A stretch of 64,000 nt of DNA, taken from Gammaproteobacteria bacterium (lineage in GTDB: Bacteria; Pseudomonadota; Gammaproteobacteria; SZUA-229). Under the pieces are notes generated by a model, which saw nothing but the letters and a program-made list of their open reading frames with translations, had not been told where the DNA came from and ran no database searches. A program made the translations under genes and the position numbers. Location of the stretch: the NCBI GenBank assembly GCA_029881035.1, contig JAOUNI010000008.1, positions 1-64,000 on the forward strand, written 5' to 3'. Shown here piece after piece: positions 1 through 64,000 of this stretch (position 1 is its first letter; each line of letters opens with the position of its first letter).

Positions 1-214
1 TTGTTCTTTGCCTTTAATAACCCGGTTCAGAGAGCAATTGTTTCTAATATTCATGAGATCAATAGGTTCACACTCAATTACCCTGCAATTAAAGCCAAAC
101 TACAGCTACAATGACATAGCTAAACAACGGCTACAGGTAATCTAATGAATATCGCAAGAACAATAAGATCAATCGAACCTGACTCCATTGATCTAAAGAG
201 GGTTTAAAAATACC

Positions 215-991
215 TTGGATATCTATGGAACCTGTATCTCATCAACAACCGATGAACACGGCCCGATTTACGTTTACCAAACAAGGTCCAGCCGGATTCT
301 CAGCTTTGATCGGAAAATATGTCAAAGCTCCATGAAGCTCAATGACATTAATGGCCTGGCTCTCGGTTACACCCAGGCGATGATGGCGGGTTTATTTTTT
401 ATCCCCATCGTTAAAACAGCCACTATCATGGGGCTGGGCGCAGGCTCTATGGCCAAGAACCTGCTTAGCAGTTTCTCCGGGTTAAATGTTCACGCGGTTG
501 AATACCGTGTCGCCGTAGCAAATATCGCAAAAGAATTTTTTTACCTGCCGGCCACTGATCGCTTCTGCATTCATATAGACGATGCGGTGAACCACATAAA
601 AAACACCGCGACGAAAAGCGATATTATCTTTTCAGATCTCTACAACGCGGAAGGCATGGAGCTGAAACAGGTATTTTCATCCTACTTGCGTGATTGCAAA
701 AATGCACTCAACGAACAGGGTGTGCTGGTCATCAATTTCTGGCATGCGCGACTTCAAACACGACAAAAATTAGATGCAGCTCTCGCTCTCGAATTTGAAG
801 ACCGGCTGCTCAGTTTCAAGGTAGACAGTGGCAACACGATCATACTCGCATTCAAAAACGACATCCCCTCGATGAATAGAAAAGAACTCCTGACTAAAGC
901 TAAATGGTTACAGGAAGAAATGAACCTCCCGATGGAAATTTATGCCCAATTTCTCTGGACTACACAGCAAAATAAATTCGGGCTTAATTAA
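215..991 (+). CDS. spermidine/spermine synthase-like methyltransferase-fold protein
   Basis: ORF 258 aa opening with TTG; MGLGAGSMAKNL SAM-binding-like loop, VHAVEYR, DIIFSDLYNAEGM as in spermidine synthase-like proteins; start uncertain. Confidence 0.65.
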   Translation: MDIYGTCISSTTDEHGPIYVYQTRSSRILSFDRKICQSSMKLNDINGLALGYTQAMMAGLFFIPIVKTATIMGLGAGSMAKNLLSSFSGLNVHAVEYRVAVANIAKEFFYLPATDRFCIHIDDAVNHIKNTATKSDIIFSDLYNAEGMELKQVFSSYLRDCKNALNEQGVLVINFWHARLQTRQKLDAALALEFEDRLLSFKVDSGNTIILAFKNDIPSMNRKELLTKAKWLQEEMNLPMEIYAQFLWTTQQNKFGLN

Positions 992-1142
992 TATGATAAT
1001 CAAACACCAATAGGGGACAGCCCCCTTTAACCGTTCCCCATTGATCAAATGCACCCGATCCACCTAATTTCCTACTATAATGACCACCAAATGAGCCAAA
1101 TAATATCTCTCTATTTAATACAATCTTATTCAGGACTCACTC

Positions 1143-1466
1143 ATGTCTATAAAAAAACTTATTTTCTCTACACCTCTTCTATTAATCAGTCTGAACAGTT
1201 TTGCGAATGACACCTTAGATGCAGCCATTGGTGGCGCTATCGGAGGTGCCACAGGTGCTGCAATCGGTAATGAACTTGGTGGTCGAGATGGTGCCATTCT
1301 TGGCGGTGCCATAGGTGGTGCAGCAGGTGCTGCAATTACTACAGATAATAACCAGCAGCAAAGTGGCATCAAACCAGCTATACGTGTCGAATACCAGGAG
1401 CCTCCCAAAAACAATAACAATGGAAGCTTCTGCCCTCCTGGCCAAAGAAAAAAAGGTCGTTGTTAA
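1143..1466 (+). CDS. exported glycine-zipper protein with C-terminal CPPGQRKKGRC motif
   Basis: Signal peptide MSIKKLIFSTPLLLISLNSFAN; AIGGAIGGATGAAIGNELGGRDGAILGGAIGGAAGAAI glycine zipper; terminator-like hairpin follows. Confidence 0.75.
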   Translation: MSIKKLIFSTPLLLISLNSFANDTLDAAIGGAIGGATGAAIGNELGGRDGAILGGAIGGAAGAAITTDNNQQQSGIKPAIRVEYQEPPKNNNNGSFCPPGQRKKGRC

Positions 1467-1495
1467 TAACAACATACAAGTCGGTTGGATAATAG

Positions 1496-1525
1496 AAGCG
1501 CAGGGCCTGTCCCTGTGCTTTCTAT
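1496..1525 (+). terminator. probable rho-independent terminator
   Basis: AAGCGCAGGG-CCTGT-CCCTGTGCTT 10-bp stem (one G-T pair) followed by a T-rich stretch. Confidence 0.6.
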
Positions 1526-1720
1526 TTCGGCATTAATCCCTTGTACAAGCTGCCTCAGTTTCCAACTTTGGTAGCGGCATCATTCATGGATGAATTATGA
1601 GTTTCTCGAGCATGGATGCGCCGCCTCACACCCATTATTCATCCTTGCTATCTTCCATCTATCGGCGTGATAATACTTTACATCTAATCATCATCCAGCA
1701 ATGAAAAATAGGTGGCTACT

Positions 1721-1870
1721 ATGGACAACACGCTCAAAACTGCTTTTCTGTTAATGCTCACAGTGCTAACACTGGTTGCCTGCTCAAGCTTCAATCCATA
1801 CGGCGATCCCGATGCACAACGTGATCGCTCAATAGATGCACAGGACGAAATGCGCAGAGATACTAAGTAG
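1721..1870 (+). CDS. small lipoprotein, 49 aa (absent from ORF track)
   Basis: Translated by eye: MDNTLKTAFLLMLTVLTLVACSSFNPYGDPDAQRDRSIDAQDEMRRDTK; lipobox LVAC; paralogue at 15490. Confidence 0.75.
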   Translation: MDNTLKTAFLLMLTVLTLVACSSFNPYGDPDAQRDRSIDAQDEMRRDTK

Positions 1871-1928
1871 GTGATGAACATGCGCTATGAATTTCTATGA
1901 ACATACAGATTATTAGAGGTCGTTAAAA

Positions 1929-2372
1929 ATGAGCCTTTATAACCATATTCTGGTTGCCATCGATTTTTCGACGGCGGCTGATCATATTCTAAGCAAGGCC
2001 CTTGATTTAGCCCGGGATAATAAATCTAAAATCAGCCTGCTGCATGTGGTGGAGTACCTGCCACCAATCGATTATTTCAACGATTCCCTGATGTATACCA
2101 ATTGGCCTGAAGATGAAAAGCTGATACTCAAGCGCGCCCAAGACAGGATGAAACAATTTGCCAGTAAACATGCGCTGGAAAATGCCACGCTCAAAGTTGA
2201 AATAGGTGCACCCAAACTGGTGATCGCTCATTACATCGAACAGCACCAGTGTGACCTGGTCGTACTTGGCTCACACGGTCGACACGGTTTAAGCCTGCTC
2301 CTGGGATCTACCGCCAATGCCGTGTTACATGCCATGCCCTGTGATGTGCTGACGATAAAAATAGAAGAATAG
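1929..2372 (+). CDS. universal stress protein UspA family
   Basis: ILVAIDFS start, GSHGRHGLSLLLGSTANAVLHAMPCDVLTIK C-terminal motif. Confidence 0.93.
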   Translation: MSLYNHILVAIDFSTAADHILSKALDLARDNKSKISLLHVVEYLPPIDYFNDSLMYTNWPEDEKLILKRAQDRMKQFASKHALENATLKVEIGAPKLVIAHYIEQHQCDLVVLGSHGRHGLSLLLGSTANAVLHAMPCDVLTIKIEE

Positions 2373-2428
2373 TTTTATCGCTCGAACTGGCTGTCCAAGC
2401 GAAAAGAATAGGGTCGGGTTTTATGTTT

Positions 2429-2469
2429 TGCCTTTCGTTTTTTTTATTCTTTTGTAAAACCAGCCTCTG
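2429..2469 (+). repeat. copy of dispersed intergenic repeat (TGCCTTTYG..TTTTTATTCYYTTGTAWAACCWGCCTCWG)
   Basis: 33/41 identical by eye to 12227-12267. Confidence 0.6.
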
Positions 2470-2545
2470 TAAGTAATATACCAACGGCTTGTCGTAATAA
2501 GGCCGAATCATCAACTATCTATTATTTGTTTCGCTGCATCTACTG

Positions 2546-3784
2546 CTAAAACATTGTCACTAACCCGGGTGTTTCCAGGCTAGCTTTCCCCCTGCCTGTG
2601 GTACCATATTCCTCATCAACCGAATACTTGCTTTCCATATTTCTTATCCATACGCTCGCGTCTATTTTCCTTACCCCTAGCCCAGCAGAGTCTTTTAGTT
2701 CAATTATGTTGTCCGTTACATGGTCAAGAACCTGGCTTAAACGATCTTGAAACTGCAGAACCATCGTGGCACTTGAGATATCATCTCGCACCTGACGTGA
2801 TTCATTCTCCATGACAACAATATTGTTTTCTAATGCTTCTGTAATTTTACTAAATCGTTCAATAATATCCTCAAACATCCCTTCAGCACGGCTCAAGGTA
2901 TGCGCCCCCATATCTGAGAACTCTTTTCCATTTTGATAAAACTCATCTAGCTTCTCTATGGTCTCATCAATAGAGCACACTTTCTGGGCCATGATTTTAC
3001 TTGTCTCTATTGATTTTTTGGCTAATCCGCGCATTTCACTAACCACGGCTGCAAATGCCCTGCCATCAACACCGAGGCGTGCAGCTTCAATCTCTGCATT
3101 GAGTGCTACGATCTGGCTTTGCATCGCCATCCGCTGTGCTTCTTCAGCAATCTCACTCATGTTCTTTGAATACTTTTTCACCTCAGCCACTATCACCTCT
3201 TTGCTATTATTTACTGCAACGAGAGCCTCATTCAGATCTTTAAATAGAGATTTAAAATCTTCCTGGCTGCTTCCTACAGCACCCAGTAAATCAAAATCAT
3301 CTGATTTGCCTTGCCCATCTCCAGAACTGCCGCCTGAGGTCTTTAGAATCGTACCTAGTCTCTTTACTATTTCACCAAAAATTGAAGCTAAATCTGCCAC
3401 TGCTTCTTCGCCAATCGCACGCGATGTCTCTATCTGCCTCGACCAGATCGGAAAAATCTGTTTGCAGAAATTACAGTTCTCTATTTGTGTCTTTGAATAT
3501 TCACACGATTGATTTTCAACAATACTTCGAAACCGGGTCTTAAGACGCCAGCCAACTACAGAGGAAATCATTAATACCAATACAGCAGATATGATTGTAT
3601 GCAGGTTCCATCCAGCCATAATTAATAATGGTACGATTGCTAAAACACCCGAACCTAAAGGCGCCAAAAAGAATATTGTTGAATTTGTTATGTAGGCTGA
3701 CGAACCATACATAGGCGTGGATTTGGGCACGAATGCCGAACTACCCAGTTGCGCGTGTGCGATTAATCTATTACGTACCGTCAT
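2546..3784 (-). CDS. methyl-accepting chemotaxis protein-like receptor
   Basis: N-terminal hydrophobic hairpin; signalling motif QIVALNAEIEAARLGVDGRAFAAVVSEMRGLAKKS. Confidence 0.85.
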   Translation of the reverse strand: MTVRNRLIAHAQLGSSAFVPKSTPMYGSSAYITNSTIFFLAPLGSGVLAIVPLLIMAGWNLHTIISAVLVLMISSVVGWRLKTRFRSIVENQSCEYSKTQIENCNFCKQIFPIWSRQIETSRAIGEEAVADLASIFGEIVKRLGTILKTSGGSSGDGQGKSDDFDLLGAVGSSQEDFKSLFKDLNEALVAVNNSKEVIVAEVKKYSKNMSEIAEEAQRMAMQSQIVALNAEIEAARLGVDGRAFAAVVSEMRGLAKKSIETSKIMAQKVCSIDETIEKLDEFYQNGKEFSDMGAHTLSRAEGMFEDIIERFSKITEALENNIVVMENESRQVRDDISSATMVLQFQDRLSQVLDHVTDNIIELKDSAGLGVRKIDASVWIRNMESKYSVDEEYGTTGRGKASLETPGLVTMF

Positions 3785-4099
3785 AATGATGTTGCCCCTG
3801 TTATTCTTATCTAAGACCCTGTTTACACATCAACACAGCCAGATTTGTACAAAAAACTAACTTCTGCCCTTACCTTTTCTTAGGCCTGGAATGATAATAA
3901 ACAAATAAAACGCACAAATCAACAGAATCAACCAAATATTGCAAAACAACTTCTTCAACACTATAATCAAGTCGAATTCACTGACTTTTTCTTATTCTGC
4001 ATGATTAAGATTGCAGGCATGTAGTGAACAGCCGTTTTGAAGCCGCCATTAAATATGTCATTAAGGTTATGTTTTGTAACAATAAAAAGGGAAATACTA

Positions 4100-4675
4100 A
4101 TGTCAAAAAAGTCTTACTTAACACCCAACAAAGTAGCAGAGCTACTGATGGTCTCACCGACAGCCATCCGGCTATGGGCCGATAAAGGTGAATTAAATGC
4201 CTTAACCACACCCGGTGGACACCGTCGTTTTCTTCCCAGCGAAGTCGACCGTTTTGCCCACAAAAAAGGCCTGACCTTAAATTATGGCGAACCCGAGCAT
4301 CCGAGAATTTTAATCGTCGACGATGACGCACAGTTACTGCGCTACCTGGTTGCGTTTTTTGGTGGCCTGGAAAGTGAAATCGATGTCGCTACAGCCAATG
4401 ATGGTTTTGAAGCAGGTCTGAAGATCCTCGAATTTAAACCTCAGTTCGTATTACTGGATTTAATGATGCCACATATCGATGGCATTCAAGTCTGCCGTCG
4501 TATAAAAAATGACCCGACGACACAATCAATACGTGTTATCGCCATGACAGGCTACGCCTCTTCTGAAAATGTTGAGGCTATTATCGACGCCGGCGCTGAG
4601 GGCTGTTTACACAAACCTATTGATGAAAACATGTTACTGGCGCAACTAGGGTTAACACAAAATGCCAATGCCTGA
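4100..4675 (+). CDS. MerR/excisionase-type HTH fused to C-terminal response regulator receiver domain
   Basis: LTPNKVAELLMVSPTAIRLWADKGELNALTTPGGHRRF HTH; ILIVDDDAQLL...VLLDLMMPHIDG...AMTGYAS...HKPI receiver; internal ATG at 4100 preferred over the track start at 4037. Confidence 0.88.
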   Translation: MSKKSYLTPNKVAELLMVSPTAIRLWADKGELNALTTPGGHRRFLPSEVDRFAHKKGLTLNYGEPEHPRILIVDDDAQLLRYLVAFFGGLESEIDVATANDGFEAGLKILEFKPQFVLLDLMMPHIDGIQVCRRIKNDPTTQSIRVIAMTGYASSENVEAIIDAGAEGCLHKPIDENMLLAQLGLTQNANA

Positions 4676-4837
4676 AAGAGCTGTATCCCATACCTTACGG
4701 GCACTGTATTTCTTGCCCTGCGTTCTACTGCATCAAATTGCTATCGTGGTGATTAATAATTTCAACAGGAATCTATTTTTTATTACACGAATACCAGGAA
4801 GGGAGAAATTCATTCAGATCAAATTTTCAGGTACTAA

Positions 4838-5920
4838 GTGATGATTATAAAAGCCCCCACAATTTCAAACACAACCTACAAAATACTTGTCGTCGAGGAC
4901 GAGGTACAGCAGCAGAAGCTGGTGAAGGCAGCTTTAAACTCCAACGAATTCGACCTGATGTTAGCAAGGAATGGTGAGGAGGCATTAGCTTTCATTAAAA
5001 AATATGATTTTGATGTAGTGCTCATGGACAAACGCATGCCTGGTATGTGTGGTGATGAGGTATGCAGCCGGATACGCAATGAACTGCATAAGCCATTATT
5101 ACCCTTGATCATGCTGACCGGGACAACTTCAGATGAGGAACTTGAAAAAAGCTTGTCAGCGGGCGCCAATGATTTTATCCGAAAACCATATAACCCGATG
5201 GCATTAATCGCAAAAGTAAGGGCCACTGGTAATAACAAACGTATTGTTGATCAGCTCGACAGTGCAGATTCTATGCTGTTTGCACTGGCGCGAATGGTTG
5301 AGGCAAAAGATGAATGCACGGGCGACCATTGCTCACGTCTCGAGCACACTGCCACCGTATTCGGAAAGGAACTAGGACTCTGTTCGGAGGAGATTTACGC
5401 ACTGCAACGTGGCGGTGTTTTGCATGACATCGGAAAACTGGGTATCCCGGACAGCATCTTATTAAAGGAAGGATCGTTGACGGATGAAGAATGGAAGATC
5501 ATGCGCCAGCATACGATTATTGGGGAGCGCCTGTGTAGCGACTTAAAGAGCATGAAAAACACACTCCCAATAATCCGGCATCACCATGAGCGATATGATG
5601 GTGGTGGCTACCCGGATGGTTTAGCCGCGGAAGAGATACCATTTTTAGCCCGTGTTTTTCAGATCATAGATATCTATGACGCCTTATCCAACAATCGGCC
5701 TTATAAAAAAGCCTTCCCACTGGAAAAAATTATTTCTATTTTCGAAGAAGAGACAGAAAAAGGCTGGCGGGATCCTGAGGTTGTTATCTCATTTATAAAC
5801 CTGCTTCGTAATCGTCCTGATGACCTGATATTACCTGCGGACAGAAAGAAGGATCAGGGCATGCAAAAATATGACGATATAGTCGCTACAGGTGCATTGG
5901 CTATGGCGCAGACACATTAG
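4838..5920 (+). CDS. response regulator with HD-GYP domain (putative c-di-GMP phosphodiesterase)
   Basis: Receiver ILVVEDEVQQQKL...VLMDKRMPG...KPYNP; HD-GYP motifs HDIGKLGIPD, HHHERYDGGGYPDGL. Confidence 0.93.
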   Translation: MMIIKAPTISNTTYKILVVEDEVQQQKLVKAALNSNEFDLMLARNGEEALAFIKKYDFDVVLMDKRMPGMCGDEVCSRIRNELHKPLLPLIMLTGTTSDEELEKSLSAGANDFIRKPYNPMALIAKVRATGNNKRIVDQLDSADSMLFALARMVEAKDECTGDHCSRLEHTATVFGKELGLCSEEIYALQRGGVLHDIGKLGIPDSILLKEGSLTDEEWKIMRQHTIIGERLCSDLKSMKNTLPIIRHHHERYDGGGYPDGLAAEEIPFLARVFQIIDIYDALSNNRPYKKAFPLEKIISIFEEETEKGWRDPEVVISFINLLRNRPDDLILPADRKKDQGMQKYDDIVATGALAMAQTH

Positions 5921-6002
5921 CTCCATAACGAATCATTATGGTTACCTATTGCACAGATTTAGACAACCATGAGAACCATAGTTACGAGCGAACGATCAAC
6001 AC

Positions 6003-7013
6003 TTGGATAAGATAATGGCAAAAAGATTATTTCGAAGCAGCATCTTCTCCATGTTTACACTGCTTTTATGTGCCTGCGTGCAGCAGCCGGACGAGCCAAT
6101 GAGAATCGCCAGCAATGACTGGCTTGGTTATAAACCACTGTATCTTGCTGAAAAACTCGAATTGTTTAAATCTTCTGATATCCACCTGACGGAATTATCT
6201 TCGAACAGCGAAGTCATCCGCCTGTTTCAAAATGGATTGATCGATGGCGCAGCTCTGACATTAGACGAAGCACTATTATTAAAACAGGATGAACCCGATG
6301 TTGTGATCGTACTAGTTATGGATATATCGAACGGGGGTGATGCGATCATTGCACATGATGAAATAGCCGATATGCAGGCGCTACGTGGAAAGCGCGTAGG
6401 CCTGGAGAAAACCGCGCTCGGTGCCTATATGTTAACCAGGGCTCTCACACTGTCAAACCTGGATACTAATGATATCAGTAATATATCGTATGAATATTCA
6501 GAGCATGAGGAAGCCTTTGTTAACAGAAAGGTAGATGCCATTGTCACTTTTGAGCCCACAACCAGCCATTTATTAAAGAAAGGTGGACATATTATTTTTG
6601 ACAGCCGTCAGATAGCGAATGAAATTATCGACGTGTTTGTTGTTCGTCGCACATACATGGAAAAACATTTGGATAAAATTAGTCAGCTTATCTATACCTG
6701 GTTTGATGCAATCAACATCCTGGAAACTGACCGCAATCGATCGATTGAGGCACTGGCTAACATATCAAACCTGAGTATTGAACAACTCATTACTTCACTC
6801 AGAGGTATACATTATCCCGATTACCCAGAGAACCTCAGATTATTCGAGCAGGGCAAAGATACATTGCATGAGAATGCAACCAGGTTATATAAAATAATGA
6901 TAGAGAGTGAATTACTCTGCAGGGAAGTTAATATCGACGATCTCTTTTACGACCGACCTCTACTTGAGCTACCCAACAAAGATTTATTATCTTCGTCAAA
7001 TATCTCAGAATAA
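6003..7013 (+). CDS. ABC-type periplasmic substrate-binding lipoprotein (NMT1/SsuA/TauA-like)
   Basis: Lipobox LLCAC; IASNDWLGYKPLYLAEKL, LRGKRVGLEKTALGAYML typical of NMT1/THI5-like binding proteins; no permease or ATPase gene adjacent. Confidence 0.82.
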   Translation: MDKIMAKRLFRSSIFSMFTLLLCACVQQPDEPMRIASNDWLGYKPLYLAEKLELFKSSDIHLTELSSNSEVIRLFQNGLIDGAALTLDEALLLKQDEPDVVIVLVMDISNGGDAIIAHDEIADMQALRGKRVGLEKTALGAYMLTRALTLSNLDTNDISNISYEYSEHEEAFVNRKVDAIVTFEPTTSHLLKKGGHIIFDSRQIANEIIDVFVVRRTYMEKHLDKISQLIYTWFDAINILETDRNRSIEALANISNLSIEQLITSLRGIHYPDYPENLRLFEQGKDTLHENATRLYKIMIESELLCREVNIDDLFYDRPLLELPNKDLLSSSNISE

Positions 7014-7023
7014 TGATACTCAT

Positions 7024-10000
7024 ATGAACATATCTTCCCCTTTACGATTAACCATTCCTGTTCTGCTTTTTTTGACTTTCGTCATTGCATCACTCAGTGA
7101 CCATTTTTATCATGCGCCTCATTATCAGGCTGAAGTAGAAGAAGAAGGCATACATCATGCCAGACAACTTATGAATTTACTCCAGTCCAGCATCAACATC
7201 ATGTTTCGCAGAAATGATATCGAAGGTATTCGCATACAATTATCATCACTACTGGCAAGTCCGGATACGATCAGCGCCACCATCATAGATGAACAGGGAA
7301 TCATTATATTATCTAAAAATAAAGAGGATATAGGTCTTAGCATCTTTGAACTGGAAACCACATTAGACAAACTATTATTACATGATGCCATCGCACTTAA
7401 GAAAAGCATAACCCGTCTTACCGATGACAAACTGAGCATATTATCTGTTTACCCGGTCAAACTTAAGCCACATGAAAGCGCGGTACGAGCATCACTTGCC
7501 GGGTTCCTTGTCTACGAAAAGAGCATCGCTCACGAAAAAAAACTTGAGGAAATTTATTCTAATCAACAGTTAATTTTACATCTGGCCTTGATGACATGTT
7601 TTGCATTTATCTTATGGCTAGTTCTTTCTTATCTCATTACACGACGTGTCAACAAACTACTAAAACTGACGGATAGCATTTCATCTGGAGAAAACCCAAA
7701 ACATCCTGCCTTAAAAGGCAATGATGAATTCAGCCTTCTCGAAAAATCCTTGCTCAGGATGTCAAACACCATCAGTGAAAAACAACATGATCTGACAACG
7801 AGCGAAAATCGCCTGCGCACAAGCCAGAATTTTTCACACATGGGAAGCTGGGAATGGACGATATCAACTGATGAATTAAATTGGTCTGACAATGTTGCAT
7901 CAATGCTTGGCTTAGATGAAAAAAGCCTTGCGCATACCAAAGAGGAATTCATCAGGAGCATCCATTCAAACGACCGTGACATGGTTTCACAGCGCTTATC
8001 CGAATGCATTAACAACAGTGCCAAATATGGTGTCGAGCTTAGAGTCATTACTCCTGCTGAAGATACACTGTGGATTCATATGACAGGTGATGTCGAACGT
8101 GATAATACCGGGACTCCTGTTCGCATGCTGGGCATGGTCAAAGATATCTCAGCTTTAAAAGAATCTGAGCAGATCATACACGAGACTCTGCGTGAGTTAG
8201 ATTACCAGAAGAATGCCATCGATAAACATTCCATTGTTGGTATTACCGACAACACAGGAAGGATTATTTATGTCAATGACAATTTTGCAAAGCTCAGTGG
8301 CTATTCCAGGGATGAGCTCATTGGCAAAAACCATCGGATCGTTAATTCGGGACATCATTCTAAGGAATTTTTTATCGACTTGTGGAATACAATCAGTACT
8401 GGAAAAACATGGCAAGGTGAAGTTTGCAACAAGAAAAAAAATGGTGATCTGTTTTGGCTGAACACGACCATTATTCCTCACTTCAACAAACAGGGACAAC
8501 TGGATCGCTACAGTGCTATTCGCACTGATATCACTGATGAGGTCGTCGCACGAGAAACGATCATCGAAGAACAAAAGCTCCTCAAAGTCATCAACTATAT
8601 ACAATCAGAGTGTCTGGTAAGAAATAAACCCAGTATTGTTTTCAACCAACTCCTGCAGACCATCTTGAACATCACGGAAAGTGAATACGGCTTCATTGGC
8701 GAAGTATTGATTTCTAATGATAATAAGCCATACCTAAGAACTATGGCTATAACTGATATTTCCTGGGATGAAAAATCACGAGCTATCTTTGAAGAACATC
8801 ATGACTCAGGCATGACATTCAAGAACCTTAATTCTCTCTTCGGTAATGCCATAACGACTGGCCAGCCGGTAATCTCCAATGACCCCTCTAATGACCCAAG
8901 ATCTGGTGGTCTTCCAGAAGGACACCCTAACTTAAATTCTTTCCTTGGTGTTCCGCTTTATGCGGGCGAGCAATTGATAGGTCTTGCGAGTATCGCCAAC
9001 AGAAAGAAAGGTTACGACGAAGTATTTCTGGACAAATTAAAACCACTATTCACCACATGCTCCCAGGCTGTTGCTGTGTATCGTACCGAAGAATCTCGTC
9101 GAAAAATATCCGAAGATCTCTCCCGATTCAAATCAACCCTTGATCACTCTATGGACTGTATCTTTATATTTGATCCGGAGACACTGTATTTTCTCTATGT
9201 CAATGAAGGTGCGATGCAACAAGTTGGCTATTCACACAATGAGCTAATCAACCTGACACCTGCCGATATCTGCCCAGACTACGATGAAAGTAGATTTCGC
9301 CGATTATTATCCTCCTTGATTACCGACCCTCAACATTCAGTGACCTTCGAAACCAGGATACAACATATAGATGGTAGCTATATTCCAGTTGAAATATTCC
9401 TGCAATATGTTGAGGTCGCGAATGAAGTGCCTCGTTTCGTTATCTCATCTCGAGATATTTCAGAAAAACAGCACCTCCATAAAAAATTAGAACAAGCCCA
9501 GAAGATGGAAGTTATCGGTCAATTAACTGGTGGTATTGCACATGACTTCAACAACATCTTAACCTCAATTATTGGCTTTACTAACCTTAGCCTGCAACGC
9601 CTTGTCAGGGACGATCAAAGCGAATTACGTGAGTACCTCAATGAAGTAGCCACTGCAGGTAACCGTGCACGTGACATAGTAAGCCAACTGCTCACCTTCA
9701 GCCGCACTACAGATAGTGATGCAATTGTGATACATGTATCACAATTGATAGAAGAATCTATTAAATTGCTCAGCGCTACATTACCTACTTCTATCACTCT
9801 AACCACCAGAATAGAACCAGATATACCTTCAATAAAGATAGCTCCCGTCCAACTTCAACAAGCGATAATGAACATCTGTATCAATGCGCGTGATTCTATT
9901 GAAGATAAGGGCAAAATCGTAATCGCTGCAAGCTCTGTTTATATCGATAGGAGCAAGGACAGGTTTTATCCACATCCGACGTACTGCGATACTTGTCTTG

Positions 10001-10671
10001 AAACAATTCCATCTGGAAACTACCTTCAGATTTCTATAAGTGACAACGGCTGCGGGATGAATGATGAAACCAAAAAAAGAATATTTGAACCATTCTTTAC
10101 AACTAAAGATGTAGGAAAAGGCACCGGCATGGGTTTATCTATGGTTCATGGCGTCACCCATTCAAATCATGGCCATATTCAGGTACATACTCAGGTGGGT
10201 TCTGGCACCAATATCAAATTATTATTCCCCGCCACCGGTGATATATCTGATGAAATTGATAACAGTGACGTAACTATCACTCAGCTAACAGATTATGATT
10301 TAAAAGGCGCCAGGATACTCATCATCGATGATGACAAATCAGTCGCAAAATTTATTGGTGGCTTACTGACTAGTGTCAATGCGAATGTAACCACGATTAC
10401 TGATAGTGTGGCAGCCTGGGACTTATTCAATCAAGGCCCTACCGCCTTTGACCTGATCATTACCGACCAAACTATGCCAAAACTTACTGGTATTGAACTA
10501 TCAACAAAGATAATTGCGCTAAGACCTGACCTCCCGATTATTATAATGAGCGGCTACAGTGAACAAATCAACGAAAACACTGTATCAAAAAAGGTTTTTT
10601 CTGCTTTTTTACACAAGCCTATAGATAACTCATCACTTATCAATACAGTGATTGAATCATTATCAAAATAG
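7024..10671 (+). CDS. hybrid sensor histidine kinase (TM, HAMP-like, PAS repeats, GAF, HisKA/HATPase, receiver)
   Basis: PAS motifs ([28 protein letters not shown]), GAF region, [12 protein letters not shown]-box, [20 protein letters not shown], terminal receiver [10 protein letters not shown]...[12 protein letters not shown]; internal ATG at 7024 preferred. Confidence 0.93.
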
Positions 10672-10904
10672 TCTACTTGATAATTTTAAACATAGCTTTT
10701 TTAAATATGAAACCGCTATGTTCGATCACATACCCCTCCATAAAGACAGGGCCAAACCCACCATTAAATAAAATGACTTCATCCAACATTGGGCTATGCA
10801 GTCCCTTTTGAGTATGAAAGAATGAATGCAGTTGCTTAATTAATTTGTCCGTGAAAACAAGGGAAGCTCACTCTGCCCCTAAATATTCAGTTTTTTAATC
10901 AAAT

Positions 10905-11315
10905 ATGAACATTAGCTACAAAGTAAACGTACCAATCTCAACAGAACAATTTCTTTCTATTCTCCGCGAATCGTCGCTAGCTGAACGCAGGCCGGTTGAT
11001 GATGCTGCGTGCATTGATGGCATGATTAATAACAGTAATCTGGTTATTACTGCCTGGGATGATGAAACACCTATCGCTATTGCTCGATCATTAACTGACT
11101 TCCATTATGCCTGTTATCTTTCTGACCTTGCTGTTCATAAGAAATACCAGAACGAAGGTATTGGCAAAAAACTACTCTCAACAACGCAGCGGCAACTCGG
11201 GCCTAAATGTAAACTGATTTTAGTTTCTGCGCCTGATGCCAATTCTTATTATAAGCACATTGGTTTTACTAATAATGAACGTTGCTGGATTCTCAATCGC
11301 AACGAATGTATATAA
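10905..11315 (+). CDS. GNAT-family N-acetyltransferase
   Basis: LSDLAVHKKYQNEGIGKKLLSTTQ acetyl-CoA binding motif. Confidence 0.88.
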   Translation: MNISYKVNVPISTEQFLSILRESSLAERRPVDDAACIDGMINNSNLVITAWDDETPIAIARSLTDFHYACYLSDLAVHKKYQNEGIGKKLLSTTQRQLGPKCKLILVSAPDANSYYKHIGFTNNERCWILNRNECI

Positions 11316-11473
11316 CTCTGCGATGCGGAACATCCGAAGGGCATTGCACCCTATGCGACTTTCCGTAATACTCGATCTTGCTATAACAAGTACATGCCCA
11401 AGTTCAGACCACCGTTGTTAACAGGATGACCCAATACTGTGAACTTACCCCTAATTATTTTCAGGAATAAAAA

Positions 11474-11872
11474 ATGAACAAGATTAAAAACTCAGGATAC
11501 AAAGCACTGGTTATTGTAGAAGACATTGGTTTGCTGATTATCGCTATTTCGACTGTAATAGCCATGGGTTTTGAAATTGTATCCATGTTTAATGTAATGG
11601 CGGTAACACTAGCGGATCTCTTGTTACTTTTTATATACCTTGAAGTACTGGCTATGGTGGGCATATACCTTAGATCTGGCAAGCTGCCTGTTCGAATGCC
11701 GCTTTATATTGCAATCGTAGCCATTGCTCGCTACCTGATTCTTGATATGAAGAATCTGGATACCTTAAGAGTCCTCGGTCTTTCCGGGGCGGTATTGGTT
11801 CTTGCTATCTCTATTCTCGCTATTCGATACGGCCATACTAAATTTCCCTACGCGGATAAGGAAGACAACTAA
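11474..11872 (+). CDS. PsiE-like (phosphate-starvation-inducible E family) membrane protein
   Basis: 132 aa, four hydrophobic segments, IYLEVLAMVGIYLRSGKLPVRMPLYIAIVAIARYLIL. Confidence 0.75.
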   Translation: MNKIKNSGYKALVIVEDIGLLIIAISTVIAMGFEIVSMFNVMAVTLADLLLLFIYLEVLAMVGIYLRSGKLPVRMPLYIAIVAIARYLILDMKNLDTLRVLGLSGAVLVLAISILAIRYGHTKFPYADKEDN

Positions 11873-12026
11873 TAGATTACAGGGTTAGGTGTTGTATTTT
11901 GCCTTTCGATATTTTTTATTCTATACGCAAAATCAATCGGGCCTGATCTCATTGATTTTTCTTTTACTCCTGTTCTCTACGTCTATTTAATGTTAAATTC
12001 ACCCAAATTTAGCATGGAAATTATTT

Positions 12027-12182
12027 ATGAATATAATAAAACTTATCACTGCTATAACTCTTCTTGGTTTTTTAAGCGCCTGCGAAATCAGCGGCCCAAA
12101 AATAAAAATTCCGGGTGGGGTCATAAAATCAACCGGTGCTAATCATTGCCCTCCGGGACAGGCTAAAAAAGGAAATTGTTAA
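12027..12182 (+). CDS. small lipoprotein, 51 aa, C-terminal CPPGQAKKGNC (absent from ORF track)
   Basis: Translated by eye: MNIIKLITAITLLGFLSACEISGPKIKIPGGVIKSTGANHCPPGQAKKGNC; lipobox LSAC; terminator downstream. Confidence 0.75.
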   Translation: MNIIKLITAITLLGFLSACEISGPKIKIPGGVIKSTGANHCPPGQAKKGNC

Positions 12183-12211
12183 ACATACCTAACAGCTTAA
12201 CAAGGCACAGG

Positions 12212-12234
12212 GGCAGATCTTGTGTCTGCCTTTT
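12212..12234 (+). terminator. rho-independent terminator
   Basis: GGCAGA-TCTTGTG-TCTGCC followed by TTTT. Confidence 0.65.
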
Positions 12235-12267
12235 GGTATTTTTATTCCCTTGTATAACCTGCCTCAG
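12227..12267 (+). repeat. copy of dispersed intergenic repeat
   Basis: TGCCTTTTGGTATTTTTATTCCCTTGTATAACCTGCCTCAG; matches 2429-2469 and, in its 3' half, 1515-1558. Confidence 0.6.
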
Positions 12268-12537
12268 TTTTGACTATGCTAGCAGCAATTCGCCATAGTC
12301 AAATTTAAGGGATCAGACCCTCTTACTTTATTGGCCAACGATTGCTACGTGGTTGCCTTCGAGTGCGGGCTAAATTAGCAATTGCTTCTACTGCTTGATA
12401 ATTTGCTTAAACCCTGCAACTATCATGGTTGCATTTTTATATGACTATTTTCACCCCCTTCAAAGGGATGGCGTGGTTATGGAATGACAGAAGCTATTGA
12501 TGCAGCAAACCTTAACATCAGATTTAAAAGGACGCCC

Positions 12538-14322
12538 ATGAAAAAATTATTTATACTTATTCCACTTTACCTCATCGCTATGGCCAGTACCGTTGAGGCT
12601 AAAGTCATTCCTTTAGTCGTTGAATCTACATTCACGAATGATACCTGGTTTCCTCTTCCTGTTGATCAAATGAAAGCTGCTGCTGTTGATACGGCTTTAA
12701 CAAAAATTTCTAGCACAAAAAAGTTTGCCTTTTTATATAAGTCTGAAGATAAGAATATCAGGCCAGGATCTCTGAATCTGGCTGTCACACTGGTTGAGCC
12801 TGCTGAGTCCGCCAAACTAACCATAAAACTAAACCTTCCTGAGAACGGCGGTTCCTATGTATCTTCATCATCTGTTTCGCTACGTGATAAAGATCATAAA
12901 CAGATATTTGAAACTTTACAAAAGTTGGGTAGTGCTGCTGCGGATCAGCTTAATTTATCTGCAAGTGAAATTAAGAGCATCGATACTAGCGACGTTCAAA
13001 GTAATAAAATTTATAACGAAATTATGTCATTAAATATTAACGTTATTGAGCTACATAAAAGCATAGGCAATAGTGGTGCTGCGTCACACAATATGGCCAT
13101 TAATACTCGACTTGGCAAACTCGATACAATTATAAGCAAGCTGGATGAGCATCATAACTACGTGAAGAAAAACGATGAATTACAAAATAGAAAACTTGAT
13201 TCTATATATTCAGAATTACAAAAACTAAATATTGGCACTAACACTGGCAATTCGCCACCAGACGGAAAGGAATTATCCCTGTTTGATGTCAAACTATTAC
13301 CTATCGTTGATACTGCAATAAAATTAAAATATAAAAAAGATTTTTCAGGTGCCAGAAATATATTATCTAAAGTCGTTAAGAGCAGGGAAATATCTAAATT
13401 ATTTAGAAGCGCCGTTGAAGAAGAGCTATTAATTAATCTTCCACTTTATGAAGCCGATACCAAAAAAACCGAACTTTCCTTTGCATTTACGGATCAGGTC
13501 AAGGGTGACAAATATCAAAAAACCGTTGATCATATCAGATCACTCTATGAGTCCGTTCTAAAAAGACCAGATGTCTTATTTAAAAAGCGTATTGAGATAA
13601 AACAGCAACTGGATTCACTGATGATATCTGCTGACAGCATGGGAGCAGTCGCAAAAATGATGCGCATGAATGAACTGAATAATCTTAAAGTAATGCTTCG
13701 TGTTCACATGCAACGAAAAATGGCTATGGGCTCAAGAGGCAATGATGGATTTTGCCCTAAAGATGATGAATTACAAAAAGTAATAAGGAAGGCGAGCATG
13801 AGCGTATTTACACTCAACTCGATAAAAGAATCTAACAATTGGTGCATTCTTTTGCTTGATGACGGGAATAATAAATCAGAACAGATTAAGTTCAATTATG
13901 AGGAGGCAATTATTGTTGATGTTAACGTAGTAGCTGCTACCCCATTGCCACCCGTAAAGAAAACCAGTGGTAAACGTGGCAGAAATATAATGGCTGAACA
14001 GGCGATACGAAATAAAGTTGTATTATTTAGTAATGCCATTGCTGCTTATTATAAAAAAAATAACATGCTACCAATATCCATATCCGATCTAATATGTCGT
14101 GATCCATTCAAGCAAATGGAAGAATATAACTGCGCCTCAGCACAGAAGGATGGCATATTTTATATAAAACATGAGGATGACTGGGTGTCTATCGAATCAT
14201 ACATTTCTGATAGCGAAATTTTAAAGAAATGCAGGGCAACGAGATTTCTTGAAATGTTTGATCCTCGATACGGTGAGTGTAAAGATTTAGATATTAATTC
14301 CATTCCTTTATCAGAGACATAA
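12538..14322 (+). CDS. exported protein of unknown function
   Basis: Signal peptide MKKLFILIPLYLIAMASTVEA from internal ATG at 12538; no family recognised. Confidence 0.75.
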   Translation: MKKLFILIPLYLIAMASTVEAKVIPLVVESTFTNDTWFPLPVDQMKAAAVDTALTKISSTKKFAFLYKSEDKNIRPGSLNLAVTLVEPAESAKLTIKLNLPENGGSYVSSSSVSLRDKDHKQIFETLQKLGSAAADQLNLSASEIKSIDTSDVQSNKIYNEIMSLNINVIELHKSIGNSGAASHNMAINTRLGKLDTIISKLDEHHNYVKKNDELQNRKLDSIYSELQKLNIGTNTGNSPPDGKELSLFDVKLLPIVDTAIKLKYKKDFSGARNILSKVVKSREISKLFRSAVEEELLINLPLYEADTKKTELSFAFTDQVKGDKYQKTVDHIRSLYESVLKRPDVLFKKRIEIKQQLDSLMISADSMGAVAKMMRMNELNNLKVMLRVHMQRKMAMGSRGNDGFCPKDDELQKVIRKASMSVFTLNSIKESNNWCILLLDDGNNKSEQIKFNYEEAIIVDVNVVAATPLPPVKKTSGKRGRNIMAEQAIRNKVVLFSNAIAAYYKKNNMLPISISDLICRDPFKQMEEYNCASAQKDGIFYIKHEDDWVSIESYISDSEILKKCRATRFLEMFDPRYGECKDLDINSIPLSET

Positions 14323-14417
14323 TCAGGAGATTTGAAATCATGGCGCCAGTCTCATCCATATTCATTAAATGAGAACTGGCCTAGATCGCAATCTACCTTT
14401 GATACCACCGGATAATA

Positions 14418-15209
14418 TTATTTCGCTTCAAAGATTATCGAAAATTCTCCAAGATCACCATAACGTAGGTTGATCGCTTCACCGAAGGCAAACTTGAGCA
14501 CGCCTGCATAAGACCCGGTAATGATCTGCTGCCCTTTGTGCATGCCAATGCCCTGTGCTGATAAAAAATTAACCAGCCAGTAAAGTCCCGCGCGTGAGTT
14601 GCCATTGGGATGTTTGGCCTGTTTAGTTTCCAATGTGCCATCGGCGTATTGAATCGTCAATAAAAACTCAGCCAGATCAGGCGGTGTATTTTCAGGTAAC
14701 TCGGGGCCTAACCAAACTCCCTGGTTAAGTAAACCATCGGCTAAGGCATCAAAAAAAGTAGCCTGTTCTGGTGAATCATAACGGCTTTGAATCAGTTCCA
14801 GTGCCAGTCGGGTTGTCGCAATTGCAGCATCTATTTCGGCTTCACTGTATGGCGTAGCTCTGGGCGGTACATCGTGTTTAAGTTCAAATGCCAGCTCCGG
14901 CTCAACTGCAGCAAGGCCATCCTTGTCGGGGTAAAGCTGGCATAAAGCGGGGGTCTGGGGCCGTTGTTGTTGCATCGTTGAGGCATACAGAGCAGCGATA
15001 ATTTGTTTATCATCACTGGGTAATGCGCACTTCCAGCCAGCCACCCCGCTGGCGCTGACTGCTGCAAAAATGTCTCCCACCTTTTGCTGCAAACTAAAAG
15101 CTTCATCGAAGCTGCGCGGTCGGATTTCATTGTTTAATAGTGGGCCGGTTTTACCCGCCGCACGTCGCCTGGCCAGCTCTACTGCCGCGGAAGAATTCTT
15201 CTGGGTCAT
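14418..15209 (-). CDS. 2-keto-4-pentenoate hydratase / fumarylacetoacetate hydrolase-family protein
   Basis: LNNEIRPRSFDEAFSLQQKV, GWKCALPS, VEPELAFEL, GLYWLVNFLSAQGIGMHKGQQIITGSY. Confidence 0.8.
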   Translation of the reverse strand: MTQKNSSAAVELARRRAAGKTGPLLNNEIRPRSFDEAFSLQQKVGDIFAAVSASGVAGWKCALPSDDKQIIAALYASTMQQQRPQTPALCQLYPDKDGLAAVEPELAFELKHDVPPRATPYSEAEIDAAIATTRLALELIQSRYDSPEQATFFDALADGLLNQGVWLGPELPENTPPDLAEFLLTIQYADGTLETKQAKHPNGNSRAGLYWLVNFLSAQGIGMHKGQQIITGSYAGVLKFAFGEAINLRYGDLGEFSIIFEAK

Positions 15210-15489
15210 AAATTATCCCTATTGTTGGCCTCTGTGTAAGAAATGATTGCGTAGCACCTTATTCGGTACTCTCGTCTCTCAATGTAACAGTATCTAAATC
15301 TTCTACAAACATTATTTAAGGCGCAATAAATGTAGAACATTTTATCGGCGTTTGGAAGTCCGGGTCAAAACCACACCAGTCTTGCTATCTTCCAGGTATT
15401 CGCGTAAAAATTGATTTCAGATTTTACAAACTAACGCGCATACAATATTACTGAATAATCCAACAACAAAGATAAATAGGTTTACGACT

Positions 15490-15636
15490 ATGAACACTCT
15501 CAAAACCGGTTTTCTGCTGATAGTTACAGTGCTAACGCTGCTCGCCTGCTCAGGCAATAGTTTATACGGTGACCCCGATGCACAACGTGATCGCTCAAAA
15601 CAGGCACAGGACGAAATGCGTAGAGATACTAAGTAA
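15490..15636 (+). CDS. small lipoprotein, 48 aa, paralogue of 1721-1870 (absent from ORF track)
   Basis: Translated by eye: MNTLKTGFLLIVTVLTLLACSGNSLYGDPDAQRDRSKQAQDEMRRDTK; lipobox LLAC. Confidence 0.75.
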   Translation: MNTLKTGFLLIVTVLTLLACSGNSLYGDPDAQRDRSKQAQDEMRRDTK

Positions 15637-15901
15637 ACAGGAATGAATGGAGGATAAGCTAAAGAAGGCTGATCCCTTTGACTTTTATATGAATTAAATG
15701 GCATTAAAAAGAAAAGCCATTTTCTGACCATACACACACAGAACCAATGGTATGAGTTACACAACATTTCAGAATTGGGTGTACTTTCTACCATGATCGC
15801 ATCGTGAGGAAAGGTAAAGTCTGGAGCTTAATACACGGCTGATTGTGCATAACGTCTGTTCAAATTTACTCCTGCTAAATCTGTCTAGATGACAAACGTT
15901 T

Positions 15902-15992
15902 TCATGATTCAATAGGATATATCGAAGAATAATTCACAACAGCCATGTCATCATCTCCCGTCTTGCTTATTATTCTCTCACTGCCTTCCAAT
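15902..15992 (-). pseudogene. C-terminal remnant of an NAD-dependent beta-hydroxyacid dehydrogenase
   Basis: Reverse-strand frame LEGSERIISKTGDDDMAVVNYSSIYPIES* aligns to the C-terminus of 17551-18435: LEGIERITSKTVEDGMDVMDYSSIYQVICPDGKSEK. Confidence 0.7.
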
Positions 15993-16071
15993 AAAAATCT
16001 CAGGATCAGATCACCGTTCTTGCTAATATCAGCGAATACTGTGTTCTGACTCCTTATTTAAGCCCGCGTTT

Positions 16072-17103
16072 TTGTGTATGTATTCAAGATTTCTGACCTT
16101 ATCTGTTTTCACACTTTTTAATTTATGGCTGTCTGTAGCGCAGGCAGATCAGCCTGATAGTGGCATTGGTCTTTATATTGATCAGGATATGTTAGTCCCA
16201 TTTTCCAATGAAGATCGTGATTACACCATGGGCATGGCTTTTGAGTTTTTCTGGGCGAAAGAGGAAGGTCTTTATCCTTTGGATAATCTGGTTCGTTTAA
16301 CGAGTCAATGGCTGGGCATGGATCATTCCAATAACGATATTGTTTACAGTTTTATGCTCGGTTCGGTTGTTTATACGCCGGATGACTTGTCTGATTCATT
16401 GCCTATATTTGATGACCGGCCATATTCATCTTTAATTTATCTAAGCAATAAAAGGGTGCTCACCGATCATAGAAAAGCGCTTGCTGCAGAAGTATTGATA
16501 GGTCTGTTGGGCAGTAACGTAGCCAAATCAATACAAACACAGCTGCACACTGCTTATCGTGCTGCATCGGGAAGCAATGAGCCTGTTAATCCGCAGGGAT
16601 GGTCTCACCAGATTTCGGATGGTGGGGAACCGACCATGCGCCTACGTTTATCAGGCTCGCTATTGCAACCCGACCTGTCAATGAAAGGGCGGTGGGATCT
16701 GACTACCTCTTATGGTTTATCACTGGGTTATCAAACAAACCTTAATGTAGGTGTTGCCGTTAGAGCCGGCAGTATTAAGAGCCCATTCTGGAGTCTTCCT
16801 TTTGATCCGGTTAATCGAGGGAATTTTTTACCTTCTGTGCCTGAGCAGGAGTGGTATGTCTGGTCTGCTCTGCGCTCACATCTGATTATTTATGATGCGT
16901 TATTACAGGGGCAGTTCAGAGAGAGTGACGTGCAATTCTCTGCAAATCAGATTGAGCGAGTGGTTTTTGATGGCGCTGTTGGCCTGACGACGGGTTTTGA
17001 AAAATCACAAATCACATTCTCACTAAATGCAAAAACAGCTGATCTTAAATTTATGTCCAGGCGACAGATTTGGGGTGGTTTGAACTTCCTTTTTCATTTT
17101 TAA
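16072..17103 (+). CDS. LpxR-like outer-membrane lipid A deacylase family protein
   Basis: Signal peptide; VPFSNEDRDYTMGMAFEFFW, DDRPYSSLIYLSN, QTQLHTAYRAASGSNEPVNPQGWSHQI, C-terminal FLFHF. Confidence 0.75.
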   Translation: MCMYSRFLTLSVFTLFNLWLSVAQADQPDSGIGLYIDQDMLVPFSNEDRDYTMGMAFEFFWAKEEGLYPLDNLVRLTSQWLGMDHSNNDIVYSFMLGSVVYTPDDLSDSLPIFDDRPYSSLIYLSNKRVLTDHRKALAAEVLIGLLGSNVAKSIQTQLHTAYRAASGSNEPVNPQGWSHQISDGGEPTMRLRLSGSLLQPDLSMKGRWDLTTSYGLSLGYQTNLNVGVAVRAGSIKSPFWSLPFDPVNRGNFLPSVPEQEWYVWSALRSHLIIYDALLQGQFRESDVQFSANQIERVVFDGAVGLTTGFEKSQITFSLNAKTADLKFMSRRQIWGGLNFLFHF

Positions 17104-17156
17104 TTTAACGTGCCTTGCAGGTTCTGTGATCAAACTGACCTGAACCCTTCAATTTT

Positions 17157-17522
17157 TCAGAACTGGCCGGATGATAAAAGCACTAGTGTACAGGCGCGAG
17201 ACACTTTTATTCCTGCCGATCTGAGTCTTTTCTCCATAAGTGCATCTTCAGTTCCGGGATTCATAATTACGCGTTCCGGCTTTATCTGTATCACCTCTTC
17301 TATATGATCTCTGAACCTGGATGGATTAACGTATAAAGTGACCGTATTAATTTTTTCTTTAATTTCGGTGACAGCTTTAAAACATTGGTGGCCATCTATG
17401 GTTTCTTTAAAAGGATTGACCAGCCTGACCTCATGACCATGTTGCATCAATGCCGTCATTGCCATATGAGCAAATCGATCTTTCTTCTCACTGGCTCCTA
17501 TTATTGCGACTACTTCAGGCAT
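17157..17522 (-). CDS. CoA-binding (YccU-like) Rossmann protein
   Basis: VVAIIGASEKKDRFAHMAMTALMQHGHEVRLVNPF. Confidence 0.8.
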   Translation of the reverse strand: MPEVVAIIGASEKKDRFAHMAMTALMQHGHEVRLVNPFKETIDGHQCFKAVTEIKEKINTVTLYVNPSRFRDHIEEVIQIKPERVIMNPGTEDALMEKRLRSAGIKVSRACTLVLLSSGQF

Positions 17523-17550
17523 GGCATTTTCTCCGCATCAAAGGCCATCA

Positions 17551-18435
17551 CTATTTTTCAGATTTTCCATCTGGGCATATCACCTGATATATCGACGAAT
17601 AATCCATTACATCCATGCCATCTTCAACCGTCTTGCTGGTTATTCTTTCTATACCTTCCAGTGCATCGGTATTCAAACCGGCTACTTTGGCATCCTCGAT
17701 AAACAGGCGGATATCTTTCAGTAGGTGCTGGGTTGTGAAGTTGGCGGCAGCAAAATCCCGGTCCAGATATTTCTGTAATTTCTTGTCATAGGTTTTGGCA
17801 TACAATGCGCTTTCACGTACGGTTTCCATAAACAGATCGGTATCAACACCATTTTCGATGGCATATCCCAGGCTCAGGGAAAAACCGGCGGTGAGCGAAG
17901 CGATCAACTGGTTCATGGCCAGCTTGAGCGCAGCGGCGGAACCGGTATCACCGATGTAGCGGGGCGCGCTGCCTAATACCTGAAGCGTCGGTAACGTTTT
18001 TTCGAACACGTCTTTTGCACCAGCAGCCATGATGATGAGCGTGCCGGTTTGCGCTTCGGGGATGCTACCGAGCACCGGCGCTTCCAGATAACGGCCACCG
18101 AGTGCGGTTACCGCTTCACCTATTGCTTTTGATTGTGTGGGTGAAATCGTCGCCATCTGCAAGATAGTTTTACCATGCAGGTCAGCTGGTTTATTAGTTT
18201 GATTATTAAGTTGCAGAATGTGGTTAATCGCTTCTGCGTTACTGACCATCAGAATAATGGTGTTGGATGCACTGATCAGTTCATCCGCGCTGACACAGAC
18301 GACAACTCCATTATCGACCAGGTCTTTAATATTGTCCTGGGTACGATTAAAAATCCTGACCGTATAGCCCTGTGACAGAAAGCGCTCAACGAACGCGCGT
18401 CCCATCAGGCCAATGCCGATAATACCTATATCCAC
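17551..18435 (-). CDS. NAD(P)-dependent beta-hydroxyacid dehydrogenase (3-hydroxyisobutyrate dehydrogenase family)
   Basis: IGIIGIGLMGRAFVERFLSQGYTVRIFNRT, GGRYLEAPVLGSIPEAQTGTL, LKLAMNQL. Confidence 0.9.
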   Translation of the reverse strand: MDIGIIGIGLMGRAFVERFLSQGYTVRIFNRTQDNIKDLVDNGVVVCVSADELISASNTIILMVSNAEAINHILQLNNQTNKPADLHGKTILQMATISPTQSKAIGEAVTALGGRYLEAPVLGSIPEAQTGTLIIMAAGAKDVFEKTLPTLQVLGSAPRYIGDTGSAAALKLAMNQLIASLTAGFSLSLGYAIENGVDTDLFMETVRESALYAKTYDKKLQKYLDRDFAAANFTTQHLLKDIRLFIEDAKVAGLNTDALEGIERITSKTVEDGMDVMDYSSIYQVICPDGKSEK

Positions 18436-18520
18436 GCTTCACCTTATGCTGACAATTCAAAGGTCATTATTCTAATAGATTTTCTACGTAGCAATACAGG
18501 CGTGTAAGTTTTGCAAATGA

Positions 18521-20170
18521 TTAATCTATTGTATGCCCATACAAAGGCAAACCCTTCTCTGAAATTTGTCTGCGAAAATCATCACTAATAAACAACGCGG
18601 GCACTTCCAGTTCTATTGCCCGACAATGTCTTTCGATAACAGCCATGGCTTCATCACGATTATTGTATTTGGCTCTGGTTTTAAATTTGCCCTGGCCATC
18701 AGCCACGCGCCACTTCTCCTGCTGCTTCTCAAGATTGAGCCATGGCTCACGCGTATTGATGTGAGTGCTTTCAACTTTACAGTTAAACCGCTTCACCAGC
18801 TGGTTTAGTGACCTGGGAATTTGGCTATCGTAATACTGTTTGATAGATTGCAGATAACGTTGGTAGCGCATTTCCTGTATGTTACCCATCGACCAGGCAA
18901 TGCCGGCATAACCATTCTGACTCGCCTGTATTAACATGAGTTTTACAGCGAGCACTGACCATTCCTGTTTAAATGGCGCATTCGCAACCTTGCCCCAGAC
19001 GCTGGTGTCATAACCATTACGTTTGCCGGACTGGTGCCAATCACTTTGCACTTCTTCGATGAATAATATTTTTCGGCCTGCACAGTCGGTACGTGAAGTG
19101 GTTCTAATGTGTGCAAGGATATTGTGATCATAAAAATGCGCGCCGAAGAAAGTACGCTGGTAGTCGGGCAGGGTGACGAACCATTCGCGATAATCTTCAC
19201 CACCGAACAGAGTCAGGTAATCAAACTGGGTATTTGTTTTTGCACCATTGTGTATACCAAGGTGTTCACGTGCATGTTCATTGGCAACTGTTTTGGCCTC
19301 TAAACTATTTTCGTAAAATAAATTGCCATCGCTCCTGGCTATAGCCCGTCCATAGGGATCGAGCGCAAACCAGTATTTGTTGAGTGCCATCGGATGGTCA
19401 TTGTTCAGGGTTTTTATAACTCCAACACGATAGTTGCAGTAATTATCGACATATCTCAATACACAGATACATTCATGATCGAGTTTGAGTGCCGCTCGGT
19501 AAACTGCCTGATGTGGCATGCGTTGTGCCACTTCGCTAAATCCAAGGCCGCCATTTTCACCCCAGATCTGCTCGATGCTGAGTTCAAGTCGTAGGTTATT
19601 ATTCCTGTTTTTCAGCAACTGTTGTTTGCTGATTTTTGTTTCCGGCGTTTGCTTCTGCAAATAGTGTTTGATGCCTGACCAGAGGATTTCTTCTTCACGA
19701 ACACCGCTTTTTCTGAAATTTTCAATCGTCGCCAACCATTGTATGGCGCTGGCACTTTGCAACGGCAGCTGGGTTAAACGCTGTCGCAACAGGCTATATA
19801 AATGTTTTGGTGAGCTATAGCTTTTTGCGGTCAGTTGCGGCTGGTTTTCGATTAACCTGCGGCGGACCGTTTCAATGCGGCGACGCTGGTCGTCCTGCTG
19901 TATCCATCGTAACAGGGTGACTTTATCTTCATCGCTCCAGTCTTCAGCATCACGAATACTCTCTAGCGTATAACCTGAATATTCATAGTCATATTCTGTC
20001 CAGCCACGTTTTGCCTGCCCGTTATCATCAAGTTTTCGATAGATGATATCGACCAGTGCATACAGTTTACGATGCTCTGAATGTGTGCCAATACCCTGCT
20101 GTCGCAATGCATGATATTTGGGTCGATCTGTTGAAAGATCAATCACTCTTCCACTGGGCAATTTCACCAT
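18521..20170 (-). CDS. uncharacterised protein carrying an EVQSDWHQ-type domain resembling phage/plasmid polyvalent-protein modules
   Basis: ILFIEEVQSDWHQSGKRNGYDTSVWGKVANAPFKQEWSVLAVKLMLIQASQNGYAGIAWSMGNIQEMRYQRYLQSI; ORF intact over 549 codons. Confidence 0.7.
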   Translation of the reverse strand: MVKLPSGRVIDLSTDRPKYHALRQQGIGTHSEHRKLYALVDIIYRKLDDNGQAKRGWTEYDYEYSGYTLESIRDAEDWSDEDKVTLLRWIQQDDQRRRIETVRRRLIENQPQLTAKSYSSPKHLYSLLRQRLTQLPLQSASAIQWLATIENFRKSGVREEEILWSGIKHYLQKQTPETKISKQQLLKNRNNNLRLELSIEQIWGENGGLGFSEVAQRMPHQAVYRAALKLDHECICVLRYVDNYCNYRVGVIKTLNNDHPMALNKYWFALDPYGRAIARSDGNLFYENSLEAKTVANEHAREHLGIHNGAKTNTQFDYLTLFGGEDYREWFVTLPDYQRTFFGAHFYDHNILAHIRTTSRTDCAGRKILFIEEVQSDWHQSGKRNGYDTSVWGKVANAPFKQEWSVLAVKLMLIQASQNGYAGIAWSMGNIQEMRYQRYLQSIKQYYDSQIPRSLNQLVKRFNCKVESTHINTREPWLNLEKQQEKWRVADGQGKFKTRAKYNNRDEAMAVIERHCRAIELEVPALFISDDFRRQISEKGLPLYGHTID

Positions 20171-20415
20171 TTTCCGCGTTTTCCTCAGTAACGACTTTTA
20201 ACCAAGCCCTGATACCTGAGTAAACTACTATGGAATTATTTTGCTATCACCCAACTAACCATAGGTGTTTATTTAATAGACTAGAGCATACGCTCTACTG
20301 GCCTCTTATTTTCATACAGCTATTTCAATACCAGAAACCCCAGCTTTTTAATGAAAAAAAGATCTATTTGAGGGTTTTGTTTTAAATATTAGACCAGCTA
20401 GTGATATTCAACAGT

Positions 20416-21000
20416 TTAGTTTTCACGCGAATTGTAAATATGACCACTGCTTTCTTGATACAGTTTCAACACTGCTTGAGAAGTTTCTCTTTCAATATTG
20501 TCAATGACCTGTATGCCTCGGTCAGTCAGACCCTTTATCCAGTTATCTGGTTTTGGACCTTCATCAAAACCGATATTTTGAGCATCTTCACCTTTTGCGG
20601 CAGTTACCACACGGGCAACACCCGACCATGGAATGGCACCAAAACACATAGCGCAGGGTTCAGTGCTGGTAACGAGCTCAAGCTTAGGTAATGATGTCTC
20701 TGCCAGATCATAGGTTTTTAATTTTGCTTGTGCGACAGTTATCGCCACCATTTCTGCATGCAGGATTGATAATTGCTGTGTGGTCACCAGGTTAATGCCC
20801 AGTGATACCAGTTTGCCGGTTTCAATCTCAAAGATAGCGGCGGCAAACGGACCACCTGTCTCTTCTTCTACATTTTTTCTTGCCGCTGATATGACAAATT
20901 TCATTCTCTGATTTAAATCTGTCGTGGCCTGATAACTCTGAGAGAAATTATTGACCCAGACTGGCAGCTGGAATGAAATGCTGAGTGGCTGTGAAAACAT
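20416..21000 (-). CDS. nucleoside/guanine deaminase (cytidine deaminase-like fold)
   Basis: HAEMVAI and STEPCAMCFGAIPWSGV zinc-binding motifs. Confidence 0.88.
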   Translation of the reverse strand: MFSQPLSISFQLPVWVNNFSQSYQATTDLNQRMKFVISAARKNVEEETGGPFAAAIFEIETGKLVSLGINLVTTQQLSILHAEMVAITVAQAKLKTYDLAETSLPKLELVTSTEPCAMCFGAIPWSGVARVVTAAKGEDAQNIGFDEGPKPDNWIKGLTDRGIQVIDNIERETSQAVLKLYQESSGHIYNSREN

Positions 21001-21052
21001 TAGTAAATACGCTGGAGAAATTATTATTTCTTTTGCTGTTTAAATTGCACGC

Positions 21053-22249
21053 TTAAATAGTAGCGGGCGCAAACTCAATCAACGTATCAACTTCAGCATC
21101 ATAATCAATACCATCAAGTCCAAAACCAAATAGTTTTAAAAATTCATCTTTATAACCCTGATAATCAGTGAGTTCAAAAATGTTTTCATTAGTGACCTGC
21201 GGCCAGAGTTCTTTCACTTTGTTTTGTACATCGTCGCGCAACTCCCAGTCATCCATACGGATACGTGCAGCAGCATCCAGATCTGCGCCACCTTCTTTAT
21301 ATAACTGGGTACGGAACATGCGATTGATTTGTTCGATGCAACCTTCGTGAATATTCAGTTCCTTCATCACCTTAAAACCCATGGCGATATATAAAGGCAT
21401 GACGGGTATCGCGGCGGAGGCCTGGGTGACCACGCTTTTCAATACCGCAACATTGGCGCTGCCATGAATATCGGCGAGTGAATTGCGTAGTGCGGCTGCG
21501 GCACGATCCATGTCTTCTTTGGCTTTGCCCAGGGCACCGTGCCAGTAAATAGGCCAGGTAATATCGGTACCGATGTAACTGTAGGAGACAGTTTTAACGC
21601 CATCGGCGAGTACGCCCGCCTGTTTCAATGCGGCCATCCAAAATTCCCAGTCTTCGCCACCCATGACGGTAACGGTGTTTTTAATTTCTTCTTCTGTGGC
21701 CGGCTCTATTTCAGCATCGATGATGACGTCCTGACTGGTATCAACTGCGGTGGCTTTGTAGGTTTCTCCGATAGGTTTTAATACTGAGCGCACGACTTCG
21801 CCGGTATCGGGCAATTTTCGTACCGGCGAGGCCAGCGAATAAACAACCAGGTCAACCTGGCCCAGATCTTCTTTTATGATTTCGATGGCCTTGGCGCGCA
21901 TTTCATTGGAGAAGGCATCACCATTAATACTTTTGGCATACAGACCTTCGGCGTGCGCAGCTTTTTCAAATGCGGCTGAGTTATACCAGCCCGCGGAGCC
22001 TGGTTTTTTCTCGGTGGCCGGTTTTTCCAGAAACACACCCAATGTGGCTGCACCCGAACCAAAAGCAGCAGTAATACGTGAGGCCAGACCATAGCCGGTG
22101 GAGGCGCCAATCACTAAGACCTTCTTCGGGCCATTTGCCACAGCACCATCGGCTTTGACCCGCGCTATTTGCTCATTAACATTGGCTTCGCAACCGGTAG
22201 GATGAGTGGTGGTACAAATGAAACCGCGTGTTTTTGGTTTGATAATCAC
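21053..22249 (-). CDS. fabV: trans-2-enoyl-CoA/ACP reductase FabV
   Basis: [66 protein letters not shown]. Confidence 0.96.
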
Positions 22250-22325
22250 GTTAGATATGTCCGCTTGTGTTGAATTGAAAAAATTTTATCATTTTAGCAG
22301 AATCTGCTTATGCCAAAAAATGTGC

Positions 22326-23216
22326 CTATTCTAACCTCAATTCCGTGTTGCTAGTAAACACCCTGGACTGCTGCGTGACCGGATCGATAAAGCGCAGCTC
22401 TTTTGCCAGTAGCTGTAAGGGGCAAGAATAATTATCCGCCGCTCTTGGCAATAAGGCCGGGTAAAACACATCGTTTAATAATGGCCAGCCTAATGATTGC
22501 ATATGCAAACGTAACTGATGCGTTTTTCCGGTAATCGGCTTTAATTCAAATAGTGCTTTATCGCCGGATTGCTGCAGACAGCGAATAATTGAATGGCTGT
22601 TTGGCACGCCTTCAACCATCTTCATGAGAAAACGCGGTTCGGATTTGATGATGCGATTTTTAATTTCCCACTGCTGTCCCAGAAGATTTTCTTCGCTATT
22701 TACCCTGGCTATGGCGTGGTAGGTTTTGTGTATTTGGTGTGACTTAAACAGGTTATGGTAGAGATGACGATTGTCCGGGTTGACTGAAAACAACACCAGG
22801 CCGGTGGTCGGTCTGTCCAGCCTGTGTAAAGCCTGCAAGTTTTGCAGTCCGGTTTTTTTCCGTAAACGGGTTTGTAGACATTCCTCGACATAAATTCCCG
22901 TCGGCGCCACTGCTAAAAAATGAGGTTTCTCGGCTACTAAAATATGTTCATCCTGAAATAATATTTTTTCTGAAAACGGTATGACCGGTTCGATGTCGAC
23001 TTCACGATAATAATAAACTCGTTGCTGCGCCTGAAAGGGTGTATCAGCGGCAATTAACGAACCATCATGCCAATGCACTTTGCCATTAGCCACGCGTTGC
23101 TGCCAAACCTCGGGCTTAATATTGGGAAACTTAACTATAAGATATTCCAGAACGCTGCTTATACCGGGATTAGTCTGCGGTAAGCTCAGTTTCGATGGAT
23201 ATTTTGAAATGCTCAT
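22326..23216 (-). CDS. RluA-family pseudouridine synthase
   Basis: LQALHRLDRPTTGLVLFSVN, TGKTHQLRLHMQSLGWPLLND. Confidence 0.92.
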   Translation of the reverse strand: MSISKYPSKLSLPQTNPGISSVLEYLIVKFPNIKPEVWQQRVANGKVHWHDGSLIAADTPFQAQQRVYYYREVDIEPVIPFSEKILFQDEHILVAEKPHFLAVAPTGIYVEECLQTRLRKKTGLQNLQALHRLDRPTTGLVLFSVNPDNRHLYHNLFKSHQIHKTYHAIARVNSEENLLGQQWEIKNRIIKSEPRFLMKMVEGVPNSHSIIRCLQQSGDKALFELKPITGKTHQLRLHMQSLGWPLLNDVFYPALLPRAADNYSCPLQLLAKELRFIDPVTQQSRVFTSNTELRLE

Positions 23217-23452
23217 GCTGCGAAGTATAGCAGGGGATCAATTGGGAAAATTAAAGCTTTGCATTAAAGGACCATCACAGCAGTCTCAGAAACAGAGCTA
23301 TTTTCCGACGAACTGAATATTAACCCTGTTAAGGAAATTCAGATATTCTCTAAAGAAGATAACGCTTTCGAGTGGGTCAATACAAAATAATACATCCCCG
23401 TATTTTGCCTTGCGTATGAAACAGGGCTGGAATCATTTAAAAAATAATTCGT

Positions 23453-24115
23453 TTACTGCAATTTACTTTTATGCCGAATAATATCCCCCGACATTAGGAA
23501 AATAATATCTTCAGCGATATTGGTTGCATGATCGGCAATACGTTGTAACTGTCGGCAGATTTTCAAAATGCTCAGGCGCTGTTCTGTCTCTTGTGGCGAA
23601 GCCTTAATACTCTCAACTTGTTCGCGATAAATATTTTCTGCCAACTGTCGGATATTTTGGCCCAGCTTTAAAACATTTTTGGCTACTTCCAGATCACTTT
23701 CAACAAAGGCAAGCATACTTTTTTTCAGCATCATTCGTGCTTGCGCAGATAATTCAAACAATTGTTCCGGCACGTCTATATTAGGCAGACTCGCCAGGGT
23801 AATTACTTCTTCTGCGATGATCACTGCATGATCACCAATACGTTCAAGATCGCTGTTTATCTTTAATACAGAAATAATTAATCGCAGATCGTTGGCTACG
23901 GGTTGATGCAGCGCCAACAATTTTAAGCAGTCTTCTTCCATTTCAATTTCAGCTCTATCAACACCGCTGTCATCATCAATAACAGTTTGCGCAGGCAATT
24001 TATCAAGATCACTGATGGCGTGAATAGCTTGCCCGACTTGTTCTTCGACTATATCGGACAATTCAATCAGATGTTTATTAAGACGCTTCATCTCGCGTAT
24101 AAAATGTAATGACAT
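23453..24115 (-). CDS. phoU: phosphate-transport system regulator PhoU
   Basis: RIGDHAVIIAEE, RIADHATNIAEDIIFL repeats; pst operon context. Confidence 0.96.
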   Translation of the reverse strand: MSLHFIREMKRLNKHLIELSDIVEEQVGQAIHAISDLDKLPAQTVIDDDSGVDRAEIEMEEDCLKLLALHQPVANDLRLIISVLKINSDLERIGDHAVIIAEEVITLASLPNIDVPEQLFELSAQARMMLKKSMLAFVESDLEVAKNVLKLGQNIRQLAENIYREQVESIKASPQETEQRLSILKICRQLQRIADHATNIAEDIIFLMSGDIIRHKSKLQ

Positions 24116-24136
24116 ATTTTTTTCCTGTTTCGGCGT

Positions 24137-24994
24137 CTAACCGAATCGTCCTGTAATGTAATCGTGTGTTCGTTTATCTACTGGATTTTGAAATATTTGT
24201 TCAGTTTTGCCGACTTCTACTAAAGATCCCATATGAAAGAAACCAGTCTGCTGTGAGACACGCGCGGCTTGCTGCATAGAGTGCGTAACAATTATGATAG
24301 TGTAATTTTCTTTTAATTCCCACATCAGCTCTTCAACATGGTTGGTGGCAATGGGATCGAGCGCAGAACAGGGCTCGTCCATTAACAACACTTCTGGATT
24401 GATGGCAATGGCGCGTGCAATACACAGACGTTGTTGCTGGCCACCGGACAATCCAAGTGCTGAGTTATGTAATCGATCTTTTACTTCGTTAAATAAACCA
24501 GCTTTGTTCAGGCTGTCGACCACGATTTCTTCAAGATCATCTTTATGCTCGGCAATACCATGAATGCGTGGGCCGTAGGCGATATTGTCAAAAATACTTT
24601 TTGGAAACGGGTTGGGCTTCTGAAAAACCATGCCGATTTTTCTACGTAATGAAACCACATCAACACTGGGCGCATAAATATCTTCTTTATTGAGTGTGAT
24701 CTGACCGGTAATGGTACAGTTATCAATAACATCATTCATGCGATTCAGACAGCGTAGAAATGTTGATTTACCACAGCCGGAAGGTCCGATTAATGCAGTG
24801 ATCTGCTGTTGTTCTATATCAATTGATACATCATATAGCGCCTGAGTATTGCCATAAAAAACATTGACGTTATCTGCACACATCACAGCTACTGAGTTTT
24901 TTTCTGCTTGTTTTCTCGATACCTGCATTGGTGGTAATGAGCCCCGACTTGCGTTTTTGCTGATTTCTGGCTGAGTGGCATTGTTATTAGACAT
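24137..24994 (-). CDS. pstB: phosphate ABC transporter ATP-binding protein
   Basis: [48 protein letters not shown]. Confidence 0.98.
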
Positions 24995-25002
24995 ATGATG
25001 CT

Positions 25003-26280
25003 CTACTTGTTTGATATTCTGGTACGATTTCTGATTAGGACGGCAAGCAGGTTCATCGCAATTAAGAAAACGATAATAACCATGATAGCTGCGGCGGTTT
25101 TTTCAACAAAACCACGCTCTGCACTTTCAGCCCATAAATAAATTTGTACTGGCAGTGCGGTGGCCGGATCGGATGGTGCGCCTGGCACGTTGGCAATAAA
25201 AGCGACCATACCAATCATTAATAATGGCGCAGTTTCACCCAGTGCCTGAGCCAGGCCGATAATAGTACCGGTGAGTGTACCGGACATAGCAGCAGGCATA
25301 ACGTGATGAAAGGTCACCTGTATCGGTGAAGCACCCATGGCCATCCCGGCTTCACGAATACTGGGTGGTACGGTTTTAATTGCAGAACGACAGGCAATAA
25401 TTATCGTCGGCAAGGTCATCAGCGCCAGAACTATACCACCGGCCAGAGGTGTACTGCGTGGCAGACCAAATACATTGAGTATAACCGCCAGACCAAGCAG
25501 ACCAAAAATAACCGAGGGCACTGCAGCAAGATTATTAATGTTGGCTTCAACCATACGCGCCATAAAGGAATCGCGCGAAAACTCTTCCAGATAAATTGCA
25601 GCAGCCACACCTAATGGAAATGCAATCAATAAACAGATCAGCAGGGTATAGATAGTACCAACAACAGCACCACCAATACCTGCCAGTTCTGGATAACGTG
25701 AATCTGCACGTGTAAAAAAGTCGGTGTTAAATTGCATCTCTACAATTTTTTTATCGATCAGTATTTGTAACCATTTTTTCTGCTGTTCATCCAGTCGGCT
25801 CTGGAATTGCTCGCCTCTTAAACTCGCTTTGTAGTACTGATCTACATCTGACGACATTGGCACGGTTAAAGTTACGGAACTACCGATGCTTTCAGGTTTG
25901 TCTATTAGTAAATCTCTAATATCAAGTTCTGCGCCCAGGCTTAGTAATTTGGTCAGATTACGCTTGTCTTTACTTTTTTTCACTTCTGGAAAAAGTACGT
26001 ACAGGCCATTTTTGGCTACTTTGGCGGCATTGGCTTCCTGTCTTTCTGCTGGGCTGGCGGTGCTGGTTACACCCAGAATTTCTGCATCTAAATTAAATTC
26101 CAGTGTGATCACTGTCTGCTGAAACGCTGAGTAACCGGTAGAGAAAATATTACCCAGTAAAAATAATAAAGCACTGCCCGCTAACACTAGCCCGAGTATG
26201 CCATAAACACGAAAACGAAAATCTGCAAACAAGCGGCGGCGATCTCTTTTTTTCTGATACAAACTATCTTCGTTACGCAT
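25003..26280 (-). CDS. pstA: phosphate ABC transporter permease PstA with extended N-terminal periplasmic region
   Basis: Permease motif [45 protein letters not shown]; start set at MRNEDSL. Confidence 0.95.
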
Positions 26281-27637
26281 ATTGTTCCCGATATTTTCTG
26301 ACCACGCGCAAGGCAAAAACATTGAGCATCAGAGTAAAGCAAAATAATGTCAGACCTAGAGCAAATGCCGACAGTGTTTTTGGACTATCAAAGGACTGGT
26401 CACCCACTAATGTCGTTACAATCTGTGCAGTAATGGTAGTTACACTTTCTAAAGGGTTCGCCGTCATATTTGCTGCCAGACCCGCGGCCATGACCACGAT
26501 CATGGTTTCACCAATGGCGCGAGAAAATGCCAGCAACAGTGCCGAAACAATACCGGGCAGCGCCGAAGGTAATACAACTTTGCGAATGGTTTCGGCTTTA
26601 GTGGCGCCCATCGCTAACGAACCATCTCGCAATGATTGCGGTACTGCAGAAATGACGTCTTCCGATAATGATGATACAAATGGAATAATCATCACACCCA
26701 TGACCAGGCCTGCTGCTAAAGCACTTTCCGAAGAAGCACTTAGACCAATGGCTTCGCAAATATCTACAATCATCGGAGCAACTGTGAGTGCGGCAAAAAA
26801 TCCATAAACCACGGTTGGAATACCCGCCAGAATTTCCAGTGCCGGTTTTGCGAAAGCTCGTAATTTAGGTTTGGCGTATTCGGCCAGATAAATTGCCGAA
26901 TACAGGCCAATAGGCACTGCCACTATCATGGCAATAAATGCTATCAATAAAGTCCCGGCAAATAAGGGTAATGCTCCAAATGCCCCGGAACTACCAACCT
27001 GATCGGCACGGATGGCCATTTGCGGACTCCATTGTGTACCAAACAGAAAATCGATAAAAGGGACTTGTTGAAAGAAACGCAATGTTTCAAATAACAGGGC
27101 CAGAACGATTCCGGCAGTGGTCAGTACGGCTACACCGGAACTGGCCGCTAGTAATATTTTAACAATACGTTCTACCTGTTCGCGTGCGGGGGTACTCGTG
27201 TTAAATCGTCGACTAACACCCCGAAAACCGATCAATCCTGAAGCGACAAACAGTATTAAAATCGTAACATCTGTGTTTTTTTTGACTGAAATATAGCGCT
27301 CAAGCGCTTTTGTTGTGGCGGCATCAACTACTTTACCATCCAGAAGGCCTTCTGCCATTTGGGTTATTTCGAGATAACGAAATTCTGGCTGGGCGAGTAA
27401 TTCCTGATTATCTTTAGTCAATACAGATAGTACTGATGGTTTTATAATCAGACTCTCACTAATTAACCATAAACTGGCCACAGCCAGCATCGGTAATGCT
27501 ACCCATAAACCATGATTAACACCGTGGTAAAAGGGGCGTGAATGCAGATCCACTTCTTTTTTTGCCCGGTACCAACCGCGAAAACCCGACAAAAATATCA
27601 GGCTTAACGCGATCATAACCGTTAGTAAACTACTCAT
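26273..27637 (-). CDS. pstC: phosphate ABC transporter permease PstC
   Basis: SLAMGATKAETIRKVVLPSALPGIVSALLLAFSRAIGETMIV. Confidence 0.95.
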   Translation of the reverse strand: MSSLLTVMIALSLIFLSGFRGWYRAKKEVDLHSRPFYHGVNHGLWVALPMLAVASLWLISESLIIKPSVLSVLTKDNQELLAQPEFRYLEITQMAEGLLDGKVVDAATTKALERYISVKKNTDVTILILFVASGLIGFRGVSRRFNTSTPAREQVERIVKILLAASSGVAVLTTAGIVLALLFETLRFFQQVPFIDFLFGTQWSPQMAIRADQVGSSGAFGALPLFAGTLLIAFIAMIVAVPIGLYSAIYLAEYAKPKLRAFAKPALEILAGIPTVVYGFFAALTVAPMIVDICEAIGLSASSESALAAGLVMGVMIIPFVSSLSEDVISAVPQSLRDGSLAMGATKAETIRKVVLPSALPGIVSALLLAFSRAIGETMIVVMAAGLAANMTANPLESVTTITAQIVTTLVGDQSFDSPKTLSAFALGLTLFCFTLMLNVFALRVVRKYREQYA

Positions 27638-27652
27638 ATGATGCAGGCAATT

Positions 27653-28657
27653 TTACTTAGCTGGTGAAAATATCACCAGATCTTTCGTCGCTTTGCGCAA
27701 TTTAGAACGTTGTGTATTGTTTAGTGGTACTAAACCTGCATCAACCAGATAACCTTCTTCGCTTATGGCCTTTTCATTGGTGAAAGCATCCAGATATTCT
27801 TTCAAACCAGGAATAACACCAATATGAGCCTTTTTCACGTAGAAAAATAAGGGTCTGGCTACTGGGTATTCATAACTCTGGATGCTTTCCAGTGAAATTT
27901 CAACGCCATCAATATTTGCGGCCTTAATCTTGTCACTATTATTTTCCAGATAACTAAAACCAAAAATACCAAATGCAGATGGATTTGCTTCGAGTTTTTG
28001 TACGATCAATGCATCGTTTTCACCGGCCTCTATTACAGCACCATCTTCACGCATTATTTTGCAGGCTTTTTTGTCTTTCTTTTTTACTTCAGCAGGACAG
28101 CCATCTTTCATGACTTTGTCATTCCAGGCATCGCGTGTACCTGATGTGGGAGGTGGAACCAATATAGTAATCTTGGTATCTGGCAGTGATTTATCAATAT
28201 CACTCCATTTTTCTGGTTTTGGGCCATTTTCAGCCATCGCCAACCACAATTGTTTCAAAGTAAAATTAATGGGTGCATTATTGACGTTATTTGCAAAGGC
28301 GATGCCGTCACTACCAAAAGTCACTTCGACTATTTCCTTTACACCATTCTTCTGGCAATTTTCAAATTCTGATGACTTCATTGCACGTGATGCATTGGCC
28401 ACATCGGGATTGCTTTCTCCAACACCCTGACAAAATAGTTTCATACCACCACCAGTACCGGTGCTTTCCACAACAGGTGTCTTAAATTTACCGCTGCTAC
28501 CAAAACGTTCCGCCACTAAGGTTGAAAAAGGATAAACCGTTGAAGATCCCACAATCTGGATTTGATCACGCGCCTGTGAAACTACAGGTGTCGCAGCGAG
28601 AATTAAAGCTGATATCAAGCTATTACGTACTGCTTTATTTTTTGTACTTAACTTCAT
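27653..28657 (-). CDS. pstS: phosphate-binding protein PstS
   Basis: IQIVGSSTVYPFSTLVAERF, PPTSGTRDAW; signal peptide. Confidence 0.96.
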   Translation of the reverse strand: MKLSTKNKAVRNSLISALILAATPVVSQARDQIQIVGSSTVYPFSTLVAERFGSSGKFKTPVVESTGTGGGMKLFCQGVGESNPDVANASRAMKSSEFENCQKNGVKEIVEVTFGSDGIAFANNVNNAPINFTLKQLWLAMAENGPKPEKWSDIDKSLPDTKITILVPPPTSGTRDAWNDKVMKDGCPAEVKKKDKKACKIMREDGAVIEAGENDALIVQKLEANPSAFGIFGFSYLENNSDKIKAANIDGVEISLESIQSYEYPVARPLFFYVKKAHIGVIPGLKEYLDAFTNEKAISEEGYLVDAGLVPLNNTQRSKLRKATKDLVIFSPAK

Positions 28658-28710
28658 TATATTTCTCCAACAAGTGGAAATTGACGATGGCGTGTACTTT
28701 GAACCTGAAA

Positions 28711-28749
28711 TATTAGGATTGTGTTAGGAAAATTTGAGGAGTTAGTGAG
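28711..28749 (-). promoter_or_regulatory. candidate Pho box array upstream of pstS
   Basis: Reverse strand CTCACTA-ACTC-CTCAAAT-TTTC-CTAACAC-AATC-CTAATA: 11-bp-period direct repeats; 33/39 identical to the phoB upstream element. Confidence 0.7.
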
Positions 28750-30157
28750 ATCTGGGAAGCATTATTCTGAAACAACAGCCGACTGAGCCGTTATTTTTAA
28801 CATCAACCTGTCCACCATGGATATGTACGATATGTTTGACTATGGCCAAACCTAAACCTGTGCCACCAATACGTCTGCTACGGGATTTATCTACTCTATA
28901 AAAACGCTCAAACAAACGAGGTATATGTTGTTCCGCAATGCCTGGTCCTTCATCGCTGACACTAAGCCAGACCTGATCATTAACAACTTCTGCCGACAGG
29001 GTAATGCTTTTATTTTCATTACTATACTTAATGGCGTTATCGATGAGATTGATCAGCGCCTGTGTCATCAAGGAATGATCCACCTGTATTGTTATGTTTT
29101 GCCTGCATTTAATGTTAATCACAATATTTTTTGCATCAGCACGAGCCTGGCAGTTCTCTGCGCTGTTTTGCAATAAATGACTGGCGTCACTTTCATTCAA
29201 TTCCAGCAGTTGTGTAATGGGCGCACTTTCCAGTCGGGATAGTGTTAATAAATCATCAACAATAGCCGCCAGTCGATCATTTTGTTTAAGCACTATATTA
29301 AGGAATCGGTCCAGATCTGCGGGATCATGCTGCGCACCATCAAGCAGAGTTTCAACATAACCTTTGATGGTCGCAATTGGTGTTTTAAGTTCGTGTGACA
29401 CATTAGCAACAAAATCCTGTCGTAAATTTTCCAGTCGATCAAGTTGTATCGCCATACGATTGAGCGCGCCGCCTAATTCGGCAATCTCTTTAATATCGTA
29501 ATCTGGTAAAGATGTGCTGAAATCACCCTGGGCGAAATGATTTGCTTCTTCGACTATTTCCGCCAATGGCTGGCTGACCTTACGATAAATATTGATGATG
29601 ACCATAAAGACAATCGCCAGCAATATAATAATCAGTATGGCCAGTTGCTGATAGAGTTCATCAAGTAAACTATCGATAGAATTTAATGGTATGGCAGTTC
29701 GAATAACACCAACTAACTTTCCTAATCTTATCTGCGGAATTGCAACATAAAGCATGGATGTTTGCAGGGTGGCACTAAAGCGGGTACTTGAACCTCGTTG
29801 ACCTTCCAGGGCATTAATAATTTCTGGTCGATCAGTATGATTTTCCATATTTTTTACGTCAGCATCAGAATCACATAAGACAACACCGTCTGTGTTGACT
29901 ATGGTGACACGTAATGATGGGTCTGATATTTTAAGAACAAAACAGGCTCCTTTTGTCTGTGAACTTTTTAGCTCATCATTTATCGCCTGATCTACGGTAA
30001 TGGCTCTGGACTCCAGGGTAGTTTGCAGGTGGTTAATAAAAAAATCCTGAAATCGATCGGTTGCATACCAGGCCGCCATTAACAATGTAACAAGAACAAT
30101 GCTGGCAGATACACCATAATATAACCAAAGCGATTGTTTTCTTTTTTGTCTACTCAT
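28742..30157 (-). CDS. phoR: phosphate regulon sensor kinase PhoR
   Basis: DFVANVSHELKTPIATIKGYVETLL, DEGPGIAEQHIPRLFERFYRVDKSRSRRIGGTGLGLAIVKHI. Confidence 0.95.
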   Translation of the reverse strand: MSRQKRKQSLWLYYGVSASIVLVTLLMAAWYATDRFQDFFINHLQTTLESRAITVDQAINDELKSSQTKGACFVLKISDPSLRVTIVNTDGVVLCDSDADVKNMENHTDRPEIINALEGQRGSSTRFSATLQTSMLYVAIPQIRLGKLVGVIRTAIPLNSIDSLLDELYQQLAILIIILLAIVFMVIINIYRKVSQPLAEIVEEANHFAQGDFSTSLPDYDIKEIAELGGALNRMAIQLDRLENLRQDFVANVSHELKTPIATIKGYVETLLDGAQHDPADLDRFLNIVLKQNDRLAAIVDDLLTLSRLESAPITQLLELNESDASHLLQNSAENCQARADAKNIVINIKCRQNITIQVDHSLMTQALINLIDNAIKYSNENKSITLSAEVVNDQVWLSVSDEGPGIAEQHIPRLFERFYRVDKSRSRRIGGTGLGLAIVKHIVHIHGGQVDVKNNGSVGCCFRIMLPRSH

Positions 30158-30843
30158 TCTTTAAAGCGGTAACCTACGCCACGTACTGTTTCGATCAGAT
30201 CAGCATGTATTCCCAGTTTTTTACGCAGTCCTGCAATCTGCACATCTATAGCTCTTTCTGTCACTACATATTTATCGCCCCGAATAGCATCAACTATTTG
30301 GTAGCGGGTAAAAACCCAGCCACGATGACTAGCTAGAAAATGTAGTATCCCAAATTCGCTTTTGGTCAGGTCGATGGGGTCATCATCAATACTTAATTGG
30401 TATTTCTTGGTATCTATTGTCAGCCCCTCTATCTTTAATGGCGAGACATCAACCACCTCGACCTGCTTCGATCGTCGAAACACACTACGAACTCTAGCTA
30501 ATAAAATACGTGGGCTAAAAGGCTTGGTAACGTAATCATCAGCGCCCAATTCCAGACCACTAACAATATCAATCTCTTCACCTTTGGCTGAGACCATAAT
30601 GACTGGAATTACCTGGGTATTAGTGTTCTGCCTGATATGCCGACAAACATCCATACCACTCATGCCCGGCAACATCAGGTCAAGGATGATCAAGTCGGGT
30701 TTAAGTGCAATCGCCTGCTCAAGTCCCTGCTCACCAGTTTCAACACCTACAGTTTTATAACCTTCACGTTCCAGGTTGTAGATAATGATATCCCGCAGGT
30801 CTTCTTCATCTTCAACAACCAGTATTGTTTTTTTATTTATCAT
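30154..30843 (-). CDS. phoB: phosphate regulon response regulator PhoB
   Basis: ILVVEDEEDLRDIIIYNLEREGY; OmpR-type C-terminal ERAIDVQIAGLRKKLG...ETVRGVGYRFKE. Confidence 0.96.
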   Translation of the reverse strand: MINKKTILVVEDEEDLRDIIIYNLEREGYKTVGVETGEQGLEQAIALKPDLIILDLMLPGMSGMDVCRHIRQNTNTQVIPVIMVSAKGEEIDIVSGLELGADDYVTKPFSPRILLARVRSVFRRSKQVEVVDVSPLKIEGLTIDTKKYQLSIDDDPIDLTKSEFGILHFLASHRGWVFTRYQIVDAIRGDKYVVTERAIDVQIAGLRKKLGIHADLIETVRGVGYRFKE

Positions 30844-30928
30844 GTCAGTATATTAATTTAATTTCTGTCAAGTTTCCCTGATCTTTAATTCAGACGATTA
30901 AAGCCTGATGTAAATTCTATACTTCATT

Positions 30929-30967
30929 TATTAGGGTCGTGTTAGGAAAGTTTGAGAAGTTAATAAG
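30929..30967 (-). promoter_or_regulatory. candidate Pho box array upstream of phoB
   Basis: Reverse strand CTTATTA-ACTT-CTCAAAC-TTTC-CTAACAC-GACC-CTAATA followed by TATAGA (-10-like). Confidence 0.7.
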
Positions 30968-31034
30968 GAATAGATATCTACTCTCTCATTCAGGTCGGAT
31001 TCTAATTACTAGCTATTGCCCTTTTATTCAGTGA

Positions 31035-32387
31035 TTATTTGCCAATACAAAAATCAGAGAAAATTCTTCCTAGTAAATCATCACTGCTGAATTCACCAGT
31101 GATACTCGCCAATTGATTTTGTGCCAGGCTTAGCTCTTCTGCAACGAGTTCTCCGTGTTTATGTTTCAAATTAAGATCGGCCACATGCAGGTTTTTTTCA
31201 GCAGCTTCGATAGCTTCTATATGCCGGCGACGTGCCATATATTTTCCTTCATTGCGATTTTCGTAACCCATGCACTTCTTTAAATGTTGTTTTAATATAT
31301 CAACACCTTCACCGGTTTTTGCTGATAGACAAATTTCTACATTATTATCAGGTTTTTCATTTAAACAGGCCGCAATATTCTTTTCATCTATTTTATTTTG
31401 AATAAAAGTAATACCCAGCTTTTCAGAAAAATTACTAATTACTTCTTTTTTTTCATCTATCGAGTCGTTATCCATAACATATAGCAGTCGATCCGCTTTT
31501 TCGATTTCTCTTAATGCTCGGCGAATTCCTTCCTGCTCAACAATATCTTCACTTTCGCGCAAGCCAGCAGTATCAATAATATGCAGGGGCAGGCCATCTA
31601 TCTGGATATGCTCACGCAGGATATCTCTTGTTGTCCCTGGTATATTGGTAACAATGGCAGTTTCCTGCCCTGCCAGTTGATTAAGCAAACTTGATTTTCC
31701 AGCATTCGGTTTCCCTGCAATGACTACAGTCATACCTTCTTTCAATAACCGTCCCTGTTGCGCTGATGATTTAACCTGTTGTAGTTTTTTTTCAACTTCT
31801 TTGAGTTTATTCTCAATTACTTTATCCGCAAGAAAATCGATTTCTTCTTCTGGAAAATCCAGTGCAGCTTCCACGTGAATACGTAATTGAGTTAACTGTT
31901 CAACCAGTTTATTTATTTCCTGTGAAAATTCACCGTTCAGTGAGTGCATGGCCGCACGTGCAGCTTCGTGACTTTCTGCCGCAATTAAATCTGCAATAGC
32001 TTCTGCCTGCGCCAAATCTATTTTGTCATTAAGAAATGCGCGTTCACTAAATTCACCGGCTTTGGCAGAACGCGCGCCGAGCATCAATACACGCTTGAGT
32101 AAAATATCAAGAACAACCGGTCCGCCATGCCCCTGTAATTCCAGAACATCTTCACCAGTAAAGGAGTTTGGTCCTTCAAAAAATAATGCGATTCCATTAT
32201 CAATGGTCTCGTCATTCTCATCTTTAAAGGCTAAATAATGCGCATAACGTGGTGTTAATTTTTTCCCAAGCAGTTGCTCAGAAATGATGCGTGCCCGCTT
32301 ACCGGAAACTCGTACGATACCAACACCACCCTGTCCCGGTGCTGTTGCAATGGCCGCTATGGTATCTTTTTCTGACACGTCTAGCAC
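31035..32387 (-). CDS. mnmE: tRNA modification GTPase MnmE
   Basis: [37 protein letters not shown]-terminal FCIGK. Confidence 0.98.
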
Positions 32388-32409
32388 TCACATGTAGAAA
32401 GGCTATCTA

Positions 32410-34050
32410 TTATTTTTCTTTCTCAATATTTTTTGTAATCACGTATTGTTGAGTGATAGACAATAAATTATTCACTACCCAGTATAAAACCAGACCTGAT
32501 GGGAAAAAGGCAAACATTGCGGTAAATGCAATAGGCATATACTGAAAAATCTTCTGTTGTACTGGATCAATCGGGGCTGGGTTTAACTTCTGCTGCACAT
32601 ACATCGAGATACCCATTAAAGCAGGCAGTATGAAATACGGGTCTTTCACTGATAAATTCGTGATCCACAAAGCAAAAGGTGCATGGCGCATTTCTACGCT
32701 CTCTAATAATACCCAGTACAGTGAAATGAAAACCGGTATCTGCACCAATATTGGTAAACAACCACCCATGGGATTAATCTTTTCGCGTTTATACATTTCC
32801 ATCATCGCCTTGCTCATGGCCTGACGATCATCACCAAACTGCTCTTTCATTAGTTTCATGCGCGGTGCTACCTTGCGCATTTTTGCCATCGACTTATAAC
32901 TCATCTCTGACAATTTATAGAATAAACCTTTGACGGTAATGGTTAGGAAGATAATCGCCCAGCCCCAGTTACCAAAAATGCTATGGAATTGGTTTAGTAA
33001 CCAGAACAATGGTTTGGCAATAATGGTGAGCACACCATAGTCAACTGTTAATTCCAGACCCGGTTCAATTTCTCCCAGTTTATACTGTAGTTTTGGACCG
33101 GCTACAAATCGACTATGAAATTCACCATGCTCATTAGGCATAAGTTTTTTTGCTGACGAGCGAGTGCCTAATTTATAATGACCTGTTTGTGCGTTATAAC
33201 CACTGAAGTATAAATTCTTACCATCTTTTTCTGGAATCCAGGCAGCAAGAAAATAATGCTGAATCATGGCCAACCAGCCATCTTTCATCTCGGTTTTCAG
33301 ATTTTCTTCCTTCATATCATCGAAATCAATTTTATCGTATTTAATTTCATCGTTATAAATAACGCCACCGGTATAAGTGTGGATAAACATTGATTCACTT
33401 TTACTCGATGGTTCAGTGCGGAATAATTGCATATACTGACTGCCACTCCAGCCACTGTGTCCAGCTGCTACCAGATGATCGATATTAATGATGTAATCAT
33501 TTCTATGAAACGTGTAAAGTTTTGTTACTCTGACGCCGTCTTTACCTGTCCAGTGTAATGGTACTTTTATTTCATCAACACCTTCAGCTAAACGATAAGT
33601 CAATTGTTCAGCACTATATACATCGTTATGTGTTGGTGCCGTGCCCTGATTTACTGAAACCAATCCTGACTGGGCGATATGAAAATTAACTTCTTTATCA
33701 TTTAAAAGCTCAACTTTTACATCCTGATTTTTAGCATCTACAGCATATTTTCTTAATATTACTTTACGAATATCACCACCACGTGTATCAATTTCAACAT
33801 CTAAGACATCAGTAATAATTTTAATTTTTTGGCCTGTTGCTACAACAGAAGCTTGAACTGCATTGGTTGTATCTGGCGTGGTTACGGGCACAGGCACACC
33901 ACTTTCTATAGATGTTTTATTCTGCTGAGTACTTTCTACTGCAACAGGTGTTTCTGGTTTTGGACCATAATCTTTTTGCCATTCAGCCCATAACAAATAG
34001 ACAATGAAAAAAAGGGTGAAATAAAGCAGGGTTTTCTGATTTTCCATCAC
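32410..34050 (-). CDS. yidC: membrane protein insertase YidC
   Basis: YRREKINPMGGCLP-type motif (YKREKINPMGGCLPILVQIPVFISLYWVLLESVEMRHAPF). Confidence 0.98.
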   Translation of the reverse strand: MMENQKTLLYFTLFFIVYLLWAEWQKDYGPKPETPVAVESTQQNKTSIESGVPVPVTTPDTTNAVQASVVATGQKIKIITDVLDVEIDTRGGDIRKVILRKYAVDAKNQDVKVELLNDKEVNFHIAQSGLVSVNQGTAPTHNDVYSAEQLTYRLAEGVDEIKVPLHWTGKDGVRVTKLYTFHRNDYIINIDHLVAAGHSGWSGSQYMQLFRTEPSSKSESMFIHTYTGGVIYNDEIKYDKIDFDDMKEENLKTEMKDGWLAMIQHYFLAAWIPEKDGKNLYFSGYNAQTGHYKLGTRSSAKKLMPNEHGEFHSRFVAGPKLQYKLGEIEPGLELTVDYGVLTIIAKPLFWLLNQFHSIFGNWGWAIIFLTITVKGLFYKLSEMSYKSMAKMRKVAPRMKLMKEQFGDDRQAMSKAMMEMYKREKINPMGGCLPILVQIPVFISLYWVLLESVEMRHAPFALWITNLSVKDPYFILPALMGISMYVQQKLNPAPIDPVQQKIFQYMPIAFTAMFAFFPSGLVLYWVVNNLLSITQQYVITKNIEKEK

Positions 34051-34358
34051 TAATGGTTTTCCGATGAACGCCCGTTTTCCGGGTTAGATTTTATTGATGT
34101 ATGTGCTTTTGAATTACAGCCTGAGACGCAACAGTTTTTATGCTTTCTATCGGGTACAGGATCATAACCACCCTTACACCAGGGATGACAGCGGCCAATT
34201 CGATTAATTGCTAACCAGCTTCCTCGAAAGATACCGTGATTGTGCACTGCTTCAATGGCATAACTGGAACAGGTTGGAATGTATCGGCAACTCGGCGCCA
34301 AATAAGGGCTTATTACAATTTGGTAGAAACGAACTAATGCTATTAAAAGATGGCGCAT
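34050..34358 (-). CDS. yidD: membrane protein insertion efficiency factor YidD
   Basis: [31 protein letters not shown]...[17 protein letters not shown]. Confidence 0.97.
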
Positions 34359-34699
34359 TTCTTTTTCAATAATCCCCAGTGTTTTTCCAGGGATTCTCTC
34401 AACTCCTGATTTGTACCAATGGCGCCTTGTTTTCCAGCCATCACTACATAATCAGCGTTGTAATTCTGTTGTGATAACCGAAAGTTTTCTCGAACAATTC
34501 GCTTTAGTCGATTTCTTATGACTGAAAGTTTTACTCTTCGTTTCGAGATAGCCATGCCCAATCTTGGATACTCCAGATTATTGGGACTGGCCAGAACGGT
34601 AAAATATTGGTCACTTGAACGGACTGATTTATCGAAAACTCGATCAAAATCAGCCGCATTCAACAACTTAGCGTGCTTCGGTAAACGTGCGCGCTGCAC
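34343..34699 (-). CDS. rnpA: ribonuclease P protein component
   Basis: [30 protein letters not shown]. Confidence 0.96.
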
Positions 34700-34725
34700 A
34701 ACAGCTAATCTCTAGATTGCCGACC

Positions 34726-34860
34726 TTAAACGGTTAACTTATGACGACCTTTTGCACGACGTGCTTTTAATACCTTACGACCGCCCACTGTACGACTACG
34801 TGCACGGAAACCGTGTGTTCTTGCCCTTTTTAGAGTACTAGGCTGGAATGTTCTTTTCAT
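34726..34860 (-). CDS. rpmH: 50S ribosomal protein L34 (absent from ORF track)
   Basis: Translated by eye: [44 protein letters not shown]. Confidence 0.98.
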
Positions 34861-34992
34861 GGTTACAAACCTTTATAACTGTTACTGATTCAGCGAACCG
34901 CGCATTTTACTGATAGAGCCTTACTTAGTCAAAGCCTAATTCTACTATTTTTCAACAGCTTAGATATTGATTGTTTTATATTGGCTTTTGCC

Positions 34993-35001
34993 TGTGGATA
35001 A
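34993..35001 (-). promoter_or_regulatory. DnaA box upstream of dnaA
   Basis: TGTGGATAA, exact reverse complement of TTATCCACA. Confidence 0.75.
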
Positions 35002-35075
35002 GCCTTATTAACAAGTATAGAATCTCCTTTCCTTCTAATTTATAAATCTAGTTTTCACTATGGAGAACTGCTTCA

Positions 35076-36428
35076 TTGACCGCGTTATATTGGCCAAATT
35101 GTCTACAACAGCTGGAACAGAAACTCTCTGACCAGCAGTTAAATACATGGATTCGGCCTCTTCAAATTAAAGAAGAAGAAAATTCGATTACTTTGATGGC
35201 GCCCAATCGTTTTGTTCTTGACTGGGTAAAACAAAATTTTCAGGCGCAGATTCAGGCTATTCTTGAGGATATAGGTGCGTCTGAGGTTTCTTTAAATATT
35301 GAAATTGGCTCACAATCAAGACCAATCAAAACAGCTCTCAATACAGATGGGGCTGATTCACCTGTTTTTGCCATAAAAAAAACAACCAATAACCATCAAC
35401 AGCCAATTGAACATAACCTTAATCCCGCTTTCACTTTTGCAAGTTTTGTTGAAGGTAAATCAAATCAACTGGCTAAAGCTGCTTCCTTACAGATCGCAGA
35501 TAATCCTGGTAATGCCTATAACCCTCTTTTTATGTACGGTGGTGTTGGTTTAGGTAAAACACACCTGATTCACGCCATTGGCAATATGATGTTAAAAAAC
35601 AATCCTAATGCCAGAATTGCGTACCTTCATTCTGAGCGTTTTGTCGGTAATATGGTTAAAGCTCTACAACACAATGTTATTGATGAATTTAAACAACATT
35701 ACCGTTCACTGGATGCCTTACTCATTGATGACATCCAGTTTTTTGCAGGCAAAGAGCGCTCTCAGGAAGAATTCTTCCATACATTCAATGCCTTACTTGA
35801 ATCAGGCAGCCAGATTATCCTGACCTGTGATCGTTATCCCAAAGAAGTTGAAGGTCTGGAAGAGCGTCTTCGCTCAAGATTCGGTTGGGGCTTGCCCGTC
35901 TGCATAGAACCGCCAGAACTTGAAACCCGTGTGGCCATTTTGCAGAAGAAGGCGGAAGAATATAGCCTCGAATTTCCCAGTGAAGTGGCTTTCTTTATCG
36001 CCAAGCGTATTCGCTCTAACATTCGTGAATTAGAAGGTGCTTTCCGGCGCGTCATGGCCACGGCCAATTTCACGAAAAACCCCATTACACTTGATTTGGC
36101 AAAAGATGCTCTGCGTGATTTAATCGCTTTGCAGGATAGGGCAATTACTATTGAAAATATTCAGAAAACAGTCGCTGAGTATTACAAAATACGCAGTTCG
36201 GATTTGCTTTCAAGTCGAAGAAGTCGGTCTATTACAAGACCCCGACAATTGGCTATGGCTTTATCAAAAGAACTAACTAACCATAGTTTACCCGAAATAG
36301 GAGCAGCTTTTGGTGGTAGAGATCACACCACCATTTTACATGGTTGTAGGAAGATCGCAGAACTTAGAGACTCTGATGCGAAAATAAGCGAAGATTACAC
36401 CAATATGATGAGAATTTTGAGCCATTAA
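35076..36428 (+). CDS. dnaA: chromosomal replication initiator DnaA (TTG start)
   Basis: [60 protein letters not shown]; first codon in sequence is TTG. Confidence 0.98.
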
Positions 36429-36667
36429 TAACAACTGTGGATAAAGTGTTATTAACATCTTAATAAAATGTTGGTAGTAATTAACCTAAAAGTTATCCAC
36501 AACTCGTCAACACGATAACTGAAGCTTAACCCCTGTGAATAAGGTATATTATTTACTATAACTAATTGAAATATAAAGAATTATTAGCTTTATCCCTAAA
36601 ACTGATAGATACTAATAATAACAATAAAGTATATATATAAAAAACTATTACTAATTAAGGCATCAAA
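36429..36667. other. candidate oriC (DnaA boxes plus AT-rich region between dnaA and dnaN)
   Basis: DnaA boxes TGTGGATAA 36436-36444, TTATCCACA 36493-36501, TGTGAATAA 36534-36542; strongly AT-rich 36543-36660. Confidence 0.75.
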
Positions 36668-37768
36668 ATGAAATTTCAAATTCAAAGGGATAATTTACTC
36701 AATTCTTTACAGCAAATTATTGGTGCTGTTGAAAAACGTCAAACTATGCCTGCTTTATCCAATGTGTTAATCAAGGCAAATCATGATTCTTTATCTTTAA
36801 CAGCAACGGATCTTGAAATTGAATTTGTCACTCATTTAGATATGGTTATCGATGAACCAGGTGAAATTACAGTACCAGCAAGAAAATTACTGGATATATG
36901 TAAATCATTACCTGTTGACTCACAGGTCAATATTACTATTAATAATGATAAAGCTATGATTCAATCTGGCCGTAGCCGTTTTTCATTAGTTACTTTACCA
37001 GCCAGTGATTTTCCTTCTCTTGATGAAATAAGTTCAAATTCTGAATTTGAATTACCACAAACTACTTTGAAAGATATTATTGATAAAACAGCTTTTGCCA
37101 TGGCACAACAAGATGTCCGTTATTATTTAAATGGTTTGATGTTAGAAGTAGGATCAAAAGTACTTAGAGCAGTAGCTACTGATGGGCATCGTTTGGCCTA
37201 TTGCGAAAAAGAAACTGATTGTGAATTAGCAGATATAAAGCAGGTTATTTTACCTCGTAAGGGTGTTATTGAATTAGCGCGTTTACTTGGAAGTAGTGAA
37301 GATAAAGTTAAAGTTATTCTGGGTAATAATCATTTACGTGTTCAGTTGAATAATATTAGATTTACATCAAAATTAATTGATGGCCGATTCCCTGATTACA
37401 ATCGAGTTATTCCTGATGACGGATTGTGCGTAATGACCGCTGAGCGTGAAGTTTTAAAACAGGCTTTGATTCGTGCATCTATACTTTCAAATGAAAAATA
37501 CCGAGGTATCCGGTTGATTCTTGAGGATAATCTAGTACGTCTACAGGCACATAATCCAGACCAGGAAGAAGCAGATGTTGATTTGGAAGTTAATTATAAG
37601 GGTGATCATTTAGAAATTGGCTTTAACGTTAATTATATGATTGATGCGCTTAATGCTGTGAATTCTGAGATAACGCAATTAACCTTAAGAGATTCCAATA
37701 GTAGTTGTTTGCTGACATATCCAGATCAACCGGATTGTAAATACGTTATTATGCCGATGCGACTTTAG
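36668..37768 (+). CDS. dnaN: DNA polymerase III beta subunit
   Basis: MKFQIQRDNLLNSLQQIIGAVEKRQTMPALSNVLI; C-terminal YVIMPMRL. Confidence 0.98.
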   Translation: MKFQIQRDNLLNSLQQIIGAVEKRQTMPALSNVLIKANHDSLSLTATDLEIEFVTHLDMVIDEPGEITVPARKLLDICKSLPVDSQVNITINNDKAMIQSGRSRFSLVTLPASDFPSLDEISSNSEFELPQTTLKDIIDKTAFAMAQQDVRYYLNGLMLEVGSKVLRAVATDGHRLAYCEKETDCELADIKQVILPRKGVIELARLLGSSEDKVKVILGNNHLRVQLNNIRFTSKLIDGRFPDYNRVIPDDGLCVMTAEREVLKQALIRASILSNEKYRGIRLILEDNLVRLQAHNPDQEEADVDLEVNYKGDHLEIGFNVNYMIDALNAVNSEITQLTLRDSNSSCLLTYPDQPDCKYVIMPMRL

Positions 37769-37792
37769 AACCATTGAGTAAATAGGACTGTT

Positions 37793-38872
37793 ATGCATTT
37801 AATGCAGTTGCAGATCCAGAACTTTCGAAATTTAAAGAAAGTTAATTTCGAACCAGTTAATGGTATTAATCTTATAACCGGTGTTAATGCTTCAGGTAAA
37901 ACCAGTTTACTTGAAGCTATTTATTATCTCAGTCATCTTCGTTCATTTCGAACCCATCAAATTACAGATTTAATTAACCGCAATTCAACTCAATTGCAGC
38001 TAGTGGCACGTATTTATACCGATACGGAAACTCAGATACCACTAGGTATTCAACGAAGCCGCAATAAACTGGAAGTCCGTATTAATAGACAACCAGTAAA
38101 AAGAGTTGCGGATATAGCCACACAATTTCCAGTTTTAGCCATACATCCGGATAGTTACAAGCTTATTACGGGAAGCTCTTCACAAAGAAGACAATATTTA
38201 GATTGGGGTGTGTTCCACGTGGAACATGATTTTTTTGGGGTGTGGCAGCGATATAAAAGAGCTTTGTCTCAGCGCAATGCGGCACTCAAGTCCAAACAAA
38301 ACGACGCTTATTGTTCCTTATGGAATAAAGAGTTATTTGATATGGCGGTTTATATTGATGGTTTAAGGTCTAAGTACCTAAAAAATCTGCAACCTTATTT
38401 AAGTGAACTGATTAGGTTGTTTTTTAACGATGAGAATGTAGAGATTATATATAAGCGTGGCTGGGTTGAAGATATAGGGTTAGATCAATTATTAAAGACT
38501 GAGTTAACTAAAGATAGGTTCAGGGGATTTACTCAGTACGGGCCACATAGAGCTGAATTGATGATTAAAGTAGGTGGCCAGTCCGCGCAGACCGGAATAT
38601 CCCGAGGCCAGCAGAAAACGCTGGTGGCACTATTAAGACTGGCTCAGGCTCAGCAATTTACAGAAAGTACAGGCAGGAGCTGTGTTTTGCTGTACGATGA
38701 TCTTGCTGCAGAGTTAGATGCTACGCATAGAAAAAAAATACTCGATGTTTTGGTGAAAATGAAGATTCAGTTGTTTTTAACTGCGATTGAATCTGATCAG
38801 ATTGATGTATCGGCCTGGCAGAGCAAAAAAATGTTTCACGTGGAACAAGGTCAGCTTACAGACCTGATATAA
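37793..38872 (+). CDS. recF: DNA replication/repair protein RecF
   Basis: MQLQIQNFRNLKKVNFEP, GVNASGKTSLLEAIYYLSHLRSFR. Confidence 0.97.
   Translation: MHLMQLQIQNFRNLKKVNFEPVNGINLITGVNASGKTSLLEAIYYLSHLRSFRTHQITDLINRNSTQLQLVARIYTDTETQIPLGIQRSRNKLEVRINRQPVKRVADIATQFPVLAIHPDSYKLITGSSSQRRQYLDWGVFHVEHDFFGVWQRYKRALSQRNAALKSKQNDAYCSLWNKELFDMAVYIDGLRSKYLKNLQPYLSELIRLFFNDENVEIIYKRGWVEDIGLDQLLKTELTKDRFRGFTQYGPHRAELMIKVGGQSAQTGISRGQQKTLVALLRLAQAQQFTESTGRSCVLLYDDLAAELDATHRKKILDVLVKMKIQLFLTAIESDQIDVSAWQSKKMFHVEQGQLTDLI
38211..38226. promoter_or_regulatory. parS-like centromere site within recF
   Basis: TGTTCCACGTGGAACA, perfect 16-bp palindrome. Confidence 0.85.
38832..38847. promoter_or_regulatory. second parS-like site at the 3' end of recF
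   Basis: TGTTTCACGTGGAACA, one pair mismatched in the 16-bp palindrome. Confidence 0.82.
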
Positions 38873-38902
38873 TGTGGCTTTTCCGTATAAATGGTTGATT
38901 AA

Positions 38903-41317
<2,415 letters not shown>

Positions 41318-41332
41318 AGCTGTTCCGTAACG

Positions 41333-42799
41333 ATGAAATATACCGATCTGCGTGATTTTATAGAGCAGCTTGAATCACAGGGCGAACTCAAGCGAGTTCA
41401 GCATGAGGTTGATCCGTATCTGGAAATTACAGAAATTTGTGATCGTGTCCTCAAAGCTGGAGGACCTGCGCTGCTTTTCGAAAAAGTAAAAAATTCAACT
41501 GTTCCCATACTGGCTAATCTATTTGGCACACCTAAACGTGTTGCTTTGGGTATGGGTGAAGAAAATGTTGAAGCCTTGCGCGAAGTCGGCAAATTACTCG
41601 CTTTTCTGAAAGAACCGGAACCACCAAAGGGCATGAAGGATGCCTGGGATAAATTGCCTGTATTCAAACAGGTATTGAATATGGCGCCGAAGGAAATTAA
41701 AAAAGCGCCATGTCAGGAAATTGTGCATGAAGGTGATGCGGTGGATTTGGCTACCATTCCCGTGCAAACCTGCTGGCCGGGCGATGCTGCACCACTGATC
41801 ACCTGGGGCCTGGTGGTGACTAAAGGCCCGGAAAAAGAAAGACAGAATTTAGGTATTTATCGCCAGCAGGTTATCGCAAAAAATAAAGTGATCATGCGTT
41901 GGCTGGCTCAGCGCGGTGGCGCACTGGATTATCGTGACTGGCAGAAAAAAAATCCCGGTGAGCCTTTTCCTATTGCGGTTGCTTTGGGGGCAGATCCGGC
42001 AACCATATTGGCCGCAGTAACACCTGTGCCGGACGCCTTATCAGAATATGGTTTTGCTGGCTTGCTGCGTGGCAGTAAAACCGAAGTAGTAAAATGCGGG
42101 CTGAGCGACCTGCAGGTACCAGCCTCAGCGGAATACGTACTCGAAGGATTTATATATCCCAGTGAAGAAGCCAAAGAAGGTCCGTTTGGGGACCACACGG
42201 GTTATTATAACGAAGTTGAAACATTTCCAGTATTTACTATTGAGCGCATAACACATCGTAAAGACCCGATTTATCACAGTACTTATACCGGTCGTCCATC
42301 AGATGAACCGGCAGTATTGGGTGTTGCGCTGAATGAAGTGTTTGTGCCAATTTTACAAAAACAGTTTCCAGAAATTGTCGATTTCTATCTGCCGCCCGAA
42401 GGGTGTTCTTACCGCATGGCGGTAGTCAGTATGAAAAAACAATATCCTGGTCATGCCAAGCGCGTGATGATGGGGGTCTGGTCTTTTTTACGACAGTTTA
42501 TGTATACCAAGTTTGTGATTGTTGTTGATGATGATATCAATACGCGTGACTGGAATGATGTCATCTGGGCAATAACAACTCGTGTGGATCCAGTACGCGA
42601 TTTCACTATGATCGAAAACACACCTATCGACTATCTCGATTTTGCATCTCCTGTTTCTGGTCTTGGCTCAAAAGTAGGTATAGATGCGACTAATAAATGG
42701 CCGGGTGAAACTAACCGTGAATGGGGCACACCCATAGTTATGGATGAAAAGATAAAACAACGAATTGATAAGATCTGGGAAGAGTTGGGACTGGATTAA
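41333..42799 (+). CDS. ubiD: UbiD-family 4-hydroxy-3-polyprenylbenzoate decarboxylase
   Basis: [69 protein letters not shown]. Confidence 0.97.
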
Positions 42800-42816
42800 T
42801 TACTTCAGTCTGTCTG

Positions 42817-43857
42817 TCAAAACAGATCAACAGAACCGCCTTTTTTAGGTTCTATAATTTCACCTTGTTCGACAAGCAATTCATAGTAATACGAACAGTT
42901 ACGTCCATGTTCTTTAGCATAATATAGCGCTTTATCGGCACATTCTAATACTGCTGGAGGATAATCTTTTTCGGTAATTCTGGCATAACCAGCACTGACA
43001 GTAACCGTACCAATGTCAGAAAACTCGTGTTCTTCAACTGTTTTCAAGAAGCGCTCAATCAGGCTCTCAGCAATTTTTTGTGAGGAAGCCCCCAATAAAA
43101 TAACGAACTCTTCTCCTCCTACGCGAAACAGTAAATCCGAATTCCTGAAACAGGATTTCATTATTTGCGAAATGGTTAATATAACTTCATCACCATAAAT
43201 ATGACCGTAAGTATCGTTGACTCGTTTAAAGTGATCAATATCTGTAATAATAAGCCAGGCAGTGTCATCATTATTAATAATACGTCGATCTGGAGATTGT
43301 TCAGGTAGATAGTTCTGCAGTGATCTGTGTCGTTGAGTTTTAAATAATTTTGATAGTTTATTATCAAATGTTCGCCGATTAAAAAGCCCGGTTAGTTTGT
43401 CTCGCTCACTTTCATTAAATACAATCATGTAGTTTTCATAAACTTTAGCGAAACCTTCAATTAAGCTCATGTGGTGTGAAAGATTTTTATTAGTATCAAT
43501 GACAAGACATCCGATAGCTTGTGAGTCTTCAGAGATTGGGAATAAATGGCGTGTATGACCATTCGTATGTTGATAAGAGATGATCGAAGCGGTATTTATG
43601 CAGGCATCAAAATGTTCATCTGTCCTGATGATATTAGAGTCAACATTCCAGCAATAAGGGTCTTCTTTGTTATGGTCAATAGTGAGGCTGGCCACTTCCT
43701 CAGCATATCTGACGTGTTTATCTTCTATGGATTTTAAAATACAGATATAGGTAAGTGGGAGTAATTGCGCAAGCGTGGCAACAAGACTTGACTCCATAGA
43801 GTCGAGATTACGTTGTTTAGTAATTTCGACGACGGATTGTAAAATTTTGCTTTCCAT
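42817..43857 (-). CDS. GGDEF-domain diguanylate cyclase with N-terminal GAF-like sensor
   Basis: DKLTGLFNRRTFD, ITDIDHFKRVNDTYGHIYGDEVIL, RVGGEEFVIL (GGEEF). Confidence 0.9.
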   Translation of the reverse strand: MESKILQSVVEITKQRNLDSMESSLVATLAQLLPLTYICILKSIEDKHVRYAEEVASLTIDHNKEDPYCWNVDSNIIRTDEHFDACINTASIISYQHTNGHTRHLFPISEDSQAIGCLVIDTNKNLSHHMSLIEGFAKVYENYMIVFNESERDKLTGLFNRRTFDNKLSKLFKTQRHRSLQNYLPEQSPDRRIINNDDTAWLIITDIDHFKRVNDTYGHIYGDEVILTISQIMKSCFRNSDLLFRVGGEEFVILLGASSQKIAESLIERFLKTVEEHEFSDIGTVTVSAGYARITEKDYPPAVLECADKALYYAKEHGRNCSYYYELLVEQGEIIEPKKGGSVDLF

Positions 43858-43952
43858 AAGTGAACGGAGTTTAGCAGTAAGAAAGTTAAGATACAGGTTA
43901 GAGTTAAAAAAATTTAAAATACATGGCTACTGGCTGAGATCGTTTGTTTAGA

Positions 43953-44207
43953 TTACTCCATTAATTCAGAGAGACTGCCCTCCATGTGTAGTTCAGTAAG
44001 CTCACTAAAGCCACCAATCCATTGGTCGTGTATGGTAATTTGGGGCACAGTACGAGCCCCATTAGTTTTTTCAATGAACTCACGGCGGCCTTCCATATCG
44101 GTATCAATACGAATTTCGTCGTAGGCAATGCCCCATTTGTTAAGTAATAGTTTAGTTTTGTCACATATGGGACAGATGCCGGTGCTAAAGATTTTGAGTT
44201 GTGCCAT
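43953..44207 (-). CDS. glutaredoxin-like protein with CPIC active site
   Basis: MAQLKIFSTGICPICDKTKLLLNKWGIAYDEIRIDTD...TVPQITIHDQWIGGFSEL; start trimmed to 44207. Confidence 0.88.
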   Translation of the reverse strand: MAQLKIFSTGICPICDKTKLLLNKWGIAYDEIRIDTDMEGRREFIEKTNGARTVPQITIHDQWIGGFSELTELHMEGSLSELME

Positions 44208-44329
44208 AGTGTGATAGCCTGATATATGGTTGTTGCAAAGGTGTGTAGTATAAATGATTTCTTTTATATGGAAATAAAAGTACAATGAGAAGGTTTATCA
44301 TTTAGCGTTGATCTGGATAATAATTTTAG

Positions 44330-45379
44330 ATGAGTTACCGCATTAAAGTGCCTGCTTCGGGGCATGAATTTAGTATAGAAGAACATGAAACCGTACTAGA
44401 TGCAGCATTGCGTCAGGGTATCGGTTTGCCGTACGGTTGTCGAAATGGTGCCTGTGGTAAATGTGCTGGTGATCTGATATCTGGCGTTATCGAATATAAA
44501 GAGGCGGCATTAAAAGCGGGCGCTAAAACGCTGTCTGAGGAAGGTAAAACTTTATTTTGTCAGGCGATGGCTCGTTCAGATTTAGAGATTAGTGTAACTG
44601 AGATTACTAGAAGCCAGGAAGTCGAGGTAAAAACATTACCTTGTCGTGTAGAGAGCCTGGAGCTATTGACTCACGATATTATGAAAATCGAGCTGAAATT
44701 ACCAGAAAATGAGCGTATGCAGTTTTTAGCTGGGCAATATCTCGAAATTATTCTTAAAGATGGCAAGCGGCGTGCATTTTCTATCGCCAACGCACCTCAT
44801 GATGATGATTTGATTGAGCTACATATTCGTCATGTACCGGATGGCCATTTTGGTGATTTTGTTTTTAAAGGTATGAAGGTAAAAACACTGCTTAAAATTG
44901 AAGGACCATTAGGAAGTTATTATTTACGTGAAGAATCAGGCCGTCCAGTCATACTGGTTGGTGGGGGCACAGGTTTTGCACCTTTAAAGGGAATGTTGGA
45001 GCATGCGTTCAAAATTGGATTTGATCAGCCGATTCATTTGTTTTGTGGTGTACGAGCTAAACGTGATTTATATATGGATACCATGGCGAGGGCCTGGGCA
45101 GAGCAATACGATAATTTAAAATATACGCCGGTATTATCGTGCCCTGATACTAAGGATGATTGGCAGGGAAAAACGGGATATGTACATGAGGCTGTAGTAG
45201 ACGCCTATCCGGACTTATCCGGTTATGATGTATATTTAAGCGGGCCGCCACCGATGGTGAAGGCCGGAATGGAGGTTTTTTATGCCAGAGGCCTGCCTGA
45301 AACTCAGATTTATTCGGATTCGTTTGAATATTCCGATGACGCTTTGAGTGCAATGGGTATTCAAAAACCAGGCTGTTAA
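44330..45379 (+). CDS. 2Fe-2S ferredoxin/flavin oxidoreductase (CDP-6-deoxy-delta-3,4-glucoseen reductase-like)
   Basis: GLPYGCRNGACGKCAGDL [2Fe-2S] motif; RAFSIAN FAD motif; LVGGGTGFAPLKGML NAD motif. Confidence 0.9.
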   Translation: MSYRIKVPASGHEFSIEEHETVLDAALRQGIGLPYGCRNGACGKCAGDLISGVIEYKEAALKAGAKTLSEEGKTLFCQAMARSDLEISVTEITRSQEVEVKTLPCRVESLELLTHDIMKIELKLPENERMQFLAGQYLEIILKDGKRRAFSIANAPHDDDLIELHIRHVPDGHFGDFVFKGMKVKTLLKIEGPLGSYYLREESGRPVILVGGGTGFAPLKGMLEHAFKIGFDQPIHLFCGVRAKRDLYMDTMARAWAEQYDNLKYTPVLSCPDTKDDWQGKTGYVHEAVVDAYPDLSGYDVYLSGPPPMVKAGMEVFYARGLPETQIYSDSFEYSDDALSAMGIQKPGC

Positions 45380-45387
45380 TGTGTAAT

Positions 45388-46656
45388 TTATTCTGAATGG
45401 ACGATCTTTAAGGTGGGTTTTTCGTCGCTGTAGAGTGGTGTAACGATAGTCACCGCTTCATGATGGCGCGCACCCGTTAAACACTCCAGACCCTGTCTAT
45501 AATAGATTTGTGCCTGTTTGGCATCATCCATGTGGCTTTCAAGAAGCTGGGCAAGTTTTAGATAGGTTTCTGGCATAGCATGGATAGAAAGACTGGCTTC
45601 AAGATAATGACGAGCTTTGCCCCATAGTTTTTTGTTTAAACACAGTTTGCCCATGGCGAGCAGAAGATGAGCATTATGCTGATGTTCTTTCAGCCAGGTT
45701 TCAACTTGATCTAGTTGTTGAAGATCAATAACAACATCGAGCTCCGAATAAAGCACAACTGCAGATTCAGACCAATTTGAATTCAGGAAGTGGCGCAGAA
45801 CTTGTTCAGCCTTGTTATCCGCGTTGAAATCTAAAAGTAGATGCGCATAGTATTCGACTAAATTAGCTTTTGTTTTAAGATATTCAGGCATCTGATTCCA
45901 GACGGCATTCAATGAATGAAGATCGTTGCCGTGTGCCTGTTCATCCAGCAATCCATGCCAGATGTCTAGTTCAAGATCAAATATTTTGTCTTCGGATAAT
46001 AGTTTTTGTCTTTTTACGTCGCCCAGTAAATTTAGCAGTTTTTTCCAGTCGGCAAGATGATGATAAGTTTTTAGTAGTAGTTTAATAATATAGGCGTGTT
46101 TAGGAGATAGCTCATAAAGATGAGTCAGGTTGGCCAGTGCCTGTTCGTATTGTTCATGAGCCAGCTGGAGTTCGGCTTTAGTTAAACCAATGGCAATTTC
46201 TGCAGTGGGTGTGGCTTCATGTGCTTTACGTAAATAATCATCTCGGCGATCATGCGCACCTTGTTGTTGTGCGGCGCGAGCAGCGGAGAGATAAGTTAGT
46301 AATGTATTATCACTATATTTGACTTGTTTGAGCAAAAGTTTTTCGGCTTCGGCAAAACGTCCTTCGGCGAGCTCAATTAAGCCATGAGAGAGAGCGGTAC
46401 GTGCTTTTTCTAGCAGTCGAGTTTTACGTTGAGCCCCAAAAAAGACTGTTATTTTGTGGAGCAGGGTAAAGACTTTTAATAGTAGTAATAGGGCAAAAAT
46501 ACCAGCTATTAATACACTACCGGCTATCATCAGGTTGGTTTCGAGTTTGTAATCGCCAATACCGACACTCAAAAAACCGATATCGTTAATTTTATACATA
46601 CTGAAGCCAGATATAGCTGCAAACAGTATAAGGATAAGTGTAATTAGACGAACCAT
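45388..46656 (-). CDS. hemY: HemY-like tetratricopeptide membrane protein
   Basis: MVRLITLILILFAAISGFSMYKINDIGFLSVGIGDYKLETNLMIAG; TPR-like body; next to hemD. Confidence 0.88.
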   Translation of the reverse strand: MVRLITLILILFAAISGFSMYKINDIGFLSVGIGDYKLETNLMIAGSVLIAGIFALLLLLKVFTLLHKITVFFGAQRKTRLLEKARTALSHGLIELAEGRFAEAEKLLLKQVKYSDNTLLTYLSAARAAQQQGAHDRRDDYLRKAHEATPTAEIAIGLTKAELQLAHEQYEQALANLTHLYELSPKHAYIIKLLLKTYHHLADWKKLLNLLGDVKRQKLLSEDKIFDLELDIWHGLLDEQAHGNDLHSLNAVWNQMPEYLKTKANLVEYYAHLLLDFNADNKAEQVLRHFLNSNWSESAVVLYSELDVVIDLQQLDQVETWLKEHQHNAHLLLAMGKLCLNKKLWGKARHYLEASLSIHAMPETYLKLAQLLESHMDDAKQAQIYYRQGLECLTGARHHEAVTIVTPLYSDEKPTLKIVHSE

Positions 46657-46729
46657 AGTTAATTATCCATAAAAACTGAAGTATGGGTGGATTATCTCAG
46701 AAAAGGGAGGGACAAAGATAGTCATAATA

Positions 46730-47491
46730 TTAATGTGAAAAATGCATCAGCAGCGATTGCATACAGGCATCATCGGTTGCGTTGTTTGATGTTATTACGG
46801 TTTTGAAACCTAGTTTCTTGGCAAGCATTTGAGCACGAATACCCGGCACAACGATGGGCAACAGTGTTAGTGAGGGCCTGGAATCATTGTCAGTAAGATC
46901 ATATAGATTTTGTAAGCTTTCATTACTGGTCACGGTCAGTATATCGATGTTTTTGAGTTGTTGCTGAGTCAGCGAGATAAGCGGGTTTTTTTCACGTTTG
47001 TATATTTCTGCATAAGTGACCTTTGCGCCACGTTGAATTAGCGAGCTGCCCAGTAAATCACGACCGCCAATACCGCGAAAAATAACGACAGACTTGTTTT
47101 TAATATTATCAGTTTGAAGATCAGGATGAAGAAGAAGAGATTCAGAATTAAAATCAGCAGGTACAATGTGCGCATGAATTCCGAACTTATTCAACATGGT
47201 CTCGGTGCTACGGCCGATGACAGCAATGATAAGATGCTCAGGTAAGCTTTTAATTTTTTCAAAAGTTTTTTGAACAGCGGTAGGGCTAATAAAAATGGCA
47301 ATATCAAAATCTGAAAGATTATCAATAATAGATTTGAGTATTTTTGAGTCTTCAGCCGTGCAAATACGTAAAACCGGATAATGATGGGCTGTGCCACCGG
47401 CATCGCGAATACGTTGTAGGAGCGAATCAGCGAGACCTTCAGGTCGTGTCACTAAAATATTTTTATTATTTAAGACTATTTTTTTACTCAT
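46730..47491 (-). CDS. hemD: uroporphyrinogen-III synthase
   Basis: NILVTRPEGLADSLLQRIRDAGG, VIFRGIGGRDLLGSSLIQRGAKVTYAEIYKR, LTVTSNESLQNLYDL. Confidence 0.88.
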   Translation of the reverse strand: MSKKIVLNNKNILVTRPEGLADSLLQRIRDAGGTAHHYPVLRICTAEDSKILKSIIDNLSDFDIAIFISPTAVQKTFEKIKSLPEHLIIAVIGRSTETMLNKFGIHAHIVPADFNSESLLLHPDLQTDNIKNKSVVIFRGIGGRDLLGSSLIQRGAKVTYAEIYKREKNPLISLTQQQLKNIDILTVTSNESLQNLYDLTDNDSRPSLTLLPIVVPGIRAQMLAKKLGFKTVITSNNATDDACMQSLLMHFSH

Positions 47492-47530
47492 GAAAACTTG
47501 TTGTGTCAGTAAATAAAAAACTGAAGATTA

Positions 47531-48268
47531 TTAATGGCCAGCAGATTTTAGGATTTTTCTGACTTCAGGAAGATGACGTCGGCTGACCTCTAATAAATCA
47601 TTAATGTGCTTAAAACTGAGACAAGTGTGTCCCTGAGTATTTTTTTGTAAACCATTTATAAAGTGTTCAGCGACCAGGGCGTTTCTATGTATACGCGTAA
47701 ATCGGTGTTCAAATTCAATTTCAAGTGCTCTTAAGGATTCTTCGATAAGATATTCGTGATCTTCGGTGCGAAGTGTTATGTACTTTTGATCAGCTTTAAA
47801 ATAAATAATATCTTCAATTGGAACCAGCTCTAGTGTGCCACGAATTTTTACGCATATTTTGCTGCGAGCATTTGGCGTTTCATCATTTTTAAGCTGAGTT
47901 ATTTGTGCACGATTTAAACGACTAGCTGATTGAATAGCATTATCAAGTTGATCCTGCTTGATGGGTTTGAGTAGATAGGCTACAGCGTGACTATCAAAAG
48001 CGCTTAATGCATGTTCACTAAAAGCAGTGGTAAAAATAATGGCTGGTGGGTTTTCCAGGCGGCTCAAATAATTAGCTGCTTCGAGTCCATCCATGCCCGG
48101 CATTCTAATGTCCATGAAGACAAGATCAGGATTAAGTTTTTGACACAGAGCAAGAGCATGATCTCCAGTAGCCGCTTCGCCGACAATAGTATGTTCGTCT
48201 GAGGATGACAGCATATGACGTAGACGTTGTCTTGCAAGTTGTTCGTCATCAACAATTAAAATTTTCAT
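47531..48268 (-). CDS. LytTR-type response regulator (AlgR-like)
   Basis: Receiver ILIVDDEQLARQRLRHML...VFMDIRMPGMDG; LytTR domain ICVKIRGTLELVPIEDIIYFKADQKYITL. Confidence 0.93.
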   Translation of the reverse strand: MKILIVDDEQLARQRLRHMLSSSDEHTIVGEAATGDHALALCQKLNPDLVFMDIRMPGMDGLEAANYLSRLENPPAIIFTTAFSEHALSAFDSHAVAYLLKPIKQDQLDNAIQSASRLNRAQITQLKNDETPNARSKICVKIRGTLELVPIEDIIYFKADQKYITLRTEDHEYLIEESLRALEIEFEHRFTRIHRNALVAEHFINGLQKNTQGHTCLSFKHINDLLEVSRRHLPEVRKILKSAGH

Positions 48269-48346
48269 AGCAAAGTATCCATTTATGAAAGACGGTGCGT
48301 AACGACTAATAATTGCATAATTGTATGATACCCTTGAAACATGTAA

Positions 48347-49441
48347 TCAAATACTTTGTGATGTCAGTGGGATTTCTAAGACAACAGTATAAGTTAATTT
48401 ATCTTCTTTGATGATAAACGACGCATTTTTACCATATGCAAGATTTAATCTCTGGTGAATATTTTCCTGAGCCATGTGGTTGCTTTCATGCTTAGACATG
48501 GCACCATTGCCCCTGGGGTTGCTCACACAAAGCACAAGTTTGTTGTCTTTGTGTGTGGCTGAAATTGAGATCATACCACCATCAGTTAAAGGTTCGATAC
48601 CATGATAAATGGCGTTTTCTACCAGTGGCTGTAAACATAAGGCGGGGACTTCAGTATCAGCAAGGCTTTGATCAATATTCCATTCGATATTGAGGCGTTC
48701 ACCCAGACGTAGAGTTTCAATAGCAAGATAGCTTTTGGTGAGTTCAAGCTCATCATTCAGGGTATTGGTATTTTGTTCGCGAAGGCTGGCACGAAAAATG
48801 TCAGATAAATCAACGACGGCTTTTTCAGCTTTTTCAGGACTAAAGGCAATAAGGCTGGCAATAGTATTCATGCTGTTGAATAAAAAATGAGGGCGAATAC
48901 GTGCGCGCAATGCTTGTATTTGTGCTTTGGAATGAGATTGTATGTGAATTTTCCATTGCTGTTGCACGTAAAAATAGCGTAATAAAACGGCATAAATAAC
49001 AGCGCTGATCAACATGATTCGAGCCAGAAAATAATCACTCAGTGGTGAAGTTAGATCATCAAGTAGCAATTGGTTGTTAATGGCAATAACGACCAGGCTG
49101 AAAATTAAGCTGATTAACATCATTATTATAAAGCTGAAAAAAATACCGGATTGAGATGGCAAAGCATTTAACCAGCGACGTGCTTTACAAAGTACAGCTG
49201 CGTTAAGTAGGCCGATCCATAACATCAACATAGAAATAAAGGCGAGTTGATCCCAGAAATTAATTGTAGCAGGCGCCGAAGTAAGTACCAGAGCCAATAG
49301 CTCGACCAGTAAAATCAGCATAAAAACAACATTAACGTCACAAAAATTCGGCAATAAGCCTGTATCACTGAGGTTAAGATCGATAAAAGATAATTTATTG
49401 TTCATGACTAGTAGAGATAGCTGAGCGTGGACAGATTGCAA
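48347..49441 (-). CDS. LytS/AlgZ-type sensor histidine kinase
   Basis: ALRARIRPHFLFNSMNTIASLIAFSPEKAEKAVVDLSDIFRASL; PALCLQPLVENAIYHGIEPL. Confidence 0.92.
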   Translation of the reverse strand: MQSVHAQLSLLVMNNKLSFIDLNLSDTGLLPNFCDVNVVFMLILLVELLALVLTSAPATINFWDQLAFISMLMLWIGLLNAAVLCKARRWLNALPSQSGIFFSFIIMMLISLIFSLVVIAINNQLLLDDLTSPLSDYFLARIMLISAVIYAVLLRYFYVQQQWKIHIQSHSKAQIQALRARIRPHFLFNSMNTIASLIAFSPEKAEKAVVDLSDIFRASLREQNTNTLNDELELTKSYLAIETLRLGERLNIEWNIDQSLADTEVPALCLQPLVENAIYHGIEPLTDGGMISISATHKDNKLVLCVSNPRGNGAMSKHESNHMAQENIHQRLNLAYGKNASFIIKEDKLTYTVVLEIPLTSQSI

Positions 49442-49583
49442 GTGAAAAGCCGTGTTGATTCAGAAAGTTGCAGTTGAGGGCGGATTTAGCCTTAGTATCC
49501 CTGATATACTCGCATTATAAGCTGTCCAGTTGTTGTTATTCTGGGCAAAATAAACCAGATAAAAACCATTTAGTGTGTGAGTT

Positions 49584-50987
49584 ATGAGTACAGAAGATCA
49601 GAAAGAACCCGCTAGAGTGAATCAATCCTGGGGCGGAAGATTTAGTGAGCAGACTGATGCCTTTGTCGAGGCCTTTACCGCATCGGTGGATTTTGATCGG
49701 AGAATGTATCAGCAGGATATTGCCGGCTCACGCGCTCATGCCCGTATGTTGAATAAAGTTACGGTGTTATCTGATGAGGATTTGTCCGCTATTCTTAAAG
49801 GTCTGGACCAGGTAGAGCAGGAAATCGAGGCGGGTAAATTTGAATGGTCGGTGGCGCGAGAAGATGTGCACATGAATATCGAGGCGCGATTGACAGATAT
49901 CATTGGTGATGCAGGTAAGCGATTGCACACCGGAAGGTCACGAAATGATCAGGTGGCTACTGATATTCGTCTATATTTGCGCGAGCAGATTGGACGTGTT
50001 ATTTGGGAGGCCAAAAGGTTGCAGCAGGGCTTGTTGGGGTTGGCAGAAAGGGAGGCCGATACCATCATGCCGGGTTTCACCCATTTGCAGGTCGCTCAGC
50101 CGGTCACTTTTGGTCACCATATGCTGGCCTGGTTTGAAATGCTAGCACGCGATGTTTCACGCTATGAAGATTGTCGTGAACGTATGAATATGTGCCCACT
50201 GGGTGCGGCCGCGCTGGCGGGTACCAGCTATCCCATTGATAGAGAATTTTCCGCGCGAGAGCTAGGATTTATAGCGCCCACAGCTAATTCACTGGATGCA
50301 GTTAGTGATCGGGATTTTGCCATTGAGTTTTGTGCGGCTTCTGCGATGTTGATGACACATATGTCACGGATGTCAGAAGAGCTGGTGATCTGGTCATCGT
50401 CACAGTTTAATTTTATCAATCTGCCAGATCGTTTCTGTACTGGATCATCGATTATGCCGCAGAAAAAAAATCCAGATGTGCCTGAGCTGGTTAGAGGCAA
50501 GACCGGACGTGTGAATGGTAACCTGGTTAGCTTGTTGACCCTGATGAAATCCCAGCCTTTGGCTTATAACAAGGACAATCAAGAGGACAAGGAGCCGATT
50601 TTTGATACGCTGGATACCGTGCTGGGTTCTTTACGAGCATTTGCCGATATGATTCCGGCCATCGAATGCAAACAAGCCAATATGTATAAAGCGGCCAAAC
50701 AGGGTTTTTCTACAGCAACCGATCTGGCAGATTATCTAGTTCGCAAAGGTCTGCCTTTCCGTGATGCCCATGAAGTAGTTGGTAGTGCGGTGGCCGTAGC
50801 ACTGGAAAAAGAACTGGATCTTAGTGAATTGAGCCTGAAAGAATTACAGGCATTCTCAGCAACTATTAGTGAAGACGTTTTCGATGTGCTGACACTGGAG
50901 GGTTCGGTGGCTTCCCGTAATCACATTGGTGGCACCGCACCTGAACAGGTGCGCAAGGCAGTGATTGAAGCTAGAAAACGGATTTAG
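49584..50987 (+). CDS. argH: argininosuccinate lyase
   Basis: [65 protein letters not shown]. Confidence 0.99.
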
Positions 50988-51334
50988 CCAAGGCCCTTCA
51001 ATTCTTCTTCGAAAAATTCTATTACTTCGCTAAGCTGCTCTTCCAGCTGGCTGCTGAGTTCGCTGGCACCTTCAGTGCCACCGGCACGACCAATCATTTC
51101 TATATTTTCACAGACTTTGGCTAGACCTAAAGCGCCCAGGCTGTTGCAGGAGCTTTTCATGCGATGAGCTATGCCAAACACAAGATCGGGGTTATTAGCT
51201 GTAATTGCCTGGCTTAAGTCTTTGAGCAGATCGGGCATATAATTGTTAAAGGTTTTGAGTAACTCAGGAAGTACTTCTTCCATAATTTCTTTCATTTCAG
51301 TGTAGGCATGTAAATCTAAAGGATTCTGTAACAT
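50984..51334 (-). CDS. stand-alone Hpt (histidine phosphotransfer) domain protein
   Basis: [31 protein letters not shown] matches Hpt HxxKxSxxxLGA motif. Confidence 0.88.
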
Positions 51335-51355
51335 AAAAAGACTCGTGCTTATTGG

Positions 51356-51712
51356 TTAATATTTATTAAGTCGGTGGCTCATATCGCCAACCACTACAGC
51401 TTCGGGGACATGTAGTTTCAAAGATGCGGTGATTTCGGCAAAAAGCCCAGGTTGGGTTTTGAAAGAAACCCATAAAGTGTTCAGTTTCAAATCGACATTG
51501 GCAAACAGCACCAGATGTTTGAATTGTTTTAGAGCTATTTCGATTTCAGACAGGGTGTTCTGTATATAGTGTTTGGGTTTAGATTTAAGCTTGGGAATGA
51601 TCATTAACAGATCGCTCACACGATTGCCGTCAGCATCGCGGGTGGGCGCAACTTTCCAGAGAGGCTCAGCGGGCTCGATGCTCAAGCTTAAAGTGATGTC
51701 TTTATCTTTCAT
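51356..51712 (-). CDS. conserved hypothetical protein
   Basis: 118-aa ORF in same direction and close to the Hpt gene; no motif recognised. Confidence 0.7.
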   Translation of the reverse strand: MKDKDITLSLSIEPAEPLWKVAPTRDADGNRVSDLLMIIPKLKSKPKHYIQNTLSEIEIALKQFKHLVLFANVDLKLNTLWVSFKTQPGLFAEITASLKLHVPEAVVVGDMSHRLNKY

Positions 51713-51780
51713 ATAAACAGTCGCAAAAAAAGACGATGTTGTATAGATACTAGCATGTGATTAGAAAAAATCTTTAAGGT

Positions 51781-52446
51781 TTATGAGACAAGATTGTTAA
51801 TTAACCAGTTTCGAATATCCTGAATCTCTTCGATACAGACACTGTGCGGCATGGTGTATTCGTGCCATTTTACAGAATAGCCCGATTTTTCCAGACGTTG
51901 GCGACTTAAGTCGCCAAAATGAGGGTCGATAACATCATCCTGACGACCGTGTGCCATAAAAATATCAATGGCATGATTGGTTTTATTATTTAGCACGCAG
52001 CAGTGCGGTAAATAGGTTGAAAGCGCCATGATGCCGCCCAGTGGCGTGGGATAGTTGAGGCCGCAGTGCAGGGCGATGGCGCCACCCTGTGAAAATCCCG
52101 CCAGGATAATTCGCTCACTAGTGATACCTGATGACTCCTGTTTTTGACAAAGGCATCGAATGGCATCGCTGGACTCGTTGATACCAGCTTCATCTTCTTT
52201 ATTATCAATATTCAGGCTGGTGAGGTCATACCAGCCTGGCATCAGATAACCCTGATTAATGGTAATAGGGCGAATTGGTGCATGGGGAAAAATAAAACGA
52301 ATGGATAGCCCGGCTGGCAGGTTCAGTTGTGGCACAATGCCGGCAAAATCATTTCCATCAGCACCCAGACCGTGTAACCAGATGATAGCTGCATCGGGAT
52401 TTGTGCCCGTTTCGAGTTCGATTGCATCAAGTTTAAGCATAAGCAC
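51781..52446 (-). CDS. carboxylesterase/phospholipase (alpha/beta hydrolase)
   Basis: AAIIWLHGLGADGNDFAGIVPQL, ILAGFSQGGAIALHCGL, MAHGRQDDVIDP. Confidence 0.94.
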   Translation of the reverse strand: MLMLKLDAIELETGTNPDAAIIWLHGLGADGNDFAGIVPQLNLPAGLSIRFIFPHAPIRPITINQGYLMPGWYDLTSLNIDNKEDEAGINESSDAIRCLCQKQESSGITSERIILAGFSQGGAIALHCGLNYPTPLGGIMALSTYLPHCCVLNNKTNHAIDIFMAHGRQDDVIDPHFGDLSRQRLEKSGYSVKWHEYTMPHSVCIEEIQDIRNWLINNLVS

Positions 52447-52572
52447 AACAGTTCCTGTAAGGGTTAATGAAGGTATAAAATGCAGGTTGGCGTAAAACCT
52501 GTCTAATAAGGGTTTGCGCGCATGCGGAATATTGCAATAATCCAGCCTTTATTACAAAACCTGAAGAATAAG

Positions 52573-52737
52573 ATGATACGTTTATTAATGCCTTTGATGT
52601 TAATGCTGCTTATCTCGGCGTGTGGAAAAACCGGCGATTTATATTTGCCGGACGCTGAGCAGGGCGCAGGTGAAGTGAAAACGCGTGTAGAGAGTCCGGT
52701 GTTGAATAACGGGGAGAATGAACGTGGACCACTTTAA
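52573..52737 (+). CDS. LptM/YifL-type small lipoprotein
   Basis: MIRLLMPLMLMLLISACGKTGDLYLPD, lipobox ISAC, directly upstream of lysA; start trimmed. Confidence 0.85.
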   Translation: MIRLLMPLMLMLLISACGKTGDLYLPDAEQGAGEVKTRVESPVLNNGENERGPL

Positions 52738-53983
52738 TTATCGAAACGGCCGGCTGTTTGCAGAGGATGTTGATCTTGAAGCGGGTATCGCTGAATGGGG
52801 CTCGCCCTGTTACGTATATTCACGGGCGACACTGGAACGACACTGGAAAGCGTTTGATGATGCGTTGCAGGGTTATCCGCATCTGGTCTGTTACGCGGTA
52901 AAAGCCAATTCCAACCTGGCGGTGCTCAATGTGCTGGCCAGACTGGGCTCGGGCTTCGATATCGTATCAATGGGTGAACTTGAGCGGGTGTTGCGCGCTG
53001 GCGGCGTGGCCGACAAAATCGTTTTTTCCGGTGTGGGTAAAAGAAAAGACGAAATTGCGCGTGCCCTGGATGTGGGTATTCGTTGTTTTAATGTGGAGTC
53101 AGAAGCGGAATTGGAAGTGATTGCCAGTATTGCCGTGCAAAAAAATATGAAAGCGCCAGTTTCATTGCGTGTTAACCCGGATGTGGATGCCAAAACACAC
53201 CCCTATATTTCAACTGGGCTGAAAGAAAACAAATTTGGCATTCCGATTGAACAGGCGTTGAGTGTTTATAAAAAAGCGCAGTTCATGGCAGGAATTAATG
53301 TCATTGGCATCGACTGTCATATCGGTTCACAGCTTACCGAAGTCGCGCCCTTTGTCGACGCGCTCGACCGTGTGCTCGCCCTGGTTGATCGCCTGAATGA
53401 GGAAGGCATCGTATTAAAACATCTTGATCTGGGTGGTGGATTGGGTATTTGTTATCGTGATGAACAGCCGCCACAGCCTGCCGAGTTGGCCAAAGCACTG
53501 GCTGAACATTTACAGGGTCGTGATGTTGAAATCATCATCGAACCGGGGCGGGCAATAGCAGGTAATGCAGGTATTTTGCTTACCGAAGTTTTATATCTGA
53601 AACATGGTGAAGATCATAATTTTGCGATTGTCGATGCCGCTATGAATGACTTAATCCGTCCGGCGCTTTATGGCGCCTGGCAGGAAATAATACCTCTGGT
53701 GCCGAGAGAAAACGAAGCTAAACAGGCTTATGACGTGGTTGGGCCAATCTGTGAAACTGGTGATTTTCTCGGCAAGAATAGGCAGATGGCATTGCATCAG
53801 GGAGATTTTCTGGCAGTACGCTCATCCGGAGCGTATGGTTTTGGTATGAGCTCTAACTACAATAGTCGGCCTCGAGTGGCAGAGATTATGGTCGATGGCG
53901 AACAGGCGCAGGTGATTCGGCAGCGTGAAACTATGGAACAGTTATTCTCGAATGAAACCGTGCTGGCCGGAGATAATGAATGA
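52718..53983 (+). CDS. lysA: diaminopimelate decarboxylase
   Basis: YAVKANSNLAVLNVLARLGSGFDIVSMGEL, GIDCHIGSQLTE, EPGRAIAGNAGILLTEV, VVGPICETGDFLG. Confidence 0.98.
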   Translation: MNVDHFNYRNGRLFAEDVDLEAGIAEWGSPCYVYSRATLERHWKAFDDALQGYPHLVCYAVKANSNLAVLNVLARLGSGFDIVSMGELERVLRAGGVADKIVFSGVGKRKDEIARALDVGIRCFNVESEAELEVIASIAVQKNMKAPVSLRVNPDVDAKTHPYISTGLKENKFGIPIEQALSVYKKAQFMAGINVIGIDCHIGSQLTEVAPFVDALDRVLALVDRLNEEGIVLKHLDLGGGLGICYRDEQPPQPAELAKALAEHLQGRDVEIIIEPGRAIAGNAGILLTEVLYLKHGEDHNFAIVDAAMNDLIRPALYGAWQEIIPLVPRENEAKQAYDVVGPICETGDFLGKNRQMALHQGDFLAVRSSGAYGFGMSSNYNSRPRVAEIMVDGEQAQVIRQRETMEQLFSNETVLAGDNE

Positions 53984-54603
53984 AAATAAATGCCAAACAA
54001 CAATTTGAAGAACAGGGTACCTTGTTATTCAACGATATCGAGTTTCCTTTAACGAGTGAAGAGTGGCAGCATATCGAAAGCCTGCTCGATGAAGTGGAAT
54101 ACGAACATATTGTCGGTGGCGATGCCGGCGAGGGCCATTCGGTTTGGGTGTGTCGTTTTTATAATGATATCGATCGGCCGGTTGCGTTGCACGCACGCTC
54201 AGAGGAAATTAGCGACATTATAATGAGCCCGAAGATGAAAGTTTTTTATAAACAGATCATGGGTACTGATGAGCTTTGTCTGCGTCGTTGTCAGGCCAAT
54301 CTGTTGTATGAGGGCGATTACATTGGTGTGCACATTGATCAGGATAGTAATCCCGATTATTTCGCTACGGTGGTGTTACATTTTGATTCGGACTATCGTG
54401 GTGGTGCATTTATTACTCGTGATCAGCAGCGTGGCGATCATAGTTATAGTCCCTATAAAAGAGCTGCGCTAATTAATGATTGTTCAATTCCACATGAAGT
54501 TGCTACAGTTGAACTTGGAGAGCGTAGAACGCTGGCCTGTTTTATGTCAAAAAACTTTGGTGACAGCCATCATCACCGGAAAAACTTTCAGGTTGTAAAA
54601 TAA
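53980..54603 (+). CDS. 2OG-Fe(II) oxygenase-like protein
   Basis: GVHIDQDSNPDYFATVVLHFDSDYRGGAFI (HxD) ... CSIPHEVATVELGERRTLACFMS (distal H and R). Confidence 0.75.
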   Translation: MKINAKQQFEEQGTLLFNDIEFPLTSEEWQHIESLLDEVEYEHIVGGDAGEGHSVWVCRFYNDIDRPVALHARSEEISDIIMSPKMKVFYKQIMGTDELCLRRCQANLLYEGDYIGVHIDQDSNPDYFATVVLHFDSDYRGGAFITRDQQRGDHSYSPYKRAALINDCSIPHEVATVELGERRTLACFMSKNFGDSHHHRKNFQVVK

Positions 54604-54667
54604 TTCGGTTTGAGAGTATCATCAAGGATCATGTGGTATTAGTTGTAATTGTATAACAGGAGGACGC

Positions 54668-54868
54668 ATGGGCCGTTTAATACAATTAGTGATAGTGACC
54701 TTTTCTCTATTAGTGCTCACCTCGGCACAGGCCAGTTTGGGTATATCAATTAATAATGGTGAATGCGCTATTTTTGCGGATGAGGCAACTGACGACTCGA
54801 AACCGGATGGTGGTGATAAAAAGGAAGGCGGTGACAAAAAAGAGGAGGCCGAGCCAGATTGTGAATAA
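54668..54868 (+). CDS. small exported protein with acidic/lysine-rich low-complexity tail
   Basis: Signal peptide MGRLIQLVIVTFSLLVLTSAQA; tail DDSKPDGGDKKEGGDKKEEAEPDCE; RBS-like AGGAGG upstream. Confidence 0.65.
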   Translation: MGRLIQLVIVTFSLLVLTSAQASLGISINNGECAIFADEATDDSKPDGGDKKEGGDKKEEAEPDCE

Positions 54869-54937
54869 TATTTTTGAAAGTTCATTTGAATAATCAATAA
54901 TGTAAAAACAACCAAACCAGAAAGCAGGAGAAAGATA

Positions 54938-55597
54938 ATGATAAGAGCAATGAGCGTATCCTTAGTAGCGGCCAGCCTGGCCTTTTCGGTAAATATATTT
55001 GCCAAAGATGAAAATAAGCCCGTTGGAATTTCTGCAGATGTAATGAATGTAGAAGTGATCCATGATGGCAAAAAAACAAAGATCATGCGCGTTCAGGATA
55101 ATGCGAACATCATTAACCAGGCTTTCGCAAAAACTTCACGACCCTGTCCGCCATTCTGTATTCAGCCTGCAGTGCTTGCCCCGGGGGTTGAAACTATCGC
55201 CGAGCTGGAAGTGATGGATTATCTGTCAAAGATGGCTAATGGCGATGACACCATTCTGGTGATTGATTCACGTACACCGGACTGGGTTGAAAAAGGTACC
55301 ATTCCAGGCGCAATCAATATCCCATGGACTTCATTGAATGCATCGAAAGCCGACCCCATTTCGATCGGCGACATTATGGAAGAGAAATTTAATGTCGGCG
55401 GTGACGATGACAACCGCGATTTCTCCAAAGCAAAAACGCTGGTGATGTTCTGTAATGGCATGTGGTGCGGCCAGTCTCCGAACAACATCAAGAGCCTGCT
55501 GAAGATGGGTTATCCTGCTGAGAAAATCAAATGGTACCGTGGTGGTATGCAGGACTGGGAAGTGCTGGGCCTGACTACCGTTCCTGGTAAAAAATAA
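54938..55597 (+). CDS. exported rhodanese-like domain protein
   Basis: Signal peptide; VIDSRTPDWVEKGTIPGAINIPW and VMFCNGMWCGQSPNNIKSLLKMGYPAEKIKWYRGGMQDW. Confidence 0.88.
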   Translation: MIRAMSVSLVAASLAFSVNIFAKDENKPVGISADVMNVEVIHDGKKTKIMRVQDNANIINQAFAKTSRPCPPFCIQPAVLAPGVETIAELEVMDYLSKMANGDDTILVIDSRTPDWVEKGTIPGAINIPWTSLNASKADPISIGDIMEEKFNVGGDDDNRDFSKAKTLVMFCNGMWCGQSPNNIKSLLKMGYPAEKIKWYRGGMQDWEVLGLTTVPGKK

Positions 55598-55633
55598 GAT
55601 ACGTATCTGGCACTGCCGGACTCGTTCGAACAA

Positions 55634-55665
55634 AAGGCTGCCCTTGTTTCAGGGTGGCCTTTTTT
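55634..55665 (+). terminator. rho-independent terminator
   Basis: AAGGCTGCCCT-TGTTTC-AGGGTGGCCTT (11-bp stem, two wobble pairs) followed by TTTT. Confidence 0.75.
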
Positions 55666-55711
55666 GCTTTATAGGCTGGCACAAAACCCGGCTCGTCGGT
55701 ATGCTAGCCCC

Positions 55712-56542
55712 ATGTTAATTAACTTCACCAAAATGCAGGGTATCGGTAATGACTTTGTCGTTATAGACGCTATTCACCAGAAGATTTCCTTAAGTCGTGA
55801 ACAAATACGCCATATAGCACACCGGCATTTTGGCGTCGGTTGTGATCAGTTGCTGCTGGTGGAAAAAAGCCAGAGGCCGGATGCCGAATTTCGATACCGT
55901 ATTTTTAACGCCGATGGTAGCGAAGTTGAGCAATGCGGCAATGGTGCGCGCTGTTTTGCCCGTTTTGTTGTTGATCAGGGCCTGACCAATAGTGAGACCA
56001 TTCCGGTCGAAACTAAATCAGGTTTGATACAACTCAAGATTGAAGCAGATGGGCGTGTTACCGTGGACATGGGCGAGCCGAATTTTGATCCGGCCAGCCT
56101 GCCGTTTGAGGCCAAAGGCCAGCCGGAATACCATGAACTGGTGGTGAATGGTGAGAAATATGCTATAGGTGCTGTATCTATGGGAAATCCACACGCGGTA
56201 TTGCTGGTCGATTCGGTGAAAGAGGCGCCGGTGAAAACGCTGGGTTCCTCCATAGAGAGTCATGCACGTTTTCCTCAACGGGTGAATGTGGGCTTTATGG
56301 AAATAGAAGATCGTGACAATATTCGTTTACGTGTCTACGAACGAGGGGCTGGCGAAACCATGGCTTGCGGCACGGGAGCCTGTGCAGCGGTTGCAGTGGG
56401 CATCAAAAATCGCTTACTCAATGAGCGTGTGCAGGTTGAATTACGAGGTGGGGATCTAACAATTTACTGGCCGGGAACAGGATCTCATTTAATGATGACG
56501 GGGCCAGCAGAAACCGTATATAAAGGGCAAATAGAACTGTGA
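55712..56542 (+). CDS. dapF: diaminopimelate epimerase
   Basis: [58 protein letters not shown]; internal ATG used. Confidence 0.98.
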
Positions 56543-57258
56543 CTATACAAACAGAACTGTCTCAACAGACAACACAACAAGAAGAAAAATTAGCCGACGA
56601 ACTGCAGTTAATCAGTTTACTCAAGGAGCACAGCGATATTTTGCGTCGTCGCCCTGAATTACTGGCCGAGCTGGAAATTCCACATCAAACCATTGGTGCT
56701 GTTTCATTGATTGAGCGCCAGGTTCAAGTTTTGCGTGATAAGTTAAAGGCCAGTGAAAGTCATCTAATCGAATTGATGGAAATCGCACGACTGAATGAGC
56801 GTCTGGCTAACAGCCGGCATCGAATCGCGATTAATTTGCTGGGTGCACATGATTTGATCGATGTTATCAGCGTGGTGCTGGATGAATTAAAAAATGAACT
56901 TAAAGCTGAGTTTGCAGATATTAAATTAATTTCAGATAACACTGAGCAGATGGAAAAACACCCCGGATTGTTTGTGTCCAGTCAGTCAACAGAGCTAAAT
57001 CAGTTTTCAACCATGCTTAAGCAGAAAAATCCAGTTTGCGGGCGTAGCTCAGCAGAGCAAAATACCTTCTTATTTGGAGATAAGGCCGGGCAAATTACTT
57101 CAGCCGCGGTGATTCCATTGGTATCAGGTGCAGATTTAGGATTACTGGGGCTGGGGAGTAGTGAAAGTGATCGTTTCCAGGCATCTATGGGCACTGAATT
57201 TTTGAGTCAGATGGGTGAGATGGTGAGTGCGGCTTTAGCGGTTCACCTGGAAAAATAG
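56539..57258 (+). CDS. DUF484-family protein
   Basis: [44 protein letters not shown]; between dapF and xerC as commonly found. Confidence 0.88.
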
Positions 57259-57261
57259 CCT

Positions 57262-58179
57262 ATGAGTAAAACTCAGGATTCTGGCATGGTGGAATGGCAG
57301 GATCGGTTGGTGCGTTTTTTTATCTATCTAGAATCTGAGCGTAAGTATTCCAGACATACTTTATCGGCTTATCAGCGTGATATTCAGGCCTTCAGCCAGT
57401 TTTGCACCGAGAACGATCAGATCGACTGGGCTGATATTGATGAGGCGCTGGTCAGACGTTTCGTTGCTTCGCAACATCGCAAAGGCCTGTCGGGCCGAAG
57501 CTTGCAGCGTCGATTGTCTGCCGTTCGCACCCTGTTTAATTATCTGTGTCGTCATTATGGCCTGGCTAATAACCCCGCCGATGGCGTGCCAGCACCAAAA
57601 TCAGCGCGCCGTTTACCTGAGACACTGGGTGTCGATCAGCTCAATAATCTGTTAGCCATGCCCGGTGATGACCCGTTAACACATAGAGATCATGCCATAA
57701 TGGAATTGTTGTACGGCTGCGGTTTGCGACTATCTGAATTGACCGGGTTGAACCTGACCAACATCGACTGGCGGCAGCAGATACTCACCGTCTCAGGTAA
57801 GGGCAATAAGCAACGGCGTATACCGTTTGGTAAAAAAGCCGCTGATGCATTAAAGATCTGGATGAAAGATAGAAGTTTATTGCTCAAGCAGGAAGAAGAG
57901 GCTCTGTTCCTGAGTAAAGACGGCCAGCGCATCAGTAACAGGAGCGTGCAGCAGCGACTCAAAAAATGGGCGTTCAAGCAGGGCCTGAATAGCAATGCCT
58001 ATCCCCACATGTTGAGGCACTCTTTTGCCTCACATATTCTGGAATCATCCAGCGATCTGCGCGCGGTGCAGGAACTGCTGGGCCACGCCAACCTGAGCAC
58101 CACCCAGATCTATACACATCTTGATTTTCAGCATCTTGCAGGCGTTTACGACAAAGCGCACCCAAGATCACGTAAGTAG
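57262..58179 (+). CDS. xerC: tyrosine recombinase XerC
   Basis: LYGCGLRLSELTGL, HMLRHSFASHILESSSDLRAVQELLGHANLSTTQIYTHLDFQHLAGVYDKAHPRSRK. Confidence 0.97.
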   Translation: MSKTQDSGMVEWQDRLVRFFIYLESERKYSRHTLSAYQRDIQAFSQFCTENDQIDWADIDEALVRRFVASQHRKGLSGRSLQRRLSAVRTLFNYLCRHYGLANNPADGVPAPKSARRLPETLGVDQLNNLLAMPGDDPLTHRDHAIMELLYGCGLRLSELTGLNLTNIDWRQQILTVSGKGNKQRRIPFGKKAADALKIWMKDRSLLLKQEEEALFLSKDGQRISNRSVQQRLKKWAFKQGLNSNAYPHMLRHSFASHILESSSDLRAVQELLGHANLSTTQIYTHLDFQHLAGVYDKAHPRSRK

Positions 58180-58239
58180 CTTCACCCGCCGGCGTTTCGT
58201 GTAAAATTACCAATCTTAGAGATTATTGGGAGATTTGAC

Positions 58240-58773
58240 GTGGAGACATTTCACGGTACAACCATCATAACAGTGCGTCGGGGCGGCAAAGTAGTGGTCG
58301 GTGGCGATGGTCAGGTCACTCTGGGTAACACGGTGATGAAGGGCAATGCCACCAAAGTGCGCAAGATCTATCACGATAAAGTTGTGGTGGGTTTTGCTGG
58401 TGCCACTGCCGATGCTTTCACTTTGCTGGAAAGATTTGAAGGTATGCTGGAACGCCATAGCGGCCAGCTGAAACGTGCCGCTGTTGAGCTCGCTAAAGAC
58501 TGGCGCACTGATCGTATGTTACGCAGGCTGGAGGCGATGTTGATTGTCGTCGATAAAGAGAGTTCATTGCTGGTATCGGGAACCGGTGATGTGATCGATA
58601 CGGAAGATGATTTAATCGCCATAGGTTCGGGCGGTCCATATGCTCAATCCGCTGCACGCGCTTTATTTGAAAATACCGAAATGACGGCCAGAGAAATTGT
58701 AGAAAAGAGTTTGGCGATCGCTGGTGATATCTGCATCTACACTAACCAGACGCGTACTATTGAAGAATTATAA
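58240..58773 (+). CDS. hslV: ATP-dependent protease subunit HslV (GTG start)
   Basis: [31 protein letters not shown]; first codon GTG. Confidence 0.98.
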
Positions 58774-58824
58774 GTTGGGCAGAATTGTAACTGTCCACCC
58801 AAACAGTAACAGGTTAAAAAATCT

Positions 58825-60153
58825 ATGTCTGAAATGACTCCCCGCGAAATTGCACAGGAGCTGGATAAACACATCGTTGGCCAGCAAAAAGCCAAGCGAG
58901 CAGTAGCGATTGCTTTACGTAATCGTTGGCGCCGCATGCAGATTGATCAGGAACTGCGTAACGAAATCACGCCTAAAAATATCCTGATGATCGGACCCAC
59001 CGGCGTCGGCAAAACCGAAATCGCGCGCCGACTGGCGCACCTGGCAAATGCGCCATTCATCAAGGTCGAAGCAACCAAGTTTACTGAAATTGGTTATGTA
59101 GGCAGGGAAGTTGATTCGATTATTCGTGATCTGGTCGATATGGCTGTAAAAACGGCGCGTGAACAGGAAATCAAAAATGTAAAACATCAGGCAGAAGCGG
59201 CTGCAGAAGAACGTATTCTTAATGCTTTATTACCGCCCAGCCGTAATGAGTTTGGTGAGCCGGAAGTGCAGGAATCAGGCACTCGTGAGAAATTTAGAGA
59301 AAAACTTCGCCATGGTGAGCTCGATGGTAAAGAAATTGAAATAGAAGTATCGGCCTCAACCATGGGTGTGGAAATTATGGCACCACCGGGTATGGAAGAA
59401 ATGACCAGCCAGTTGCAGGGCGTATTTCAGAATCTGTCGAGTCATCGTAAAAAAACGGAAAAAATGAAAATTCTGCAGGCGCGTAAAGTGCTGCTGGAAG
59501 AAGAGTCGGACAAGTTACTTAATGATGAAGAGATCAAGGCCAATGCGGTAGAAAATGCTGAACAGAATGGCATCGTTTTTCTCGATGAGCTGGATAAGGT
59601 AGCTAAACGTGCCGATTCAGGCAGTGGCGGTGATGTTTCACGCGAAGGTGTGCAGCGTGACTTGCTGCCTCTGGTTGAAGGCTGCACCGTGAGTACTAAA
59701 TACGGCATGGTTAAAACTGATCATATTTTGTTTATTGCCTCAGGTGCTTTCCATCTGTGTAAGCCTTCAGATCTTATTCCAGAGCTGCAGGGTCGTTTAC
59801 CGATTCGTGTTGAACTGGATGCACTGAATGCTGCAGATTTCCAGCGCATTTTGACCGAGCCGGATGCGGCCTTAACCGTGCAATACAAAGCGCTGCTGAA
59901 AACTGAAGGTGTTGAGCTGGATTTTACCGATGAAGGCGTAAAACGAATTGCTGAGATCGCCTACAGCGTGAACGAGAGATCAGAAAATATTGGTGCACGT
60001 CGATTACATACTGTAATGGAAAGATTGTTAGATGATATTTCCTACAGTGCACCGGATAAATCCGGCACAAAAGTGATCATCGATGCCGCTTATGTTGACA
60101 ACAGCCTTGGCGAACTGGTTAAAGATGAAGACCTGAGCCGCTACATTCTATAA
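58825..60153 (+). CDS. hslU: ATP-dependent protease ATPase subunit HslU
   Basis: [53 protein letters not shown]-terminal EDLSRYIL. Confidence 0.99.
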
Positions 60154-60176
60154 AGAAGATATTAAAGAGAACAATT

Positions 60177-60533
60177 ATGGTAAAACCAGTTGATATTAAT
60201 CTGCATCAAAAAAGCCGAATACTTGAGCTGACTTATGAAGATGGTACAAATTATAAGTTACCCTGCGAATACCTGAGAGTGTATTCACCTTCTGCAGAAG
60301 TGACCGGTCACGGACCAGGGCAGGAAATTCTGCAGCTGAATAAAGAAGAGGTAAACATCATCGGCATCGAACCACAGGGCAACTATGCTTTAAAGTTAAT
60401 TTTTGATGATAAGCATGATACCGGCCTTTTTACCTGGGAATATTTGCAGGAGCTGGGTTCGAAATACGAAGAGAAATGGCAGGATTATCTGGATCGACTG
60501 AAAGCAGCCGGCCACGAACGTAAAGCTAAATAG
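60177..60533 (+). CDS. DUF971-family protein (gamma-butyrobetaine hydroxylase N-terminal-like)
   Basis: [43 protein letters not shown]. Confidence 0.88.
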
Positions 60534-60541
60534 AGAAAACA

Positions 60542-61288
60542 ATGTCAGCAAAAAAAACACATTTTGGTTTCAAACAGGTCGATGCGGATAAAAAAGCGGG
60601 CATGGTTGCTGAAGTCTTTAGCTCGGTCGCCAGCAAGTACGACATCATGAATGATGTTATGTCATTTGGTATTCACCGTATCTGGAAAAAAATTGCCATG
60701 GCCCATACCGGCCTGAAAAAAGGCATGCGCGCTTTGGATGTCGCCGGTGGTACTGGTGACCTTACCATTTACATGTCAAGGCAGGTCGGACCCACCGGCG
60801 AAGTCATTATTTCCGATATCAATCCGGCTATGCTGGAACAGGGTCGCCGTCGTCTAATTGATAAGGGCGTCGCTGGCAATGTGAAATTTGTTGAGGCCAA
60901 TGCTGAAGAATTGCCTTTTGAAGATAACTCATTTGACTGCATCACCATTGCATTTGGTTTGCGCAATGTTACCGATAAAGATAAAGCATTAAAAGATATG
61001 TATCGTGTACTTAAGCCGGGTGGCCGGTTATTGGTGCTGGAATTTTCCAAGCCGATATTGCCGGGTCTGGATAAGATATATGATTTTTATTCATTCAATG
61101 TGCTGCCGAAGATGGGTAAGGTTATAGCCAACGATGAAGAAAGTTACCGCTATCTAGCAGAGTCAATTCGTATGCATCCTGATCAGGCCACATTGAAAGA
61201 CATGATGCAAAACGCAGGCTTCGAACGGTGCACATATTACAACATGACCGGCGGTATAGTTGCGTTACACAAGGGCTTCAAACTTTAG
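60542..61288 (+). CDS. ubiE: ubiquinone/menaquinone biosynthesis methyltransferase UbiE
   Basis: [45 protein letters not shown]. Confidence 0.98.
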
Positions 61289-61290
61289 AT

Positions 61291-61917
61291 ATGTTATTGC
61301 ATGATTCAGTGAGTGAGGCGTCTATTTTATGGCTGGAGGCCATGATAAATAAATATCTATCACTGGATCCGGAAGTTACAGAAAAATTAGCAGAACTTGA
61401 AGGCCGGGTGATCGCTGTAGAAATAACAGGTGTGAATAAAATCCTATATTTTTTTCCACATCAGGCAGGCATGGATGTTACAGAGCAATATCAAAACCAA
61501 GCTGATACTACACTCAAAGGTTCACCATTGGCGCTGTTAAAAATGAGTATGAGTAAAGACGTCGCAGAGTTGATGCTGAAAGGTGAAGTTGAGATTAAGG
61601 GCGATGTTCGGCTGGGTCGAAATTTTAAAAAAATATTGTCAGAGATAGATATCGACTGGGAAGAATATATTGCCCGAATTATTGGTGATGCATCGGCGCA
61701 TCATCTGAAAAGTCTGACAAAAAAAATAATGAACTGGGGTCGCCAGGCCGGCAAAGATATTGCTGCGGATGTTTCCGAGTATCTTCAGGAAGAAAGTCGG
61801 GATGTAGTCAGTAAACCCGAGCTAGAAATGTTTTATCAGCATGTTGATACGCTGAGAAATCGGCTGGATCGATTTCAGGCACGACTTGAAGCATTAAAAA
61901 ATAAACAACAAAAATAA
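61291..61917 (+). CDS. ubiJ: ubiquinone biosynthesis accessory protein UbiJ (SCP2-like)
   Basis: Position between ubiE and ubiB; SCP2-like lipid-binding segment; start trimmed to 61291. Confidence 0.85.
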   Translation: MLLHDSVSEASILWLEAMINKYLSLDPEVTEKLAELEGRVIAVEITGVNKILYFFPHQAGMDVTEQYQNQADTTLKGSPLALLKMSMSKDVAELMLKGEVEIKGDVRLGRNFKKILSEIDIDWEEYIARIIGDASAHHLKSLTKKIMNWGRQAGKDIAADVSEYLQEESRDVVSKPELEMFYQHVDTLRNRLDRFQARLEALKNKQQK

Positions 61918-61949
61918 TATAAACGAGCGGAATTTAAATTTAAATAATA

Positions 61950-63617
61950 ATGAGATTAATTGGACCAAAACAGTTCTTTCGCCTGCTGCGAATCAATTAT
62001 GTGCTCGCGCGTCATGGACTGGATGATATTATTTTTGCGACACATCTATTGCGGCCATTTCGGTTTCTCATCTACGTTTTGCCATGGAACTGGTTTCGGT
62101 CAGAACGAGCGCCCCGAGGTGCACGTATCCGCCGATCACTGGAAGACCTGGGGCCTGTCTTTATAAAATTTGGCCAGATGTTATCGACCCGCCGAGACCT
62201 GCTCGCAGATGACATTGCTGATGAGCTGGAGTTGCTGCAGGATGCAGTACCGCCATTCCCTAACCAAAAAGCGCAGGAAATTATTGAAAAAGCTTTTGGC
62301 CGAACACTTGGTGAATTATTTGAGAGTTTTGAAGCGAATCCATTAGCCTCGGCTTCAATTGCTCAGGTACATGGTGCGCGATTAAAGAGTGGTGAAGATG
62401 TTGTTGTTAAAGTATTAAGGCCTAATATTCTGCCGGTCATCAAACGAGATATTTCATTGCTCTATATTATTGCTGAATGGGCAGCACGTTATTCTTCTCA
62501 AATACGCAGGTTACGTCCGGTTGAAGTTGTGGCCGAGTATGAGAAAACAATAATTGACGAGCTAGACCTGATGCGTGAGGCAGCCAACGCCAGTCAGTTA
62601 CGCAGAAATTTTGAATATTCAGCCGATCTATACGTGCCGGAAGTGTACTGGGATTACACACGTAAAAATGTCATGGTGATGGAGCGTATTTATGGCTCCT
62701 CTATTCGTAATATTGACGAGCTAAAAGAAAAAAATACCGATATGAAAAGACTGGCGGAAATGGGTGTGGAAATATTTTTCACCCAGGTGTTTACGCACAA
62801 CTTTTTTCACGCTGATATGCATCCAGGTAATGTTTTTGTTGATATCGATAACCCCGTTATGCCGAAATATATTGCGATTGATTTTGGTATTATGGGTACG
62901 CTCAATCAGATTGATAAACGTTATTTGGCAGAAAATTTCCTGGCTTTTTTCCAGCGTGATTACAATAAAGTTGCACGCTTGCATGTTGAGTCGGGCTGGG
63001 TGCCAGCCAATACACGTGTAGATGAATTTGAGTCAGCGATTCGCAGCGTATGTGAGCCTATTTTTGAACGGCCGTTAAAAGATATTTCGTTTGGTCAATT
63101 ATTATTGCGATTATTCCAGACGGCAAGACGCTTTAATATGGAAGTACAGCCGCAATTAGTGTTATTACAGAAAACCCTGCTCAATATCGAAGGCCTGGGT
63201 CGACAGTTATATCCCGAGCTTGATTTATGGACCACTGCCAAACCATTCCTTGAACGCTGGATGGAAGAACAGGTTGGTACCAAAGCTATGTTACGTAGTT
63301 TTAAGGAAAATCTGCCTTATCTTGTCGAGAAGATGCCAGAGCTGCCAATGATGATTTACGAAGCATTGAAAAATGCCTCCACTGGTAATGATCAGAAAAT
63401 GCAGTTACAGGAAATAAAAAAAATGCGTGCAGAGTTCAAGAGCAGTAATCAACGCAATATGGTGGCCATTGGCGGTGCCAGTTTATTGATGAGCGCATTT
63501 ATTGTTTTTGGTTTGGGCAGCGCTGAAGAAACAGCAATGTTCATGGGTGCGCCGATAATGTCATGGGTACTGGGTAGTATCGGTTCAGCTTTCTTATTAT
63601 TCGCCATTCAGGATTGA
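61950..63617 (+). CDS. ubiB: ubiquinone biosynthesis protein UbiB
   Basis: [64 protein letters not shown]. Confidence 0.98.
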
Positions 63618-63660
63618 GTATTTTGCGCAACCGTATTGAATACTGTCGGAGCCAGTGCTG

Positions 63661-64000
63661 ATGTCTGAATTCGACAGCGCCTTCATGCAGACCGATACAG
63701 CCGATGTCTCACACATTCTCGACGGCCTGAACGAAGCGCAGCGTGAAGCGGTGACCGCACCGCCCGGTCACATGCTGGTGCTGGCCGGCGCCGGTAGTGG
63801 TAAAACCCGCGTGCTGGTACACCGCATCGCCTGGCTGAACCAGGTTGAAAATATTTCTGCCTACAATATTTTTGCCGTCACCTTTACCAACAAAGCAGCT
63901 GCAGAAATGCGCAAGCGCGTTGAAAAACTGCAGGGCACGCCGGCCTCCGGCATGTGGGTCGGTACTTTCCATGGACTGGCGCACCGTTTATTAAGATCGC
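63661..64000 (+). CDS. uvrD: UvrD/Rep-type DNA helicase II, 5' part truncated by window end
   Basis: Translated by eye: [59 protein letters not shown]...[18 protein letters not shown]...[12 protein letters not shown]. Confidence 0.94.

Follow-up and report, generated by a model that had tools for sequence, protein, structure and literature searches.

Polyvalent proteins of phages and conjugative elements, in which several effector domains are joined in a single long polypeptide, have been surveyed previously (PMC5512222), and gp113 of Mycobacterium phage Alice is the named exemplar of the RimI-like GNATs found among them (PMC5512222). The gene described in this study is located at 18521..20170 on the minus strand of the window (the whole stretch of 64,000 nucleotides that was analyzed) and encodes a protein of 549 aa. 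The protein resembles the polyvalent proteins (PMC5512222) in having a helical block, a predicted GNAT-like core with E-E-(I/V)-Q-S-D-W-H-Q, and the PFK-W, G-Q-RY, YD, and C-terminal G-PLF motifs, all in the same order. In contrast to them, it is a single chromosomal protein that carries a private domain at its N-terminus and lacks further effector domains, whereas the phage forms carry extra inserts. It thus has neither the several effector domains nor the phage or conjugative-element setting of the class, and a Pfam search identified no other known domains in it. The family profile scored -3 bits on gp113, the only member compared from the two GNAT families of 2017, whereas gp113 itself shows a GNAT-like motif and matches Acetyltransf_7 weakly.

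Gene context and relatives in phages and plasmids

The ORF starts with ATG and contains 549 codons, no internal stop, and the EVQSDWHQ signature. The first-pass annotation had described it as intact, and this was confirmed. The quoted stretches are present, and many genomes contain intact full-length orthologues. Only one copy of the domain was found in the whole genome (2.69 Mb, 99 contigs). The gene is flanked by genes for an NAD-binding 3-hydroxyisobutyrate-dehydrogenase-like protein (PF03446/PF14833) and a dCMP/cytidine-type deaminase (PF00383), with trans-2-enoyl-CoA reductase and pseudouridine synthase genes among the further neighbors. No phage genes were found among the scanned neighbors, in agreement with the earlier description of a free-standing gene between a dehydrogenase and a deaminase. 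The GC content of the gene (0.453) was inside the range of the neighboring genes, and an Rfam search of the window returned no matches. Additionally, a gene for an LpxR-like outer membrane protein (PF09982, E 8e-40) was identified at 16072-17103 of the window.

The resemblance to a phage and plasmid polyvalent-protein module, which had been proposed from the motif, was confirmed at the level of sequence. Residues ~115-549 matched the module in more than 100 viral ORFs with the blocks in the same order, and a profile of the chromosomal family matched 127 ORFs, drawn from viral contigs and from records of mobile elements. Viral ORFs contained as many as five collinear blocks (residues ~120-200, 315-345, 345-400, 400-450, and 455-490), and iteration over an enlarged set gathered 202 ORFs into one family. 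A pattern scan detected at least 120 stretches with EEIQSDWHQ in viral contigs. Judged from the 127 profile matches, the motif resemblance is far beyond chance.

Using the window protein alone, tblastn recovered phage and plasmid proteins, including a giant 'lysin' of a Nostoc phage (about 4000 aa), gp34 of Pelagibacter phage HTVC028P, which is encoded among internal-virion-protein genes, and, from a Pseudomonas plasmid, a protein of ~5000 aa in which nine ART-PolyVal stretches occur. Among the partner domains in the giant phage proteins carrying the module are LPD38, LPD39, ART-PolyVal, and helicases. A giant protein of a Dolichospermum phage (L026 5358-12578, about 2390 aa) contained at least two copies of the domain and a weak third copy further downstream.

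Domain layout and database matches

All features given below lie on the minus strand. Residues 1-113 (19832..20170) form an N-terminal domain that, by profile search and alignment, is private to the chromosomal gammaproteobacterial family. Among ~3000 ORFs, the profile of these residues matched only members of the chromosomal family and one eroded remnant, and none of the matches was viral. Full-length relatives were absent from viral contigs in two scans; therefore, the private domain was not found in viruses. It is followed by a helical block at residues ~120-190 (19601..19813; block bounds ~115-210) with the pattern S-L--R------AS--QW--T------G-R-EEI-WSG----L, which is common to phage polyvalent proteins and precedes the core in 57 of the 120 viral ORFs examined, a set that includes many truncated ORFs. 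The first-pass annotation had rightly placed the shared part around EVQSDWH, but sharing is not confined to the ~130 residues assigned there and extends to the helical block at ~115-210 and to the C-terminal part. Likewise, the N-terminal extension of roughly 300 aa that it had credited to this protein shrinks to a private part of only ~110 aa, since the phage-shared blocks begin at ~115.

The predicted GNAT-like core (β2?-β3-β4-α3-β5-α4-β6) covers residues ~325-475 (18746..19198), as assigned from predicted secondary structure, Foldseek, and the profile-profile register. In alignments, the EEVQSDWHQ motif (residues 372-380, 19031..19057) falls at the end of predicted β4. E372, E373, Q375, S376, D377, W378, H379, and Q380 were invariant in 58 sequences, an invariance that is built in for the viral copies because their alignment sample was chosen by the EEIQSDWHQ pattern. 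The chromosomal family, which was not selected by motif, largely keeps EEVQSDWHQ too, with H379 and Q380 varying in a few members.

A small strand-strand-helix module occurs twice, at residues ~264-302 (19265..19381) and again at residues ~484-518 (18617..18721), where the structure model inserts it between predicted β6 and β7. The first copy was recognized by its profile match to the second (P 7.9e-5, score 25.3; maximum of 23.1 in 60 shuffles). Both copies, which flank or interrupt the core, share W-x-V/A-x-D-x-x-G-(K/R)...EA, and look-alike inserts with W-x-V...G...F-S...A adjoin the core in phage forms. The alignment and model place a last strand and helix at residues ~518-545 (18536..18619), ending in a G-PL(F/Y)G motif that the phage copies share.

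No match to the window protein was found in the Pfam, NCBIfam, PADLOC, or PDB families, including the anti-phage defence profiles of PADLOC, and a PDB profile search with the domain alignment was also negative. Pfam GNAT families were absent from the matches listed for the 58 domain sequences and for the window protein. The Pfam LPD families, which the first-pass annotation had suggested as a place to look, likewise gave no match for the window protein and were not listed for its domain in the 58 members. No full-length match to a characterized enzyme family was found, in keeping with the initial view of the protein as lying outside such families.

Positions ~1785-2108 of PHROG 7348 (labeled 'endolysin', 2564 positions) matched the phage form of the module, and the window protein matched this profile only marginally (E 0.043). 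The label probably belongs to other parts of this long profile. A literature search for the motif string found no paper, and the EEIQSDWHQ module is without a name, a dedicated profile, or an assigned activity in the libraries searched. Three candidate matches were rejected. Four related photolyase chains in the PDB matched residues 330-436 (E 0.004-0.014), but this match depends on a short string, NGYAGIAWS, and the strands predicted for the window protein do not fit the matched part of photolyase, which is a helical region. CobB/CobQ glutamine amidotransferase (E 0.15) and YjdP (E 0.09) were under the curated cut-off.

Predicted fold and possible function

The GNAT fold consists of β1-α1-α2-β2-3-4-α3-β5-α4-β6-7. 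AlphaFold2 modeled the full protein with a pLDDT of 75.7 and a weak middle, and the C-terminal 232 residues alone with a pLDDT of 88.9 and a pTM of 0.84. The C-terminal model comprises strands at 325-333, 351-362, and 367-375 (ending in EEVQ), a short helix, a helix at 404-418, a strand at 423-426, a helix at 441-462, a strand at 466-474, the inserted strand-strand-helix, and a strand at 518-527. The order of these predicted elements is the GNAT order from β2/3 to β7.

In Foldseek searches against the PDB with both models, nearly all of the top 50 matches were GNATs, including the ICL2 C-terminal domain, EsaI, SSAT, AtaT, KacT, NatD, and Eis, although none of the matches was significant by itself (best E 0.025, TM ≤ about 0.4). 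The family profile scored 20.4 against ordinary GNATs, compared with 12.4 ± 2.0 (maximum 17.6) for shuffles, at a low probability of about 2%, and the best profile-profile alignment paired α3-β5 with α3-β5. A GNAT-like fold is moderately supported. The window protein resembles members of the GNAT superfamily such as AtaT, KacT, SSAT, EsaI, and the ICL2 C-terminal domain in predicted strand and helix order, in a predicted α4 tyrosine, and in these weak but convergent fold matches; it differs from them in its extra modules and far larger size. In the alignments, the R/Q-x-x-G-x-G/A acyl-CoA loop after β4 was absent, and HQxGRxxGY and PFK-W stand in its place. Since the protein lacks this canonical CoA-loop motif and is not matched by any GNAT profile, we call it GNAT-like and do not file it as a GNAT.

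We propose, with about an even chance of being right, that the gene encodes a stand-alone GNAT-like enzyme of acyltransferase type, the cellular counterpart, long fixed in chromosomes, of the module found within large injected proteins of phages and conjugative elements. Such an enzyme would move an acyl group from CoA, a putative donor, to an amine of a protein or RNA. E372/E373 at the end of β4 would be the candidate base and Y447 in α4 the candidate acid, with the conserved Y447-D448 positioned where GNATs often place a general-acid tyrosine. The PFK-W segment would lead into predicted helix α3, and the CoA loop would be of a putatively altered kind. Selection of the target or a partner might fall to the helical block together with the private N-terminal domain. 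Phage copies may act likewise on components of the host right after injection, and the copies kept in chromosomes may serve a useful but dispensable cellular role.

The missing CoA-loop motif would also fit a GNAT-like fold without transferase activity. The domain would then bind nucleotide, CoA, or nucleic acid or serve as a scaffold, helping larger proteins to assemble or localize, and the chromosomal form would be a regulator. The large inserts between β4 and α3 in the phage forms point the same way, as does the presence of the acetyl-CoA-binding C-terminal domain of ICL2, a regulatory domain, among the top fold matches. However, many invariant polar residues occur across the 58 sequences, as in enzymes, and dozens of charged and aromatic residues are nearly invariant between phage and chromosomal copies that are very distant from each other, a pattern more typical of an active site; we regard a pure binding module as somewhat unlikely.

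The protein could also be a different enzyme with a new α-β fold that only weakly resembles GNAT. This would be consistent with fold scores that are all under the usual confidence and with the lack of a GNAT match at the sequence level, but two separate models converge on the GNAT superfamily and the profile alignment with GNATs is in an equivalent register; we consider a new fold unlikely.

An extension of the acyltransferase proposal, which we regard as speculative and quite unlikely in this full form, is that of a bacterial enzyme for housekeeping or immunity that either descended from an effector injected by phages or gave rise to it. The proteins would then make up a GNAT-like acyltransferase family that is new and has an unusual CoA site; phages would inject them to modify host components, and some bacteria would keep a gene for one themselves, perhaps so as to modify the shared target in advance or to block the phage version. 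The EEIQSDWHQ module occurs very often in virion proteins and polyvalent proteins of phages, and the compact 549-aa solo version with its predicted acyltransferase-like fold makes the biochemistry of the module directly testable. Its biochemistry would in turn hint at how phages act on host components during the first minutes following injection.

Distribution, constraint, and origin

The 549-aa protein is a member of an undescribed chromosomal family with a patchy distribution across Gammaproteobacteria. By a separate pattern scan, eight GTDB species genomes were seen to carry full-length orthologues. With fragments counted, the genome search gave matches in 11 of the 54 genomes from the same taxonomic family as the source genome and in 8 of 370 genomes across the class, two of the latter being single-contig genomes of other families. 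Identity within the chromosomal family was 36-84% over the full length, the first 110 residues included. The dN/dS between the window gene and its closest orthologue (L002, 84% identical) was 0.066 (dS 1.34, dN 0.088); therefore, the window protein is under strong purifying selection. Gene neighborhoods, the conservation of which had been suggested as a check, were kept only between close relatives, and no conserved operon partner that would point to a substrate was found for the chromosomal family.

In some relatives the gene is eroded. A near-complete genome of the same family (G033) retains only residues 1-84 and 430-547, lying side by side and with an internal stop (G033:C9 4341-4930), and G035 and G032 contain only short pieces. 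Given these fragments together with the constraint and the spread, the gene is old, constrained where present, and dispensable. A reading of the gene as a non-functional piece that a prophage or mobile element recently left behind in the chromosome is highly improbable and largely refuted by the selection data: the phage and plasmid relatives, the patchy spread, and the eroded remnants in G033 and G035 would fit such a piece, but the gene is intact with a low dN/dS, present as a single copy without adjoining phage genes, and has a private N-terminal domain common to many genera and families.

The copy in G041, a genome assigned to the same genus, is 57% identical and groups with another genus and not with its genus mates. 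Furthermore, the copy at L154 (family f109) nests within the diversity of family f1. Transfer of the gene between lineages is likely, although many of the genomes concerned are metagenome assemblies.

A tree of 261 shared columns was midpoint rooted and included 49 viral sequences picked by the EEIQSDWHQ pattern. The 17 chromosomal proteins formed a clade (support 0.987), which was joined (0.997) by two solo proteins, one from a Caballeronia plasmid (WP_165107725.1) and one from G425, apart from all 49 viral sequences. Both are stand-alone forms of residues ~115-549 and sister to the chromosomal family, from which they differ in the absence of the private N-terminal domain. These deepest solo relatives are found on a mobilizable plasmid (Caballeronia) and near a phage-type integrase and transposases (G425), a setting consistent with a mobile element as the source of the chromosomal family, the direction being unproven. 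Domestication, as raised in the first-pass annotation, is possible, the solo proteins forming a clade separate from the sampled viral proteins, with the same unproven direction.

In comparison with the AtaT, KacT, and TacT toxin-antitoxin pairs, the window locus lacks an adjacent small antitoxin gene, and no small ORF was found in an operon position beside the 549-aa gene. The two mobile solo relatives each have a short, unrelated, and unannotated ORF directly upstream on the same strand (L164 10649-11155 and L022 8566-9558), with no match to the private N-terminal domain. These short ORFs are overlapping or 32 bases away and might encode a partner.
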